Source: Pseudomonadota bacterium | Lineage (GTDB): Bacteria > Pseudomonadota > Gammaproteobacteria > Burkholderiales > Rhodocyclaceae | DNA length: 64,000 bases | NCBI GenBank assembly: GCA_018262095.1 | Contig: JAGTRW010000003.1 | Location: forward strand, 62,001 to 126,000 | Direction: 5' to 3' | In this document: positions 1 through 64,000 of the stretch, piece by piece | Numbering within the stretch: the stretch's first letter is position 1 | Layout: each line of letters starts with the position of its first letter | Program-made: the position numbers and the translations under genes | The notes under the pieces: model-generated | What the model was told of the DNA's origin: nothing | The model's input: only the letters and a program-made list of their open reading frames with translations | The model's database searches: none

Positions 1-421
1 AGACCGGCTCTCTGCGCGCTTCGCCACTCTCGGTCAGCGGCCAAGCGACGTAGTGCCAGTCGCGGCGCCGTTCCATGTCGGGGAAGCCGGCGAGCGTCGG
101 GGTTGGCGCATCGAGCCCGGCGCTGTAGAAACGATTGTCTTTGCGGATCTCGTCGGGCCAGGTCGATGACTCGATGAAGCTCGCGCGGCCGCCATCGGAA
201 GCCGGGTGATGCTCGCCTGCGCGCTTCTGCCAACGCTCGTAGTCGGGATGTTGGCGCAGCAGCCGGGAGACCTCGGAACGCGCCTGCTGATCGAGCTGGT
301 CCCAGGCGATACAGGCGACCAGACGATGGCCGGCGGCGTTCCAGGCCATGGCCTGAAGCGGAAAAAACAGCGTCAGCAGCACAAGCTGCCCGGCGCGGCG
401 TTTGACGAAAGATTTGTTCAT
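1..421 (-). CDS. S1/P1-type nuclease family protein (partial, runs off window start)
   Basis: Reverse-strand reading from ATG at 421: MNKSFVKRRAGQLVLLTLFFPLQAMAWNAAGHRLVACIAWDQL...; signal peptide followed by the W-x-x-x-G-H N-terminal motif of S1/P1 nucleases. Open at the window edge. Confidence 0.75.
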   Translation of the reverse strand, partial: MNKSFVKRRAGQLVLLTLFFPLQAMAWNAAGHRLVACIAWDQLDQQARSEVSRLLRQHPDYERWQKRAGEHHPASDGGRASFIESSTWPDEIRKDNRFYSAGLDAPTPTLAGFPDMERRRDWHYVAWPLTESGEARREPV

Positions 422-461
422 CCGCACATTATGGTCGTTGCCAGCCGATCTTGTCAGCACC

Positions 462-1880
462 ATGCTAAACTCGGACGACCTAGGGTTATCGCGAGTCGCC
501 GTCTTGTCTTCACCTCATTCATCCGCTTTGCCATCCGGCACCCCGTCGCGCGTCGTCCGGGTCCGCAAAACCGTCTCGTCCAAGGCTTCGGAAGAAGGTG
601 TGCGTGGCCCGTCGAATAGTACGCTGGCTGCCGATTCGCTCGGCCGCTCTCTGCTGCTCGCCGCTCACGTGCTGGCCAAGGTGCAGGCCGGCAAGAGCCT
701 TTCCGAGGCCCTGCTGCTGCTCTCCGGCGAGCCGCCCGCGGCGCGCGCCGCAGCGCAGGATGTCGCCTACGGTGTATTGCGCCGCTACGGCGTCGGCGAG
801 TTCATTCTCGGCCGCCTGATGAGCAAACCGCTGACCCATCCAGAGACGCAGGCGCTGCTACTCGGCGCGCTCTATCGTCTGGAGACGCGGCCCGATTCGA
901 GTCCGATGGTCGTCGATCAAGCGGTCGCCGCCGCCGGCGAACTGGCGGGCGGCGTCTTCAAGGGGTTGGTCAATGGCGTGCTGCGCAATTATCTGCGCCA
1001 GCGCGACGCGCTCACCGCTGCGCTGGCGACCGACGACGTCGCCCACTATCAGTATCCGCGCTGGTGGCTGGCGCGCTTGCGGCGCGCCTACGGCGAGCGC
1101 TGGCCGGACATCGTCGCCGCCGGCAACAGTGCGCCGCCGATGACGCTGCGCGTCAATGCGCGGCGCGCCACGCGCGACGATTATCTGGCCCGGCTCAAAA
1201 CGGCAGGCCTTGGCGCCGCTCCGGTCGGGCTGGACGGCCTGATCCTGGAGCATCCGGTAGCGGTCGGCGCCTTGCCCGGATTTTTCGCTGGCGATGTTTC
1301 GGTTCAGGATGGCGGCGCGCAACGCGCCGCGCAGTTGCTGGCGCCAGCGTCGGGCTCGCGTGTGCTCGACGCCTGCGCCGCGCCGGGGGGCAAGACCGCG
1401 CATCTGCTCGAGGCGGCCGATCTCGATCTGCTGGCGCTCGATATCGACGCTGGCCGCACCCGACGCATCGACGAGAATCTGCAGCGGCTTGGCCTGAGCG
1501 CCACGGTCAAGGTCGCCGATTGCGTCGAAGTCGAGCGCTGGTGGGACGGCCGGCCGTTCGATGCGATCCTCGCCGATGTACCCTGCTCGGCGTCGGGGGT
1601 GGTGCGCCGCCATCCGGATATCAAGCATCTGCGCCGGGAAAGCGATATCCGGAACTTTGTGCATACGCAGGCGGCGATTCTCGATGCGCTCTGGCCTTTG
1701 CTCAAGCCCGGCGGTAAGCTGCTGTACGCGACCTGCTCGGTTTTTCCTGAAGAAAACTCGGCGCAGATCGACGCCTTTCTCGTTCGTCAGACCGGGGCCG
1801 AACGCGTGCTTGAAGAGCAACTGGTGCCCCAGCAAGAAAACGACGGTTTTTATTATGCGCTGCTGCGAAAAGCTTTGTAG
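462..1880 (+). CDS. rsmB: 16S rRNA (cytosine-967-C5)-methyltransferase RsmB
   Basis: NusB-like N-terminus; ACAAPGGKTAHLLE and DVPCSASGVVRRHPDIK motifs of RsmB/Sun. Exact start uncertain (ORF opens at 402). Confidence 0.92.
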   Translation: MLNSDDLGLSRVAVLSSPHSSALPSGTPSRVVRVRKTVSSKASEEGVRGPSNSTLAADSLGRSLLLAAHVLAKVQAGKSLSEALLLLSGEPPAARAAAQDVAYGVLRRYGVGEFILGRLMSKPLTHPETQALLLGALYRLETRPDSSPMVVDQAVAAAGELAGGVFKGLVNGVLRNYLRQRDALTAALATDDVAHYQYPRWWLARLRRAYGERWPDIVAAGNSAPPMTLRVNARRATRDDYLARLKTAGLGAAPVGLDGLILEHPVAVGALPGFFAGDVSVQDGGAQRAAQLLAPASGSRVLDACAAPGGKTAHLLEAADLDLLALDIDAGRTRRIDENLQRLGLSATVKVADCVEVERWWDGRPFDAILADVPCSASGVVRRHPDIKHLRRESDIRNFVHTQAAILDALWPLLKPGGKLLYATCSVFPEENSAQIDAFLVRQTGAERVLEEQLVPQQENDGFYYALLRKAL

Positions 1881-2484
1881 ATCGCTTTTTCTTGGCTTCA
1901 TTTTCCTGCTTGCAGCGCCGATCGCACTGGCGACCGAGATCAGCCTGCGCAACCTGCAGCTGGTCGCCAACGAAGACGGCTACAGCCTGACCGTCGACGC
2001 CAACATCAATTTCAACACGCGGCTTGAGGAGGCGGTCAACAAAGGCGTCGTGCTTTATTTTGCCGCTGATTTCGAGCTCACCCGGCCGCGCTGGTACTGG
2101 CTCGACGAGCAGATCATTCACCGCAGCAAGACCTTCCAGCTTTCCTATCATGCGCTGACGCGCCAGTATCGGCTGTCAACCGGCGCGCTGCACCAGAGCT
2201 ACGCGACGCTCGACGAAGCGTTGCGCGTGCTGACGCATCTGCGCCACTGGCAGGTGCTCGAAAAGGGCGACGTCAAGGCTGGCCAGAATTATGTCGCCGG
2301 ACTGCGCCTGCACCTCGATTTGACGCAGATGCCCAAGACCTTCCAGGTCAGCGCGCTGGCCAACAAGGACTGGAACCTGTCGTCAGATTGGTTGCGCTGG
2401 GGCTTTACGCCAAGCGAGTCCAGCCCGGCGTTGCCATTGACGCCGGCCGCAGCGACGCTGCCCGCCAATGGTGAGGGTAAATGA
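1855..2484 (+). CDS. DUF4390-like exported protein
   Basis: Signal peptide then LRNLQLVANEDGYSLTVDANINFNTRLEEAVNKGVVLYFAADFELTRPRWYW; position between rsmB and ntrY is typical for this family. Confidence 0.7.
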   Translation: MRCCEKLCRSLFLGFIFLLAAPIALATEISLRNLQLVANEDGYSLTVDANINFNTRLEEAVNKGVVLYFAADFELTRPRWYWLDEQIIHRSKTFQLSYHALTRQYRLSTGALHQSYATLDEALRVLTHLRHWQVLEKGDVKAGQNYVAGLRLHLDLTQMPKTFQVSALANKDWNLSSDWLRWGFTPSESSPALPLTPAAATLPANGEGK

Positions 2485-4634
2485 AGTACCTGATCATCGT
2501 CGCGGCGTCGTTTGGCGGCATCCTGCTCTTCCTGCTCGCCTCGGCCAGCGCCAACACCGCCTTGTTTGCCAGCCATTACCCGTGGCTGCTCGGACTCAAC
2601 GCGATCGTCGCGCTCGCGCTGTTCGCGCTCATCGTCTGGCAGGTGCGCGCCTTGTGGCACGAGCATCGCGCCAAGGTCTTCGGCTCGCGGCTCAAGCTGC
2701 GGCTGATGCTGATGTTCGGCCTGATGGCGGTGTTGCCCGGCGTGCTGATCTACGCGGTTTCGGTGCAGTTCGTCACCAAGAGCATCGAAACCTGGTTCGA
2801 CGTGCGCGTCGAGAAAGCGCTTGAGTCCGGGCTCAACCTCGGACGCAGCGTGCTCGATTCGCTGCTCGACGAACTTGCCGACAAGGGCCAAACGATGGCG
2901 CTCGACCTCGGCGAGCAGTCCGAAGCGCAGCGCCGTCTGGCGCTCTCGCGCCTGCGCGAAAAGACCGGCGTCCAGTTCGCCGCGTTATTTACCACCAGCG
3001 GCCAGTTGCTGGCGACCGCGACCAGCGATCTGAGTGCGTCGATGTCGGCGCCGCCGTCGCTCGACAAGTTGCGCCAGGCGCGCAGCGGACGCGGCTACCG
3101 CGAAATCGAGAGCGCCGGCGGCAAGGACCTGCTGCTGCGCGTTCTGGTTCCGGTCTCGCCGGTCGGACTGGGGATGGAAACGCGAATCCTGCAACTCACC
3201 CAGCCGGTTCCCGCCAGCCTAGCGCTCAACGCCGACCGCGTGCAGCAGGTTTATCGCGACTATCAGGAGCTTTCTCTCGGGCGCGAAGGCTTGACGCGGA
3301 TCTACGCCATGACGCTGACGCTGACCGTGCTGCTGGCGCTGTTCGCGGCGATCGCCATCGCCTTCATCCTGGCGCGCCGTCTCTCGGCGCCCTTGTCGAT
3401 TCTCGCCGAGGGAACGCAGGCGGTCGCCGCCGGCGACTTCACGCCGCGCCAGGCGATCTACAGCCGCGACGAACTCGGCGTGCTGACCCAGTCGTTCAAT
3501 CAGATGACGCGCCAACTCAACGATGCGCGGCGCGACACCGAGCGCCATCGCGCCGAAGTCGAATCGGCGCGCGCCTACCTCGAGTCGATCCTGGCCAATC
3601 TGTCGGCCGGGGTGCTCGTCTTCGACCGGCGCTTCATCCTGCGCACGGCCAATCAGGGCGCGCAAACGATCCTCGGCGACGATCTCACCGGCCTGCTCGC
3701 CGAGGCCGTCGAAGCCTGGCCGCGCCAACAGGTCTTGGGGCGCGCGATTCGCGACGCTTTCGCCGAGTATGGCAGCCGCGAATGGCAAACGCAGATCGAA
3801 CTCGAGCGCAGCGGCGGCTTGCCGCAGATCCTGTTGCTGCGTGGAACGCAGTTGCCGGAAGGCAGCAGCGGCGGCTACGTCGCCGTTTTCGACGACGTTA
3901 CCCGGCTGGTCGCAGCGCAGCGCAGCGCGGCCTGGGGCGAGGTGGCGCGGCGCCTGGCGCACGAGATCAAGAACCCGCTGACGCCGATCCAGCTCTCGGC
4001 CGAACGACTGCAGCTCAAGCTCGCCGACAAGCTTGCCGGCAGCGACGCCGAAATGCTCAAGCGTTCGACGCAGACGATCATCAACCAGGTGCAGGCGATG
4101 AAAAACATGGTCAACGAGTTCTCCGACTATGCGCGAATGCCGGCGCCCGAGCTTGCCAATATCGATCTCAACGCGCTGATCGGCGAGGTGCTCGGGCTCT
4201 ACGAGACGTCACACGCCCACATCACGCTTGAGCTCGATCCGCAACTGCCCGCCGTTCATGGCGATGCGAGCCAGCTGCGGCAGATCATCCACAACCTGCT
4301 GCGCAACGCCGAAGACGCGCAGGACGGCGACGACGAAGCGCAGATCGGCGTGTTTACCAGGCACGCCGACGCGCTGGCCGAACTCACCGTCACCGATTGC
4401 GGGCCGGGTTTCCCGCCCGAGATCATGGCGCGCGTCTTCGAGCCCTACGTCACGACCAAGGCGCGCGGCACCGGCCTGGGGCTCGCGATCGTCAAGAAGA
4501 TCGTCGACGAACACCAGGGAACGATCAGAATAAACAACCGCCAGCCGCTCGGCGCCGAGGTCAGTATCCGGCTGCCGTTGGCCGTGTTGCCGACACCCGA
4601 TCAAAGCAGTAGCGAAACAACTAACGAGAGCTGA
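2481..4634 (+). CDS. NtrY-like sensor histidine kinase (TM, HAMP, PAS, HisKA, HATPase)
   Basis: Multiple TM helices, HAMP, RLAHEIKNPLTPIQLSAERL H-box, GTGLGLAIVKKIVDEH G-box. Confidence 0.9.
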   Translation: MKYLIIVAASFGGILLFLLASASANTALFASHYPWLLGLNAIVALALFALIVWQVRALWHEHRAKVFGSRLKLRLMLMFGLMAVLPGVLIYAVSVQFVTKSIETWFDVRVEKALESGLNLGRSVLDSLLDELADKGQTMALDLGEQSEAQRRLALSRLREKTGVQFAALFTTSGQLLATATSDLSASMSAPPSLDKLRQARSGRGYREIESAGGKDLLLRVLVPVSPVGLGMETRILQLTQPVPASLALNADRVQQVYRDYQELSLGREGLTRIYAMTLTLTVLLALFAAIAIAFILARRLSAPLSILAEGTQAVAAGDFTPRQAIYSRDELGVLTQSFNQMTRQLNDARRDTERHRAEVESARAYLESILANLSAGVLVFDRRFILRTANQGAQTILGDDLTGLLAEAVEAWPRQQVLGRAIRDAFAEYGSREWQTQIELERSGGLPQILLLRGTQLPEGSSGGYVAVFDDVTRLVAAQRSAAWGEVARRLAHEIKNPLTPIQLSAERLQLKLADKLAGSDAEMLKRSTQTIINQVQAMKNMVNEFSDYARMPAPELANIDLNALIGEVLGLYETSHAHITLELDPQLPAVHGDASQLRQIIHNLLRNAEDAQDGDDEAQIGVFTRHADALAELTVTDCGPGFPPEIMARVFEPYVTTKARGTGLGLAIVKKIVDEHQGTIRINNRQPLGAEVSIRLPLAVLPTPDQSSSETTNES

Positions 4635-4636
4635 TC

Positions 4637-5896
4637 ATGGCGCAAATATTGGTCGTCGATGACGAAATGGGAATCCGCGAGTTGCTCTCCGAGATTCTCG
4701 CTGACGAAGGGCATACCGTGTGGCTGGCCGAGAACGCCGCCAGCGCGCGCAAAAGCCGCAGCGAGCGGCGGCCCGACCTGGTGCTGCTCGACATCTGGAT
4801 GCCCGATACCGACGGCATCTCCTTGCTCAAGGAGTGGTCGGCGGCCGGCCTGCTGACGATGCCGGTGGTGATGATGTCGGGCCATGGAACAATCGACTCG
4901 GCGGTCGAAGCGACTCGCGTCGGCGCGATCGACTTCCTGGAAAAGCCGATCGCGCTGCAAAAGCTGCTGGCGACCGTCAAGAAAGCGCTCAAGCACGAGG
5001 TTTCGCCGCAAAAGCCGCCGCTCACGCTCGATGCCTTCGCGCGTTCGCCGTTGCTCAAGGACCTCAAGAAACGCCTCGAACAGGCTGCCGCCAAGAATCC
5101 GGTGCTGCTGCTCAAGAGCGCCTCGGGCAACATCGCCGAAATCTGCGCGCGCACGCTGCAAACGCCCAAGATGCCGTGGCTCGACCTGTCCGCGTCGAGC
5201 GCGCCGCTGACCCAGGAAATGCTCGAAAACGCCGCCGGCGGGATACTGTTCGTCGCCGACCTGATGCTTTTGGGCAAGCTGCAGCAGAAAAACCTGGCTT
5301 ATGCGCTCGAACGGCTCGAAAAGTTCAACCTGCAGCTGGTTGCCGCCTCGACCCGGCCGCTGCCGACGCTCACTGAAGCCGGTTGGGATCCGGCCGTGGT
5401 GATCCGTCTGGGCGAGGTGTGGGTGACGCTGCCGCAGCTTTCCGGGCATGGCGACGAGGTGCCGGAGATCGCCTCGCTGGTGCTTTCGCACCTGGTCGAG
5501 CGCAATGAAGTGCAGCCGCGACAATTCTCGAGCGGCGCGCTCAACGCCTTGCGCCTGCACCCGTGGCAGGGAGAGTGGGCGGAGTTGCTGGCGACCGTCA
5601 AGAATCTCGCGCTGTCGGCGCTCGAAGACGAAATCTCGGTCGATGACGTCGACAGCATTCTGCTGCGCGACGCTGCCGAAGCGCCCAAAACGCCGCCGGC
5701 CTTGCCCTTGTTCAACCAGCCCCTGCGCGACGCGCGCGAGGCCTTCGAGCGGCTTTACTTCGAACATCACCTGCGCGGTGAGCGCGGCAACATGACTCGC
5801 GTCGCCGACAAGACCGGGCTCGAGCGCACCCACCTTTATCGCAAGCTCAAGCAGCTCGGACTCAACCTCGGACGGCGCGGCGACGACCCGGAGTAA
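4637..5896 (+). CDS. NtrX-like response regulator with Fis-type HTH and degenerate central domain
   Basis: REC domain ([14 protein letters not shown]...[13 protein letters not shown]...KPI) and C-terminal Fis HTH ([25 protein letters not shown]); no Walker A or GAFTGA visible. Confidence 0.85.
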
Positions 5897-5958
5897 TCTG
5901 GCGCAAGCGCGCCGTTCCGGCGGATAATGCCTCTTTGATCATTCCGGCGGACCCTTCT

Positions 5959-7029
5959 GTGACTCGACCCCGCAACGACAACTTCCTGCGTGCGCTGTTC
6001 AAGGAGCCGACCGACCATACGCCGCTCTGGCTGATGCGTCAGGCCGGTCGTTATCTGCCCGAATACTGCGAAACGCGAAAACGCGCCGGCAGTTTCATGC
6101 AACTGTGCAAGAACCCGGCGCTGGCCTGCGAAGTCACGCTGCAGCCGCTGTCGCGCTACAGCCTCGACGCCGCGATCCTCTTTTCGGACATCCTGACGGT
6201 TCCCGACGCGATGGGGCTGGGACTCTATTTTTCCGAAGGCGAGGGGCCGAAGTTCGAGCGTCCGCTACGCGAGGAGTGGGCGATCCGCGATCTCGCCGCG
6301 CCCGATCCTTACGACCATCTGCGCTACGTGATGGACGGCGTTTCCGAAATTCGCCGCGCGTTGGACAATTCGGTGCCGCTGATCGGTTTCTCGGGCAGCC
6401 CGTACACGCTCGCCTGCTACATGGTCGAGGGCGGCTCGAGCAGCGATTACCGGCGCGTCAAGACGATGCTCTACGATCGGCCGGATCTGCTGCATCGAAT
6501 CCTGTCGGTGACCGCCGACGCGGTGACTGCCTACCTCAATGCCCAGATCGAGTCTGGCGCGCAGGCGGTGATGATTTTCGACTCCTGGGGTGGCGGCCTC
6601 TCGGCAGCGGCGTACCAGGAGTTTTCGCTGCACTACATGCAGCGCATCGTCGCCGGATTGATCAAGGAAAAAGACGGCGAGCGCGTCCCGGCTATCGTCT
6701 TCACCAAGGGCGGCGGACTGTGGCTCGAGTCGATTGCCGCGATCGGCTGCGACGCGATCGGCGTGGATTGGACCGTCGATATCGGCGAGGCGCGCCGACG
6801 CGTCGGCGACCAGGTGGCGCTGCAGGGCAACCTCGACCCCTGCGTGCTGTTCGCCGCGCCCGACAAGATCGCCGCCGAAGCGAAAAAAGTCCTCGACAGC
6901 TTCGGCCCGGGCGACACCGGCCACGTCTTCAATCTCGGGCACGGCATTTCGCAATTCACGCCGCCCGACCACGTGACCGCGCTGGTCGACGCCGTTCATG
7001 AATACAGCAGGATTTTACGTAAAAAGTAA
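5959..7029 (+). CDS. hemE: Uroporphyrinogen decarboxylase
   Basis: [26 protein letters not shown] and [17 protein letters not shown] signatures; GTG start chosen at 5959. Confidence 0.95.
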
Positions 7030-7056
7030 AGTCGAATTTTCTAAATTCGAATTGAC

Positions 7057-7254
7057 TTATACACAGAAACTCGGTTTGCACCACGCTCTCGTCACAGATC
7101 GCCAGAAAGTCAAGCGCGTGTTTGTAATCCATTGATTATTAATGGTTGTGATTGACCTGTTCCTCGACGAAAGTAATAAGACCGCTGGCGCCATGGCGAC
7201 TTTTTCCGTTTCGGCGCAATTGATCCACAGACTTATCCACAGAAATTATCGACA
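7057..7254. promoter_or_regulatory. DnaA-box-like cluster (4 boxes)
   Basis: TTATACACA 7057-7065, TGATCCACA 7221-7229, TTATCCACA 7233-7241, TTATCGACA 7246-7254, in an AT-rich intergenic region. Confidence 0.5.
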
Positions 7255-7419
7255 GGTCTGAATGCATCGATAAGTTAATGACTTACGTTGTTTCTTACAG
7301 AAGCGGCACGAACTTTGATGGCTAACTGATCGCCGGCCAGCGCTTTACGCGCCGCGTCCTTATTCCGTGCAGCGCGTTTCAATCAGAACTAAGAACTCAG
7401 GACTCATAGACAGGCCAGC

Positions 7420-9429
<2,010 letters not shown>

Positions 9430-9647
9430 GTCACGACAAGACGATCCAAGACGCCACCTCGTCACTTGCCAATCGAGACCGTCGAACAGGCGCTCGGTGA
9501 TCTGTGTCACCTTCGCATCGAGCGCGAGTATCATCTCTGGTCGGCCAGTCCGATCACCGTCGATACGGCGCGAAAGTCGGTCGATTGGTGCGTGGACGAA
9601 CTGCTGCTTGGCGTTGCCGGCTCGGCACTTGACTCAGGAGGTTGAGC

Positions 9648-10295
9648 ATGAATTTTGGCGTTCTCGTTTTCAATCAGGTCGAGGAACTCGACTTCGTCGG
9701 GCCGTGGGAGATGCTCACCCTATGGCGGCAGCACGCTGGCGGCCCCGACAACTGCATCGTCGTCGCCGAATCGCTGGACCCGGTGATTTGCGCCAAGGGC
9801 TTGTCGATCAACCCCCATGCGTCGTTCGCGAGCTGTCCGCCGCTCGACTACCTGCTCGTCCCGGGCGGCCAGGGGACGCGGCGGGAAGTCGACAACCCGG
9901 CGCTGGTCGGCTTCGTCGCCAGTCAGGCGAAGCACTGCCAGGCGGTGCTGTCGGTGTGCACCGGGTCGTTCGTCTTGCATGCCGCCGGACTGCTGGCGGG
10001 CCGCAAAGCGACGACGCACTGGGGGTCTTTGGAGCGCCTGCGCGCGCTCGGCGACGTCACCGTCGTCGAGCAGCGTTACGTCCAGGACGGCAATGTCTGG
10101 TCGTCGGCCGGGGTCTCGGCCGGCACCGATCTGCTGCTCGCTTTCATCGCCAGCGTTGCCGGCGAAGCGGCTGCCGGCAAGGTACAGTTCGCCGCCGAGT
10201 ACTACCCTGCGGCGGTAAACTACGGCGGCTTTGAAGACCACGCGCAAGCGCCGGCGTATATCCGGCGCAGCGCCAAGGCGAGCACTGCCGAGTGA
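9648..10295 (+). CDS. DJ-1/PfpI family protein
   Basis: MNFGVLVFNQVEELDFVGPWEML...LSVCTGSFVLHAAGLLAGRKATTHW nucleophile-elbow cysteine motif. Confidence 0.85.
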   Translation: MNFGVLVFNQVEELDFVGPWEMLTLWRQHAGGPDNCIVVAESLDPVICAKGLSINPHASFASCPPLDYLLVPGGQGTRREVDNPALVGFVASQAKHCQAVLSVCTGSFVLHAAGLLAGRKATTHWGSLERLRALGDVTVVEQRYVQDGNVWSSAGVSAGTDLLLAFIASVAGEAAAGKVQFAAEYYPAAVNYGGFEDHAQAPAYIRRSAKASTAE

Positions 10296-10342
10296 TTGAT
10301 CCGCCCTGCGCAGCGAATTTGGCGCGCGCGGACTGCCGCGCG

Positions 10343-10816
10343 ATGCTTCGCTTGGCCGCTGCAACGACCGCCGATGCGGCGCCCATCCTGGCGCTGCAGC
10401 GCCTCGCCTATGCGGCCGAAGCGCGTCTCTACGACGACTGGACGATACCGCCGTTGACGCAGAGCCTGGCGTCGCTGCTCGCCGAGATCGAATCGACGAC
10501 AGTCCTCAAGGCCTGCGTCGGTGAGGCGATCGTCGGCTCGGTACGGGCGCGCCTTGCCGAGCAGACCTGCTTGATCGGCCGCTTGTTCGTCGAGCCGCAG
10601 CGCCAGGGGCAGGGGATCGGCAGCGCGCTGCTCGAAGCGATCGAAGCTGAGTTTTCGCAAGCCAAAGTCTTCGAGTTGTTCACCGGTAGCCGCAGCGTCC
10701 GCAATATCGGGCTCTACCGTCGCCACGGCTATGAGATTGCGGCGACCAAGCAGCTGTCCGGTCAGGTCTGCATCGTCGTGCTGCGCAAGCCGGCTGGCGG
10801 CGCTGCCGCAAGCTGA
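10343..10816 (+). CDS. GNAT family N-acetyltransferase
   Basis: IGRLFVEPQRQGQGIGSALLEAIE acetyl-CoA binding motif; start uncertain (ORF opens at 10292). Confidence 0.85.
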   Translation: MLRLAAATTADAAPILALQRLAYAAEARLYDDWTIPPLTQSLASLLAEIESTTVLKACVGEAIVGSVRARLAEQTCLIGRLFVEPQRQGQGIGSALLEAIEAEFSQAKVFELFTGSRSVRNIGLYRRHGYEIAATKQLSGQVCIVVLRKPAGGAAAS

Positions 10817-10834
10817 ATTTCAGGTCACTTCGCC

Positions 10835-11353
10835 ATGCCAGCACAACTTCGAGTCCTGCGCGCCGACATCACCACCCTGTCGGTCGACGCCATCGTCAAC
10901 GCGGCCAATTCATCGCTGCTCGGCGGCGGTGGCGTCGACGGCGCGATTCACCGCGCCGCCGGTCCCGAGCTGCTCGCCGCTTGCCGTCTGCTGGGCGGCT
11001 GCCCGACCGGCGACGCCAGGCTCACCGCGGGTTATCGCCTCAAGGCCAAGTACGTCGTGCATGCGGTGGGTCCGGTCTGGCGCGGCGGCGAGCACGGCGA
11101 GCCCGAACTGCTGGCGTCGTGCTATCGCCGCTCGATCGAGCTGGCCAGCGCCAAGGGCGCGCGCTCGCTGGCGTTTCCGAGCATCAGCACGGGAATCTAC
11201 GGCTACCCGGTCGAGCTGGCGGCCAAGGTCGCGGTGAGCGCCGTTCGCTCGGCGCTGGTCGACCATCCGCTGATCGAAGAGCTGATCTTCTGTTGTTTCA
11301 GCGCGGCCGACCTCGCGGTCTACCAAAGCGTCCTCGACGCCTCATCAGCCTGA
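10835..11353 (+). CDS. Macro domain protein (O-acetyl-ADP-ribose deacetylase-like)
   Basis: [32 protein letters not shown]...[10 protein letters not shown]. Confidence 0.92.
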
Positions 11354-11410
11354 TCGACCGCTGCCGACCATTCCCATTGTGAACTCTGAACTCGACCCGA
11401 TATCGTTCTC

Positions 11411-12106
11411 ATGCCCACCAACAGCTCAGCGCGCGTCGCGCCCCCGTCTGCCGAAACCGCATCCATCGACGCCGGCGATTTCTCTTCGTGGCTTGCGCAG
11501 GCGCGCAGTGCGCTGATCGACGGCGGCGGCAGCGACGTCGATTGCCGCGGCTGCGTCGGCTGCTGCAGCTCGTCGTACTTCATCCACATCAGGCCCGACG
11601 AATCGCCGGCGCTCTCGCGACTCCCCCACGAGTTGCTGGCGCCGGCGCCGGGAATGGCCAGCGGCCACCAGGTCCTGGGTTACGATGAAAAGGGACGCTG
11701 TCCGATGCTCTGCGCGACCGGCTGTTCGATCTACGACGAGCGCCCGCGGACTTGCCGCGCCTACGACTGCCGGCTGTTCGCCGCCGCTGGAATCGCTGCG
11801 GGCGGAGCCGACAAGGCGGCGATCAATCAGCGCCTCAGGCGCTGGAAATTCAGCTATCCGAGCGCGCGCGATCGCCAGGAGCAGCGCGCCGTCAAGGCGG
11901 TGGCGAGCTTCGTTGAGCAACACGCGGGCGATTTTCCCGGCGGTCGAGTGCCGACCAATCCAAGCCAGCTTGCCGTTCTGGCAATCAAAGCCTACGCGGT
12001 GTTCATGAGCGAAGAGGGCGCGTCAGAGGCCACTTCGTCGAACAGCGAAGTCGCGCAGGCGGTCATTGCGGCGTGCCGACTTTTTGACGCCAGGATTCGC
12101 GCTTGA
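11411..12106 (+). CDS. YkgJ-like cysteine cluster protein
   Basis: CRGCVGCCSSSYF...GRCPMLCATGCSIYDERPRTCRAYDCRLF. Confidence 0.85.
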   Translation: MPTNSSARVAPPSAETASIDAGDFSSWLAQARSALIDGGGSDVDCRGCVGCCSSSYFIHIRPDESPALSRLPHELLAPAPGMASGHQVLGYDEKGRCPMLCATGCSIYDERPRTCRAYDCRLFAAAGIAAGGADKAAINQRLRRWKFSYPSARDRQEQRAVKAVASFVEQHAGDFPGGRVPTNPSQLAVLAIKAYAVFMSEEGASEATSSNSEVAQAVIAACRLFDARIRA

Positions 12107-12176
12107 CCGAAGATTTGGCTTTCCCCTCCGCCATTTTGGCGCCACCGCCCCTCGTCGTTGCAGCCGAGGAATAGGC

Positions 12177-12890
12177 ATGCGCAAGCGCACGGTCGTCATC
12201 GCCTGCGGGTCAATTCTCTGCCTTGGCATCGGCACCCTTGCCGTCGCCATGCCGGGGGTTGCCGCATGCGCCCTGCTTGCCGCTCCGAGTTTCGCGCCGC
12301 TCGACGATGGTGTTCTGGTCGAACGCCAAAGCGCGGCGCAAGATCGCGCCGATATTCCCGGGCTGCTATCCGCCGCCCGAGAGCGAATCGCCACCACCTT
12401 CGGGTCGCTGCGCGCGACGCCCTTGGTCGCCTTTGTGCACAGCGCCGATGCCTTCTGGCCCCTGCAGCTCAATGCCAACGCCAGCACGACTTTTGTCGGC
12501 AGTCGGGCATGCATCATTGTCGGCCCGAAGGGGCGAAGCGTCGATGTGTTGGCGCACGAACTGATGCATGCCGAACTGGCCGAGCGAGTCGGCTACTGGC
12601 GCCGAATGACCGAAATACCCACGTGGTTTGACGAAGGGATCGCCATGCAGGTCGATTTTCGGCCGCGCTACGACTTGCCTGCGTGGCGAGCAGTGCAGAC
12701 TGGCGACGTGCGCAAGCTGGCAACAGCTGCCCTGTTCTATCGAGGCAGCGACAATGAGCGCACTCGGCACTATGCGGCGGCGAAATACGAAGTCGCGCGC
12801 TGGCTATCCGACGCCGGTGCGCCGAGCCTTTATCTGCGGCTCGAACGTATCCGCAACGGCGAGGCATTTGACGCGGTGTTGGCCGACTAG
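12177..12890 (+). CDS. Exported hypothetical protein with gluzincin (peptidase MA-like) HExxH motif
   Basis: N-terminal signal/TM; HELMHAELAERVGYWRRMTEIPTWFDEGIAMQ pattern (HExxH plus downstream E). Confidence 0.6.
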   Translation: MRKRTVVIACGSILCLGIGTLAVAMPGVAACALLAAPSFAPLDDGVLVERQSAAQDRADIPGLLSAARERIATTFGSLRATPLVAFVHSADAFWPLQLNANASTTFVGSRACIIVGPKGRSVDVLAHELMHAELAERVGYWRRMTEIPTWFDEGIAMQVDFRPRYDLPAWRAVQTGDVRKLATAALFYRGSDNERTRHYAAAKYEVARWLSDAGAPSLYLRLERIRNGEAFDAVLAD

Positions 12891-12932
12891 GTCGAGAGTC
12901 GCGGCCGGGCGCCGACGGCGCACGCTGGCGGG

Positions 12933-12948
12933 CTGTATGAATACACAG
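12933..12948. promoter_or_regulatory. LexA (SOS) box candidate
   Basis: CTGTATGAATACACAG fits CTGT-N8-ACAG. Confidence 0.5.
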
Positions 12949-13049
12949 TAACATGCTGCTTTTACGCTTCGCCTGCGATCGTGCGCATTTCGCCCCCGGA
13001 TTGGGCTCAATCCTGTCATCGATTTCGCATCGTCACCTTGAGGTACTTC

Positions 13050-13460
13050 ATGAACCGAACGCTAGTCCTCGCCTCGCTGATCGCCATGGTCACCGCCGGC
13101 ATCCATGTTTTCATGGGCGGCGCCAGTGTCGTCGAGTCGCTGCTCGCTTCGGCGCTGGACGCCCGGCCCAAGCTCATCCTCTATGCCGTCTGGCACATGG
13201 CGTCGGTGGCGCTGGTGTTGTCGGCGCTCGCCCTGTTCGTCGCCAGCCTGCCGCGCCAAGCCGACGCGATGCGCTCTCTCGTCCGCTTCATCGCGCTGCT
13301 GTGGTGCGCTTTCGGCCTGGTCTTTCTGGCCATCGTCGCGACCGCGCCGGGTACGGACTGGTTGTTCAAGTTGCCGCAATGGGCGCTGTTGCTGCCGGTC
13401 GGCCTGCTCGGGTTCGGTGGCAGCTGGGGCAGGTCGCGCCGCTCGAACAACGAATTTTGA
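13050..13460 (+). CDS. Small membrane protein, unknown function
   Basis: MNRTLVLASLIAMVTAGIHVFMGG...; about 4 hydrophobic segments. Confidence 0.65.
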   Translation: MNRTLVLASLIAMVTAGIHVFMGGASVVESLLASALDARPKLILYAVWHMASVALVLSALALFVASLPRQADAMRSLVRFIALLWCAFGLVFLAIVATAPGTDWLFKLPQWALLLPVGLLGFGGSWGRSRRSNNEF

Positions 13461-13511
13461 ACGAACGGGTCGGTCACCCCTCATTCCTTCCCTCTTCGCC
13501 GGAACGTTCAA

Positions 13512-14219
13512 TTGCCAATCAAAGCCATCTTCTTCGACCACGACGGAACGCTCGTCGATTCCGAGCCCATCCACTATCAGCTTTGGCGGGACGTTCTCGC
13601 AGCGCACGGCGTAGCGCTTGGCGAATCGCTCTACCGCGACTGCTACGCGGGAATTCCGACGGCCGACAATGCCGTCGACCTGGTGGCGCGTTTCGCGATC
13701 GACGCCAGCCCGGCGGCGCTCGCCGAAGCCAAGAACCTCGCGACGCGCCGTTTTCTGGCGCAGCACGCGTTTCCGCTGATGCCCGGCGTGCGCGACGCGG
13801 TGGCGCAGTGCCACGGCGCGGGAAGGCGGCTGGCGATCGTCACTGGCGCCGGAGCCGACGGGGTTCAGACCACCTTGCGCCAGCATTCGCTCAGCGAGTT
13901 CTTCGAGACGGTCGTCTCGGGCGACGACGTGACCAACAGCAAGCCGGCGCCCGATTGCTATCTGCTCGCCGTCCGCCGCCTTGGGCTGTTGCCGTCCGAG
14001 TGCATCGCCATCGAAGACACCGAGCACGGCGTCAATTCGGCGGTCGCGGCCGGCGTCGCCTGCCTGGCTGTGCCCAACGAGATGTCCAGGAATCATGACT
14101 TCAGCCAGGCGAGCGCAGTGTTCGATGACTTGGCTGCGGCTGTCTCCTGGATTGAGCTGCGTGCCGCCGCTGGCCGGTCAATTGCCGAGCCTTTTCAACC
14201 CAATGGAGTCGCCCCATGA
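13512..14219 (+). CDS. HAD family hydrolase (phosphoglycolate phosphatase/beta-PGM-like)
   Basis: IKAIFFDHDGTLVDSEPIH, KPAPDCYLLA, IEDTEHGVNSAVAAG. Confidence 0.9.
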   Translation: MPIKAIFFDHDGTLVDSEPIHYQLWRDVLAAHGVALGESLYRDCYAGIPTADNAVDLVARFAIDASPAALAEAKNLATRRFLAQHAFPLMPGVRDAVAQCHGAGRRLAIVTGAGADGVQTTLRQHSLSEFFETVVSGDDVTNSKPAPDCYLLAVRRLGLLPSECIAIEDTEHGVNSAVAAGVACLAVPNEMSRNHDFSQASAVFDDLAAAVSWIELRAAAGRSIAEPFQPNGVAP

Positions 14220-14581
14220 TCCTCGGTTTACGCACCGCGATTTATCCTGCCCCCGACCTTGCCGCCGCCAAACGCTGGTACTCGCAGGTGCTGGGGCAAG
14301 CGCCGTATTTCGACGAGCCGTTCTACGTCGGCTTCGCGGTCGGCGGTTTCGAGCTCGGCTTGCTGCCCAGCGCCACGCCAGCGACCGCCGGCCCGCAGCC
14401 GCTATGGGGCGTCACCGACATCGAGACGGCTTACGCGCGCTTGCTGGAATTGGGCGCTTCGGCGCTTGAGCCGGTCGCCGAGGTCGGCGGCGGGATCAAG
14501 GTCGCCGCGGTGCAAGACCCGTTCGGCAACCGCTTCGGCATCATCGAAAATCCCCACTTCGACGCCAGCACGGTGCGTTGA
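14216..14581 (+). CDS. VOC (glyoxalase/bleomycin resistance) family protein
   Basis: MILGLRTAIYPAPDLAAAKRWYSQVLGQAPYFDE...VQDPFGNRFGIIENP. Confidence 0.85.
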   Translation: MILGLRTAIYPAPDLAAAKRWYSQVLGQAPYFDEPFYVGFAVGGFELGLLPSATPATAGPQPLWGVTDIETAYARLLELGASALEPVAEVGGGIKVAAVQDPFGNRFGIIENPHFDASTVR

Positions 14582-14615
14582 AGCGCCCGACCATCATTAG
14601 TTACGGAGAGACCCC

Positions 14616-15410
14616 ATGCTCAAAGGCTACACGCTTCCCCGCACCCCGCGCGGCACCTCCAGCCTCGCTCCCGCGCCGCCCTGGCATTACGTCGGCAACG
14701 CGCTTGCCGTCGAGTTCGCCGCCGACCGCGCGGCGGCAGCGGCGTTTCTGCCCGACGGCCTGGAACTCGATTCGGAGCGCTGCGCCGCGTATTTCATCGA
14801 ATGGCAGTACGTCAGCGAGAGCGGCGTCGAGTATCTCGACCCGATCACCAGCCAATACCGCGAAACGATAATCCTGCTGTCGGCGAGCTGCAACGGCTCG
14901 CCGGTCGCCTACTGCCCGTTCATCTGGGTCGATCAGGACGTGTCATTGATGCGCGGTCTGGCTCAAGGCTGGCCCAAACAGATCGGTTCGACCTGGATCA
15001 CTCGCGCCTACGATCTGCCGTCCAAGGCATCACCCGTCGTCGGACCGGGCGGGCGCTTCGGCGCGACGCTGGCGGCCAAGGACCGTCGTCTGGTCGAGGC
15101 GCAGGTGACGCTGCGCGAATTGTCGGCAACGCTGCCGACGCCGAACTTCGCGGCTGCGGTCAATACCCGCTATTTTCCCGAGCTGGTCGCCGGCAAGCAC
15201 GATCGCCCGGCGGTCCATGAGCTGGTTCAGCTCAAATCGCGCGACGTGCAGATCTCGCCGATCTGGAAAGGCGACGCTTCGCTCGATATCTTCGACCATC
15301 CGACGCTCGAACTTTCCGACCTGCGGCCGAGCGCGGTACTTGCCGGTTATCGTTTTTCTTTCGCGCTGACCGTCGACGACCTGCTGCCGCTGCGCGATCT
15401 GCGCAGCTGA
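14616..15410 (+). CDS. Acetoacetate decarboxylase family protein
   Basis: VEFAADRAAAAAFLPDGLEL...QGWPKQIGSTWITRAY overall match to the ADC family. Confidence 0.7.
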   Translation: MLKGYTLPRTPRGTSSLAPAPPWHYVGNALAVEFAADRAAAAAFLPDGLELDSERCAAYFIEWQYVSESGVEYLDPITSQYRETIILLSASCNGSPVAYCPFIWVDQDVSLMRGLAQGWPKQIGSTWITRAYDLPSKASPVVGPGGRFGATLAAKDRRLVEAQVTLRELSATLPTPNFAAAVNTRYFPELVAGKHDRPAVHELVQLKSRDVQISPIWKGDASLDIFDHPTLELSDLRPSAVLAGYRFSFALTVDDLLPLRDLRS

Positions 15411-15426
15411 GTCCCGGAGGAAGACT

Positions 15427-16380
15427 GTGACAAATAGCGGAATTGCCGTTGCCAAACTGGCGGATATCGACGACGTATTGGCGCTTCAGTTCAAGTATCA
15501 CGTCGCGTCGATCGAAGCAGAAGACAAATCGAGCGGGTTTGTCACGACGCTGTTCACCCGGGATCAGCTCAAATCACTGATCGACGACGAGAGCGGCCTG
15601 TTTGTCGTGCGCCAGGACGGTGCGCTGATCGCCTACGCGATGGCCGCCTCGTGGGGATATTGGTCGCAGTGGCCGATTTTCGCGCACATGCTCAAAGGGC
15701 TTCACGAAGTGGAATATTGCGGCCAGCGATTGAGTGCCGCGAACTCCTATCAGTACGGCCCGGTGTGCGTCGCCAAAGCGGCCAGAGGCAGAGGCGTTCT
15801 CGAACGGCTCTTCGATTTTGCACGGGCGCAAATGGCCAAGCGTTATCCGATCCTGGTGACCTTCATCAACAAGATCAACACGCGGTCTTTTGCCGCGCAT
15901 ACGCGCAAGCTGGGCCTTGAGGTGATCCAGGAGTTCGAGTTCAATGGCAACCAGTACCACGAACTCGTCTATGACACGGCCAAACCGCTCAAGGTGCCGG
16001 CGACCGGCGGCAAGATCGAAAAGCGAATTCGCGACGCCGAGGAGCGTCTGCGCCTGGCCATGCTCGGCTCCGACGTGGCCGCGCTCGACGAGCTGCTGGC
16101 GCCCGAACTGGTCTTCACTTCGCACCTTGGCCAGGTCATCGGCAAAGAGGACGATCTCGATTTCCATCGCTCGGGCTTGTTCAAGTTGAATGAGCTGACC
16201 GCCTCCGAGCAGCGTATTCAAATCCATGGCGGCGTCGCCGTCGTCTGCGTGCTGATGCATTTGTCGGGCAGCTACGCGGGCGCATCGTTTGACTCCCGAA
16301 TCAGGTACACGCGGGTCTGGTCGATTGTGCAAAACCAGCCCTGGCGAATCGTCGCCGGCCATGCCAGCGCCGTCGCCTGA
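15427..16380 (+). CDS. GNAT-like acetyltransferase fused to C-terminal NTF2-like/DUF4440 domain
   Basis: N-term VCVAKAARGRGVLERLFDFARAQM (GNAT); C-term EERLRLAMLGSDVAALDELLAPELVFTSHLGQVIGKEDDLDFHRSG (NTF2-like). Confidence 0.65.
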   Translation: MTNSGIAVAKLADIDDVLALQFKYHVASIEAEDKSSGFVTTLFTRDQLKSLIDDESGLFVVRQDGALIAYAMAASWGYWSQWPIFAHMLKGLHEVEYCGQRLSAANSYQYGPVCVAKAARGRGVLERLFDFARAQMAKRYPILVTFINKINTRSFAAHTRKLGLEVIQEFEFNGNQYHELVYDTAKPLKVPATGGKIEKRIRDAEERLRLAMLGSDVAALDELLAPELVFTSHLGQVIGKEDDLDFHRSGLFKLNELTASEQRIQIHGGVAVVCVLMHLSGSYAGASFDSRIRYTRVWSIVQNQPWRIVAGHASAVA

Positions 16381-16428
16381 GCCGCTCACAAAACATCGCG
16401 CCTTGTTTGCCAACAGGATACCTTTGCC

Positions 16429-17055
16429 ATGATCACGCTTGAATTTCTCATCACCTCGCTCGTCATCGTGCTGATCCCCGGTACCGGCGTGGTGTTCACC
16501 ATCTCGACCGGCATCGCGCAAGGGCGACGCGCCAGCGTTTACGCCGCGATCGGGTGCACCGCCGGAATCGTTCCGCACCTGTTGGCGACCGTTCTGGGAC
16601 TGGCCGCGGTGATGCACACCAGCGCGCTCGCTTTTGCGGCGCTCAAGTATGCCGGCGTCGCTTATCTGCTTTACCTGGCGCTGATGACCTGGCGGGACAA
16701 GACAGCTTTCGTCATCGAGCGCAACTCAGCGGCGAGATCACCGCGGAGCCTGATGATCAACGCGGTTTTGCTCAACATCCTCAATCCCAAGCTCACCATC
16801 TTCTTCCTGGCTTTCCTGCCGCAGTTCGTCGAGCCTGCCGGCGGACCGGCGACAAGCTCTCCGCTCGCGCAAATGCTGGTGCTCAGCGGCGTGTTCATGG
16901 CCATGACTTTTCTCGTCTTCGTCGCCTACGGCTTTCTCGCCCACGCTTTCCGCCTGGCGGTGATCGAGTCGCCGCGCGTCCAGGCCTGGCTACGGCGCAG
17001 CTTCGCCGCGGCTTTTGCCGCGCTGGGCGCCAACCTCGCGCTTTCCGAGCGTTGA
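16429..17055 (+). CDS. LysE family translocator
   Basis: FLITSLVIVLIPGTGVVFTISTGIAQGRRASVYAAIGCTAGI. Confidence 0.9.
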   Translation: MITLEFLITSLVIVLIPGTGVVFTISTGIAQGRRASVYAAIGCTAGIVPHLLATVLGLAAVMHTSALAFAALKYAGVAYLLYLALMTWRDKTAFVIERNSAARSPRSLMINAVLLNILNPKLTIFFLAFLPQFVEPAGGPATSSPLAQMLVLSGVFMAMTFLVFVAYGFLAHAFRLAVIESPRVQAWLRRSFAAAFAALGANLALSER

Positions 17056-17645
17056 TGTCTGAGCGCGGCGTGAGAACGATCGTTGCCGCCGACATTCACG
17101 GGGTGACCGCGGCCTTGCGCGCGATGATCAGGCCGTTCGCCAGCGAGGCGACTTTCGTTTCGCCCTGGGAGCGCGACGGCTGTCCGTACGCCAGCGAGCA
17201 ACAGGCCCATTCGGCGCTGATCGCGAAAAATGGCATCGAATCGTACGCCGAAAAAATCTCGGCAGCAGCCGGCGATGAGCCGGCCTTCATCATCGCTTTC
17301 AGCGTCGGCGCCAGCGCCGCCTGGCTGCATGCCGCGAGCGGCAAAGGCCATCCGGCGAGCCAGGCGACGCTCTTCTACGGTTCGCGAATCCGCGACTATT
17401 CGACCTTGATCCCGAGTTTTGCCGTCACGGCGATCTTTGCCGAGAGCGAAGCGTCGTTTTCTCCCACACAACTTGCCAAGATCATCGCCAGCGATCGCGT
17501 GCACACCGCCATCGAGACGGCAACGGGCCACGGCTTCATGAACCCGTGCTCGACGAATTTCTCTGCGGCTCACTGTTCTGCCCACCTGCAAAAGCTGACG
17601 TTCGCCCTGGACAAATTTCGTCGTCGTTTGCTGCCGCTCGAATAG
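17055..17645 (+). CDS. Dienelactone hydrolase-like alpha/beta hydrolase
   Basis: IIAFSVGASAAWLHAA nucleophile elbow, ATLFYGSRIRDYS, GHGFMNP. Confidence 0.6.
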   Translation: MSERGVRTIVAADIHGVTAALRAMIRPFASEATFVSPWERDGCPYASEQQAHSALIAKNGIESYAEKISAAAGDEPAFIIAFSVGASAAWLHAASGKGHPASQATLFYGSRIRDYSTLIPSFAVTAIFAESEASFSPTQLAKIIASDRVHTAIETATGHGFMNPCSTNFSAAHCSAHLQKLTFALDKFRRRLLPLE

Positions 17646-17794
17646 CACGCGCCGGGGTGTTGCATTTGCCGCCGGCGCGGCGAACTTTGCCGGCAGCTCG
17701 TGCTGCGCTCTGCTGGCGCCTTGGCGTTGCTGGGCAAAGGCGATGGCACGCGCCTTGCGTCAGCTCGTTTCCCCAAACGCGCAAGGAGCGAACG

Positions 17795-18760
17795 ATGAAA
17801 GTCGAACAAGCGGCGGTATGCATGAATTCCGGCCACACGTTTTCAACTGAGTGCGAGCTCAAGGTCGAATCAACGCTCAACTTTCGCACGGTCTTCACCG
17901 GCGTCTCTGCGGCCGGCGACGCGGCGAGCGGCGCCGAACGGCAGGAGCGCCTGCTGCTGATGCTGCAGGAGTTGGTCGGGCGCATGCTGGCATTGCTCTC
18001 GGGCGAGGGCGAGCAGTCCTCGCCGCTCGCCGACCTGAGCGGCACGCAGACCGCCGGTACGCTGCCGCTGGACAGTGCGCCGGCCAGCGGTCGCCAGCTG
18101 GCGTGGACGCGAACGACAACCGAGACGTTCAGCGAGCACGAAGACAGCGAATTCTCATCGACCGGCAAGGTACTCACGACCGACGGTCGGGCACTCGACT
18201 TCAAGCTCGACCTTTGCCTGTCGCGCGATTTTTCCTGCGCCCGCAAGACGCTGGCAAGCGGCACGGTGGCGCTGCGCGATCCGCTGGTGATCAACTTTGA
18301 CGGCAGCGCCGCCGAGCTTGAAGGGACGCGCTTTGAGTTTGACCTCGACGCCGACGGCAAGGTCGAGGCCATTCCCGGCCTCTCCAGTGCCAGCGGCTAT
18401 CTGGCGATCGACCGCAACGGCGACGGCTGCGTCAATAACGGCAGCGAGCTGTTCGGAACGCGTTCCGGCGATGGCTTTGCCGACCTCGCGGCGCTCGACT
18501 CCGACGGCAATCACTGGCTCGACGAGGCCGACGCGGCGTTCGACACGCTGCGCGTCTGGCAGCGCGACGAGAGCGGGCAGAGCACTTTAAGCAGCCTGCG
18601 CGAGCGCGGCGTCGGCGCGCTCGACCTGGGCTCGAGCGAAACGCCTTTCGCGCTCAAGGACAACGGCAACCGGCAGCTTGGACAGGTTCGCGCCAGCGGC
18701 ATCTATCTCAACGAGGACGGCAGCGCCGGTTCGCTGCAGCAGATCGACCTCGCCGTCTAG
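17795..18760 (+). CDS. Hypothetical protein with EF-hand-like/RTX-associated acidic repeats
   Basis: DRNGDGCVNNGSELFGTRSGDGFADLAALDSDGNHWLDEADAAFDTLRVWQRDESG. Confidence 0.7.
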   Translation: MKVEQAAVCMNSGHTFSTECELKVESTLNFRTVFTGVSAAGDAASGAERQERLLLMLQELVGRMLALLSGEGEQSSPLADLSGTQTAGTLPLDSAPASGRQLAWTRTTTETFSEHEDSEFSSTGKVLTTDGRALDFKLDLCLSRDFSCARKTLASGTVALRDPLVINFDGSAAELEGTRFEFDLDADGKVEAIPGLSSASGYLAIDRNGDGCVNNGSELFGTRSGDGFADLAALDSDGNHWLDEADAAFDTLRVWQRDESGQSTLSSLRERGVGALDLGSSETPFALKDNGNRQLGQVRASGIYLNEDGSAGSLQQIDLAV

Positions 18761-18768
18761 CCCCGGCG

Positions 18769-21174
18769 CTAGTCGAGCGCCAAGCGCAGCTCGCGCCAGT
18801 CACTGCTCACCCGGTCGCTGACCAGCCTGGCCGAGTCGGCGCGAACGGTGCGCGTTTCCTGCCGCGGCAGCAGCACGCTCACCTCGCTGGCGGTCGGCGG
18901 GCGGGCGCCGGCGCGGGTGATATTGAGCGTCAGGCTGTCGCGCTCGGCGATCAGCCTGATCTGCCACAGGCCGTAGCGCTGCTCGCGATACGCTTCGCTG
19001 TGCCCGTCGTCTTCGAAGAACTGGTCGACGACATCGCCGTCGCCGGCCGGCGGGAAAACAGCGAAGCCGCGCTCGTCGGCGGGCTGCGCGAAATGCTGTT
19101 CGGCGAGGTTGAGCGGGATGATCGATCCGTCGCGAACGAGCAGCGGCGGTCGATCCCACGGCGCCGCCAGGGTCACGGTCTGGCCGCCGGCAAAACGCTC
19201 GCCGCTCCAGAAGTCGATCCAGGCGCAGCCGCGCGGCAGATAGACCGTGCGCTCGCGGCTTCCCGGCTCGACCACCGAGGCGACCAGCAGTTTGCCGCCG
19301 AGCATCATCTCGTCGTTCTCGGCGAAGCAGCGCGCATCGTCAGGGAAGTCGTAGAGCGTCGGCCTGATCATCGGTTCGTAGTTGTCGTGCGATCGCCAGA
19401 GCAGGTCGTAGAGGTAGGGAATCAGGCGGTAGCGGAACTTGATCAGCGCGCGGACGTAGGGCGTGATTTCGGGATACATCCACGGCTCGTTGACGCTCTG
19501 GTCGTCGTTCCACGAGTGGATCGAAAAGCGCGGCAGGAAGATGCCGTGCGCAACCCAGCGCAGAAACAGCTCGGGCTCCGGCGCCGGTCCGGCGAAGCCG
19601 CCGATGTCGTGGCCGGTGTTGGAGACGCCGCACAGCGCCAGGCCGACGCCCATGCGGATGTTGTAGCGCAGCGTCTCCCAGGAGGTGAAATTGTCGCCCG
19701 ACCAGGTCTGCACGTAGCGCTGCATCCCCGCTGCGCCGGAGCGCGAGATCAGGTAAGGGCGTTCGTTGGGCGCATGCGCGCGCTGCGCTTCGCGCGACGC
19801 CTTGATCATCAGCAGCGTTTGCAGCGGCTTGGCCTGGCGCGCCGGACGCGGCGTGCCAAAATTGTCGATCAGCGGCGCGCCGCTCCAGATCTCGAACTCG
19901 TTGTTGTCGTTCCAGGTCGAGGTGATTCCGTAGTCGAGCAGCGAATCGGTGACGCGCGCCTTCCACCAGTCGTAGGCGCGCGGATTGGTGAAGTCGACGT
20001 AGGCGCCGGTTTCGTCCCAGAACTGAACCTGCGTCGGCTCGCCGTCATCGTCGTGCACCAGCAGCCCGGCGGCGGCGGCTTCGGCAAAGCGCGGATGGTC
20101 GCGCAGCAGGCAGGGCTTGATGTTGGCGCACAGCCTGACGCCGTGGTCGAGGTAGCTTTGGGCGAAGGCCTTGGGGTCGGGGAATTTGTCGCGGTTCCAG
20201 TTGAACACGTAGCGCTTGCCGGCGATCGACGTATAGCCCGACGAAAGGTGGAACGAATCGCACAGGATGTCGTGCTGGCGGCAACCCTCAAGAAACTCGT
20301 TCATTCGTTGCTGCGCGTCGGGCGCATCGGTGTAGCCCATCGTCGACCCGGAATAACCGAGTCCCCACTTGGGCGTGAACGCCGGCCGGCCGGTCAGCCA
20401 GGTATAGCGGCGGGTGATCTCGGCGGGCGCGGCGCCGGCGATGAAGTAGTAGTCGAGGTCGCCGTGGTCGGCGACGAAGTAGCGGTAGTGGCCATGGTAG
20501 TTGTCGAGTTCGCGGCCCATGTCGAAGGTGCAGTCGGACAGCGTGTCGTAGAACAGGCCGAAGGCGAGCTTGGCGGTCTTCTTCCAGGTCAGGTAGAAGG
20601 GAATGTGCTTGTAGAGCGGATCGGTCGTTCGCGCGCTGTAACCCATCGCGTCGACGTTGCACAGGCGGTAGCTTTGTCCTTGCCGGTTGGCGTCGCCGGC
20701 GCGCTCGCCGAGCCCGAAATACATCTCGTCGGAATCGCGCTGCAGATAGTGGTAGACCTTGTCGTCCCACCAGCCGAAGTTGTAGCTCTGCGTCGGACGG
20801 TCGCTGGCGGCGGCCTGCCAGTCGCCGTCGGTTCGTGTTTCCCAGCGGCACAGCAAGCCGGCGAGCCTGATGCTCAGGCGGATCGCCGTCGTGCTGATGG
20901 TCAGCGTGTCGCCGTCCTGCGCGAGCTGGTAGTCGGGCAGCGTGAAGCCCGAAAGGTCGAAGCGGTCGCGCCCTTCGTAGGCGACGTCGTCGGCACCCGG
21001 TGCGATCGCCCAGCTGCGCGGGAAGCGCAGTTCGCCGCCGGGCAGCAGCATGACGCGGATGATGTCGTCTTCGAGAACGAAGACGTGGGCGACATGCCCT
21101 TCAGCGCTATGCAGCGTGATGCGGTTGTGCTGCTGCTCGGCGAGCGAAAAAACGGGATTGCGTGACATCGACAT
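18769..21174 (-). CDS. Glycoside hydrolase family 31 protein
   Basis: TSTWNDNNEFEIW nucleophile region and QTWSGDNFTSWETLRYNI acid/base region typical of GH31. Confidence 0.9.
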   Translation of the reverse strand: MSMSRNPVFSLAEQQHNRITLHSAEGHVAHVFVLEDDIIRVMLLPGGELRFPRSWAIAPGADDVAYEGRDRFDLSGFTLPDYQLAQDGDTLTISTTAIRLSIRLAGLLCRWETRTDGDWQAAASDRPTQSYNFGWWDDKVYHYLQRDSDEMYFGLGERAGDANRQGQSYRLCNVDAMGYSARTTDPLYKHIPFYLTWKKTAKLAFGLFYDTLSDCTFDMGRELDNYHGHYRYFVADHGDLDYYFIAGAAPAEITRRYTWLTGRPAFTPKWGLGYSGSTMGYTDAPDAQQRMNEFLEGCRQHDILCDSFHLSSGYTSIAGKRYVFNWNRDKFPDPKAFAQSYLDHGVRLCANIKPCLLRDHPRFAEAAAAGLLVHDDDGEPTQVQFWDETGAYVDFTNPRAYDWWKARVTDSLLDYGITSTWNDNNEFEIWSGAPLIDNFGTPRPARQAKPLQTLLMIKASREAQRAHAPNERPYLISRSGAAGMQRYVQTWSGDNFTSWETLRYNIRMGVGLALCGVSNTGHDIGGFAGPAPEPELFLRWVAHGIFLPRFSIHSWNDDQSVNEPWMYPEITPYVRALIKFRYRLIPYLYDLLWRSHDNYEPMIRPTLYDFPDDARCFAENDEMMLGGKLLVASVVEPGSRERTVYLPRGCAWIDFWSGERFAGGQTVTLAAPWDRPPLLVRDGSIIPLNLAEQHFAQPADERGFAVFPPAGDGDVVDQFFEDDGHSEAYREQRYGLWQIRLIAERDSLTLNITRAGARPPTASEVSVLLPRQETRTVRADSARLVSDRVSSDWRELRLALD

Positions 21175-21240
21175 GGTGTTCTCCAGGCAAGGCAAGGGCG
21201 TCTCCGCCGCTTGCCGGACTGCGATTTGTCTTGGGTTTTG

Positions 21241-22548
21241 TTAGCCGACTTTGCCGAGCACCACTTGCGGCAGCCACAGCGAAAGCGCCGGAATGTAGGT
21301 GACCAGGAAGAGCGCGATGATCTCCAGCGTGAACATCGGCAGCAAGGGCATCGTCAGCTGGCTGAGCGGGACCTTGGCCACCCGCGCCGAGACGAACAGC
21401 GTGCTGCCGACCGGCGGCGTGGCGATTCCGATGCACAGATTGAAGGTGATGATGATGCCGAAATGCACCGGCGAGATTCCCAGCTTCATCGCGATGGGAA
21501 GGAAAATCGGCGTGAAGATCAAGAGGCCCGGGGTGATGTCAAGGAAGGTGCCAAGCAACAGCAACAGCACGTTGAACAGGAACATCAGCACATAGGCGTT
21601 ATCGGAAAAACCGACGACGGCGTCGGCCAGCATTTTCGCCGATCCGGTGCTCGCCAGCAGCCACGACATGGTCATCGAGACGCCGACCATCAGCATGACC
21701 ACCGCGGTGCCGACCGAGGCGTCGAGCGTACTCTTGATTAGTGCCTTCCAACCCAGGCTCTTGTAAAAGAAGCGACCGAGAATGAAGGTATAGAGCGCGG
21801 CGACGCCGGCCGCTTCGGTTGCGGTGAAAATTCCGCCGATGATCCCGCCCATGATGATCAGGATCAGGAAGAGGGCCGGAATCGCGCGCAGCGTGATCTT
21901 CATCGCTTCGTCGAACGAGTAGCGGTGAACGGTCGTCGGCAGATCGCCCTTGTGTGCTTTCCAGGCGACCCACATCATGACGGAGGCCGCCATCATGATT
22001 CCGGGGATGTAGCCGGCGACGAACAGCACATCGACCGGCGTACCGCCCGAAATCAGCGAATAGACGATCAGCGCGCCCGACGGCGGGATCAGCAGTCCGC
22101 ACGGCGACGACGCGACGTTGACCGACGCGCAGAACGGCATGTCGTAGCCTTCCTTGCGCTGCAGCGGCGAGAGCGTCGCGCCGACGGCCGCGGCGCTGGC
22201 CACCGCCGAACCCGAAATCGCGCCGAACAGCGCGTTGGCGACGCAGGTGATGTGCGCCAGCGATCCGGGCAGCCAGCCGACGACGACCTTGGCGAAGTCG
22301 ATCAGGCGCAAGGCGATGCCGCCGGTGTTCATCATTCCGCCGGCCAGGATGAAGAGCGGAATGGCGACCAAGGTGAAGCTGTCGAGGCTCGACGTCATTC
22401 GCTGCGCCGAAATGACCAGCGCGGTGCTGACGTCGGGCATGATGTTGAACAGCGCCAGCAGCGTCGCGATGCCGATGCAGAAGCTGACCGGAACGCCGTA
22501 GAAGAGCAGCGCTGAAAAGACGACGCCGAGGATGGTGAGCTCGATCAT
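21241..22548 (-). CDS. TRAP transporter large permease (DctM-like)
   Basis: About 12 TM; FNLCIGIATPPVGSTLFVSARVAKVPL signature. Confidence 0.93.
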   Translation of the reverse strand: MIELTILGVVFSALLFYGVPVSFCIGIATLLALFNIMPDVSTALVISAQRMTSSLDSFTLVAIPLFILAGGMMNTGGIALRLIDFAKVVVGWLPGSLAHITCVANALFGAISGSAVASAAAVGATLSPLQRKEGYDMPFCASVNVASSPCGLLIPPSGALIVYSLISGGTPVDVLFVAGYIPGIMMAASVMMWVAWKAHKGDLPTTVHRYSFDEAMKITLRAIPALFLILIIMGGIIGGIFTATEAAGVAALYTFILGRFFYKSLGWKALIKSTLDASVGTAVVMLMVGVSMTMSWLLASTGSAKMLADAVVGFSDNAYVLMFLFNVLLLLLGTFLDITPGLLIFTPIFLPIAMKLGISPVHFGIIITFNLCIGIATPPVGSTLFVSARVAKVPLSQLTMPLLPMFTLEIIALFLVTYIPALSLWLPQVVLGKVG

Positions 22549-23141
22549 GACTCTTTCTCCTTGCGGTTATCGGTGGCAGGATCGAGCAGAATTCCTTCAT
22601 CGGCCAGTTTGCGTTCCTCTTCGGCGATGTGTTCGAGCGCCGCCTCGACCTCGTCGGCGGCCCTGAACTGTGCCGGCTTGAATATGATCAGCAACTGATA
22701 GAAGACGATCAGCACGCCGCTGAGCGGGATGCACAGATAGACGTAGCCCATCGGCAGCGCCAGCGTCGCCGACAATTGCTCGAACTGCAGCGCGCGCAGA
22801 ACCAGCTTGCCGCCGCCATAGACCATCACCGACAGCGCAAAGAGCAGCACGATCAGCGCGACCGAGCGCATGTGCGCCAGCAGCTTTCCGCCGGCGAGCT
22901 TTTCGGGGAACATCGTGTAGGCCATGTGTTCGAGCCGGCCGCAGGCGTAGGCGGTACCCAGCAGGCTGAGCCAGATGATCGCGAAGCGCGAGGCTTCCTC
23001 GGTGAAGATGGCCGGGTCGTTGAGCACGTAGCGCGTGAACACCTGGATGATCACGCAGGCGAAGAGGGTGAAGAAAAGCAAGACCAGCGCGGTCTCGAGC
23101 AGCCGGTCAACCGGCCGCTTCAAGTGAAACAGAATATTCAT
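22545..23141 (-). CDS. TRAP transporter small permease (DctQ-like)
   Basis: 4 TM; RYVLNDPAIFTEEASRFAIIWLSLLG; overlaps DctM start. Confidence 0.9.
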   Translation of the reverse strand: MNILFHLKRPVDRLLETALVLLFFTLFACVIIQVFTRYVLNDPAIFTEEASRFAIIWLSLLGTAYACGRLEHMAYTMFPEKLAGGKLLAHMRSVALIVLLFALSVMVYGGGKLVLRALQFEQLSATLALPMGYVYLCIPLSGVLIVFYQLLIIFKPAQFRAADEVEAALEHIAEEERKLADEGILLDPATDNRKEKES

Positions 23142-23213
23142 GGAAGTCCCTGGAGTGGTCGCTCCCGGGAAGGGACGACCACTCGTATCGAGCAGGAAAG
23201 GGGAAGGGCGGGC

Positions 23214-24185
23214 TTACTTGACGGCGGCGATGCTGTCGAGCAGCTTGGCGATCGCCGCGTTCTTGCGCTCTGCGTCGATCATCGGCTTGACCTTGGCGAC
23301 GAAGGCCTGCTTGTTCGGGGTGTTGAACTTCACGCCCATGGCCAGCGCTTTCTCGCGCTCGACTTTCTCGAAAGCGCCCCACAAGGACTTCTGATACTCG
23401 AACGAATCGATCGCCGCCTTCTTGATGATTTCCTGTTGCGGCTTCTTCAGGGCGTCCCAGCGCGCCGCCGACATCACCAGTACGTCGGGGACGATCTGGT
23501 GTTCGGTCTCCGAGTAGAACTTGCAGACTTCGCCGTGGCGGCCGCTGGTCAGCGCCGTGACGTTGTTTTCGGCGCCATCGACGACGCCCATCTGCAGCGC
23601 CGAGTAGACCTCGCCCCAGGCCATCGGCGTCGGCGTCGCGCCCAGCGCCTGGATCATCTTGATCGTCGTCGGGCTCTGCTGCACGCGGATCTTCAAGCCC
23701 TTGATGTCGTCAGGCGTATTGATCGGCTTCTTGCCGTAGAAGCTGCGCGAACCCGAGTCGTAGTAGGCCAGCCCGATGAATCCGCTCTTCTTCGACGAAG
23801 CGAGGATCGCTTCGCCGACCGGGCTCTCGAGCACCTTGAAGAAGTGCGCGCGATCGCGGAAGACAAAAGGCAGGTTGAAGACCTTGTAGTCAGCCGAAAA
23901 GGTCTCCAGTGGCGAGGCGCTGGCCTTGGTGATGTCAAGCGCGCCGTTCTGGACCTGCTCGAGCATTTCGCGTTCGCCGCCGAGCACCCCGTTGGCAAAG
24001 ATCTTGATCTCGATCTCACCGTTCGAGCGTTGGCTGACCAGCTCGGCGAACTTGACGACGGCTTTATGCACCGCGTGATCTTCGGGCAGCCCATGGCCGA
24101 GGCGCATCTTTTCGACGGCCAGCGCCGAGTTCGCCGCAAAAGCCAGAACCAGGCCGGTCAACAGACCGAGACGTTTGATTTTCAT
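23214..24185 (-). CDS. TRAP transporter substrate-binding protein (DctP family)
   Basis: Signal peptide; MRLGHGLPEDHAVHKAVVKFAELV...GLKIRVQQSPT...VDGAENNVT. Confidence 0.93.
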   Translation of the reverse strand: MKIKRLGLLTGLVLAFAANSALAVEKMRLGHGLPEDHAVHKAVVKFAELVSQRSNGEIEIKIFANGVLGGEREMLEQVQNGALDITKASASPLETFSADYKVFNLPFVFRDRAHFFKVLESPVGEAILASSKKSGFIGLAYYDSGSRSFYGKKPINTPDDIKGLKIRVQQSPTTIKMIQALGATPTPMAWGEVYSALQMGVVDGAENNVTALTSGRHGEVCKFYSETEHQIVPDVLVMSAARWDALKKPQQEIIKKAAIDSFEYQKSLWGAFEKVEREKALAMGVKFNTPNKQAFVAKVKPMIDAERKNAAIAKLLDSIAAVK

Positions 24186-24451
24186 TTTTACCCCTCCAGG
24201 GTGAGCTGTTTATCGTGACGCAACCCGCTGCGGTCGGTCGCTCGGCGCCGGCTGGCGCGAGGCAAGCCGGGCGGCATGGGCGCGCTTGGTGAGGAAAAGT
24301 AACAAGGCGGTTTTTGGCAGTCAATCGTTGATCGTGGCAATCCTTGCACCACGTAAAAAAATATTGCCGAATCGAAGCGCTATCTATTGAAATACAATGC
24401 TTCTATTGCTGTGCAAATATTTTCATTCAATCTTTTGGTCAGGGGGACGCG

Positions 24452-25531
24452 GTGGGCGGAAAACTCAAAATTCGTGAGCTCGCGGCGCAGGCCGGCGTCT
24501 CGATGAGCACCGTGTCGCGCGTCCTGGCCGGCAAGTCGAACACCAGCGCGCGCGCCAAGCAGGCGGTGCTCGACTGCGCCAAGGCGCAGGGGGTGCTCAG
24601 CGAGATGTCGGCCGGACGGCTGCTGTTCAACAACGTCACCGTCTTCGCGCCGTCGCGCGCCTTCGACGTGCGCACCGACATCTTCTACTACAAGGTCCTG
24701 CAGGGGATCCGCAACGCCGTCGAGTGCTGCGACGTACGAATCAACTACTGCGCGATCGAGGAGAACGACAGCGACGTGCCGCTGTTTCTCAGGAGAATCA
24801 GCGATCCGGCCTGCGAGACGGCGATCATCGTCGGCATCGACGACCTGCGCGTGCATGAAGTCGCCGCCGACGTCGGCAAACCCTGCGTGCTGGTCAATTG
24901 CCGCGACCGCAGCATGCGCCTCGACATGGTCTCGCCCGATCACCTGCTGATCGGCGAATTTTCCGCCCACTACCTGATCGAGCAGGGGCATCGCGACATC
25001 CTGACGCTGATCTGCCTGCGGCGAAAAACGCTGCAAAGCCGTCTGGACGGCGTTCGCGAAGCCTTTGCCGAGCACCACATCGAGTTCGACGACGATCGCC
25101 ATCTGGTGACCACTTCCGGTTTCGGCAGCGAGGAAGCGAAGGCGGCGATCGGCGCGTATTTTTCGCCGCGCGCTCGCGATCAATACCCGACGGCGATCCT
25201 CGCCGCCGGCGACTTCATGGCCGTCGGCGCGCTCGAAGCGCTCGAAGAACTCGGCCTGGCGGTTCCCGGCGACATTTCGCTGATGACCATGGACGGCTTC
25301 AACCTGGCCGAAATCCACGACGTGCCGCTGACCTCGGTCAACGTGCCGCGCGACGAGCTCGGCCAGGAGGCGATGCGGCTATTGCAGCAGCGCCTGTCGC
25401 GGCCGGATTCGCCAACCTGCAACCTGCTGCTCGGCGGACGGCTGGTGGTGCGCAGTTCGGTCAGGCGCTTTGGCGGCCGCAAGCTCAAGTCGGCGGTCAA
25501 CCCCGGCAGCCATGGCCTTTACGGCAGCTGA
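24452..25531 (+). CDS. LacI family transcriptional regulator
   Basis: KIRELAAQAGVSMSTVSRVLAGKSNTSARAKQAV HTH; periplasmic-binding-like C-domain. GTG start inferred. Confidence 0.9.
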   Translation: MGGKLKIRELAAQAGVSMSTVSRVLAGKSNTSARAKQAVLDCAKAQGVLSEMSAGRLLFNNVTVFAPSRAFDVRTDIFYYKVLQGIRNAVECCDVRINYCAIEENDSDVPLFLRRISDPACETAIIVGIDDLRVHEVAADVGKPCVLVNCRDRSMRLDMVSPDHLLIGEFSAHYLIEQGHRDILTLICLRRKTLQSRLDGVREAFAEHHIEFDDDRHLVTTSGFGSEEAKAAIGAYFSPRARDQYPTAILAAGDFMAVGALEALEELGLAVPGDISLMTMDGFNLAEIHDVPLTSVNVPRDELGQEAMRLLQQRLSRPDSPTCNLLLGGRLVVRSSVRRFGGRKLKSAVNPGSHGLYGS

Positions 25532-25707
25532 TCGGCGACGCTGAGCGGCGGCGTGCGCGTCGCCGTCGACTCCGTACTTCCCGCAGTTTTCTGCGCAAAC
25601 TACGGATACCGGCAGGCTGCGGATTTTGAGAGCATCTGGCTTCCAAAGTGAGTTGCGACGTGGGCGGCGCGTTTTCGCCGCCCGGTCGTCGTCAGCAGGA
25701 GCCATCG

Positions 25708-27027
25708 ATGTCGGACACCACGGGCTTGATCGAACGCGCAGCGCGCGCCAGGAGCGCTTTCAGTACAGTCAATCCGCACTGCCTGCAGAGCATCGTCCGC
25801 CTGGCGCAGGAAATGACGCTGGTCGCCTGTTGCGACCTGGTCGACGAGGACGGAACGACGCTGTGCGCGAGTGGCGCGACGGTATCGCGGTCGATCGAGC
25901 TGACGCTCGGCGAGCGGCGACTGCAGCAGCCGCTCGAAACCAGCCTCGAACTGGTGCCGGGGATTTCGCCGGCGGTCATCGCTGACGATTGCCTGGCGCT
26001 GATGCGCCAGACGCCGGCGCTGGCCTTGCTCGCCGGCAGCGGGCGTGCGGCGGTCGCGCGCGTCGTCGGCAAGCTGCCGCTGTCCGGGCCGCTGGCGCTG
26101 CTGCTTTGCATCGCCAGGCAGTTCAACCCGGCGAGCTACCAGAACAGCCTGGCGGCGATGATCGTCTGCGCGGGGCTCGCCGACGGCCTGGATCTCGCCG
26201 AGCAAGACGCTGAGCTGCTGATTCTCGCGGCGCTGGTCAAGGATGTCGGCGAGTCCTACCTTAACCCACAACTGATCGACGGCCGCCTGCCCGCCAGGGA
26301 GTGGCAACAGGTCGCCGCGCACCCGGCGATCGGCCACGCTTTTCTGACGGCGTTCACCGACTTTCCGCCGGCGCTCGCCGAGTGCGTGCTGCAGCACCAC
26401 GAGCGTGGCGACGGCAGCGGCTATCCGCGCCAGTTGGCTGCCGCGCAGATCGACCCGCTGGCGACGCTGGTCGGCCTCGCCGACTGCGTTGCGGCGCTGG
26501 TCATGGGCGGTGCCGGTGAGTTTGCGCTCGACGCCCGCCTCGGTTCGTGCCTCGGCGAACGCGTCGCGGTCGCGCTGACCCTGATTCCCGGCGAGTTTCC
26601 GCCGGCCGCGGTCGCCGTCGTTGCCGCCGCGCTGGCGCCGCTCGCCGAGGCGGGCAGCGGGATCGCCGGCGGCTCTTTCGCGCAGCGCATTCTGCCGACG
26701 CTGCAGCAGATCCGCTCGGCACGCCTGCTCGCCGAAGCACTGGCGCAAAGCGCACCGACGCCGGGACTGGCGACGATCGGCAGCTTTTCGCTGGCGGCGA
26801 TCCGCGGGCTCGACAAGAGTCTGCGCGCGACCGGCGTTTATGATCTTTCGCAGCTCGGCGTGCTCGAAAGCGATGCGCAGCTGATGGGAAAAACCTGCCT
26901 GATCGTCGATGAGGTCGGCTGGCGGCTGCGCCACCTGGCGCGCAACGTCTATCTGCGCAGCGCGCAGAACGGCGAAGACCTGGCGCCGGTCGCCGAACTC
27001 GTCGCCATCCTCAGCGCGCCGGACTGA
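25708..27027 (+). CDS. Degenerate HD-GYP domain protein
   Basis: HHERGDGSGYPRQL retained but first motif reads LVKDVGESY instead of HDxGK. Confidence 0.75.
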   Translation: MSDTTGLIERAARARSAFSTVNPHCLQSIVRLAQEMTLVACCDLVDEDGTTLCASGATVSRSIELTLGERRLQQPLETSLELVPGISPAVIADDCLALMRQTPALALLAGSGRAAVARVVGKLPLSGPLALLLCIARQFNPASYQNSLAAMIVCAGLADGLDLAEQDAELLILAALVKDVGESYLNPQLIDGRLPAREWQQVAAHPAIGHAFLTAFTDFPPALAECVLQHHERGDGSGYPRQLAAAQIDPLATLVGLADCVAALVMGGAGEFALDARLGSCLGERVAVALTLIPGEFPPAAVAVVAAALAPLAEAGSGIAGGSFAQRILPTLQQIRSARLLAEALAQSAPTPGLATIGSFSLAAIRGLDKSLRATGVYDLSQLGVLESDAQLMGKTCLIVDEVGWRLRHLARNVYLRSAQNGEDLAPVAELVAILSAPD

Positions 27028-27030
27028 GCT

Positions 27031-28263
27031 TCAGGCGCCGCTGCCGCTGGCGGCTGGCTGGCGACCACCGTAGAACAGCCACAGGCAGGCGGCGGCCTGC
27101 ACCGCGAAGAGCGCCAGGAAGGCGCAACGATGCGCGCTCGCGGCGCTGTGGCCGGCCACCTGCAGCAGTTCGATCAGGCCGCCCATTCCCCACTGCATGG
27201 CGAAGGCGCCGGCGAAGACCAACAGGTTGAGCGTCGAGTTGGCGCGGCCCGAGAGCGCGACCCGGAAACCGCCGCCCATCAGCGCATAGGCGAGCGTCCC
27301 GCAGCTCGAAAAGGCGCCGTAGGCGATCCACAGCAGGTAGTGCTGATCGACCGCCTCGCTGATGATCGCGAGCAGCGTCAAGAGCGACAGCGCCATGCCG
27401 CCGCCGACCAGCTGGAAAGTGCCGATGCCGCGGCGCGCCAGGCGCGTCGACAGCAGCCCGATCGCCAGGTAGGCGCAGAGCATGGCGACGCTCATCGCCG
27501 CCAGGTGATTGGCCGCCGCGCTGCGCGAGTAGCCGTTGACCTCGATCAGCCAGGCGCTCGACCACAGGCTCTGCACCGCCATGAAGCCGCCGATCTGGGC
27601 GCAGGCGACCGGCGCGATGTGCCAGAAGTGGCGGCTGCCAACGACTTCCTTGACGCCGGCCCACTGCGCCGCCAGCGGCTCGGGGCGCTGCGTCGCCGGC
27701 TTGTCGGGAACGCCGAAGAAGAGCGCAGCGGCGACCGCCAGCGTGACCGCCGCGAGCAGCAAGAAGATCGCTCGCCAACCGGCGACGTGCAGCGCGGCGT
27801 CGAGCGGCGCCGAAGCGGCGAGCGCGCCGAGCGAACCCGCAGTCATGATCCAGCCGGTCAGCGACGCCTGCCGTTCGGGCGCAAACCACTGCGAAAAAGA
27901 CTTGAACGACGCCATCAGGCACGCCGAGACGCCGACGCCGATCATTCCGCGCGCGATCGCCAGCGTGCTGATCGTCGTCGCGCCGGCGAACAGCGCGGCG
28001 CCGGCGGCGGCGAAGAGCAGCAGCGTCGCCTCGACGCGGCGCGGACCGAAGCGGTCGAGCAGCATGCCGAGCGGCAGCTGCGTCGCGCCAAACCCCAGGA
28101 AATAGGCGCTGGTCAGCAGGCCGAGGTCGGCCGCGCCGAGCGCCAGCTCGTCGGCGAGCACCGGGCCGACGACCGCGTTGGCGGTGCGAAAGTGGTAGGA
28201 AAGAAAATAGGCGATAGCGAACGGCAGAAAGAGTCTGATCCACAGCATGGCGGTCTTGTTCAT
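27031..28263 (-). CDS. MFS transporter
   Basis: MLWIRLFLPFAIAYFLSYHFRTANAVVGPVLADELAL...TSAYFLGFGATQLPLGMLLDRFGPRR. Confidence 0.92.
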   Translation of the reverse strand: MNKTAMLWIRLFLPFAIAYFLSYHFRTANAVVGPVLADELALGAADLGLLTSAYFLGFGATQLPLGMLLDRFGPRRVEATLLLFAAAGAALFAGATTISTLAIARGMIGVGVSACLMASFKSFSQWFAPERQASLTGWIMTAGSLGALAASAPLDAALHVAGWRAIFLLLAAVTLAVAAALFFGVPDKPATQRPEPLAAQWAGVKEVVGSRHFWHIAPVACAQIGGFMAVQSLWSSAWLIEVNGYSRSAAANHLAAMSVAMLCAYLAIGLLSTRLARRGIGTFQLVGGGMALSLLTLLAIISEAVDQHYLLWIAYGAFSSCGTLAYALMGGGFRVALSGRANSTLNLLVFAGAFAMQWGMGGLIELLQVAGHSAASAHRCAFLALFAVQAAACLWLFYGGRQPAASGSGA

Positions 28264-29168
28264 GGCTGATCGCCGTTCCACAGCCACGCCGCGCCGCGAA
28301 CGCCCGACGAGTCGCCGTGCTGGTTGTGGGCGAGCCGCGTGCGCACCTGGTCGGAAAAGATGTACTCGCCCCACAGCGCCGGAACCGCGGTGTAGAGGCT
28401 CTCGATGTTGGAGAGCCCGCCGCCGAGAACGATCACCTGCGGGTCGACGATGTTGATCACCTGCGCCAGCGCTTTGGCGAGCCGGCGCTGATAGCGCGAG
28501 AGCGTCGCCGCGCAGTGCGCGTCGCCGGCTTCGGCGCGCGTCGCGATCTGCTTGGCGGTCAGCAACTCGCCGCCGTGGCGCGCGTGATCGGCGGCGAGGC
28601 TGGGTCCGGACAGCCAGGTTTCGACGCAGCCCTGGCGTCCGCAATAGCAGCGCGGCGGCGTGAGCGTCTCCTCGTCAGGGTAGGGCAGGGGATTGTGTCC
28701 CCATTCGCCGGCAATGCGATTGGCGCCAGTGAGCACCCGCTCACGCACCACGATGGCGCCGCCGACGCCGGTTCCCAGGATGACGCCGAAGACGATTTCC
28801 TGGCCTTGCCCGGCGCCGTCGATCGCCTCGGACAGCGCAAAACAGTTGGCGTCGTTGGCGACGCGGATCTCGCGCCCGAGCAGCTTCTGCAGGTCGCCGC
28901 GCAACGCTTTGCCGTTCAGGCAGACCGAGCTCGCGTTCTTGATCAGAGCGCTGCCCGCCGACTCGGCGCCGGGAATCCCGACGCCGACGCTGCCGCGTTC
29001 GCCAAGCTCGCTGTCGACCGCGTCGACCAGCGCTCCGATCGTCGCCAGCGTCGCCGCGTAGTCGCCCTGCGGCGTCGGCACGCGCCGGCGCAGCCGTTGA
29101 TTGCCGGTTTCGTCGAGCGCGACGATCTCGATTTTCGTTCCGCCGAGGTCGACGCCGATTCGCCACAT
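28260..29168 (-). CDS. ROK family sugar kinase (fructokinase/N-acetylglucosamine kinase-like)
   Basis: RIGVDLGGTKIEIVAL; CYCGRQGCVETWLSGPSL zinc motif. Confidence 0.92.
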   Translation of the reverse strand: MWRIGVDLGGTKIEIVALDETGNQRLRRRVPTPQGDYAATLATIGALVDAVDSELGERGSVGVGIPGAESAGSALIKNASSVCLNGKALRGDLQKLLGREIRVANDANCFALSEAIDGAGQGQEIVFGVILGTGVGGAIVVRERVLTGANRIAGEWGHNPLPYPDEETLTPPRCYCGRQGCVETWLSGPSLAADHARHGGELLTAKQIATRAEAGDAHCAATLSRYQRRLAKALAQVINIVDPQVIVLGGGLSNIESLYTAVPALWGEYIFSDQVRTRLAHNQHGDSSGVRGAAWLWNGDQP

Positions 29169-29414
29169 GGTGTTATTTCCAAAATTTGGTGGCAGCGATT
29201 GTCTCACGACGAGTGGCCGCCCTGGCCCATGCCGCGCGGGTGTAGAATCGATCGGGCGCTTTACCGCCGCCGCAAGGCCGGCCTGCAGGGCGCGTGCAAA
29301 GGTCATCCCGGGGCACCTGCCCGGGAACGCCAGGAAATTCGCCGGGCTTCCGGCATGGTCTGCCAGGATCACCGCTGGATGCGGCTTCCCGGCCGATTCA
29401 ACCTTAAAGCTCAG

Positions 29415-29572
29415 TTAACCACAACGAACATGCCGCGAAGCTAATCCCGTGGGGCAACGATCACGAAGAAAAGACAATTACCTGCAACGTATTGATGAAT
29501 CACCCAGAAGGTGAGCCACAGAAACCTCCAAAAATTGAGGATCTTCGTTGTGTCCGTTGTGTCGTTGTGGTT
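29415..29572. repeat. Dispersed palindromic intergenic element, copy A
   Basis: Left end TTAACCACAACGAACA, right end CGTTGTGTCCGTTGTGTCGTTGTGGTT (terminal inverted). Confidence 0.6.
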
Positions 29573-29618
29573 CGAACTGCGGTTTCTAGGTTCAAACGAA
29601 AATCAAGGAGGCGTCATT

Positions 29619-29984
29619 ATGCTGGTCAAACTGACTTCGAGTACGAGCGGCGAGATGATCATGTTCGCCAAGCACGCGCGCCGCCTGTTCGAGATCATCG
29701 GCAAGGAGTGCACGGCGCGCGGCGTGTTCACCGCCGAGCAGCTGGCGCCGGCGATCGCCAGCCTGCACGCCGCCGTCGACGAGGACAAGCTCGCCGCCAA
29801 GCGTCACGCGGAAGACGAGCCGCAAGCCGAAGACGAACCGCTCGAAAAGGACGAGAGCGGCGCCGACCACCAGGCCGACGCGCAGATCAGCCTGGCGCAG
29901 CGCGCGCAGCCGCTGATCAATCTGATGGAATGGACGGCCAAGGAGAAGGGTTTCATCCTCTGGCAAGCCGATAAGGACTTCTGA
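29619..29984 (+). CDS. DUF1840-like protein
   Basis: MLVKLTSSTSGEMIMFAKHARRLFEIIGKECTARGVFT...; compact conserved start. Confidence 0.75.
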   Translation: MLVKLTSSTSGEMIMFAKHARRLFEIIGKECTARGVFTAEQLAPAIASLHAAVDEDKLAAKRHAEDEPQAEDEPLEKDESGADHQADAQISLAQRAQPLINLMEWTAKEKGFILWQADKDF

Positions 29985-30003
29985 TCGCCTCGCCAGGCGG
30001 CGT

Positions 30004-31413
30004 TCACAGCACCTGATTGACCAGCCGATCGGCGCGCACGCGCGCCAGCCGCCGGATCAGCCGTTGCACCGGCAGCGGGTAGCTATCGACGGCGTCGAGC
30101 GCGCTATGGTGGTTGAGCCGCTGGCTGTGCACCATGATCCGTTCGAGCTCGGCGCGCTGCTGGTCGGCCAGCAGGTGCTGCGGGTCGTGGATCAGCAAGC
30201 CGTTTTCGAGGTCGAGGCGCCAGGCGCGCGGATTGATATTGTTGCCGGTCAAGAGCGCGTAATCGTCGTCGATCAACAGCCCCTTGAGGTGGAAGCTGTT
30301 GTCGCCGTCGCGCCACAACTGGACGTTGAGCCGCCCGGCGGCGATCGCGTCCTGGTGCGTCTTGCAGAAGCGGCGCAGGTTGGTTTCGTAGAGGTAGGGC
30401 AGCGCGCCGATGGCCTTGAACGGCTCGTCGGGCGGGATGTAGAAATCGTTGGCGGTCTTGTCGCCGAGAACGATGGTGACGCGGCAGCCGGCCTTGATCC
30501 GCGCGTCGAGCGCGCGGCGGATCGGCCCCGGCAGGTTGAAGTACGGCGTGAACATCGTCAGCGCTTGGCGCGCGCGGCTGATCAGCTGCACCAGCGTCGA
30601 ATTGAGTTCGTTGTCGCGCGCGCCCAGGCCGACGAGCGGCGTGATGCCGACTTCGCCGGCCTTGATCGTCGCCGGCACGAACTGATAACGCGCTTTGCCC
30701 AGCACGCGGCGAAAGCGAACGATGGCGTCGCGGATTTCCGGCGTCTTGGGCACCGTTTCGGTATCGAGCGGCAGCACCGCCGGGTTGCCTTGCAGCACGC
30801 CGGTGAGCAGTCCGGCCAGGCTGTCGGCGAGCGGCGCACTGTCGATCAGCTGGTAGCGGTCGAGCCGGTAGCGCTGGTGCCGGTGCAGGTAGACGTCGTT
30901 GAGACTGGCGCCGCTGTAGAGCACGCTGCCGTCGATGATCAGTCCCTTGAGGTGCATCACGCCCATGACTTCGCGCCGCTGCACCGCGACGCCGTAGATC
31001 GGCACGCCCGGCCCGAGCCGCTGCGCCATTTGCCGGTAGAGCGCCGAGTTGCCGTCTGAGCGCGCCTTGCCGATCAGGCCGCGCTGGGCGCGATGCCAGT
31101 CGACGAAGACCGCGATTTCGAGCTGCGGCTGCGCCGCCTTGGCGGCGTAGAGCGCGGCGAGCAGTTCGCGGCCGGCGTCGTCGTCCTGCAGGTAGAGCGT
31201 CGGGATCAGGATGCGCTGGCGCGCCTCAGCGATCAACGTGAGCAAGGTTTGACGGAAAGCGGCCGGGCTTTCGAGCGTGCTGATGCTGGCGGCGGGAACC
31301 GCGATGCACGGCCGGCCGGCGAGCGCCGGTCGGTCGTGGGCGCGGGCGCGCCAGCGTCGCCACGCCGAGGCGAAGCCGGAGGTTCTTGAAATCGGAGCGA
31401 GAGAGGAATCCAC
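30004..31413 (-). CDS. pssA: CDP-diacylglycerol--serine O-phosphatidyltransferase-like (phospholipase D superfamily)
   Basis: Two HxK motifs (MHLKGLIIDGSVLYSGASLND; FHLKGLLIDDDYALLTGNNINPRAW). Confidence 0.85.
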   Translation of the reverse strand: MDSSLAPISRTSGFASAWRRWRARAHDRPALAGRPCIAVPAASISTLESPAAFRQTLLTLIAEARQRILIPTLYLQDDDAGRELLAALYAAKAAQPQLEIAVFVDWHRAQRGLIGKARSDGNSALYRQMAQRLGPGVPIYGVAVQRREVMGVMHLKGLIIDGSVLYSGASLNDVYLHRHQRYRLDRYQLIDSAPLADSLAGLLTGVLQGNPAVLPLDTETVPKTPEIRDAIVRFRRVLGKARYQFVPATIKAGEVGITPLVGLGARDNELNSTLVQLISRARQALTMFTPYFNLPGPIRRALDARIKAGCRVTIVLGDKTANDFYIPPDEPFKAIGALPYLYETNLRRFCKTHQDAIAAGRLNVQLWRDGDNSFHLKGLLIDDDYALLTGNNINPRAWRLDLENGLLIHDPQHLLADQQRAELERIMVHSQRLNHHSALDAVDSYPLPVQRLIRRLARVRADRLVNQVL

Positions 31414-31565
31414 GGGGAGGGATTATACCGGCAGGCGCCGTCTGCCGCTGTTTGGCGATTTTTCGGCAGCGCGGCGAGCGCCTTGTCGCGGCGTCGTGAT
31501 AAGGTGCTCCTTGGTCGGCGGGCTGATTTCGCGCCTGCCGCTGCTGGCTCGGGAGTGATGACTGG

Positions 31566-32369
31566 ATGCGTCGCCAACTGCATTGCCTTGATCGTCCTGC
31601 GGCGCTCGACCGCGGCTATCCGCCCTTGCTCTTCGTGCACGGCGGCTATACCAGTTCGGCGTGCTGGGACGTGAACTTCCTGCCTTTTTTCGCGCAGCGC
31701 GGCTATCCCTGTTACGCCGTCGACCTCTCGGGGCACGGTCTGAGCGCGGGACGCGCGAAGCTCGACGACTTCGGCATTGACGATTACGCTGCCGACGTCG
31801 GCCAGGTCGTCGCCGGACTGCCCGCCGCGCCGGTACTGATCGGGCACTCGATGGGCGCGATCGTCGTGGCGCGCTATCTCGAAAGCGCCTCGGCGCGCGC
31901 GGTGGTGATGATGGCGCCGGTGCCGCCGACCGGAATCGCGGCGTCGGGCGTTCAATTGGCCTGGCGTCAGCCGCTCTTCCTGGCCGAAGCGGAGCGCGCG
32001 CTGCGCGGCGAATACACCGCCCAGACGATCCGCGTGTTGCGCGAAGTCTATTTTTCGCCCGACGTCAGCGATGAGCCGTTCGCGCTATTCCAATCGATGC
32101 TGCAGGACGAGTCGAAGCGCGCGATCGCCGATCTGCTGGCGCTGGCGTTGCGTCTGCCGGGCAACAAACCGAAGATTCCGGCGCTGGTGATCGGCGGCGA
32201 ACTCGACGCGCTGTTCCCCGCCAATCGGCTCTACATGACGGCGACCGGCTGGAACGGCGAAACCTGCGTGATTGCGCGCGCCGGCCACATGCTGATGATG
32301 GACCCGCAGTGGCGTGCAAGCGCCGAAAAGATCGACGACTGGCTCGGCGTGCGCCTGGGCCTCAATTGA
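31566..32369 (+). CDS. Alpha/beta hydrolase
   Basis: LLFVHGGYTSSACWD; LIGHSMGAIV; C-terminal GH. Confidence 0.9.
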   Translation: MRRQLHCLDRPAALDRGYPPLLFVHGGYTSSACWDVNFLPFFAQRGYPCYAVDLSGHGLSAGRAKLDDFGIDDYAADVGQVVAGLPAAPVLIGHSMGAIVVARYLESASARAVVMMAPVPPTGIAASGVQLAWRQPLFLAEAERALRGEYTAQTIRVLREVYFSPDVSDEPFALFQSMLQDESKRAIADLLALALRLPGNKPKIPALVIGGELDALFPANRLYMTATGWNGETCVIARAGHMLMMDPQWRASAEKIDDWLGVRLGLN

Positions 32370-32379
32370 GAAAAACACC

Positions 32380-32913
32380 ATGAATTCTGAAAACTGCGCA
32401 GCGCCGCCGGTGATCATCTTCGTCGGCCATTCGGGGTCGGGCAAGACGACGCTGATCGAGCAGTTGCTGCCCGAACTCACCCGCCGCGGCCTGCGCCTGG
32501 CGACCATCAAGCACGCGCATCACCGTGTCGCGCTCGACCAGCCGGGCAAGGACAGCTGGCGCTACAAGCAGGCCGGCGCGGCGATCAGCATGCTGGTGAC
32601 CGCCGACGCTCTGCAGCTCGTCGCCGACGCCGTCGATCGGCGCGAACCGGCGCAACTCGCGCAGCGCTTCCTGGGCGAAGTCGACCTCGTTCTCGCCGAG
32701 GGTTTCTCGCACGCCGCCGGCGTCAAGATCGAGATCCTGCGCAGCGAATGCGCAAAGCCGCCGCGCTGCGCGATCGAAGACGGGCTGATCGCGATGGTCA
32801 CCGACATCGGCGAAATCTACCCCGAGCTGCCGCATTTCGCGCTCGACGATATCGCTGGACTCGCCGACTTCGTCGTCGTAGCGGCAGGACTCGCCGGACT
32901 TGGCGCGCGATGA
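32380..32913 (+). CDS. mobB: Molybdopterin-guanine dinucleotide biosynthesis protein B
   Basis: FVGHSGSGKTTLIEQLLPELTRRGLRLATIKHAHH. Confidence 0.93.
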   Translation: MNSENCAAPPVIIFVGHSGSGKTTLIEQLLPELTRRGLRLATIKHAHHRVALDQPGKDSWRYKQAGAAISMLVTADALQLVADAVDRREPAQLAQRFLGEVDLVLAEGFSHAAGVKIEILRSECAKPPRCAIEDGLIAMVTDIGEIYPELPHFALDDIAGLADFVVVAAGLAGLGAR

Positions 32914-33506
32914 TCGATGATTGCACGGCGGTCGTCATGGCCGGCGGGCGGTCGCGGCGAATGGGCTGCGACAAGGCGACGCTGCTGCTCGGCGAGCGCA
33001 CGCTGCTGCAGCGCGTGGTCGATAGCGTGCAGCCGCTCTTCGCCGAGCTGCGCGTCAGCGTGCGCGCGCCGCGCGCCGACCTTCCCTGGCCGCAGATCTG
33101 CGACCGACACCAGGACGCCGGGCCGCTCGCCGGGCTGTGCGCCGCGCTCGAAGACGCGAGCACGCCGTGGATCTTCGCGCTGGCGACCGACATGCCCTTC
33201 GTCAAGCCGGCGCTGATCGAGCTGCTGGCGCAGCGGCGCGCCGGCTGCGCCGCGGTGGTGCCGGTGGTCGGCGGCCATCCGCAGCCGCTCGCCGCGTTCT
33301 ACTCGGCGAGTTGCCTGGCTACGGTTCGCGCGCTGCTCGACGAAACGCACGGCAAGCGCAGCCTGCGCGCCGCGCTCGATCGGCTCGACGTCTGTTACGT
33401 CGATGAATCGCAGCTGCTCGCCGCCGACCCCGAATTGCGCAGTTTCTTCGACCTCGACACGCCGCAGGACCTGATCGAGGCGATCCGCAGCGCGGGCGGG
33501 AAATAG
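32910..33506 (+). CDS. mobA: Molybdenum cofactor guanylyltransferase
   Basis: VVMAGGRSRRMGCDKATLLLGERTLLQRV; GPLAGLCAAL; DMPFV. Confidence 0.95.
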   Translation: MIDDCTAVVMAGGRSRRMGCDKATLLLGERTLLQRVVDSVQPLFAELRVSVRAPRADLPWPQICDRHQDAGPLAGLCAALEDASTPWIFALATDMPFVKPALIELLAQRRAGCAAVVPVVGGHPQPLAAFYSASCLATVRALLDETHGKRSLRAALDRLDVCYVDESQLLAADPELRSFFDLDTPQDLIEAIRSAGGK

Positions 33507-33522
33507 GCCGCGGCGGCCAGCG

Positions 33523-34656
33523 TCAGGCGGCGGCGACGCGGTTGCGGCCAGCCGCCTTGGCCTGGTAGAGCGCGGCGTCGGAAGCGGCGAGCAGCTCCGA
33601 CCAGTGCGCCTGGCCCGCTGTCCGCTCGGCGACGCCGATGCTGACCGATACCTTGAGCAAGCCTTTCTTGGTGGCGATCACTGTTTCTTCAACGCCGCAG
33701 CGCAGGCGCTCGGCGACCGTCAGCGCCTGTTCGACCGTGGTGTTGGGCAGCAGCGCAATGAATTCCTCGCCGCCGTAGCGGCACCAGATATCGTCGGCGC
33801 GCAACGCCGCCTGCGCCGCGTTGGAGACTTCGACCAGGGTGGCGTCGCCGGTCTGGTGGCCGTGCTGGTCGTTGAACTCCTTGAAGTGGTCGATATCGAC
33901 CGTCAGCACCGCAAAGGGATCGCTACGGCGGACGCTGCGCGACCATTCGCGGTTGACGAACTCGTCGAAAGCGCGACGATTGAAAGCGCCGGTCAGCATG
34001 TCGTGACGCGCCTGATCGTTGATTTTTCGCTGCAGGCTCTGCGACGTCTGCAGCGCGAGCAGCATGACGATCATCGGGAAAGCGAACATCGACGCGGCGA
34101 CCAGAAAAACCGCGGGCGGCGCCAGTCCGAAAACGGCGCTTGCCATCCGCCACAGGCAGGCGATCGCCAGGAAAGTGAGCAGCGCCGCCACCCAGCGGAA
34201 GGTGACGACGCGGCCGGCGTCGGCAAGCTTCCAGCAGGCGTGGGCGGCGTAGAGGTCGAAAAAAGCGAAGACCAGATTCTGCGTCATCACCTGCGCCGCA
34301 TGATTCGGCGACACCAGGCTATTCCACGCCGCCGAGCCGACCGCCAGCGTGCAGATGGCGAGCCCCAGCTTGAGCGGCGGCTGCTTGCCTGCGGCGCGCA
34401 CGATGCCGTAGTCGAAAATCATCCAGCCGGGCAGCACCAGCGCGCTCGACAACACTTCGGATACCCACACCGGCGCGATATCGCGCAGGCCGAAGCAGAA
34501 CAGGCCGAGGCCGGAGATCAACGCGGCGACCGCCCAGTCGCGCGCCGGAGGATAGTTGTGCTGAACGCGCCACAGATAGATCAGCACCGCCGCCAGGCCA
34601 ATGCGGATGCCGACATAAACGAAGACCATCGTGCGCAGGTCGAGAAGGGGCGTCAT
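33523..34656 (-). CDS. Diguanylate cyclase (membrane, GGDEF)
   Basis: DIDHFKEFNDQHGHQTGDATL...RYGGEEFIALLP. Confidence 0.92.
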   Translation of the reverse strand: MTPLLDLRTMVFVYVGIRIGLAAVLIYLWRVQHNYPPARDWAVAALISGLGLFCFGLRDIAPVWVSEVLSSALVLPGWMIFDYGIVRAAGKQPPLKLGLAICTLAVGSAAWNSLVSPNHAAQVMTQNLVFAFFDLYAAHACWKLADAGRVVTFRWVAALLTFLAIACLWRMASAVFGLAPPAVFLVAASMFAFPMIVMLLALQTSQSLQRKINDQARHDMLTGAFNRRAFDEFVNREWSRSVRRSDPFAVLTVDIDHFKEFNDQHGHQTGDATLVEVSNAAQAALRADDIWCRYGGEEFIALLPNTTVEQALTVAERLRCGVEETVIATKKGLLKVSVSIGVAERTAGQAHWSELLAASDAALYQAKAAGRNRVAAA

Positions 34657-34787
34657 TCAAGGTTCAAGGAGTGATCGAGCGCGAAGTGTACACTGCACTT
34701 TCGCGCGCCGGGGAGACAATGGCGCAGCAGGCGAGCGTCAAGCGCTGCTAAAATCGCTGTCCTTGCCTCCCGTTCAGGAATTTTCCG

Positions 34788-36023
34788 ATGCCCAGCATAG
34801 CCCAGCAGTCCCGTCAGAACCCGCTCGCCACCATCGGCACGCCGCTCAGCGCGTCGGCGACTCGCGTGATGTTGCTCGGCGCCGGCGAACTCGGCAAGGA
34901 AGTGATCATCGCGCTGCAGCGCCTGGGCGTCGAGACGATCGCCGTCGATCGCTACGCCGACGCGCCGGGAATGCAGGTCGCGCACCGCTCGCACGTGGTG
35001 TCGATGACCGACGGCGCGGCGCTGCGCGCAATCATCGAGGAAGAGCGCCCGCATCTCATCGTCCCCGAAATCGAGGCGATCGCCACCGACCTGCTGGTCG
35101 AAGTCGAGCGCGAAGGCCTCGCCGAAGTGATCCCGACGGCGCGCGCGACGCGGCTCACGATGAACCGCGAAGGAATCCGCCGACTGGTCGCCGAGGATCT
35201 TGGCCTGCCGACTTCGCCTTACGCTTTTGCCGGTTCGCAGGCCGAGCTGCAGGCGGCGATCGATGCTGGCATCGGTTACCCCTGCCTGGTCAAGCCGACC
35301 ATGTCGTCGTCGGGCAAAGGCCAGTCGCTGCTGCGCGGCCCGGCCGACGTCGCGACCGCCTGGGAATACGCCATGCAGGGCGGGCGCGTGGCGAGCAGCC
35401 GGATCATCGTCGAGGGCTTCGTCGATTTCGACTACGAAATCACGCTGCTCACCGTTCGCGCGATCGGCGCCGGCGGCGACGTCGAGACTTATTTCTGCGA
35501 GCCGGTCGGCCACCGCCAGGTCGACGGCGACTACGTCGAATCGTGGCAGCCGCAGCCGATGAGCGCGCTCGCGCTCGAACGCTCGCGCGCCATCGCCGGC
35601 GCGGTGACCGCCAACCTCGGCGGGCGCGGGCTGTTCGGCGTCGAGCTCTTCGTCAAGGGCGACGAGGTGTGGTTCAGTGAGGTCAGCCCGCGTCCGCACG
35701 ACACGGGTCTGGTGACGCTGGCGACGCAGCGCCTCTCCGAATTCGAACTGCACGCGCGCGCCATCCTGGGCCTGCCGGTCGACGTCACGCTGCGCTCGCC
35801 GGGTGCCTCGGCGGTGATTTACGGCGGACTCGAAGCGGCGGGAATCGCCTTCACCGGCGTCGCCGACGCGCTGCGCGTACCCACCAGCGACCTGCGCCTC
35901 TTCGGCAAGCCGCAGAGCTTCAAGAAGCGGCGCATGGGCGTCGCGGTGGCCAGCGGCGCCGACATCACCGAGGCGCGCAGCCGCGCGACGCTCGCCGCCA
36001 GCCGCGTCAAGCCGGTGGCTTGA
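34788..36023 (+). CDS. purT: Formate-dependent phosphoribosylglycinamide formyltransferase
   Basis: [51 protein letters not shown]-grasp. Confidence 0.95.
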
Positions 36024-36040
36024 GCCCAACGACAAAATCG

Positions 36041-36165
36041 CTAACCACAACGACACAACGAGATACCTTGTGAAGGCGGTCTGTTGCTTCACCTGACGAG
36101 TGATCTATTGCTCTGGTGTGTAACTCGTTGCTTTTCGTTGTGCTCGTCGTGCCCGTTGTGGTTAA
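36041..36165. repeat. Dispersed palindromic intergenic element, copy B
   Basis: Left CTAACCACAACGACACAACGAG; right CGTTGTGCTCGTCGTGCCCGTTGTGGTTA. Confidence 0.65.
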
Positions 36166-36179
36166 CGCATTTGAAAACC

Positions 36180-37535
36180 ATGCACCGTCTCCCCCGATTC
36201 TTGTCCGAAAGCCGTATCCTGTCCGCGCTGGCGCTGCCGATCATCGCCTCGCAGGTCGCCTATACGCTGCTCGGCCTGATCGACACGCTGATGGCCGGTC
36301 GCGCCGGCGCCGTCGAGCAGGCGGCGGTGGCGCTCGGCGTCGCCTTCTGGCTGCCGGCGTTCATCACGCTGATGAGCGTGGTGCAGGCGCTCAGCCCGTC
36401 GGTCGCCCATCACTTCGGCGCCGGCGACCACGCCGCCGTGGTCGAGGATACGCACCAGGGAATCTGGCTGGCCGGACTCGCCAGCCTGCTGCCGGTCGCG
36501 CTGATGCCGGGCGTCGCGCCGCTGATGGCCTGGGCGCAGATCGATCCGCTGCTGATCGGCAAGACCACGCTGTTTCTCTGGGGAATGATGGTCGGCCTGC
36601 CTGCCGCGATGATTTTCCGCGCCATCGCGTTTTACTCGGCGAGCATCAACCGGCCGCAGCCGATGATGTTCTTGGCCTTCGCCGGTCTGGGCGTCAACAC
36701 GCTGTTCAACTGGCTGCTGATCTGGGGCCACTGGGGTTTTCCGGCCTTGGGCGGCGCCGGCTGCGGCTGGGCGAGCGCGATCGGCATGTGGGTGGCGCTC
36801 GCCGCACTGGTCGCGTGGACCGCCTGGTCGCCCGAATATCGCGCCTGCTACCTCTGGCGCGGCTGGCGGGCGCCGCACTGGCTGATCCAGAAGCGCCTGC
36901 TCAAGATCGGCCTGCCGATGGGTGGCGCGGCGCTCGCCGAGGTCACTGCCTTCGCCAGCGTCGCAATTTTCGTCGGCCGCTTTGGCGCCGAGCAGATCGC
37001 CGCGCACCAGATCGCGCTCAACATCGCTTCGCTGCTGTTCATGTTGCCGATGGGGCTGGCCGCCGCGCTGACCATCCGCATCGGCCAGCAACTGGGCGCC
37101 GGCAATCCGCGCGCCGCGCGCTTTATCGCGTGGACCGGCGTCGCCATCGGGCTGCTCGTCGCAATGCTCTTGATGCTGCTGGTGCTGCTCGGCCGCGAGT
37201 TGATCGTCACGTTTTTCAGCCCCGACCCGTCGGTTCGCGAGGTCGCCGCCGGCTTGATGCTGTTCGCCGCGCTCTGGCAACTGGCCGACGCCACGCAGGT
37301 GCTGGCGATCGGCGCGCTACGCGGCTACCAGGTGACTTTCGGCCCGATGCTGGTGATGTTCGTCGCGTTCTGGCTGATCGGGCTGCCGCTTGGCGTTCGC
37401 CTCGGTTACCACGGCATCGGCAGCGTCCCGGCGCTGCAGGTCTACGGTTTCTGGACCGGCCTGGTGACGGCGCTGATCCTGGCCGCGATCGCCCTCGCGG
37501 CGTGGCTGCGGGTGGTCGCGCGCGAGCGCATCTAG
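36180..37535 (+). CDS. MATE family efflux transporter
   Basis: LALPIIASQVAYTLLGLIDTLMAGRAG; 12 TM pattern. Confidence 0.92.
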   Translation: MHRLPRFLSESRILSALALPIIASQVAYTLLGLIDTLMAGRAGAVEQAAVALGVAFWLPAFITLMSVVQALSPSVAHHFGAGDHAAVVEDTHQGIWLAGLASLLPVALMPGVAPLMAWAQIDPLLIGKTTLFLWGMMVGLPAAMIFRAIAFYSASINRPQPMMFLAFAGLGVNTLFNWLLIWGHWGFPALGGAGCGWASAIGMWVALAALVAWTAWSPEYRACYLWRGWRAPHWLIQKRLLKIGLPMGGAALAEVTAFASVAIFVGRFGAEQIAAHQIALNIASLLFMLPMGLAAALTIRIGQQLGAGNPRAARFIAWTGVAIGLLVAMLLMLLVLLGRELIVTFFSPDPSVREVAAGLMLFAALWQLADATQVLAIGALRGYQVTFGPMLVMFVAFWLIGLPLGVRLGYHGIGSVPALQVYGFWTGLVTALILAAIALAAWLRVVARERI

Positions 37536-37539
37536 CCGT

Positions 37540-38058
37540 TCAGCGCGAGCGCTTGCTCGGCGCGACCAGCGTTTCGTGCGCCGCGCCTTGATACTTGACG
37601 AAATAGACCAAGGCCTGGCCGGTCGGTAGACCGAAGGCGACGCTCGAGGCGAGCAGCAACAGGCTCTGCGTCAGGTCGAATTCGCGCCCGGCGTCGGGGT
37701 GCTGCGACATGAAATAGCCGACGGAAACCTTGATCGCCAGGATCAACGCGTACATCAGCACGGTCGTCTTGCTGCCGGCAATGCAGATCAACTGCTGCGC
37801 CTTGTCGCCGCGCACCGACGCCTTGCGGCGCAGCACGGCGCTGAGCGTGGTGCCGAGCAGGAAGCCGACGCAGAGCACCGCGCCGTCGGCAACATTGAGG
37901 ATGAAATGCGAGTTGACCGTCGAGTAGAGCAGGTAGAACGAGAGCAAGGGCAGCATCAGCAGCTTCCTGACCGCCATCGTCTTGTCCTGACTGGCGCGGG
38001 TGATCACCAGCCAGACGATGAAAGCGGCAAGCAGCAGGTCGGCAAGGTTGAGGGTCAT
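37540..38058 (-). CDS. Hypothetical membrane protein
   Basis: Several TM segments, ATG start, no recognised motif. Confidence 0.55.
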   Translation of the reverse strand: MTLNLADLLLAAFIVWLVITRASQDKTMAVRKLLMLPLLSFYLLYSTVNSHFILNVADGAVLCVGFLLGTTLSAVLRRKASVRGDKAQQLICIAGSKTTVLMYALILAIKVSVGYFMSQHPDAGREFDLTQSLLLLASSVAFGLPTGQALVYFVKYQGAAHETLVAPSKRSR

Positions 38059-38323
38059 TGTTTCGCTTTCGAATGGGCGGGATTTCGGTCGTTGTGCGCG
38101 GCCGAGCTTAGCAAGACCAGGAACGATTGTCCCGGCATAATCTGCATCGATCTAGCCATCCAACACTCGCAAAACGAGTACGGTCAGATCAAGTCTGAAC
38201 CTTTATACACAATCGCTACGCGCGGTAGCCGGAAATCACGCCCAAGGTCACTGTTTCTGAACCGCAGTAATTCCTTGACTTGGCATTTTCGGGTATCCGA
38301 AACTTGCGCTTGACGGCTTAATT

Positions 38324-38344
38324 GCTTGCTGCTTCGCAGCAAGC
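38324..38344. repeat. Perfect hairpin (9-bp stem, 3-nt loop)
   Basis: GCTTGCTGC-TTC-GCAGCAAGC. Confidence 0.6.
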
Positions 38345-38428
38345 TGACTTACGTTCCTGGCGCACATGAACACGGAGACTGGCTCGAACCGACCCTGAGC
38401 CGACCTTCAGGCTTTTGGAAAGCAGACG

Positions 38429-38527
38429 TTCGAACGTTTGACGTGAGGGGCTGCCGTAGCGGCGAAGCCTCGAAGGGAACTCACAAGCGCAGCTTGTGGG
38501 CAGTCCCTCTCGACGGAATTATTAGGC
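38429..38527 (-). other. attC-like recombination site, cassette 1
   Basis: Minus strand: GCCTAAT AATTCCGTCGAGAGGGACTGCC...CACAAGC-TGC-GCTTGTG...GGCAGCCCCTCACGTCAAAC GTTCGAA; R''/L''/L'/R' order with an extrahelical A in GGGACTGCC versus GGCAGCCCC. Confidence 0.6.
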
Positions 38528-38537
38528 ATTCTTGGAG

Positions 38538-39341
38538 CTACCATGTCTTTCTGCTCCGAAATAGCGCGTCATCATTATAAAAAATGGCAAATATTTCGGA
38601 GAAGTAAGGTATTTCTTCTCGGCCGATAGCTCTGGCTGGCCCCTCAAGCTTTCCTAGCAACTCGACCCAGTAACGGATTATCTGAAGAACGTAAAACTGT
38701 CTATATTGACGGACGGATTCAAAAATACCGGTTCGAATGCTTGCTTCTTCAAAGTCAGTTAATTCTGAGCCTGTTTCAGTTGTGTGAAAAAGAACGGCCC
38801 AGTTTTTGGCGGCCTCGGCCAGCATCACAGCTCGGCCAAAGATGGCCGCTTTTTTTCGTATACTTACCCGTTTTTCAAAAATTGGAAGATCTACTTCTTT
38901 AAACCAGCGAGAAATAGGATCGTCAGTCTGGAAACTGCCGACAAGGTAATTTATATTTGCGTATCTATCACCTTCCGCGAATGAATGCAGAATATCCATA
39001 ATTGCCGTATGCGTTGGGTCGGAAAGTGATTTTAGATAAGAAAACTGGAATCCTCTTTCTATGACTACTGACTGCGATTTCTGGTATAGAAGTACGAGTT
39101 TGTGCCCAATTTCTTTTTTCAAGAATTCGAAGCCGGGGAATTTTCCGGAGTGCCTTATGTAGTAATCAAGAATAAGGCTCAGCTTTCCGATACGTTCCAG
39201 TCCTGTGGAGAGGCTGATGAATGACTGAAAGTAAACACCTTTTGTCGCGTAGTTGGCGTTTCTAATTTCAGATGCGCCGGCACTAAGCATTTCTTTGGTA
39301 AAAGCGGCTTCTTTAAGCAAAGCGTGAAAAGTTTGATTCAT
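38538..39341 (-). CDS. Hypothetical cassette protein, predicted alpha-helical
   Basis: 267-aa ORF bracketed by ATTAGGCATT (38521-38530) and AATGCCTAAT (39364-39373). Confidence 0.7.
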   Translation of the reverse strand: MNQTFHALLKEAAFTKEMLSAGASEIRNANYATKGVYFQSFISLSTGLERIGKLSLILDYYIRHSGKFPGFEFLKKEIGHKLVLLYQKSQSVVIERGFQFSYLKSLSDPTHTAIMDILHSFAEGDRYANINYLVGSFQTDDPISRWFKEVDLPIFEKRVSIRKKAAIFGRAVMLAEAAKNWAVLFHTTETGSELTDFEEASIRTGIFESVRQYRQFYVLQIIRYWVELLGKLEGPARAIGREEIPYFSEIFAIFYNDDALFRSRKTW

Positions 39342-39393
39342 AACTCGCGCTCAATCTAGATCAAATGCCTAATGTTCAAGGTTAGGGGGAGCG

Positions 39394-39975
39394 TCATTTG
39401 GCGAACCGAACTCGGTTGGTTAGCAGCTCATGTTGATTGAATATGTGCTCCGCCAACTCAAGGTGGTAGGCGGTCAGTTCATCATCCGCCATTCCACCGC
39501 GCTCATATTCCTCCCGAGAAGTTCTTTGGTATAGGACAATCAACTCTGGCGGAGCAAGATGAGCCTGTTTCTTGATAACCTCGCCAATTTCCGAAATTGG
39601 AAATCCTGGGCCGTAGTCGATACCAACAGACGGCTCAGAAACGCCATGATCGAACAAAGCAGCGAAGCCCCCCTTCATCTTGGACTTCACGTACCGTCGT
39701 TCTTTGAATATGGCTACGGCGTGATCGAAGCGCTGCTGAAATGTTCCGTACTTCGTTAATGTGCACGAGGAAATGTGAATATCGAGCAGCAAGGAAAGGA
39801 GTGGCGCGTAGAGATGCTCCAAGGATTGGCAGTCTCGGGAGTACGTGAGATCGCGCCTACCTTCTTTCAAACCTTTTCGATATGCCCATTTGTAGGCGCC
39901 GATGATTGCGCCAACAACGCTGCCAATTAGCGCAAATACTTTTCCTGCGAGAGTAAGAATTTCCATTGGTTCCAT
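39394..39975 (-). CDS. Hypothetical cassette protein with N-terminal TM helix
   Basis: 193-aa ORF; bracketed by GTTAGGG (39381-39387) and CCCTAAC (39989-39995). Confidence 0.7.
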   Translation of the reverse strand: MEPMEILTLAGKVFALIGSVVGAIIGAYKWAYRKGLKEGRRDLTYSRDCQSLEHLYAPLLSLLLDIHISSCTLTKYGTFQQRFDHAVAIFKERRYVKSKMKGGFAALFDHGVSEPSVGIDYGPGFPISEIGEVIKKQAHLAPPELIVLYQRTSREEYERGGMADDELTAYHLELAEHIFNQHELLTNRVRFAK

Positions 39976-40019
39976 TTGCGCAAGAAAGCCCTAACGTGAA
40001 GTGAACACCATTTCATCCG

Positions 40020-40056
40020 GTCGACAGATTATTGAACTGTCCGATAATCTGTCGAC
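40020..40056. repeat. Perfect 13-bp inverted repeat, 11-bp spacer
   Basis: GTCGACAGATTAT-TGAACTGTCCG-ATAATCTGTCGAC. Confidence 0.75.
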
Positions 40057-40194
40057 GATTTGTAGTGCATTGATCTTAGATAGAGTTAAGCCATATCGAT
40101 ATTTTGCCATGTCGCACAATCTTTTTCCATACGCCAATGACTGCTTTCGGAACAAATGACCAATAACCTGAGTTGGCCGACAACAGCCAGAATC

Positions 40195-40281
40195 GATGAC
40201 CTTAGCATTGATGGTGATCGACCGAAAATCCGCGTGCGTTCTCCCGGCCCGTCAAGGTTTAGAAAAGCAGCTTTTCAAATG
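40195..40281. repeat. Inter-cassette repeat unit, copy 2
   Basis: gatgaccttagcattgatggtgatcgaccgaaaatcc... matches 40896-40990. Confidence 0.6.
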
Positions 40282-40332
40282 AAGCTAAGAGGCTGCCCAT
40301 TTAGGGCAGTCCCCTTGAGCGTAAAGTTATAC
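40274..40332 (-). other. attC-like recombination site (59 bp), cassette 3
   Basis: Minus strand GTATAAC TTTACGCTCAAGGGGACTGCCC TAAAT GGGCAGCCTCTTAGCTTC ATTTGAA. Confidence 0.55.
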
Positions 40333-40342
40333 AAGGCTTGGG

Positions 40343-40828
40343 TTATTCCTCTTTATTGGCGTAACCCTCTAAATCATAAACCACTTGAATAAACAGATCT
40401 GCTAAGCCAACCCCATAATGTTCTCGCGCTTCAAAAAGGCTATCCGTTTCCTTTAGAGCACCATGCAGCTGCTCAAGACCATCGGTCATGTCATTGAAGT
40501 TGTCTCTACACTTGGCAATTAAGTTTAGCAACTCTCCTTTGTTTGGCTCATAGCCTAATTGGTGAGCAAATTTGTTTCTCACTGTATTGATACTCTGAAG
40601 GCAACTTGCAACCCCATCTGGAATCAACCCTAAAGAGTTAATAAATGATATTTTCCTACCATGGGTCAATGAAAGAAAATGCACTTTGAGCTTGCTATCG
40701 TAATTTACAGCTATCTCTTCAAGAAGATGCTCAACGACCAAATGCCCGATAACAAATCCAGTCAAGATATCTGAGTCATCAATTTTATTAAACAAAAAAT
40801 CTTCATATTTGTTTCCATAGGAAGACAT
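40343..40828 (-). CDS. HEPN-like protein (putative RNase), cassette-borne
   Basis: SINTVRNKFAHQLGYE contains an RX4H motif typical of HEPN; bracketed by GTTATAC (40326-40332) and GTATAAC (40864-40870). Confidence 0.65.
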   Translation of the reverse strand: MSSYGNKYEDFLFNKIDDSDILTGFVIGHLVVEHLLEEIAVNYDSKLKVHFLSLTHGRKISFINSLGLIPDGVASCLQSINTVRNKFAHQLGYEPNKGELLNLIAKCRDNFNDMTDGLEQLHGALKETDSLFEAREHYGVGLADLFIQVVYDLEGYANKEE

Positions 40829-40895
40829 TGTTATCTACCCCCTTGAGAATCTCTCGTAGAGTCGTATAACGTGAAGAGAACCTTAAATTTTAGTG

Positions 40896-40990
40896 GATGA
40901 CTCTAGCATTGAAGGCGATCGACCGAAAGCCCGGACGCGCTTACGACCCCTTGCGGTCAGTCAGGAATTTGGAATGCTGCCATTCGAATG
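40896..40990. repeat. Inter-cassette repeat unit, copy 3
   Basis: gatgactctagcattgaaggcgatcgaccgaaagccc...ttcgaatg. Confidence 0.6.
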
Positions 40991-41147
40991 AAAAAGATGG
41001 TAGATCAAAAAATCCGCAGGCGCCTTCCAACGATTTACGGCACAATTAACAATAATATAAAAAACGATTTCCTGAATTCGGAAGGTGCTTCGTATTCTCT
41101 GCTTACGCATCGAACTCGCAATATAGATTACGGCCTTAAGGCGTCGT

Positions 41148-42518
41148 CTAGAATTTAGTTCTGTTTTGCAAAATAGACGCCAGCGAAGATACATCGTCGA
41201 ACTTAACAGCGTTTGCAGTTATTTTTTTTATCGAAATGCTATCTCGATTAAGTTTTAACGTGACGGTCCTAGAAAAATTCCCTTCTGAGTGTATATCCGT
41301 CAAAGAAGGGGTGGCTATACGCGCCGCCTTGTGAAAAAGAACAACGTTACTGGCTTTTCCCGCGACTTGCGTCGAAGGAAAAACAATTCCATGGATTTGA
41401 GGTTCTCCCCTGGAGCTAAGATAATCAGCAATAACTTGTGTTGGCAAATAGCTCGTTAGCTCGTCATCAGGCATTACGGGCCTCGTCATCAGCTCTCGAA
41501 GAGATCGCAAAAATAGAATTCGACTGTGATATTTCTCATATGATGGATTAAAACGGCTAACCTCGTCAGTGTTTGATACGGCTTTTTCCAGCGCAGATAG
41601 ATTTAGCAGTCTGATCGGCTCAATAATATCAAACCGAGCAGTCACTACGTAACTTCCTACAGGCGGACGGACCTCAGAAAGTGCTGTGCGCTGTTGTAAC
41701 GCCCCGTAAAATACGGAAATTCCATTAGCATTCATGCGTCCCGCTTGACCTATTCCGTGAGGTGGCGGGCCAAGGTTTATTTCTGGATCAGCCAGCGCCT
41801 CGTTCATTTTCAGAAAGTCTTGAAAAACCCTGGCACGATACAGCGACTTGTATCGCGTGCGAGGCCCCCCTTTTGTCACTACCGGCTTTCCATTAATTGT
41901 GAAGTGGCGATCTATGCCATCAAACATTTCATGCAAAAAATCGATATTCGTTTGACTAAAATACCGAGCCTCATATTTCAACGCATGTTCAAATTTAGTC
42001 CATGTTTGAGGCCACTGACCTTGTGTGATGAACGCGGGCACAAATTTGACGTCATCGTCGAAATCACCTCGTTTTCCTTCAATATGGCACGTTGGATCCG
42101 CGTAGCGCCTTTTAAGGATGTCTGTAATATCGCTAGTTACGCTGGCGTGAAATGGGGCAAGCGATTGAATTACCTCAAACGCCGTTCGTGGCTTCGGGCA
42201 ATCAGTATCGTGTAGGGTATCGAGCCATTCAGCAGGAGGGTATGGCCAGACGTTGACAAATTGTTGTGCCAGGACCCGATCAACCAAAGTTGCTAAGTTC
42301 TCAATCGGAAAGCAGTAAGCCAACTCGTTGCAATAGAAGCAGCCATTGCCCCTGCTGCGGGTAATAATGGCTGATGAGAGGAATGCATCTTTCACGCAAT
42401 TGCTGCAGATCTCCCTGGTTAATTGCTTGGTCACGTTCTCTCCCGGTTGCGGGGTCGTGTCTTGAATTGAGGCATTTTCCCCCGAGTCATCGCATCCGGC
42501 GCAGTTCGCTTCGCTCAT
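41148..42518 (-). CDS. RES-domain protein with N-terminal zinc-ribbon and extra N-terminal domain
   Basis: CSNC...CFYC; YKSLYRARVF..., GRMNANGISVFYGALQQRTALSEVRPPVGSYVVTARFDI, IVFPSTQVAGKASNVVLF: R, E and S positions of the RES fold. Start at MSEANCAGC chosen. Confidence 0.8.
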   Translation of the reverse strand: MSEANCAGCDDSGENASIQDTTPQPGENVTKQLTREICSNCVKDAFLSSAIITRSRGNGCFYCNELAYCFPIENLATLVDRVLAQQFVNVWPYPPAEWLDTLHDTDCPKPRTAFEVIQSLAPFHASVTSDITDILKRRYADPTCHIEGKRGDFDDDVKFVPAFITQGQWPQTWTKFEHALKYEARYFSQTNIDFLHEMFDGIDRHFTINGKPVVTKGGPRTRYKSLYRARVFQDFLKMNEALADPEINLGPPPHGIGQAGRMNANGISVFYGALQQRTALSEVRPPVGSYVVTARFDIIEPIRLLNLSALEKAVSNTDEVSRFNPSYEKYHSRILFLRSLRELMTRPVMPDDELTSYLPTQVIADYLSSRGEPQIHGIVFPSTQVAGKASNVVLFHKAARIATPSLTDIHSEGNFSRTVTLKLNRDSISIKKITANAVKFDDVSSLASILQNRTKF

Positions 42519-42649
42519 TGTTCCCTTCGGCCTCCTACGAATGCCCGCTTTCGGCGTGCCTGCATGACCATCCGCTCCTGGCCGAACTCGGACGACTGAC
42601 GCTCTCGATGCATTTACCTCGCTACAATACTGCGCAGCGCAACAAAAGA

Positions 42650-43759
42650 TCAACCACTGATTACGGAGACTTGATTTTTCTTCTCAAACATTTTGCGCAC
42701 CAGATCAAGGTCTCCGCCCAAATAACGATTGGGCGAAATTTTGGTCATGATAAAAGGGGTTTCTCCATCAGGAGCAACCAATTGTGTTTTCATGAAATTC
42801 TTAAGCTCTATTTTTCGATGATCATCGTCGCGCAGCATGGCGAACCAGGTCCAATCAGTTGACGTCGGGAGGTCTTGTTTAATACCAGTAACACGGTCAA
42901 TCCTCGAAATATCAAGAGTGCTTTCAAATGTGGTGTTTATCAGAAGCTGGAACTTGTCATTTTTCCACCAATCTTCACCAAGCGTTTTTGATAGCTCGGC
43001 CATATAGACCATCGGCTGAATGGTGAAATGCATGTAATGTGCAGATTTGGCGCCACGCGCGATTTCATAATTAAGGTACCCATCTCCGCGCACGTCGTCG
43101 ATGATCGCGTCAAAAGTTTTCTTTCCCCACTTAATGTCTTCTTTGTTCCCGGTAATCACGCCGACCTGCATTACCGCGACGCCTGACCACACATAGTGGT
43201 TATTGCGTTTGGCGCTGGAATCCCAGAAGGCCTTTACTGGCTTGACCACTTGAGACATCCACCATTTGATCCGCGCGTCTTGTTCAGCAGTGGCCAGCGC
43301 CATGACCTGAAAATACGCCGTACTTGCCGCGGCAAGTTCCCACTTCTGGTGATAGCGACTTTGATCTTTATTGTTTACATCCCTCATTTCTCCAAGCAGT
43401 GCGTTATTCCTCGCCCATTCATCGATGAAAGCCACCGCACATTTTCCGTCATGGACGTTGCCTGTTTTTAGGTAATTGTTGGAAAGGGTGCTGAGCCTGA
43501 TGTTGAATGAATTGAATTCGGCGGTTGCTTTCTTGTAGGCCTTTAGGCGTTCAGGATCGATGACGGAATTGCTGCCCGCTTTATAAATTAGCGGTACCGC
43601 GATATCAACAGGCACCGGGGGCATGATTCCACATGACGCAGGAGTTTTATCAACAGCTTTTTGATACACCTCAGGTTTGCTTGCCTCGATATCTTTCAGT
43701 GAAGGCGCTGAAGCACAGCCGGTAAGGATCAAACAGGCCAGCCATAATTTGCTATTCAT
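42650..43759 (-). CDS. Alginate lyase (PL5/AlgL-like) lipoprotein
   Basis: Lipobox LTGCAS; SAKRNNHYVWSGVAVMQVGVITGNKEDIKWG...GDGYLNYEIARGAKSAHYMHFTIQPMVYMAE. Confidence 0.7.
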   Translation of the reverse strand: MNSKLWLACLILTGCASAPSLKDIEASKPEVYQKAVDKTPASCGIMPPVPVDIAVPLIYKAGSNSVIDPERLKAYKKATAEFNSFNIRLSTLSNNYLKTGNVHDGKCAVAFIDEWARNNALLGEMRDVNNKDQSRYHQKWELAAASTAYFQVMALATAEQDARIKWWMSQVVKPVKAFWDSSAKRNNHYVWSGVAVMQVGVITGNKEDIKWGKKTFDAIIDDVRGDGYLNYEIARGAKSAHYMHFTIQPMVYMAELSKTLGEDWWKNDKFQLLINTTFESTLDISRIDRVTGIKQDLPTSTDWTWFAMLRDDDHRKIELKNFMKTQLVAPDGETPFIMTKISPNRYLGGDLDLVRKMFEKKNQVSVISG

Positions 43760-43896
43760 GATGATATTTTTCTATCGGTGTTCGGCCATTCTATGACGAT
43801 AGAGGTATTTGCGGCCACTCCCGCCCTCGTCGAGGTAATGGTTCGATTGTTGAAACCGACCCGGTGTACGTTAGAATGCTGCCGCAGACGCGCCAA

Positions 43897-43970
43897 GCGG
43901 GCGTCGTATAATGGTAATACCCTAGCTTCCCAAGCTAGAGCCGTGGGTTCGATTCCCATCGCCCGCTCCA
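43897..43970 (+). tRNA. tRNA-Gly (anticodon CCC)
   Basis: GCGGGCGTCGTATAATGGTAATACCCTAGCTTCCCAAGCTAGAGCCGTGGGTTCGATTCCCATCGCCCGCTCCA; full cloverleaf, encoded CCA. Confidence 0.97.
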
Positions 43971-44004
43971 GAATAAATGCCTTCAGGTCCTTGATCTGCA
44001 AGGA

Positions 44005-44034
44005 AAAAAGCCAACTTTTACGGGTTGGCTTTTT
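44005..44034 (+). terminator. Rho-independent terminator downstream of tRNA-Gly
   Basis: AAAAAGCCAAC-TTTTACGG-GTTGGCTTTTT. Confidence 0.85.
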
Positions 44035-44106
44035 CGTTGACCGGTCGCTCTCTGGTCACCGGTGGATCGGGTCAGATCGAGCTTGATCAGAGCTCGGGGA
44101 ATCGAT

Positions 44107-45459
44107 CTAGCGCGAGATATTCTTGTGCAGCGTCCCGTCTTTCATGATCACCAGGAAATTCCTGGCCGGGTCTTCGATCAATTTGATGTTCGCCACCGGG
44201 TCGCCGTCGACCAGCAGCAGGTCGGCCAGCGCGCCTTCCTCGACGACGCCGAGCTTGCCCGGGTAGGGGCTGCGTGGGCCGGACAGGGCGAGCAGTTGCC
44301 CGTTGTCTCCGGTAGCCATCTTGAGCACCTCTCCGGGCGAGTACCAGCGCACCAGCTTGGCCAGCATCTCGCCGTGCCTTTCCGCCAACTCGGGGCTGAA
44401 GATCATGTCGGTTCCCCAGGCGGTCTTGATCTTGTATTTCCGGGCCAGCGCGTAGGCGACGTCGGTTCCGTGCGCCACCGCCAGTTGCTTGACGCGCCGC
44501 TCGCCCGACAGGGCAGTCCAGTCGGCGTCGTCGAGCAGCGGTTGCAGGCACCACCAGATGCCCTTGTCGGCCATCAGCTTGACCGTCGCCTCGTCGATCA
44601 GCTGGCCGTGCTCGATGGCCTTGACGCCAGCGGCAATCGCCACCCGAATGGCGCGCGGCGTGTAGGCATGAACCGTCACGTAGGTTCCCCAGTTCTCGGC
44701 CGCTTCGACCGCGGCGTGCAATTCGGCTTGCGAGAACTGCGAGACGTCGAGCGGATCGTACTCGGAACCGACGCCGCCGCCGGCGGTGAGCTTGATCTGG
44801 CTGGCGCCCTTCATGAGGTTCTCGCGCGCGCGGCGGCGCACTTCGTCGGGGCTGTCGGCGATTGCCGACAGGCCAATGCGTTCGCTGTAGCTCAGCGGAT
44901 CGCCGGCAGCTCTGGGGATCTCATAGGGCAGGCGGAAGTCGCCGTGGCCACCGGTTTGGGAAATCAAGGTGCCCGAAGGAAAGATTCGCGGCCCGGCGAT
45001 CAGTCCGCTGTCGATGGCGCGTTTGAGGCCGAAAGTCGGCCCGCCCATGTCGCGCACGCTCGTAAAGCCGCGCAGCAAGGTCGCTTCGGCGGCCTTGCCG
45101 GCGGCAATCTGCACGTAGCCGATGTCGGCATTGAGCGCCTCGCCCATCGACACCGCCATCACCGAGATATGCGAGTGCGCGTCGATCAGCCCCGGCATCA
45201 GCGTCCGCCCACGACCGTCGATGCGCGTTACTGAGGTGGCCGGTGGGTCGGCAATCGGCGAGGTCGAAATGGTCTTGATATGCTTGCCGACCACCAGCAC
45301 GTTCGACGGCGCCGAAAGCTGGTCCGAGTTGCCGCTGAAGACGCGGACGTTCTCGAAGATGACGCCGGTGGCCTGAGGCTCAGCGGCGGGCGCTGCGTCG
45401 ATCGCGCTGCAGCTCAAGATCAGTAATGCCTTGAGCAGATTTGCGCAGCTCATTTTCAT
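44107..45459 (-). CDS. Amidohydrolase family protein (exported)
   Basis: GRTLMPGLIDAHSHISV; TVHAYTPRAIRVAIAAGVKAIEHGQLIDE; WGTDM. Confidence 0.9.
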   Translation of the reverse strand: MKMSCANLLKALLILSCSAIDAAPAAEPQATGVIFENVRVFSGNSDQLSAPSNVLVVGKHIKTISTSPIADPPATSVTRIDGRGRTLMPGLIDAHSHISVMAVSMGEALNADIGYVQIAAGKAAEATLLRGFTSVRDMGGPTFGLKRAIDSGLIAGPRIFPSGTLISQTGGHGDFRLPYEIPRAAGDPLSYSERIGLSAIADSPDEVRRRARENLMKGASQIKLTAGGGVGSEYDPLDVSQFSQAELHAAVEAAENWGTYVTVHAYTPRAIRVAIAAGVKAIEHGQLIDEATVKLMADKGIWWCLQPLLDDADWTALSGERRVKQLAVAHGTDVAYALARKYKIKTAWGTDMIFSPELAERHGEMLAKLVRWYSPGEVLKMATGDNGQLLALSGPRSPYPGKLGVVEEGALADLLLVDGDPVANIKLIEDPARNFLVIMKDGTLHKNISR

Positions 45460-45608
45460 GGTGGCCCTTTGCCTTGCGATGTTGAAGGAATCGATGGCTT
45501 ATGCCGCCGAGCGACGCGCGATTATAGATGAGCGTCGCCGGACCAAGCGAGAAGAAGCTGGCGATCTGGCGCCCGGCGGATGCGTCAGCGCGATTGCGCC
45601 AGCGGCCA

Positions 45609-46406
45609 TCACTGGCCTTTTTCGACCATCTTTTGCGGCAGCAGCGCTTGCAAGCCGCCCTCGGCAATCTCGTTGTTGAAGAGCGATTTCCAGCTGTGCG
45701 TCGCGCCGGGGATCTCGATGTAGCGCGCATCGACGCCCCTTTTCTTGAGCCCATCGATATATCCGGTAACCAGCCCGGGCGGAACGACCGTGTCGTTCGA
45801 TCCGGTGAACGCAAGAACCTGCGCGCCGAGCGGGACCGCTTCGGCCAGGGTAATCGGGTTAACGCCCCGCCAGTTGAACGGCTTTTCACAAGGGCAGCCG
45901 GCCAGAAAGACCGCATCGACGAGGCCTGGTGACAGCGCGAGAATGTCCGCGGCAAATACTGCGCCGGTCGAGTGGCCGAGCAGTACCAGCCTTTGCGGCC
46001 GGTAATGTTCTTTCAGTTTCACCAATGCGGCGGCCAAAGAGTCGACATTTTTCGAAGTGGCCATCGCGCTCTGCCGATTGTAGTTGTCGCCCGTCGACGC
46101 GTTGCCGTTGCGGTCGGCGTAGCCGTGCAGCAGCAAGGCGACACTCGCTACCGAGTCTGACGCGTAGCGCTGCGCATCCCGGTACATGTAATCCGCCGGC
46201 CCTCCGGCACTGACGCTGCCATGCAGCCAGACGAGCAGGGTTGGCGTTCCCGGCGCTGCACCGAAGGTTTTTACGACAAAACACTCGTCGCCGCCGCCGA
46301 CCCGGGTGACGAAGTCTTCGTCGCTGCAGGCGGCGTAGCCGGAAGCGGCAGCCAGCAGCGCCAAAGCGGCGGAAAAAATCCGTATCAAGACAAACGCGCT
46401 GCGCAT
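45609..46406 (-). CDS. Exported alpha/beta hydrolase (esterase-like)
   Basis: LVWLHGS; LVLLGHSTGAVFAADI; TGSNDTVVPP; GATHSW. Confidence 0.85.
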   Translation of the reverse strand: MRSAFVLIRIFSAALALLAAASGYAACSDEDFVTRVGGGDECFVVKTFGAAPGTPTLLVWLHGSVSAGGPADYMYRDAQRYASDSVASVALLLHGYADRNGNASTGDNYNRQSAMATSKNVDSLAAALVKLKEHYRPQRLVLLGHSTGAVFAADILALSPGLVDAVFLAGCPCEKPFNWRGVNPITLAEAVPLGAQVLAFTGSNDTVVPPGLVTGYIDGLKKRGVDARYIEIPGATHSWKSLFNNEIAEGGLQALLPQKMVEKGQ

Positions 46407-46627
46407 TGCTTTCTCCCTTGTTGCCCGCGGAATTACCGTGACCCAGGTCATCTTCGTGACCTCTTGCGGATTGCCGATTGTACTTCGGGCGCGGCTCGCG
46501 CATCCACGTCCCGCGGTTCGAGCAGGCCAGTCGTGGCCGCACCGCCATCGCGAAAATCTTTCGCTGGCCAGACTGGCCAATTGACAGAAACCGATGCAGA
46601 ATCGGGCCTTCTAAAACTGGGGGGCTT

Positions 46628-46960
46628 ATGAAAAACGGTATCTTCCTGCTCATCGCGATTGTCTCCGAAACCATTGCCACGTCGGCGCTCAAATCGAGCG
46701 AGGGATTTTCGAGGCTGTGGCCGTCAGTGCTGGTCGTAGTCGGGTACAGCGCGGCGTTTTACTTCCTGGCGCTGACTTTGCGGACCATTCCGGTCGGCAT
46801 CGCCTACGCGATCTGGTCGGGGGTTGGCGTTGTCCTCATCGCGCTCGCCGGCTGGCTGATCTACGGGCAGAAACTTGATGCCGCGGCCTTGATCGGGATG
46901 GGGCTGATTATTGCAGGGGTCGTCGTCATGAACGTCTTTTCGACCTCGAGCGCGCACTAG
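46628..46960 (+). CDS. SMR family multidrug efflux protein
   Basis: [25 protein letters not shown]...[31 protein letters not shown]. Confidence 0.95.
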
Positions 46961-47128
46961 CTTGTCGTTGATGCGGCGCTTTGCGTGCAAGCGTACTTGC
47001 CCATGACCCTACCGGAAAAATGTCGGGCGCCTTTTTAAGTCGGCTTTAAGTTCCGTCGGCGCAAGCTTGAGGTCAATGCGATTCATCTGCCGGAAAATGG
47101 CCAATTTAAGCCTCGCGGCCCCAAGCAG

Positions 47129-48955
47129 ATGGCGGGGCTTGCTGATCGATTTGTACGGAAAGGCGTCTTTGTGGATTGGAATCACGAGTTGCATGCCAGC
47201 CTGGTTTGGCTCGGCCAGGCTTTTGCCATCAGTCTGATCGCGCTGGGCGCTACCTTCGCGATTCTGGGGCGATTTACCGGGTGGGGGCGCCAGTTTCTGC
47301 AGATCACCTCGGTCTATTTCAACCCGTCGCGCAGCGTGCTACCGCTGCTCTGGCTGGCGCTGATCGTGCTCATGACGCTGTTCGGGGTGCGTCTGAATGT
47401 TCTGTTTTCTTTCTGGTACAACGGCTTTTACAGCGCCATGCAAGCGCTCGACGCCAAAGCGTTCTGGTTCATGTTGCTCGTTTTCGCGATTCTGGCGACG
47501 ATTCACGTCGGACGCAGCCTGCTCAACGTCTACTTGCAGCAGGCGTTCCTGATCCGCTGGCGGGTCTGGCTCACCGAGTCGCTGGTCGAACGCTGGCTGG
47601 CCAAGCAAGCCTATTACCGCAGCCAGTTCGTTGCGGACAGCGCCGACAACCCGGACCAGCGTATTCAACAGGACGTCGAGAGCTTCGTCAGCAATTCGCT
47701 GGTGCTTTCCATGGGGCTGCTTGATGCTGCGGTCTCGCTGTTCGCGTTCACCGTCATCCTCTGGAATCTGTCCGGCGTGCTGGCGTTGTTCGGCTGGGAG
47801 ATTCCGCGGGCGATGGTTTTCATGGTCTATCTTTACGTCATCGTCGCGACGGTGTTCGCGCTCAAGGTCGGTCGGCCGCTGATCCGCCTGAACTTCCTCA
47901 ACGAACAGTTCAGCGCCAATTTCCGCTATGCGCTGATCCGCTTGCGCGAATACGGCGAGAGCATCGCCTTTTACCGCGGCGAAACCGTTGAACGCGCCAA
48001 TCTGCTGGCGCGCTTCGGCAACGTGATTGCCAACGCGTGGGCGGTGGTCTTCCGCTCGCTCAAGTTCCAGGGTTTCAATCTGGCGATCAGCCAGACCGCC
48101 GCGGTCTTCCCTTTCATCGTCCAGGCGCCGCGCCTGCTCGCCAAACAGATCACCCTGGGCGACGTCATGCAGACCGCGCAGTCGTTCGGCCAAGTCGAAG
48201 GCGCGCTGTCGTTCTTCCGCACGTCGTATGACAGCTTCGCGAGTTACCGCGCGGTCATCAACCGCCTGTCCGGCTTCCTCGATTCGATGGATTCAGCCGA
48301 GCAACTGAGCAGCGCGCAGATCGAAGCGGGTTCGCATCAACTGGCGGTGCAGTCCCTGTCGGTGCGCACGCCATCGGGCCATCTTCTGGTCGACGACCTG
48401 ACGCTGTCGCTCGAAAAGTCGGCATCGCTGTTGATTCGCGGCAAATCGGGAATCGGCAAAACCACCTTGCTGCGCGGCGTCGCCGGGCTGTGGCCGTATG
48501 CCGACGGCAAGGTCGTCAGGCCGCTCGGCGAGCAGTCGCTGTTCCTGCCACAAAAACCGTATCTGCCCTTGGGAACGTTGCGCTCGGCCTTGTACTATCC
48601 GGCGTCGGTGCAGGTCGACGATCAGGCCGCTGCGGTATTGGTCCAGTGTCAACTCGCTCACCTGGTCGGGCTCCTCGACGACGAGGCCGAGTGGGCGCGC
48701 ACGCTATCGCTTGGCGAACAGCAGCGCTTGGCGATCGGCCGCGTTCTGCTCAACCGCCCGCAGTTGGTGTTTCTTGACGAGGCGAGTTCGGCGATGGACG
48801 AAGGCCTGGAATACGCGATGTATCATTTGCTGCGCCAATCCCTGCCCGACGCCATCCTGGTCAGCGTCGGGCATCGCAGCAGCTTGCTCGATTTTCATAC
48901 GCAGGAACTCGAGTTGCTGGGGGCCGGCCAGTGGCGGCTGCATCAGCTGCATTGA
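47129..48955 (+). CDS. SbmA/BacA-like ABC transporter, fused permease/ATPase
   Basis: YNGFYSAMQALDAKAFW...DNPDQRIQQDVESFV; LIRGKSGIGKTTLLRGVAGLWPYADG; LSLGEQQRLAIGR. Start uncertain. Confidence 0.92.
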   Translation: MAGLADRFVRKGVFVDWNHELHASLVWLGQAFAISLIALGATFAILGRFTGWGRQFLQITSVYFNPSRSVLPLLWLALIVLMTLFGVRLNVLFSFWYNGFYSAMQALDAKAFWFMLLVFAILATIHVGRSLLNVYLQQAFLIRWRVWLTESLVERWLAKQAYYRSQFVADSADNPDQRIQQDVESFVSNSLVLSMGLLDAAVSLFAFTVILWNLSGVLALFGWEIPRAMVFMVYLYVIVATVFALKVGRPLIRLNFLNEQFSANFRYALIRLREYGESIAFYRGETVERANLLARFGNVIANAWAVVFRSLKFQGFNLAISQTAAVFPFIVQAPRLLAKQITLGDVMQTAQSFGQVEGALSFFRTSYDSFASYRAVINRLSGFLDSMDSAEQLSSAQIEAGSHQLAVQSLSVRTPSGHLLVDDLTLSLEKSASLLIRGKSGIGKTTLLRGVAGLWPYADGKVVRPLGEQSLFLPQKPYLPLGTLRSALYYPASVQVDDQAAAVLVQCQLAHLVGLLDDEAEWARTLSLGEQQRLAIGRVLLNRPQLVFLDEASSAMDEGLEYAMYHLLRQSLPDAILVSVGHRSSLLDFHTQELELLGAGQWRLHQLH

Positions 48956-49203
48956 CCTGACTTCATAGGCTTCGCGGGAAGCGTTGCGGCCTGCCTGCGC
49001 ACCGCCCGCGCATTCCCCGCCTATCGTTGCTGGCGGCGTTTGACGTCGCCTGCCCATTTTTCAATTTCAATGCGAAACAATTACCTGTATTGTTCGCTAC
49101 GATGTGGTTGGTATCGCGTAAGTGCAGTGAACTTTTTGCCTCCAGCCGCTCAAGCAATTGGGCCTCGGGCGCAGTCTCTCTGAACATTTGCAACGAGGCC
49201 ATC

Positions 49204-50334
49204 GTGTCCATTCAAAAGCGCATCTCGCCTTCTTGCTGGTTTCGAATCCTCACGCTGCTGGCCGGGCTGCTCGGTCTGTTCGCCTGCTCGCCACCGCCAC
49301 CGATTCCTCTGGGCTTTGTCGGCGGCCTGTCCGGGCGCGTTGCCGATCTCGGGGTCGAAGGGCGCAATGGCGCGACGCTGGCCGTCGAACTGCGCAACAA
49401 GGCGGGCGGCGTCAAGGGGCGCCGGATCGAGTTGCTGGCCGAGGACGACCAGCAGAATCCGGCGATGGCACGTCAAGCCGTTGGCAAGCTGATCGACCTC
49501 AAGGTCGAGGCGATCATCGGGCCGATGACCAGCGCCATGGCGATGGTCGCCGTTCCGCTGGTCAACCAGGCGCAGTTGGTGATGGTCAGCCCGACGGTCA
49601 CCACCAATGCCTTGAGCGGACTTGACGACTATTTCTTTCGCGTTTTGCCGGCGACGAGCCGTTATGCAAAAAAAGACGCCGACTATCACTTTGATCGCCT
49701 CGGCTTGCGCCGCGTCGCTGCCGTCGTCGATCTCAGCAACCGCGCTTATACGGAGAGCTGGCTGGCCGACTATCGCGCCGCGTTTGCCGCTGGTGGCGGC
49801 CAGGTGGTCGACAGCATCGATTTTTCGTCGAGCGGCGAAGTGCTCTTCGCCGACTTGGCGCGCCGCTTGCTGGTCAGCCAGCCCGACGGCATTCTGATCC
49901 TTGCCAACGCGGTCGATACCGCGATGTTGTGCCAGCACCTGCGCAAGCTCGATGCGTCGATTCTGATTACCACGTCAGAGTGGGCGGCGACCGAGCAGTT
50001 GATCGAAGTGGGCGGCGGCTCGGTTGAAGGGATCGTGATTGCCCAATTTCTCGATCGGCAGAGCACGCAGCCGGCTTTTCTCAAGTTCCGTCAGAATTAC
50101 CTCGACCGTTTCGGCAAGCCTCCCGGCTTTGCCGGATTGACGGCCTTCGACGCGACCAATGTGGTTTTGGACGCGATCGAATACCAGGTCGCCGGCCAAT
50201 CGCTCAAGCAATCGCTGCTGGCGCGCAAGGTTTTTCCCGGAACCCAGTCTCCGGTGGCATTCGATGCTTTCGGCGACTCTTCGCACGAGACCTTCCTGAC
50301 GACGGTCAAGGACGGCCTGTTCGTCAGGCTGTGA
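49204..50334 (+). CDS. ABC-type branched-chain amino-acid-like substrate-binding protein (lipoprotein)
   Basis: Lipobox [34 protein letters not shown]...[17 protein letters not shown]. Confidence 0.88.
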
Positions 50335-53300
50335 TGCGCTACCAGCTCCGTCATTGGCTAACGATCGGCCTCTGCGCGCTGGCCGGAATTCCAGTGCTGA
50401 TGGTGACGGGATTCCTGCTGGTCTTTCTGGTGCCGCAGCAGCAGGCGCGTGTCGACGCCGAACGCCGCGCCTTCAGCGACGCCGTTTCCGACCGCGTCGA
50501 TGGCTATCTGATCAGCTCGGCTGCGGCCATCGAGCGACTCGGCGAGGATATCTCCGCGGTGGCCATCGCCGATCCGATCGTCGAGCAAAAGTTCGATGCC
50601 CTGGCGACAACCGAATCGGCGATCGAAGCCCTCTATCTTCTCGACAGCCGCTTGCACGTCGTCCAGGTCGGGCTTGACAGATCGCTCCGCGCTTTTCGAG
50701 CCAATTATCAAGGCATCGATTTTTCGGGCCGGCCCTATGTGCGAATGGCGCAGCGCACTGGTAAAGCGACCTGGTCAGACATCTACCTTTCGGCGCGCGG
50801 CGAAGCGTCGGTTGCCGTGGCGATCCCGCTCAGCGACCGGATCCTGGTCGGCGAGATGAATTTGCGCCGGCTTTCCGAATTCGTCCGCCAGCTCGGCGGA
50901 ATCGACGGGCTGGTGGCGATCGTCGTCGATCATCAAGGCAACATCGTCGCGCACCCCGACGCCAACAAGGGGCTGCAGCACGAGCGTCTGGCCGGGAGCC
51001 CGTTGCTGCAGGCCGGACTGGCCGGGCGCAAGGGGGTGGGCGAAATCGAGATGGAAGGACGCAGCTATGTCGGGACGGTGACGCCGATCCCCGGGCTGGG
51101 CTGGGTGGCGCTGGTCATCCAGCCGCGCGCCGTGGCCTTCGCCACGCAGCGTACGGTCATCTTGGCGCTGGTTTCCTGCGCCGCGTTCTCGCTGCTGCTG
51201 GCGCTTGGCATGGCCTTCTGGCTGGCCCGCATCCTGACGCGCCGAACCCGTGATTTTGCCGGCCACATGCAAGCGGTGGCCAACGGCAACTATGAAGCGG
51301 CGATTCCCGATTTCCGCATCAAGGAGCTCAACGACCTGTCCGACAGCATGCGCCGCATGGCGACCGCGGTGCTCGAGCGCGAAACGCGGCTGCGCCAGAG
51401 CGAGGCGAGCGTTTCGCGCATCCTCGAAGGCGCCGCGGACGCGATCTTCATCGCCGACCAGAGCGGCCGCTATGTCTACGTCAACCAACAGGCGACGCGG
51501 CTGGTCGGCTATCGCCGCGATCAGCTGCTCGCCATGAGCATCGCCGACCTCGTTCCGGCCGCAGACGTCGCCAAAGTCGAGCGGCAGTTCGCCGAACTGC
51601 TGAGCTCGGGCGCCATGCTCAGAGAGCTATGGCTCAAGCGCCAGGACGGCGCTACGGTCGCCGTCGAGGTCAACGGCACCTTGTTGCCCGACGGCAATGT
51701 CCTCGGCGCCTGCCGCGACATTACCGAGCGCAAGCAGGCGGAAATAGTCACCGCCTTCCTGTCGCAGGCGGGCAGCAAAGCGGCCGACGAACCCTTCTTC
51801 GACGCGCTCGCCCGCTTCCTGTCTGCGACCCTGGAAATGGAGATCGTGTGCATCGATCGGCTCGAAGACGACGGCTTGATGGCGACTCCGCTGGCCGCCT
51901 GGCGTGACGGTCGCTTCGCCGACAAGCTGAGCTATGCGTTGCAAGACACGCCTTGCGCCGAGGCGGTTGGCAAGGCCGTCTGCTGTTTCCCCGTCGGCGT
52001 CAGCCGGCGTTTCCCGCGCGATCAGGCGCTGCGTGAGCTGCGCGCCGAAAGCTATGTCGGCGTCACCTTGTGGGGGCATGGCGGCGAGCCGATCGGGCTG
52101 ATCGCGTTGCTCGGACGGCGGCCCTTGAACCTGGACAGGCGCGCGCAGGCCGAGGCGACGCTCGAGCGAGTCGCCATGCGCGCCTCGGGCGAACTCGAAC
52201 GATTGATCGCCGAGAATGAAATCAAGAAGCTCAACACCGACCTCGAACAGCGCGTCCTCGCGCGTACCGCCGAGCTCGAAACCGCCAACCGGTCGCTGAC
52301 CGTCGCCAAGCTCCAGGCCGAGGCGGCCAACCTTGCCAAGAGCGCCTTCCTGGCCAATATGAGCCACGAGATCCGCACGCCGATGAACGCCATCCTGGGC
52401 ATGGCCAACCTGCTGCGCCGCGGCGGCGTCACGCCGCGACAGGCCGAGCGTCTCGACCAGATCGACACGGCCTCCAAGCATTTGCTCGGAACCATCAACG
52501 ACATCCTCGACCTGTCGAAAATCGAGGCCGGAAAATTCGTCATCGAAGAGGCGCCGGTGGCCATTGACGGACTGCTCCGCGAGGTCTATTCGATCATGAA
52601 CGAACGCGCGCAGGCCAAGGGATTGCAGCTGACGATCGAGTCGGCGGGCTTTCCTGACCCACTGCAAGGCGACCCGACGCGCTTGCAGCAGGCATTGCTC
52701 AACTACGTCTCGAACGCGATCAAATTTACCGAACGCGGTTCGGTGGTTTTGCGCGCCGTCAGGCAGCAGGAGACCGACGCTTCGCTGCTGGTGCGCTTTG
52801 AGGTCGAGGACAGCGGTATCGGCATTGCGCCGGAAACGCTGCCGCGGCTGTTTGGCGCCTTCGAACAGGCCGACAACTCGACCACGCGGAAATATGGCGG
52901 CAGCGGCTTGGGGCTGGCGATCACCCGGCGGCTCGCCGAAATGATGGGCGGCGAAACCGGCGTCGAGAGCGTTGCGGGAAGCGGCAGCACCTTCTGGTTC
53001 ACCGCCCGCCTCAGCAAAGGGGCAGGCCAGCCCGACCGCGCGCTGCCGCCGATCGGCGTCGCTGCGGCAGAGGCCGAGAGCGTCTTGCGCCAACGCCATC
53101 ACGGCACGCCGATCCTGCTGGTCGACGACGAGCCGGTGAATCTGATGGTGTTGCAGTACCTGCTGGAAGACTCGGGCTTGCTCGTCGACACCGCCGAAGA
53201 CGGTCTCGAGGCGCTCGCCAAGGCTGGCGAACGGCCCTACGCACTGATCCTGATGGACATGCAGATGCCCAAGCTCAACGGTCTGGAGGCGACGCGCAGG

Positions 53301-53492
53301 ATACGCGAGTTGGCCGGCTACGGCGCCGTGCCGATCTTGGCGATGACGGCCAATGCCTTTGCCGAGGACAGGAACCGCTGTTTCGAAGCCGGAATGAACG
53401 ACTTCATCGTCAAACCGATCGATCCGCTGCAGATTTTCGCGGCCTTGCTGAGGTGGCTGCCGCAGGGCGCTAGAAATGAAATTTGCATTTAG
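50331..53492 (+). CDS. Hybrid sensor histidine kinase/response regulator (Cache, HAMP, PAS, GAF, HisKA, HATPase, REC)
   Basis: [60 protein letters not shown]...[18 protein letters not shown]. Confidence 0.92.
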
Positions 53493-53531
53493 CCGACGAT
53501 AGAATTAATCTTCGTTCTTGCGCAAGGTTCT

Positions 53532-53622
53532 GAAACAAGGCAAACCCATCGAAAGATGGGGACGCAAAACCACCGGCCTACTGGACGCTGCAAGCGGCGT
53601 CCCAAGGTAGCGGGGTCACCAG
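53532..53622 (+). ncRNA. Cyclic di-GMP-I (GEMM-I) riboswitch
   Basis: AAGGCAAACCCATC-GAAA-GATGGGGACGCAAAACCACCGGCCT...AAGGTAGCGGGGTCACC: all GEMM-I consensus blocks including the GNRA tetraloop. Confidence 0.93.
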
Positions 53623-53631
53623 GAAACCGCT

Positions 53632-54201
53632 ATGAGCATCAGCTATTCGACTACGACTGTCAGCCGCCGCAGGTTCATGGTAAAAGAAAAGAAGCAGGGG
53701 CCACGCCCGCCCGCTGCCAGTGGCCTCGACGGTTCAAGTTCCAACGCCAGCGCCGGCAAGTCTTCCGCGCCGGAATCTTTCCTGCGCGCGCCGTATCGGC
53801 GGCCGCTGGCGGCCGCGTCGTCGCCGTGGTGGACCAACTGGCTGGCGGTCACGCTGGTCAATGTGGCGGTGGTCGCTGCGATCGGCGGCCTTTACTCTTG
53901 GGTCGGTGCCGACTCAGAGGAAAGCAGCTACGTGCCGCGTCGAACGATGGTCCGGACGCCCTCGCCAATCAAAAGCGCTGCGGCGGCAACAACTTCCCCG
54001 GCGCCGCAGTCGTCGACGCTCAGCACGGCGCGCCAGGCGGTTGCCAGCCCGTCGACCGCCGACGAAATCGATCGCGCGATGCAAGATGGCAGCCGCAAGC
54101 TGGTACTGCCGTCAAACGTCGCGGGCAATTGCAGCATCGGCGACGGTGGCAGCAAGGATTTGGGCCGTTGCCTGGCGCAAAACGGTGCCCGCGCCAAGTA
54201 G
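53632..54201 (+). CDS. Uncharacterised single-TM protein under GEMM riboswitch
   Basis: MSISYSTTTVSRRRFMVKEKK...PWWTNWLAVTLVNVAVVAAIGGLYSWVG...NCSIGDGGSKDLGRCLAQNG; starts about 10 nt after the aptamer. Confidence 0.7.
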   Translation: MSISYSTTTVSRRRFMVKEKKQGPRPPAASGLDGSSSNASAGKSSAPESFLRAPYRRPLAAASSPWWTNWLAVTLVNVAVVAAIGGLYSWVGADSEESSYVPRRTMVRTPSPIKSAAAATTSPAPQSSTLSTARQAVASPSTADEIDRAMQDGSRKLVLPSNVAGNCSIGDGGSKDLGRCLAQNGARAK

Positions 54202-54221
54202 CGTGCTTTGCCCGCCGCCGG

Positions 54222-55553
<1,332 letters not shown>

Positions 55554-55669
55554 GCGGGGGCTTCTCGTGAGTGGGCAAAGACAGATAGTACACGCCAATG
55601 CCTGCCGGCATGGCTTGAGTTTCGGTCACAACGCCTGGCCCCAAGCGCAGGCCTTGGCCGATCGGCGGG

Positions 55670-56092
55670 CTATTTTTTCGCGCAGGCGATCTGCCGGACC
55701 TTGTCGCGGGTGCTGCCGGGCTCGACGCTCTCCCACTGCGCGTCGGCGACCTGCTCGCTGCCCATCATCCGCCCGCCGCCCATCTGCTCGGAATAGGCTT
55801 CGCCGGCGAGGGTTCGCGCGCGCATTGCCGTGCAGTCATACTCGATCAGCGTCTTGATCGACCACACCACCGTCTGCGCATCGGTCCACTGCGCCGCGGT
55901 GAAATCCATGAGCTGCCAGATCTGCGTCAAATCACCATTTTTCCGGATCAATTTCTGGTCCAGATAGATGCGGAAATCTTCGTTGCGACCGAGCGGCATC
56001 CACTCCGCCAGCACCGTTGCGGGAAGCAGAACGGCAAGCAGCACGACCAGCGTTCGCCGCCGGGCTTTGGAGAAACTGGGCGAGGTGTTCAT
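55670..56092 (-). CDS. Surface-adhesin E-like exported protein
   Basis: EWMPLGRNEDFRIYLDQKLIRKNGDLTQIWQLMDF... Confidence 0.7.
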   Translation of the reverse strand: MNTSPSFSKARRRTLVVLLAVLLPATVLAEWMPLGRNEDFRIYLDQKLIRKNGDLTQIWQLMDFTAAQWTDAQTVVWSIKTLIEYDCTAMRARTLAGEAYSEQMGGGRMMGSEQVADAQWESVEPGSTRDKVRQIACAKK

Positions 56093-56200
56093 GGCGCAAT
56101 ATTGGCTTGAAAGTCGACGTTAGCCAAGGTTACCGCAATTTGCCGCGCGCTTCCTGAAACCCGTCGACGTCGACGAAGCGCGCGATTGACGATGCTGCCG

Positions 56201-56962
56201 CTACTTTTTGCAAAAAAGGGAGATCAGGTCCATCGGCAGCGGAAAGACGACCGTCGTGTTCTTGTCGGCGCCGATGACGGTCAGCGTTTCGAGGTAGCGT
56301 AGCTGGATCGCCTGCGGCTCCTGCGCCAGGATTCTGGCCGCCTGGAACAGCTTTTCCGAGGCCTGCAATTCGCCCTCGGCGTGAATGACCTTGGCGCGCC
56401 GCTCGCGCTCCGCCTCGGCCTGCCTGGCGATGGCGCGGATCATCGACTCGGTGAGGTCGACCTGCTTGATCTCGACGTTCGATACCTTGATCCCCCAGCC
56501 ATCGGTTTGGGCGTCGAGCGCTTGCTGGATGTCCAGGTTGAGCCGCTCGCGCTCGGCCAGCATTTCGTCGAGCAGGTGCTTGCCGAGCACCGAGCGCAGC
56601 ATCGTCTGCGACAGCTGGCTGGTGGCGTTGAGGAAGTCGACGACCTGGATGATCGCCTTTTCCGGATCCACCACGCGCAGATAAACCACCGCGCTGACCT
56701 TGACCGAGACGTTGTCGCGCGAGATCACATCCTGCGTCGGTACCTCGAGCACGACGGTGCGCAGATCGACGCGAACCACCTGCTGGATCAGCGGAACGAT
56801 GATCACCAGTCCGGGTCCCTTGACTCGCCAGAAACGGCCAAGCGTGAAGACCACGCCGCGTTCATACTCGCGGAAAATATTGATTGCCGAGACGAGAAAA
56901 ACGATGACGATGAGCAACAGAATCGGCGCGAAAAAACTGATCGAGCTGAATTCAAGAGCCAT
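56201..56962 (-). CDS. Slipin/SPFH (band 7) family protein
   Basis: [71 protein letters not shown]. Confidence 0.95.
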
Positions 56963-57181
56963 TTTTCATCTCCTTCAATTGACATTGATCCGGCGGTTTT
57001 GCGCGGCTTGACTGCGCGGTGACATGCATGGCTTTGCAACAACCACGTCCCAGTCTAGGTTCGACGGTCCCAAAGTACCAGCCGTGGGGCGCCGCAATGA
57101 CTCGATATGGTGGCCCGCACGAAGGGCTTGAGCGCTTCTTCTTCGCGGGGGCGGGCGTGCGCCGTGATAAAATTTCGCTCC

Positions 57182-57382
57182 ATGGAAATCACAATCAACG
57201 GCGAACCCCGCCAATTCCCCGCGCCGCTTAACGTCGCCGCACTGGTCGAAGCGCTGGGCTATGGCGGCAAGCGAATCGCCGTCGAGCGCAACGGTGAAAT
57301 CGTCCCGCGCGGGCGTCACGCCGATGTGGCGCTGGCCGAAGGCGACCGCCTTGAAATCGTCGTCGCCGTCGGCGGCGGCTAA
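57182..57382 (+). CDS. thiS: Sulfur carrier protein ThiS
   Basis: [43 protein letters not shown]...VVAVGGG; C-terminal GG. Confidence 0.95.
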
Positions 57383-57426
57383 GTTGCCCCAGAACTCCCC
57401 CTGCAAGCTTTTTTGAGGAAATTCCC

Positions 57427-58221
57427 ATGAACACCGCCGTACATAGCCTGACCATTGCCGGCAAGACCTATCGCTCGCGCCTGCTGGTCGGCACCGGCAA
57501 GTACAAGGACTTCGCGCAGACGCGCGCCGCGATCGACGCCTCGGGCGCGCAGATCGTCACGGTGGCGATCCGCCGCGTCAACATCGGCCAGAATCCCGGT
57601 GAGCCGAATCTGCTCGACGCGCTGCCGACTTCCGAATTCACCATCCTGCCGAATACCGCGGGCTGCTTCACCGCCGACGACGCGGTGCGCACGCTGCGTC
57701 TCGGGCGCGAACTGCTCGACGGTCATCCGCTGTGCAAGCTCGAGGTGCTCGGCGATCCGAGCAACCTTTTCCCGAATATGCCGGAAACGCTCAAGGCCGC
57801 GCAAACGCTGGTCAAGGACGGCTTCGACGTGATGGTCTATTGCGCCGACGATCCGATCCAGGCGCAAATGCTCGAGGACATCGGCTGCGTCGCGGTGATG
57901 CCGCTTGCTTCGCTGATCGGCTCCGGGATGGGCATCGTCAATCCGTGGAACCTGCGCCTGATCATCGACAAGCTCAAGGTGCCGGTGCTCGTCGACGCCG
58001 GCGTCGGCACCGCGTCGGACGCGGCGGTCGCCATGGAACTCGGTTGCGACGGCGTGCTGATGAACAGCGCGATCGCCCTCGCCAAGGACCCGGTGCTGAT
58101 GGCCAGCGCCATGAAGAAGGCGGTCGAGGCTGGGCGCGAAGCCTTCGTGGCCGGGCGCATGCCGCGCAAATACTACGCCGCCGATCCGTCGTCGCCGACC
58201 ACCGGCCTGATCGGTTCGTAA
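57427..58221 (+). CDS. thiG: Thiazole synthase
   Basis: [56 protein letters not shown]. Confidence 0.97.
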
Positions 58222-58223
58222 GC

Positions 58224-58946
58224 GTGAGCGACGACCCGCAGGACGTCCGTACGTCGCTCGAGTTTGCCAATACGCACGGCCATATCCGCAGCTTCGTGCT
58301 GCGCCAGGGGCGCGTTTCGAACGCGCAGCTGCGTTATTACGAAGGGATGATGGCCGAAATCGGCGTGCCTTACGTCGCCGCGCCGCACGATCTGGCGACG
58401 GTCTTTGGCCGCAGCGGCGAGTCGGCGCCGAAGATCCTCGAAATCGGTTTCGGCATGGGCGAGACTTCGGCAGCGATCGCTGCTGCCAACCCCGGCAACG
58501 ACTACCTCGGGATCGAGGTGCATACGCCGGGTGTCGGCAGCCTGTGCAAGCTCGTCGCCGAAGGCAATATCAGCAATCTGCGCATCGTCCAGCACGACGC
58601 GGTCGAGGTCTTGCGCGACATGATCCTTCCGCAAACGCTTGCCGGCGCGCATATCTTCTTTCCCGATCCGTGGCCCAAGGCGCGCCATCACAAGCGGCGC
58701 CTGATCCAGCCGCCGCTCGTCGCGCTGCTCGCCAGCCGGCTCAAACCGGGTGGCTACCTTCACTGCGCCACCGATTGGGAAGAGTACGCGCAGCAGATGC
58801 TAGCCGTGCTGTCGGCCGAAGCGCTGCTCGAGAATACCGCCGACGGCTTCGCGCCGCGTCCCGACTATCGCCCACTCACCAAGTTCGAGCAGCGCGGCCT
58901 GCGCCTGGGACACGGCGTCTGGGACGTGATCTTCCGGAAAAAATAG
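58224..58946 (+). CDS. trmB: tRNA (guanine-N7-)-methyltransferase
   Basis: [57 protein letters not shown] start. Confidence 0.95.
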
Positions 58947-58962
58947 GAACAGGGAAAAGCTG

Positions 58963-59114
58963 CTAACCACGGCGACACGGCGGGAAAGGCGAAAGCTCTG
59001 TGTTGGGTCGCCTGCTCGTTCAGTGACGTGAAATCGCTCCAGAGAAACAAAGGTTCTTCGCTGTCCCCAGGGGGATTTGCTTCGCGGCATGCTCGCCGTG
59101 TCGCAGTGGTTAGT
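58963..59114. repeat. Dispersed palindromic intergenic element, copy C
   Basis: Left CTAACCACGGCGACACGGCG; right CGCCGTGTCGCAGTGGTTAG (one-mismatch inverted ends). Confidence 0.7.
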
Positions 59115-59120
59115 TCCTCT

Positions 59121-59654
59121 TTACTGCAGGCGGAAAATGACCGGCAGGATCAGTTCGCGCGAGCTGGCGCCGGTCAGTCGGCCCATCGCGTAGGCGGCCT
59201 TGATGGCGGCGTTGTCGAGCAGCGGGTGACCGCTGCTGGCGGCGATACTGACGTCTTCCACCGCGCCGTCGGCCGACAGCTTGACGATCAGGCGCACTTC
59301 GCCTTCGATGCCGCGAGCGATGGCTTCGGGCGGGTAAAATAGGTGCTCGGAGATTTTTCGCTGCGCGACCTGCACCTCGCGTTTGGCGACGACCTTGGGG
59401 GCCGTCGGCTTGGTCGTTTTGGGCGCGGGCTTGGGGGGCTGCATGGGTTCGGGCGGCGTCTCTTCGGGATCCATGGTGTTCTTGAGCAAGGGCTCGGCAG
59501 GCGGCGGCGCCTCTGGCTTGGGCGGCAGGCGCAGGACCGCCTGCAGCGCCGGTCGGGGCCGGGCGACAGCGAGCCGCCCGAGCAGGTCCGGGAGGACCAG
59601 GCTGGCGTGCAGAGCGAGCGAAAGCGCAAGAGCGAAAATCAGACGTGGCGACAT
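59121..59654 (-). CDS. Energy transducer TonB-like protein
   Basis: N-terminal TM, Pro-rich linker, YPPEAIARGIEGEVRLIVKLSADGAVEDVSIAASSGHPLLDNAAIKA. Confidence 0.88.
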   Translation of the reverse strand: MSPRLIFALALSLALHASLVLPDLLGRLAVARPRPALQAVLRLPPKPEAPPPAEPLLKNTMDPEETPPEPMQPPKPAPKTTKPTAPKVVAKREVQVAQRKISEHLFYPPEAIARGIEGEVRLIVKLSADGAVEDVSIAASSGHPLLDNAAIKAAYAMGRLTGASSRELILPVIFRLQ

Positions 59655-59724
59655 GAGCGCGGTATTGTGCAATAAAACACAGCGTAACATCCTACGATGT
59701 GTCGACGCAGGGAGGAGTAATTCG

Positions 59725-60846
59725 ATGCGGGTGATCGGCAGAGTCTTTATTGCGGTGCTGTGCCTGTGGGCCGGGGTGGCCTGGGCGGCGTTGCCCGATC
59801 CGATCGCCTTCGCTTGGGCGATTGAGCGCGGCGATTTGAACAAGGCCAGGGCCTGGCTCGACGAGGGGCTCGATCCCGAGTTTCAGAGCAGTCCGCTCGG
59901 CTCCGGGCTGATGATTGCTGCCTGGGAGGGCAATATCGACATGATGGCGCTCTTCGTCGAACGCGGCGCCAATCCCCGGCGCGCCAACCGCAATGGCGAA
60001 CAGCCGCTGCAGCTGGCGGCCTGGAACGGGCATCTGGACGCCGTCAAATGGCTGCTCGATCACGGCGCCGCGCTCAACCGCGAAGGCAACCAGTGGGGCG
60101 CGTTGCACTACGCCGTGTTCAACGGACACCAGGCGCTGGTCCAGTACCTGATCGAGCGCGGCGCCGAGGTCAATGCGCCGTCGCCCAACGGCTCGACGCC
60201 GTTGATGCTCGCCGCGCGCGAGGGGCGCGAGGATCTGACCCGCGTGCTGCTCGAGTCGGGCGCCGACCGACGGTCGAAGAACGATTGGGGCGATACCGCG
60301 CTGACGATGGCGATGCGTTATGACCACTACCAGCTCGGCAAGATGATTTCGTCGCCCGAGGAGTTTGCGATTGCCGTCAAGGCGCCCAAGGAGAGCTTCG
60401 GCGTCGCTTCCCGTTCGACTTCGGCGCCCAGCGAAATCGAGGAGTTGCTGCGCAAGATCCGCGAGGCCGAAGCCGAAGGGCGGCCCAGCGAGGAACTGCA
60501 CCAGCAGCTGATGACCGCGGTCAACGCCTTCCGGCGCAATGCGGTGGCGCAGAAAACCGTTCGCCGCGCGACGATGCCGTTGCCGTATCAGCCCAAGAGT
60601 CTGGTGATTACGGCTAGCCGTAACCGCGCTGGCGCCGAGCGCGCGCAGCTGGTTCCCAGTGGCAAGTCGGCCAAGCCGGCTCCCACTTCGATCAGCATCA
60701 CTCCGGCCAATAGCAACCAGCGCGCGACGCAGGCGCAGATCGCCGATACGATGCGCCAGATCCGCCTGGCCGAAGCGCAGGGCCAGCCGGCAGACGACTT
60801 GCGGCGACAGCTTGCCGAATTGGTCGAAAAACTCAATTCGCCGTAG
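59725..60846 (+). CDS. Exported ankyrin-repeat protein
   Basis: Signal peptide; several ANK repeats (GEQPLQLAAWNGHLDAVKWLLDHGAALN; GSTPLMLAAREGREDLTRVLLESGAD). Confidence 0.92.
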   Translation: MRVIGRVFIAVLCLWAGVAWAALPDPIAFAWAIERGDLNKARAWLDEGLDPEFQSSPLGSGLMIAAWEGNIDMMALFVERGANPRRANRNGEQPLQLAAWNGHLDAVKWLLDHGAALNREGNQWGALHYAVFNGHQALVQYLIERGAEVNAPSPNGSTPLMLAAREGREDLTRVLLESGADRRSKNDWGDTALTMAMRYDHYQLGKMISSPEEFAIAVKAPKESFGVASRSTSAPSEIEELLRKIREAEAEGRPSEELHQQLMTAVNAFRRNAVAQKTVRRATMPLPYQPKSLVITASRNRAGAERAQLVPSGKSAKPAPTSISITPANSNQRATQAQIADTMRQIRLAEAQGQPADDLRRQLAELVEKLNSP

Positions 60847-60908
60847 CGACGGATGATTTCTTGGGCGCCGCTCGCCGCGGCAAGTTTGGCGGGTCGGCGA
60901 ACAGCTGT

Positions 60909-61586
60909 TCAGGCGATAAATTCACAGCCCTTATCCTGCAAGGCTTTTTCGACCCACCCGAGATCCCAGCCATTTCCTTGGATATCGGCGACGATTCCGG
61001 CTTCCTTGATCACCGTCGCTTTCGCCTTCTCAAGAATATCCGGCGCATCTCGGGGATCAATGGCAACTATCCCGTCCTCGTCGCCGACGATGATGTCACC
61101 GGGTCTGATTACCTGCCCGCCACAGCTGATTGGGATATTGATTTCTCCCGGGCCGTTCTTGAACGGCCCGTTGGGCGTCACGCCAGCGGCATAGACCGAA
61201 ATGGCCATCGTCTTGATCGCCGAGGCGTCGCGTACCGCGCCATCGACAACGATCCCGGCAATTTCCTTTTTCTGCGCCCAGGTGAGCATCAGCTCTCCGA
61301 CGATGGCATTGGACAAGTCGCCCTGAGCGTCGACCACAATCACATCGCCCGGCATGGCCATCGCGATGGCGGCGTAGAGCAGCAGGTTGTCGCCCGGGCT
61401 GGTCTTCAGGGTAATCGCCGTCCCCAGCAGCGCCGCGCCGTTCATCGGCCGGATTCTGGCATCCAGGCAGGCGCGTCGATTCATGTTGTCGGCAATATTG
61501 GCGACGGGGATGAACTTGAACGCGTCGACCAAAGCTCTTGGCGCTCTTTCAACCTTGTTGTTGATTCTGAATCCGGCGTTGCTCAT
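60909..61586 (-). CDS. RraA family protein / HMG-CHA-type aldolase
   Basis: IAGIVVDGAVRDASAI; PISCGGQVIRPGDIIVGDEDGIVAID. Confidence 0.85.
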   Translation of the reverse strand: MSNAGFRINNKVERAPRALVDAFKFIPVANIADNMNRRACLDARIRPMNGAALLGTAITLKTSPGDNLLLYAAIAMAMPGDVIVVDAQGDLSNAIVGELMLTWAQKKEIAGIVVDGAVRDASAIKTMAISVYAAGVTPNGPFKNGPGEINIPISCGGQVIRPGDIIVGDEDGIVAIDPRDAPDILEKAKATVIKEAGIVADIQGNGWDLGWVEKALQDKGCEFIA

Positions 61587-61672
61587 AAGTCTTTACCTTT
61601 CCTGGCCATCGTTCTTTCAACCGATTCTGTGCGGCACGTTCCCGGCGCTACACCGCGAACAAGTGGTTTTTC

Positions 61673-62836
61673 CTATACGAATATCTTCCTCAAGCGCTTG
61701 ATCGCTTCTTCGATTTTTTCGATCGATGTCGCGTACGAAATCCTGAGCGTCTTTTCAGTGCCTCGCCCGTAGGCGCTGCCGGGGGTCAGCAGCACCTGCG
61801 CGTTTTCAAGAATGAAGGCGCTGAGTTCATCGGAATTCATTCCCTTGTAGTCGATCCGCGGCAGCGCGTAGAAGGTGCCTTCTGGCGGACGGCAATGGAA
61901 ACCTGGAATCGTGTTGAGCGCCTCAACCAGATAATCGCGACGCTCCCTGTACTGGGCAACCATCGACGCGACTTCGGCTGCGCAGTCGAAAGCAGTGATC
62001 GCTGCCGCCTGGACAAAGGATGCGGTGCAGGTGACCACCTGCATCTGGACCTTGAGCATTTCGGCAATGAGTTTCTTGTCCGCGGCCAAATAACCAATTC
62101 GCCAGCCGGTCATGGCGTGGCTCTTTGAGAATCCATTGACGGTAATCACGTTGGCCTTGATTTCGGGGAAACTGGCCAGGCTGACGTGCTGGTGGTGATC
62201 GAAGACAATGCTCTCGTAGATTTCGTCGCAGACGGCCAGCAGATCGTGTTCCTTGATGAAATCCACCAGAATCCGGTTTTCCTCGGCGCTGAATACCCGG
62301 CCGGTAGGATTGTTCGGTGTGTTCAGGATAATCATCCGGGTTCTGGGGGTGAGCTGCTTTTCCAGCTGCGCTACGGTCAGCGTGTAGTTGCTTTCGTAAT
62401 CGAGAGCGACGCTGATCGGCGTCGCGCCGGCCAACTGCACCAGCGCCTTGTACGAGACCCACGAGGGGTCGAGAATCAGGACCTCGTCGCCATCGTTGAG
62501 GAACGCGGTCAAGGCGAGGTAAATCGCGAATTTCGCGCTCGGCGTGACGATTATTTCTGCTGTGTCGTAGCTCACGTTGTTGGTGTCGCGCAGCTTGTCG
62601 GCGATCTTGCGACGCAGCTCGGGCAAGCCCATCGAAGACACGTAGTGGGTAAACCCGTCGTTCATGCTTTTCGTTGCGGCGTCGATGATCTTCTTTGGCG
62701 TCGCGAAATCGGGTTCGCCGAGAACCATGTTGACGATGTCCTTGCCTTCGTTTTTCAAGCGCTCGGCAATGGCGTTCAAGGCGATTGTCTGAGGTTGCTC
62801 AAGGATCTTTACCTTGCTGTTGATTTCAAAGCTCAT
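61673..62836 (-). CDS. PLP-dependent class I/II aminotransferase
   Basis: VNMVLGEPDFATPKKI; NTPNNPTGRVFS; VNGFSKSHAMTGWRIGYLA. Confidence 0.93.
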   Translation of the reverse strand: MSFEINSKVKILEQPQTIALNAIAERLKNEGKDIVNMVLGEPDFATPKKIIDAATKSMNDGFTHYVSSMGLPELRRKIADKLRDTNNVSYDTAEIIVTPSAKFAIYLALTAFLNDGDEVLILDPSWVSYKALVQLAGATPISVALDYESNYTLTVAQLEKQLTPRTRMIILNTPNNPTGRVFSAEENRILVDFIKEHDLLAVCDEIYESIVFDHHQHVSLASFPEIKANVITVNGFSKSHAMTGWRIGYLAADKKLIAEMLKVQMQVVTCTASFVQAAAITAFDCAAEVASMVAQYRERRDYLVEALNTIPGFHCRPPEGTFYALPRIDYKGMNSDELSAFILENAQVLLTPGSAYGRGTEKTLRISYATSIEKIEEAIKRLRKIFV

Positions 62837-62992
62837 GATTTCCACCGGACTGAGAATGTAATTTTGTTGCTTTGCCGCTTGCGACCGTCCAAATTGTGAC
62901 CGACAGCCAATGACAAAAAAAGCGATATATATTCTGATCAACTGGGGAAATAAAGTGATATAAATACCGGCGGTTCCCCAAAGGAGTGCGCC

Positions 62993-63898
62993 GTGTTTAC
63001 CTTCAAGCAACTTGAAGCGGTCTATTGGATTGTCGAAGCCGGCGGGTTTTCCCAAGCGGCCCAGAAACTGCATACGACGCAGTCAGCGGTGTCCAAGAGA
63101 ATTCAGGAGCTGGAAACGCAGTTCGACATGCCGTTGTTCGACAGGAGCCAACGCAGCGCCCATCTGACGGAAAAGGGCGAGATCATGTTTGTTATCGCCA
63201 AAAAGTTGCTCGAACAGCGGGACAATGCGGTCGACCAACTTGGCCGTCCCGAAAGTTTTGAACGACGGTTGCGAATTGGCATTACTGAACTGACCGCGCT
63301 GACCTGGTTTCCGCGCTTGTGCGACCAGATTCAGAAGCAGTTTCCCAACGTCACCATCGAGCCCGACGTCGATATGAGCATGGGTTTGAAGGAAAGCCTG
63401 CTCGCCGATGAGCTTGACCTGATCATCGTCCCTGACGCATTCGTTGACGCTCGCCTATCGTCAACGGTCCTGGGCGGGGTCGAAAATTCCTGGATGTGCA
63501 AACCCGGAATGCTCAATTCGGGCAAGAAGACGTTTCGGGTTTCCGAGCTGGCCTCGCTAAAACTGCTGGCGCAAGGCGGAAAATCCGGGACCGGGCTGGT
63601 CTATGACCGGTGGTTCCGGAAAATGGGTTTCAGTCCGGCGAGCAGCATCAAATGCAATAACCTTCTGGCGTTGCTTGGTCTGACGGTCTCCGGACTGGGC
63701 ATCAGCTATCTGCCCCGGAAGTGTCTGAGCGTGATGATCAAGGGGGGCTTGCTCGAGGAAATAAAGGCCACGCCGCCGCTGCCCGACGTCACCTATGTTG
63801 CCATGTACCAATGGGAGAAGAAGAGCTCGCTGATTCCTTCGATCGTCATGCTCGCGCGAGAGTGTTGTGACTTCTCGCAGATCTACGGTAGCGTTTGA
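62993..63898 (+). CDS. LysR family transcriptional regulator
   Basis: MFTFKQLEAVYWIVEAGGFSQAAQKLHTTQSAVSKRIQELE. Confidence 0.95.
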   Translation: MFTFKQLEAVYWIVEAGGFSQAAQKLHTTQSAVSKRIQELETQFDMPLFDRSQRSAHLTEKGEIMFVIAKKLLEQRDNAVDQLGRPESFERRLRIGITELTALTWFPRLCDQIQKQFPNVTIEPDVDMSMGLKESLLADELDLIIVPDAFVDARLSSTVLGGVENSWMCKPGMLNSGKKTFRVSELASLKLLAQGGKSGTGLVYDRWFRKMGFSPASSIKCNNLLALLGLTVSGLGISYLPRKCLSVMIKGGLLEEIKATPPLPDVTYVAMYQWEKKSSLIPSIVMLARECCDFSQIYGSV

Positions 63899-64000
63899 CT
63901 TTAACGACGCCCAGTTTAGTGCGGTTCTCATTCGATGTCAGTGGGAGCGTAGTTCGGAAAGAAATTTGCGTGCACGGTCGCTTTGCGGAGTGGTAAAAAA

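Follow-up and report, generated by a model that had tools for sequence, protein, structure and literature searches.

In the window (the whole stretch of 64,000 nucleotides analysed), three consecutive ORFs on the minus strand had been read from the letters alone as an integron-like cassette cluster with no integrase of its own. This raises the question of whether they are indeed integron cassettes and, if so, how they came to stand here and what marks the end of their array. With a probability of about 0.9, the locus is a small, partly decayed cassette cluster without a neighbouring integrase (CALIN), comprised of two blocks, the ORF3 cassette and a fused unit of ORF2 and ORF1. Such a locus is ordinary as a kind, because CALINs are common, and this is one more example; the added interest lies more in the common sequence at which its arrays end, here called the array-terminal element (ATE).

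Island, core pairs and attC sites

The three ORFs lie in an island (∼38.1–43.9 kb) that had been described as AT-richer, and indeed its GC content is 42–50%, versus 60–70% for most of the surrounding window. The low-GC region continues into genes of the RES and alginate-lyase-like types (41148–43759). A tRNA-Gly gene is located near the island, which lies on the 5′ side of the tRNA. Islands usually attach at the 3′ end of a tRNA, and with the island on its 5′ side, tRNA-Gly was ruled out as an attachment site. The features of the cluster are as follows.

38538–39341, minus strand: ORF1, 267 aa, gene of cassette 1
39394–39975, minus strand: ORF2, 193 aa
40343–40828, minus strand: ORF3, 161 aa, gene of cassette 3, probable HEPN ribonuclease (RNKFAH = RX4H)
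38521–38530 and 39364–39373: core pair of ORF1, ATTAGGCATT / AATGCCTAAT
39381–39387 and 39989–39995: core pair of ORF2, GTTAGGG / CCCTAAC
40326–40332 and 40864–40870: core pair of ORF3, GTTATAC / GTATAAC
39364–39373, minus strand: 5′ core of the ORF1 cassette; minus-strand sequence ATTAGGCATT, fully complementary to AATGCCTAAT at the ORF1 attC
39989–40006, minus strand: start of the ORF2 cassette, left half GTTCACTTCACG, then core GTTAGGG; 15-nt repeat (D10) with 40867–40881
40864–40881, minus strand: start of the ORF3 cassette, left half GTTCTCTTCACG, then core GTTATAC
39367–39387, minus strand: ORF2/ORF1 junction, CCCTAAC-CTTGAAC-ATTAGGC, R″ + R′ with no attC hairpin
38429–38527, minus strand: attC ending the ORF1 cassette; model R2, 24.7 bits, E 1.5e-5; model R1, 13.0 bits, E 0.04
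40274–40332, minus strand: attC ending the ORF3 cassette; model R2, 24.2 bits, E 2.1e-5; model R1, 16.9 bits, E 0.003

Checked letter by letter, each ORF is flanked by the inverted core pair that the sequence-only reading had assigned to it, and the three pairs are all different, as expected if every cassette carries its own complementary R′ and R″. We compared the longest inverted match around each ORF with Markov-shuffled flanks. The 10-bp match of ORF1 is rare (P 0.0025), while the 7-bp matches of ORF2 and ORF3 have P 0.13 and 0.14, respectively; the RES and alginate-lyase-like ORFs that come next on this strand have no matched cores, their longest inverted matches being 4 and 5 bp. The ORF1 core starts with ATT, not GTT, and the cores of ORF2 and ORF3 each have one mismatch to GTTRRRY. 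The core at the start of the ORF3 cassette is also present in L105, L107 and L108. By themselves, the core pairs are no more than suggestive. As the 7-bp pairs are weak alone, attC structure and the occurrence of the same cassettes elsewhere carry the case.

Rfam contains no attC family, and the covariance search that had been proposed was done with models of our own. R1 was built from 13 aligned attC sites of an integron that the genome carries on contig C77, an alignment whose pairing is backed by covariation and is lost when slid by one column. R2 was built from 102 attC matches in the genome and genus, overlapping loci included and the window sites excluded. In an unfiltered R1 search of the island, the two window sites come out on top; they lie on the expected strand, and each begins exactly at its R″ core. 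With R2, the same two predicted ends are the only matches below E 0.5 in the 6 kb searched, again on the expected strand, and the next match has E 0.5; the model E-values are rough, coming from a short calibration. The window sites score ∼24 bits with R2, versus 32–87 bits for the array sites of the genome itself, and are absent from the whole-genome R2 scan, whose first pass scored 150 of 4388 candidates. Published CALIN searches set the minimum at two attC sites, and one of them used a 20-bit threshold with another model; here, two neighbouring sites lie 1.75 kb apart.

The two sites have the expected parts. The ORF1 attC consists of R″ GCCTAAT, the stem GGG-A-CTGCC/GGCAG-CCC with an extrahelical A, and R′ GTTCGAA, and the ORF3 attC of R″ GTATAAC, AAGGGG-A-CTGCCC/GGGCAG-CCTCTT and R′ ATTTGAA. 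The extrahelical A (GGG-A-CTGCC/GGCAG-CCC) is common to both window sites and to the genome's own sites. Hairpins with extrahelical bases are present behind ORF1 and ORF3 and absent behind ORF2, where the junction with ORF1 scores 6.6 bits with R1 (the fourth hit, not significant) and at 21 bp is too short for an attC. Since this junction has no attC hairpin, ORF2 and ORF1 appear to be one fused unit now, formed through hairpin loss. Only the ORF3 unit retains both cores and the hairpin. The block is probably poorly mobile at present, because its last cores have decayed and a hairpin has been lost.

Cassettes and their relatives

If these units are cassettes, single ones should be found elsewhere with breakpoints at the core, and this holds for ORF3. 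Its relatives, with 78–81% identity, are encoded by four gammaproteobacteria, Alteromonas, Nitrincola, Marinobacterium and Vreelandella. GTTATAC precedes the gene in Alteromonas, Marinobacterium and Vreelandella, and GTATAAC follows it in Alteromonas, Nitrincola and Marinobacterium, with the variant GGATAAC in Vreelandella; hence both cores are kept in Alteromonas and Marinobacterium, and GTATAAC only in Nitrincola. Beyond the core boundaries, the DNA differs among these relatives. In Marinobacterium, intI is followed by a cassette with its attC and then by ORF3, the second cassette. The Vreelandella copy has an R2 match in front (16.5 bits, E 0.016–0.03). No cores or attC were recognised at the ends of an ORF3 relative on a Klebsiella plasmid (77% identity).

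ORF1 has a remote relative (26% identity) between attC sites of an array in another family of the class, a second case of the predicted single-cassette movement; among 150 genomes of the family, the copy in the window was the only one. The occurrence of ORF3 and ORF1 relatives in other arrays is what cassette mobility predicts, and it is independent of the fit to attC models. For ORF2, we found one marginal match among 368 genomes of the class and weak relatives on rhizobial plasmids, and no match in Pfam, NCBIfam or PADLOC; for ORF1, too, the profile searches assigned no function. The structure prediction for ORF1 (pLDDT 42.6) was set aside.

ORF3 probably encodes a HEPN ribonuclease. In the motif RN[KR]FAH, the R, N and H are invariant in all five sequences, in agreement with RX4-6H; the match to DUF4145 reaches 19.0 bits, under the cut-off of 23.1, and the predicted low-confidence model (pLDDT 61.5) has its closest PDB matches in HepS, a phage-defence HEPN protein, with probability 0.96 but E 0.18. 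Judging from the motif and the weak profile and fold matches, ORF3 is plausibly an antiphage or toxin-type gene; PADLOC and NCBIfam recognised no defence family in the cargo. The locus adds a probable HEPN-type cassette common to this bacterium and marine gammaproteobacteria.

Integrase and array ends

As had been noted, the window contains no intI-type ORF: TIGR02249 exceeds its cut-off only on C77, and tblastn with the C77 IntI found no match in the window. The term “integrase-less” is therefore appropriate for the locus and not for the genome, as C77 carries a complete chromosomal integron with intI (478 bits versus a cut-off of 265) and at least 14 attC sites in one orientation. The recommended genome search also yielded at least eight further attC places (attC matches on C26, C33, C34, C10, C17, C4, C66 and C38). 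CALINs distant from intI are common in other genera and occur in about half of Xanthomonas genomes. We found no syntenic relative of the locus: 28 genus relatives lack the 172-aa gene next to it, and synteny does not hold for the MATE gene.

Both attC sites in the window run directly into a copy of ATE, a 48-nt sequence, so that each is followed by CGTTCGAACGTCTGCTTTCCAAAAGCCTGAAGGTCGGCTCAGGGTCG or its relative. The copies, all three of which belong to the training set of the ATE model R3, and the adjacent repeats are as follows.

38390–38435, minus strand: ATE copy wA, directly after the ORF1 attC; R3, 42.8 bits
40240–40280, minus strand: ATE copy wC, directly after the ORF3 attC; R3, 30.7 bits
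40944–40989, minus strand: ATE copy wU, upstream of the ORF3 cassette; R3, 35.9 bits
40195–40232, minus strand: 38-nt repeat of family D2 after wC, 84% identical to 40896–40933
40896–40933, minus strand: 38-nt repeat of family D2 after wU, 84% identical to 40195–40232

No recognisable attC precedes wU. A third D2 copy is found on C4. The 280 bp after the ORF3 attC had been considered as an insertion into the attC; this was dropped, as the stretch begins with ATE. The cassette nature of the cluster stands, but it is made up of two arrays, each ended by ATE, and is not a single continuous one. A 12-nt half-site, GTTCWCTTCACG, precedes both and has no other exact copy in ∼0.3 Mb of related loci.

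Exact searches with a short ATE pattern returned only two copies, both in the window, and a profile was therefore needed. R3, a sequence-only model built from seven copies, has matches in 18 of the 29 genus genomes. At 9 of 26 independent loci, an attC ends at the start of ATE on the same strand. When the core was stripped from the profile, 15 of 19 strong matches began 1–8 nt past an attC, and so did 8 of the 12 copies outside the training set; by eye, degraded attC sites seemingly precede several of the remaining copies. The transition from attC to ATE is also seen on C33, on C4 and in the genus relative G027, at attC sites aligned in R2. In two genus relatives, ATE ends complete integrons, with intI and two attC sites in G015 and with intI and five in G027.

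Origin of the cluster and known systems

Each cassette would have come in circular form and been inserted by IntI, which would work on the folded attC strand and cut at G|TT; the enzyme may have been supplied in trans or encoded by an integrase gene since lost from the locus. As ATE begins with a core site (GTTGAAC), it would represent the right-hand half of the insertion site of the first cassette. It could then be either the former 3′ flank of attI in a betaproteobacterial integron family, the ATE-ended CALINs having lost intI, or a dispersed target where IntI places cassettes. Two arrays and an orphan ATE lie within 2.6 kb of the window, and, with the common half-site, this speaks for several insertions rather than for several losses of whole integrons, without being decisive. 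Non-classical attG sites are reported as another place of cassette entry into genomes (Loot et al. 2024, as cited by others). It is a tentative and rather doubtful proposal that ATE is a recurrent boundary or landing site, attG-like but conserved in sequence, where IntI acting in trans would create CALINs like this one, in addition to those left by integrase loss.

Loss of intI alone could also explain the locus, which would then be the remnant of one or two complete integrons (intI, attI, cassettes, ATE) that once stood here. The examples of G015 and G027 demonstrate that an array ending in ATE may belong to a complete integron, as its tail; on the other hand, the window retains no intI remnant, the arrangement of two arrays and an orphan ATE would call for at least two neighbouring integrons, and several other attC places in the genome are free of intI as well. 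We consider such a remnant quite possible, if short of probable. Import by a larger element, such as a transposon or an ICE, and not by IntI acting at this place, would agree with the extension of the low-GC island to the RES and alginate-lyase-like genes, which have no matched cores, but the profiled island ORFs include no recognised transposase or phage integrase, and repeat searches of the island revealed no long terminal inverted repeats, making this scenario unlikely. An ordinary genomic island without integron history, with chance core-like repeats and terminator-like hairpins, is highly improbable. The 7-bp pairs of ORF2 and ORF3 alone are not rare and a tRNA-Gly is nearby; yet two attC matches with E ∼2e-5 fall exactly at the predicted places, ORF3 is a cassette beside intI in Marinobacterium, and the tRNA points away from the island, unlike in the usual attachment at the tRNA 3′ end.

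The reading as a partly decayed CALIN agrees with the IntegronFinder definition in having at least two attC sites within 3–4 kb in one orientation, with one ORF per cassette, no intI nearby and a foreign base composition. It differs in that one inter-cassette attC has no hairpin and that two array ends, both running into ATE, lie within 2 kb. In fused gene cassettes (PMC4670013), genes are likewise joined after the intervening attC was lost, whereas here both cores remain, 7 bp apart, instead of being removed. The sedentary integron on C77 has the same attC architecture, with the extrahelical base and the right end TCAAACGTT, and also carries cassettes of unknown function, but it has intI and at least 14 attC sites, and a search of 40 kb of C77 revealed no ATE.

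The ends of the arrays resemble those of Tn402-type class 1 integrons (R751, pYKBP039, pPaeBURNS1), in which the last attC also runs into ATE. Their variant and the one at the end of the attC array of G015 are identical over 45 nt, as seen in the 45 nt past the last attC in pYKBP039, pPaeBURNS1 and pKPC-1ac6, and a 101-nt query from a class 1 array end matched 157 plasmid records, including NC_001735. Burkholderiaceae plasmids also have ATE-like copies with no R2 match in front, one of them with an intact ACGTTGAAC core. We found no description of this boundary in the literature covered, which was mostly open-access, and its novelty is uncertain. Unlike the locus described here, Tn402-type integrons are mobile and carry intI1, tni genes and resistance cassettes. 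Class 1 integrons are established to originate from betaproteobacterial chromosomes (PMC5460862), and the common 3′ boundary would fit this origin. ATE bears on how CALINs arise and where arrays stop, offering a boundary that is concrete and can be tested, and it would delimit the DNA captured as the chromosomal ancestor of class 1 integrons moved into Tn402.

Sequences downstream of attC sites

The 48-nt array-terminal element (ATE) lies immediately 3' of terminal attC sites in CALINs, in Tn402 class 1 integrons and in two complete integrons found within the genus. Some copies are in turn followed by a 38-nt repeat, D2, whose conservation reaches about 100 nt or more in the two window copies and one copy on contig C4 of the source genome.

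Window 38390-38435, 40240-40280, 40944-40989 (-): ATE
L158:14215-14262; L159:15984-16031; L156:2502-2546: ATE copies beyond the window
Window 40195-40232 and 40896-40933; L037 about 974-1050 (the C4 copy): D2, after ATE

In two different species, at G000:C10:18679 (L031) and in G006:C3 (L069:809), the attC is followed by a common sequence, CTGTAGAAAAACCC(C/G)TTTTT, possibly the end of an insertion sequence.

Other features of the low-GC island and elsewhere in the window

Window 41148-42518 (-): RES-domain protein gene, 57.9 bits
Window 42650-43759 (-): alginate-lyase-like protein gene, lipoprotein-type start, 49% GC
Window 43897-43970 (+): tRNA-Gly(CCC)
Window 53529-53623 (+): c-di-GMP-I riboswitch, 73 bits

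The RES-domain gene shares the island with the cassettes but has no matched pair of cassette cores, and it is separated from ORF3, the probable HEPN ribonuclease gene, by an ATE. The alginate-lyase-like gene lies at the right end of the island, which adjoins the tRNA-Gly(CCC) at the 5' side of the tRNA.

Relatives on a plasmid and in a chromosomal integron

An ORF3 relative (77%) is carried by the Klebsiella plasmid NZ_CP057035.1 (L102), with no recognisable cassette cores at this gene. On contig C105 (L131 / L158) of the genus relative G015 is a chromosomal integron that comprises two attC sites, an ATE and an attI1-like sequence; judging by the last of these, it is class-1-like.
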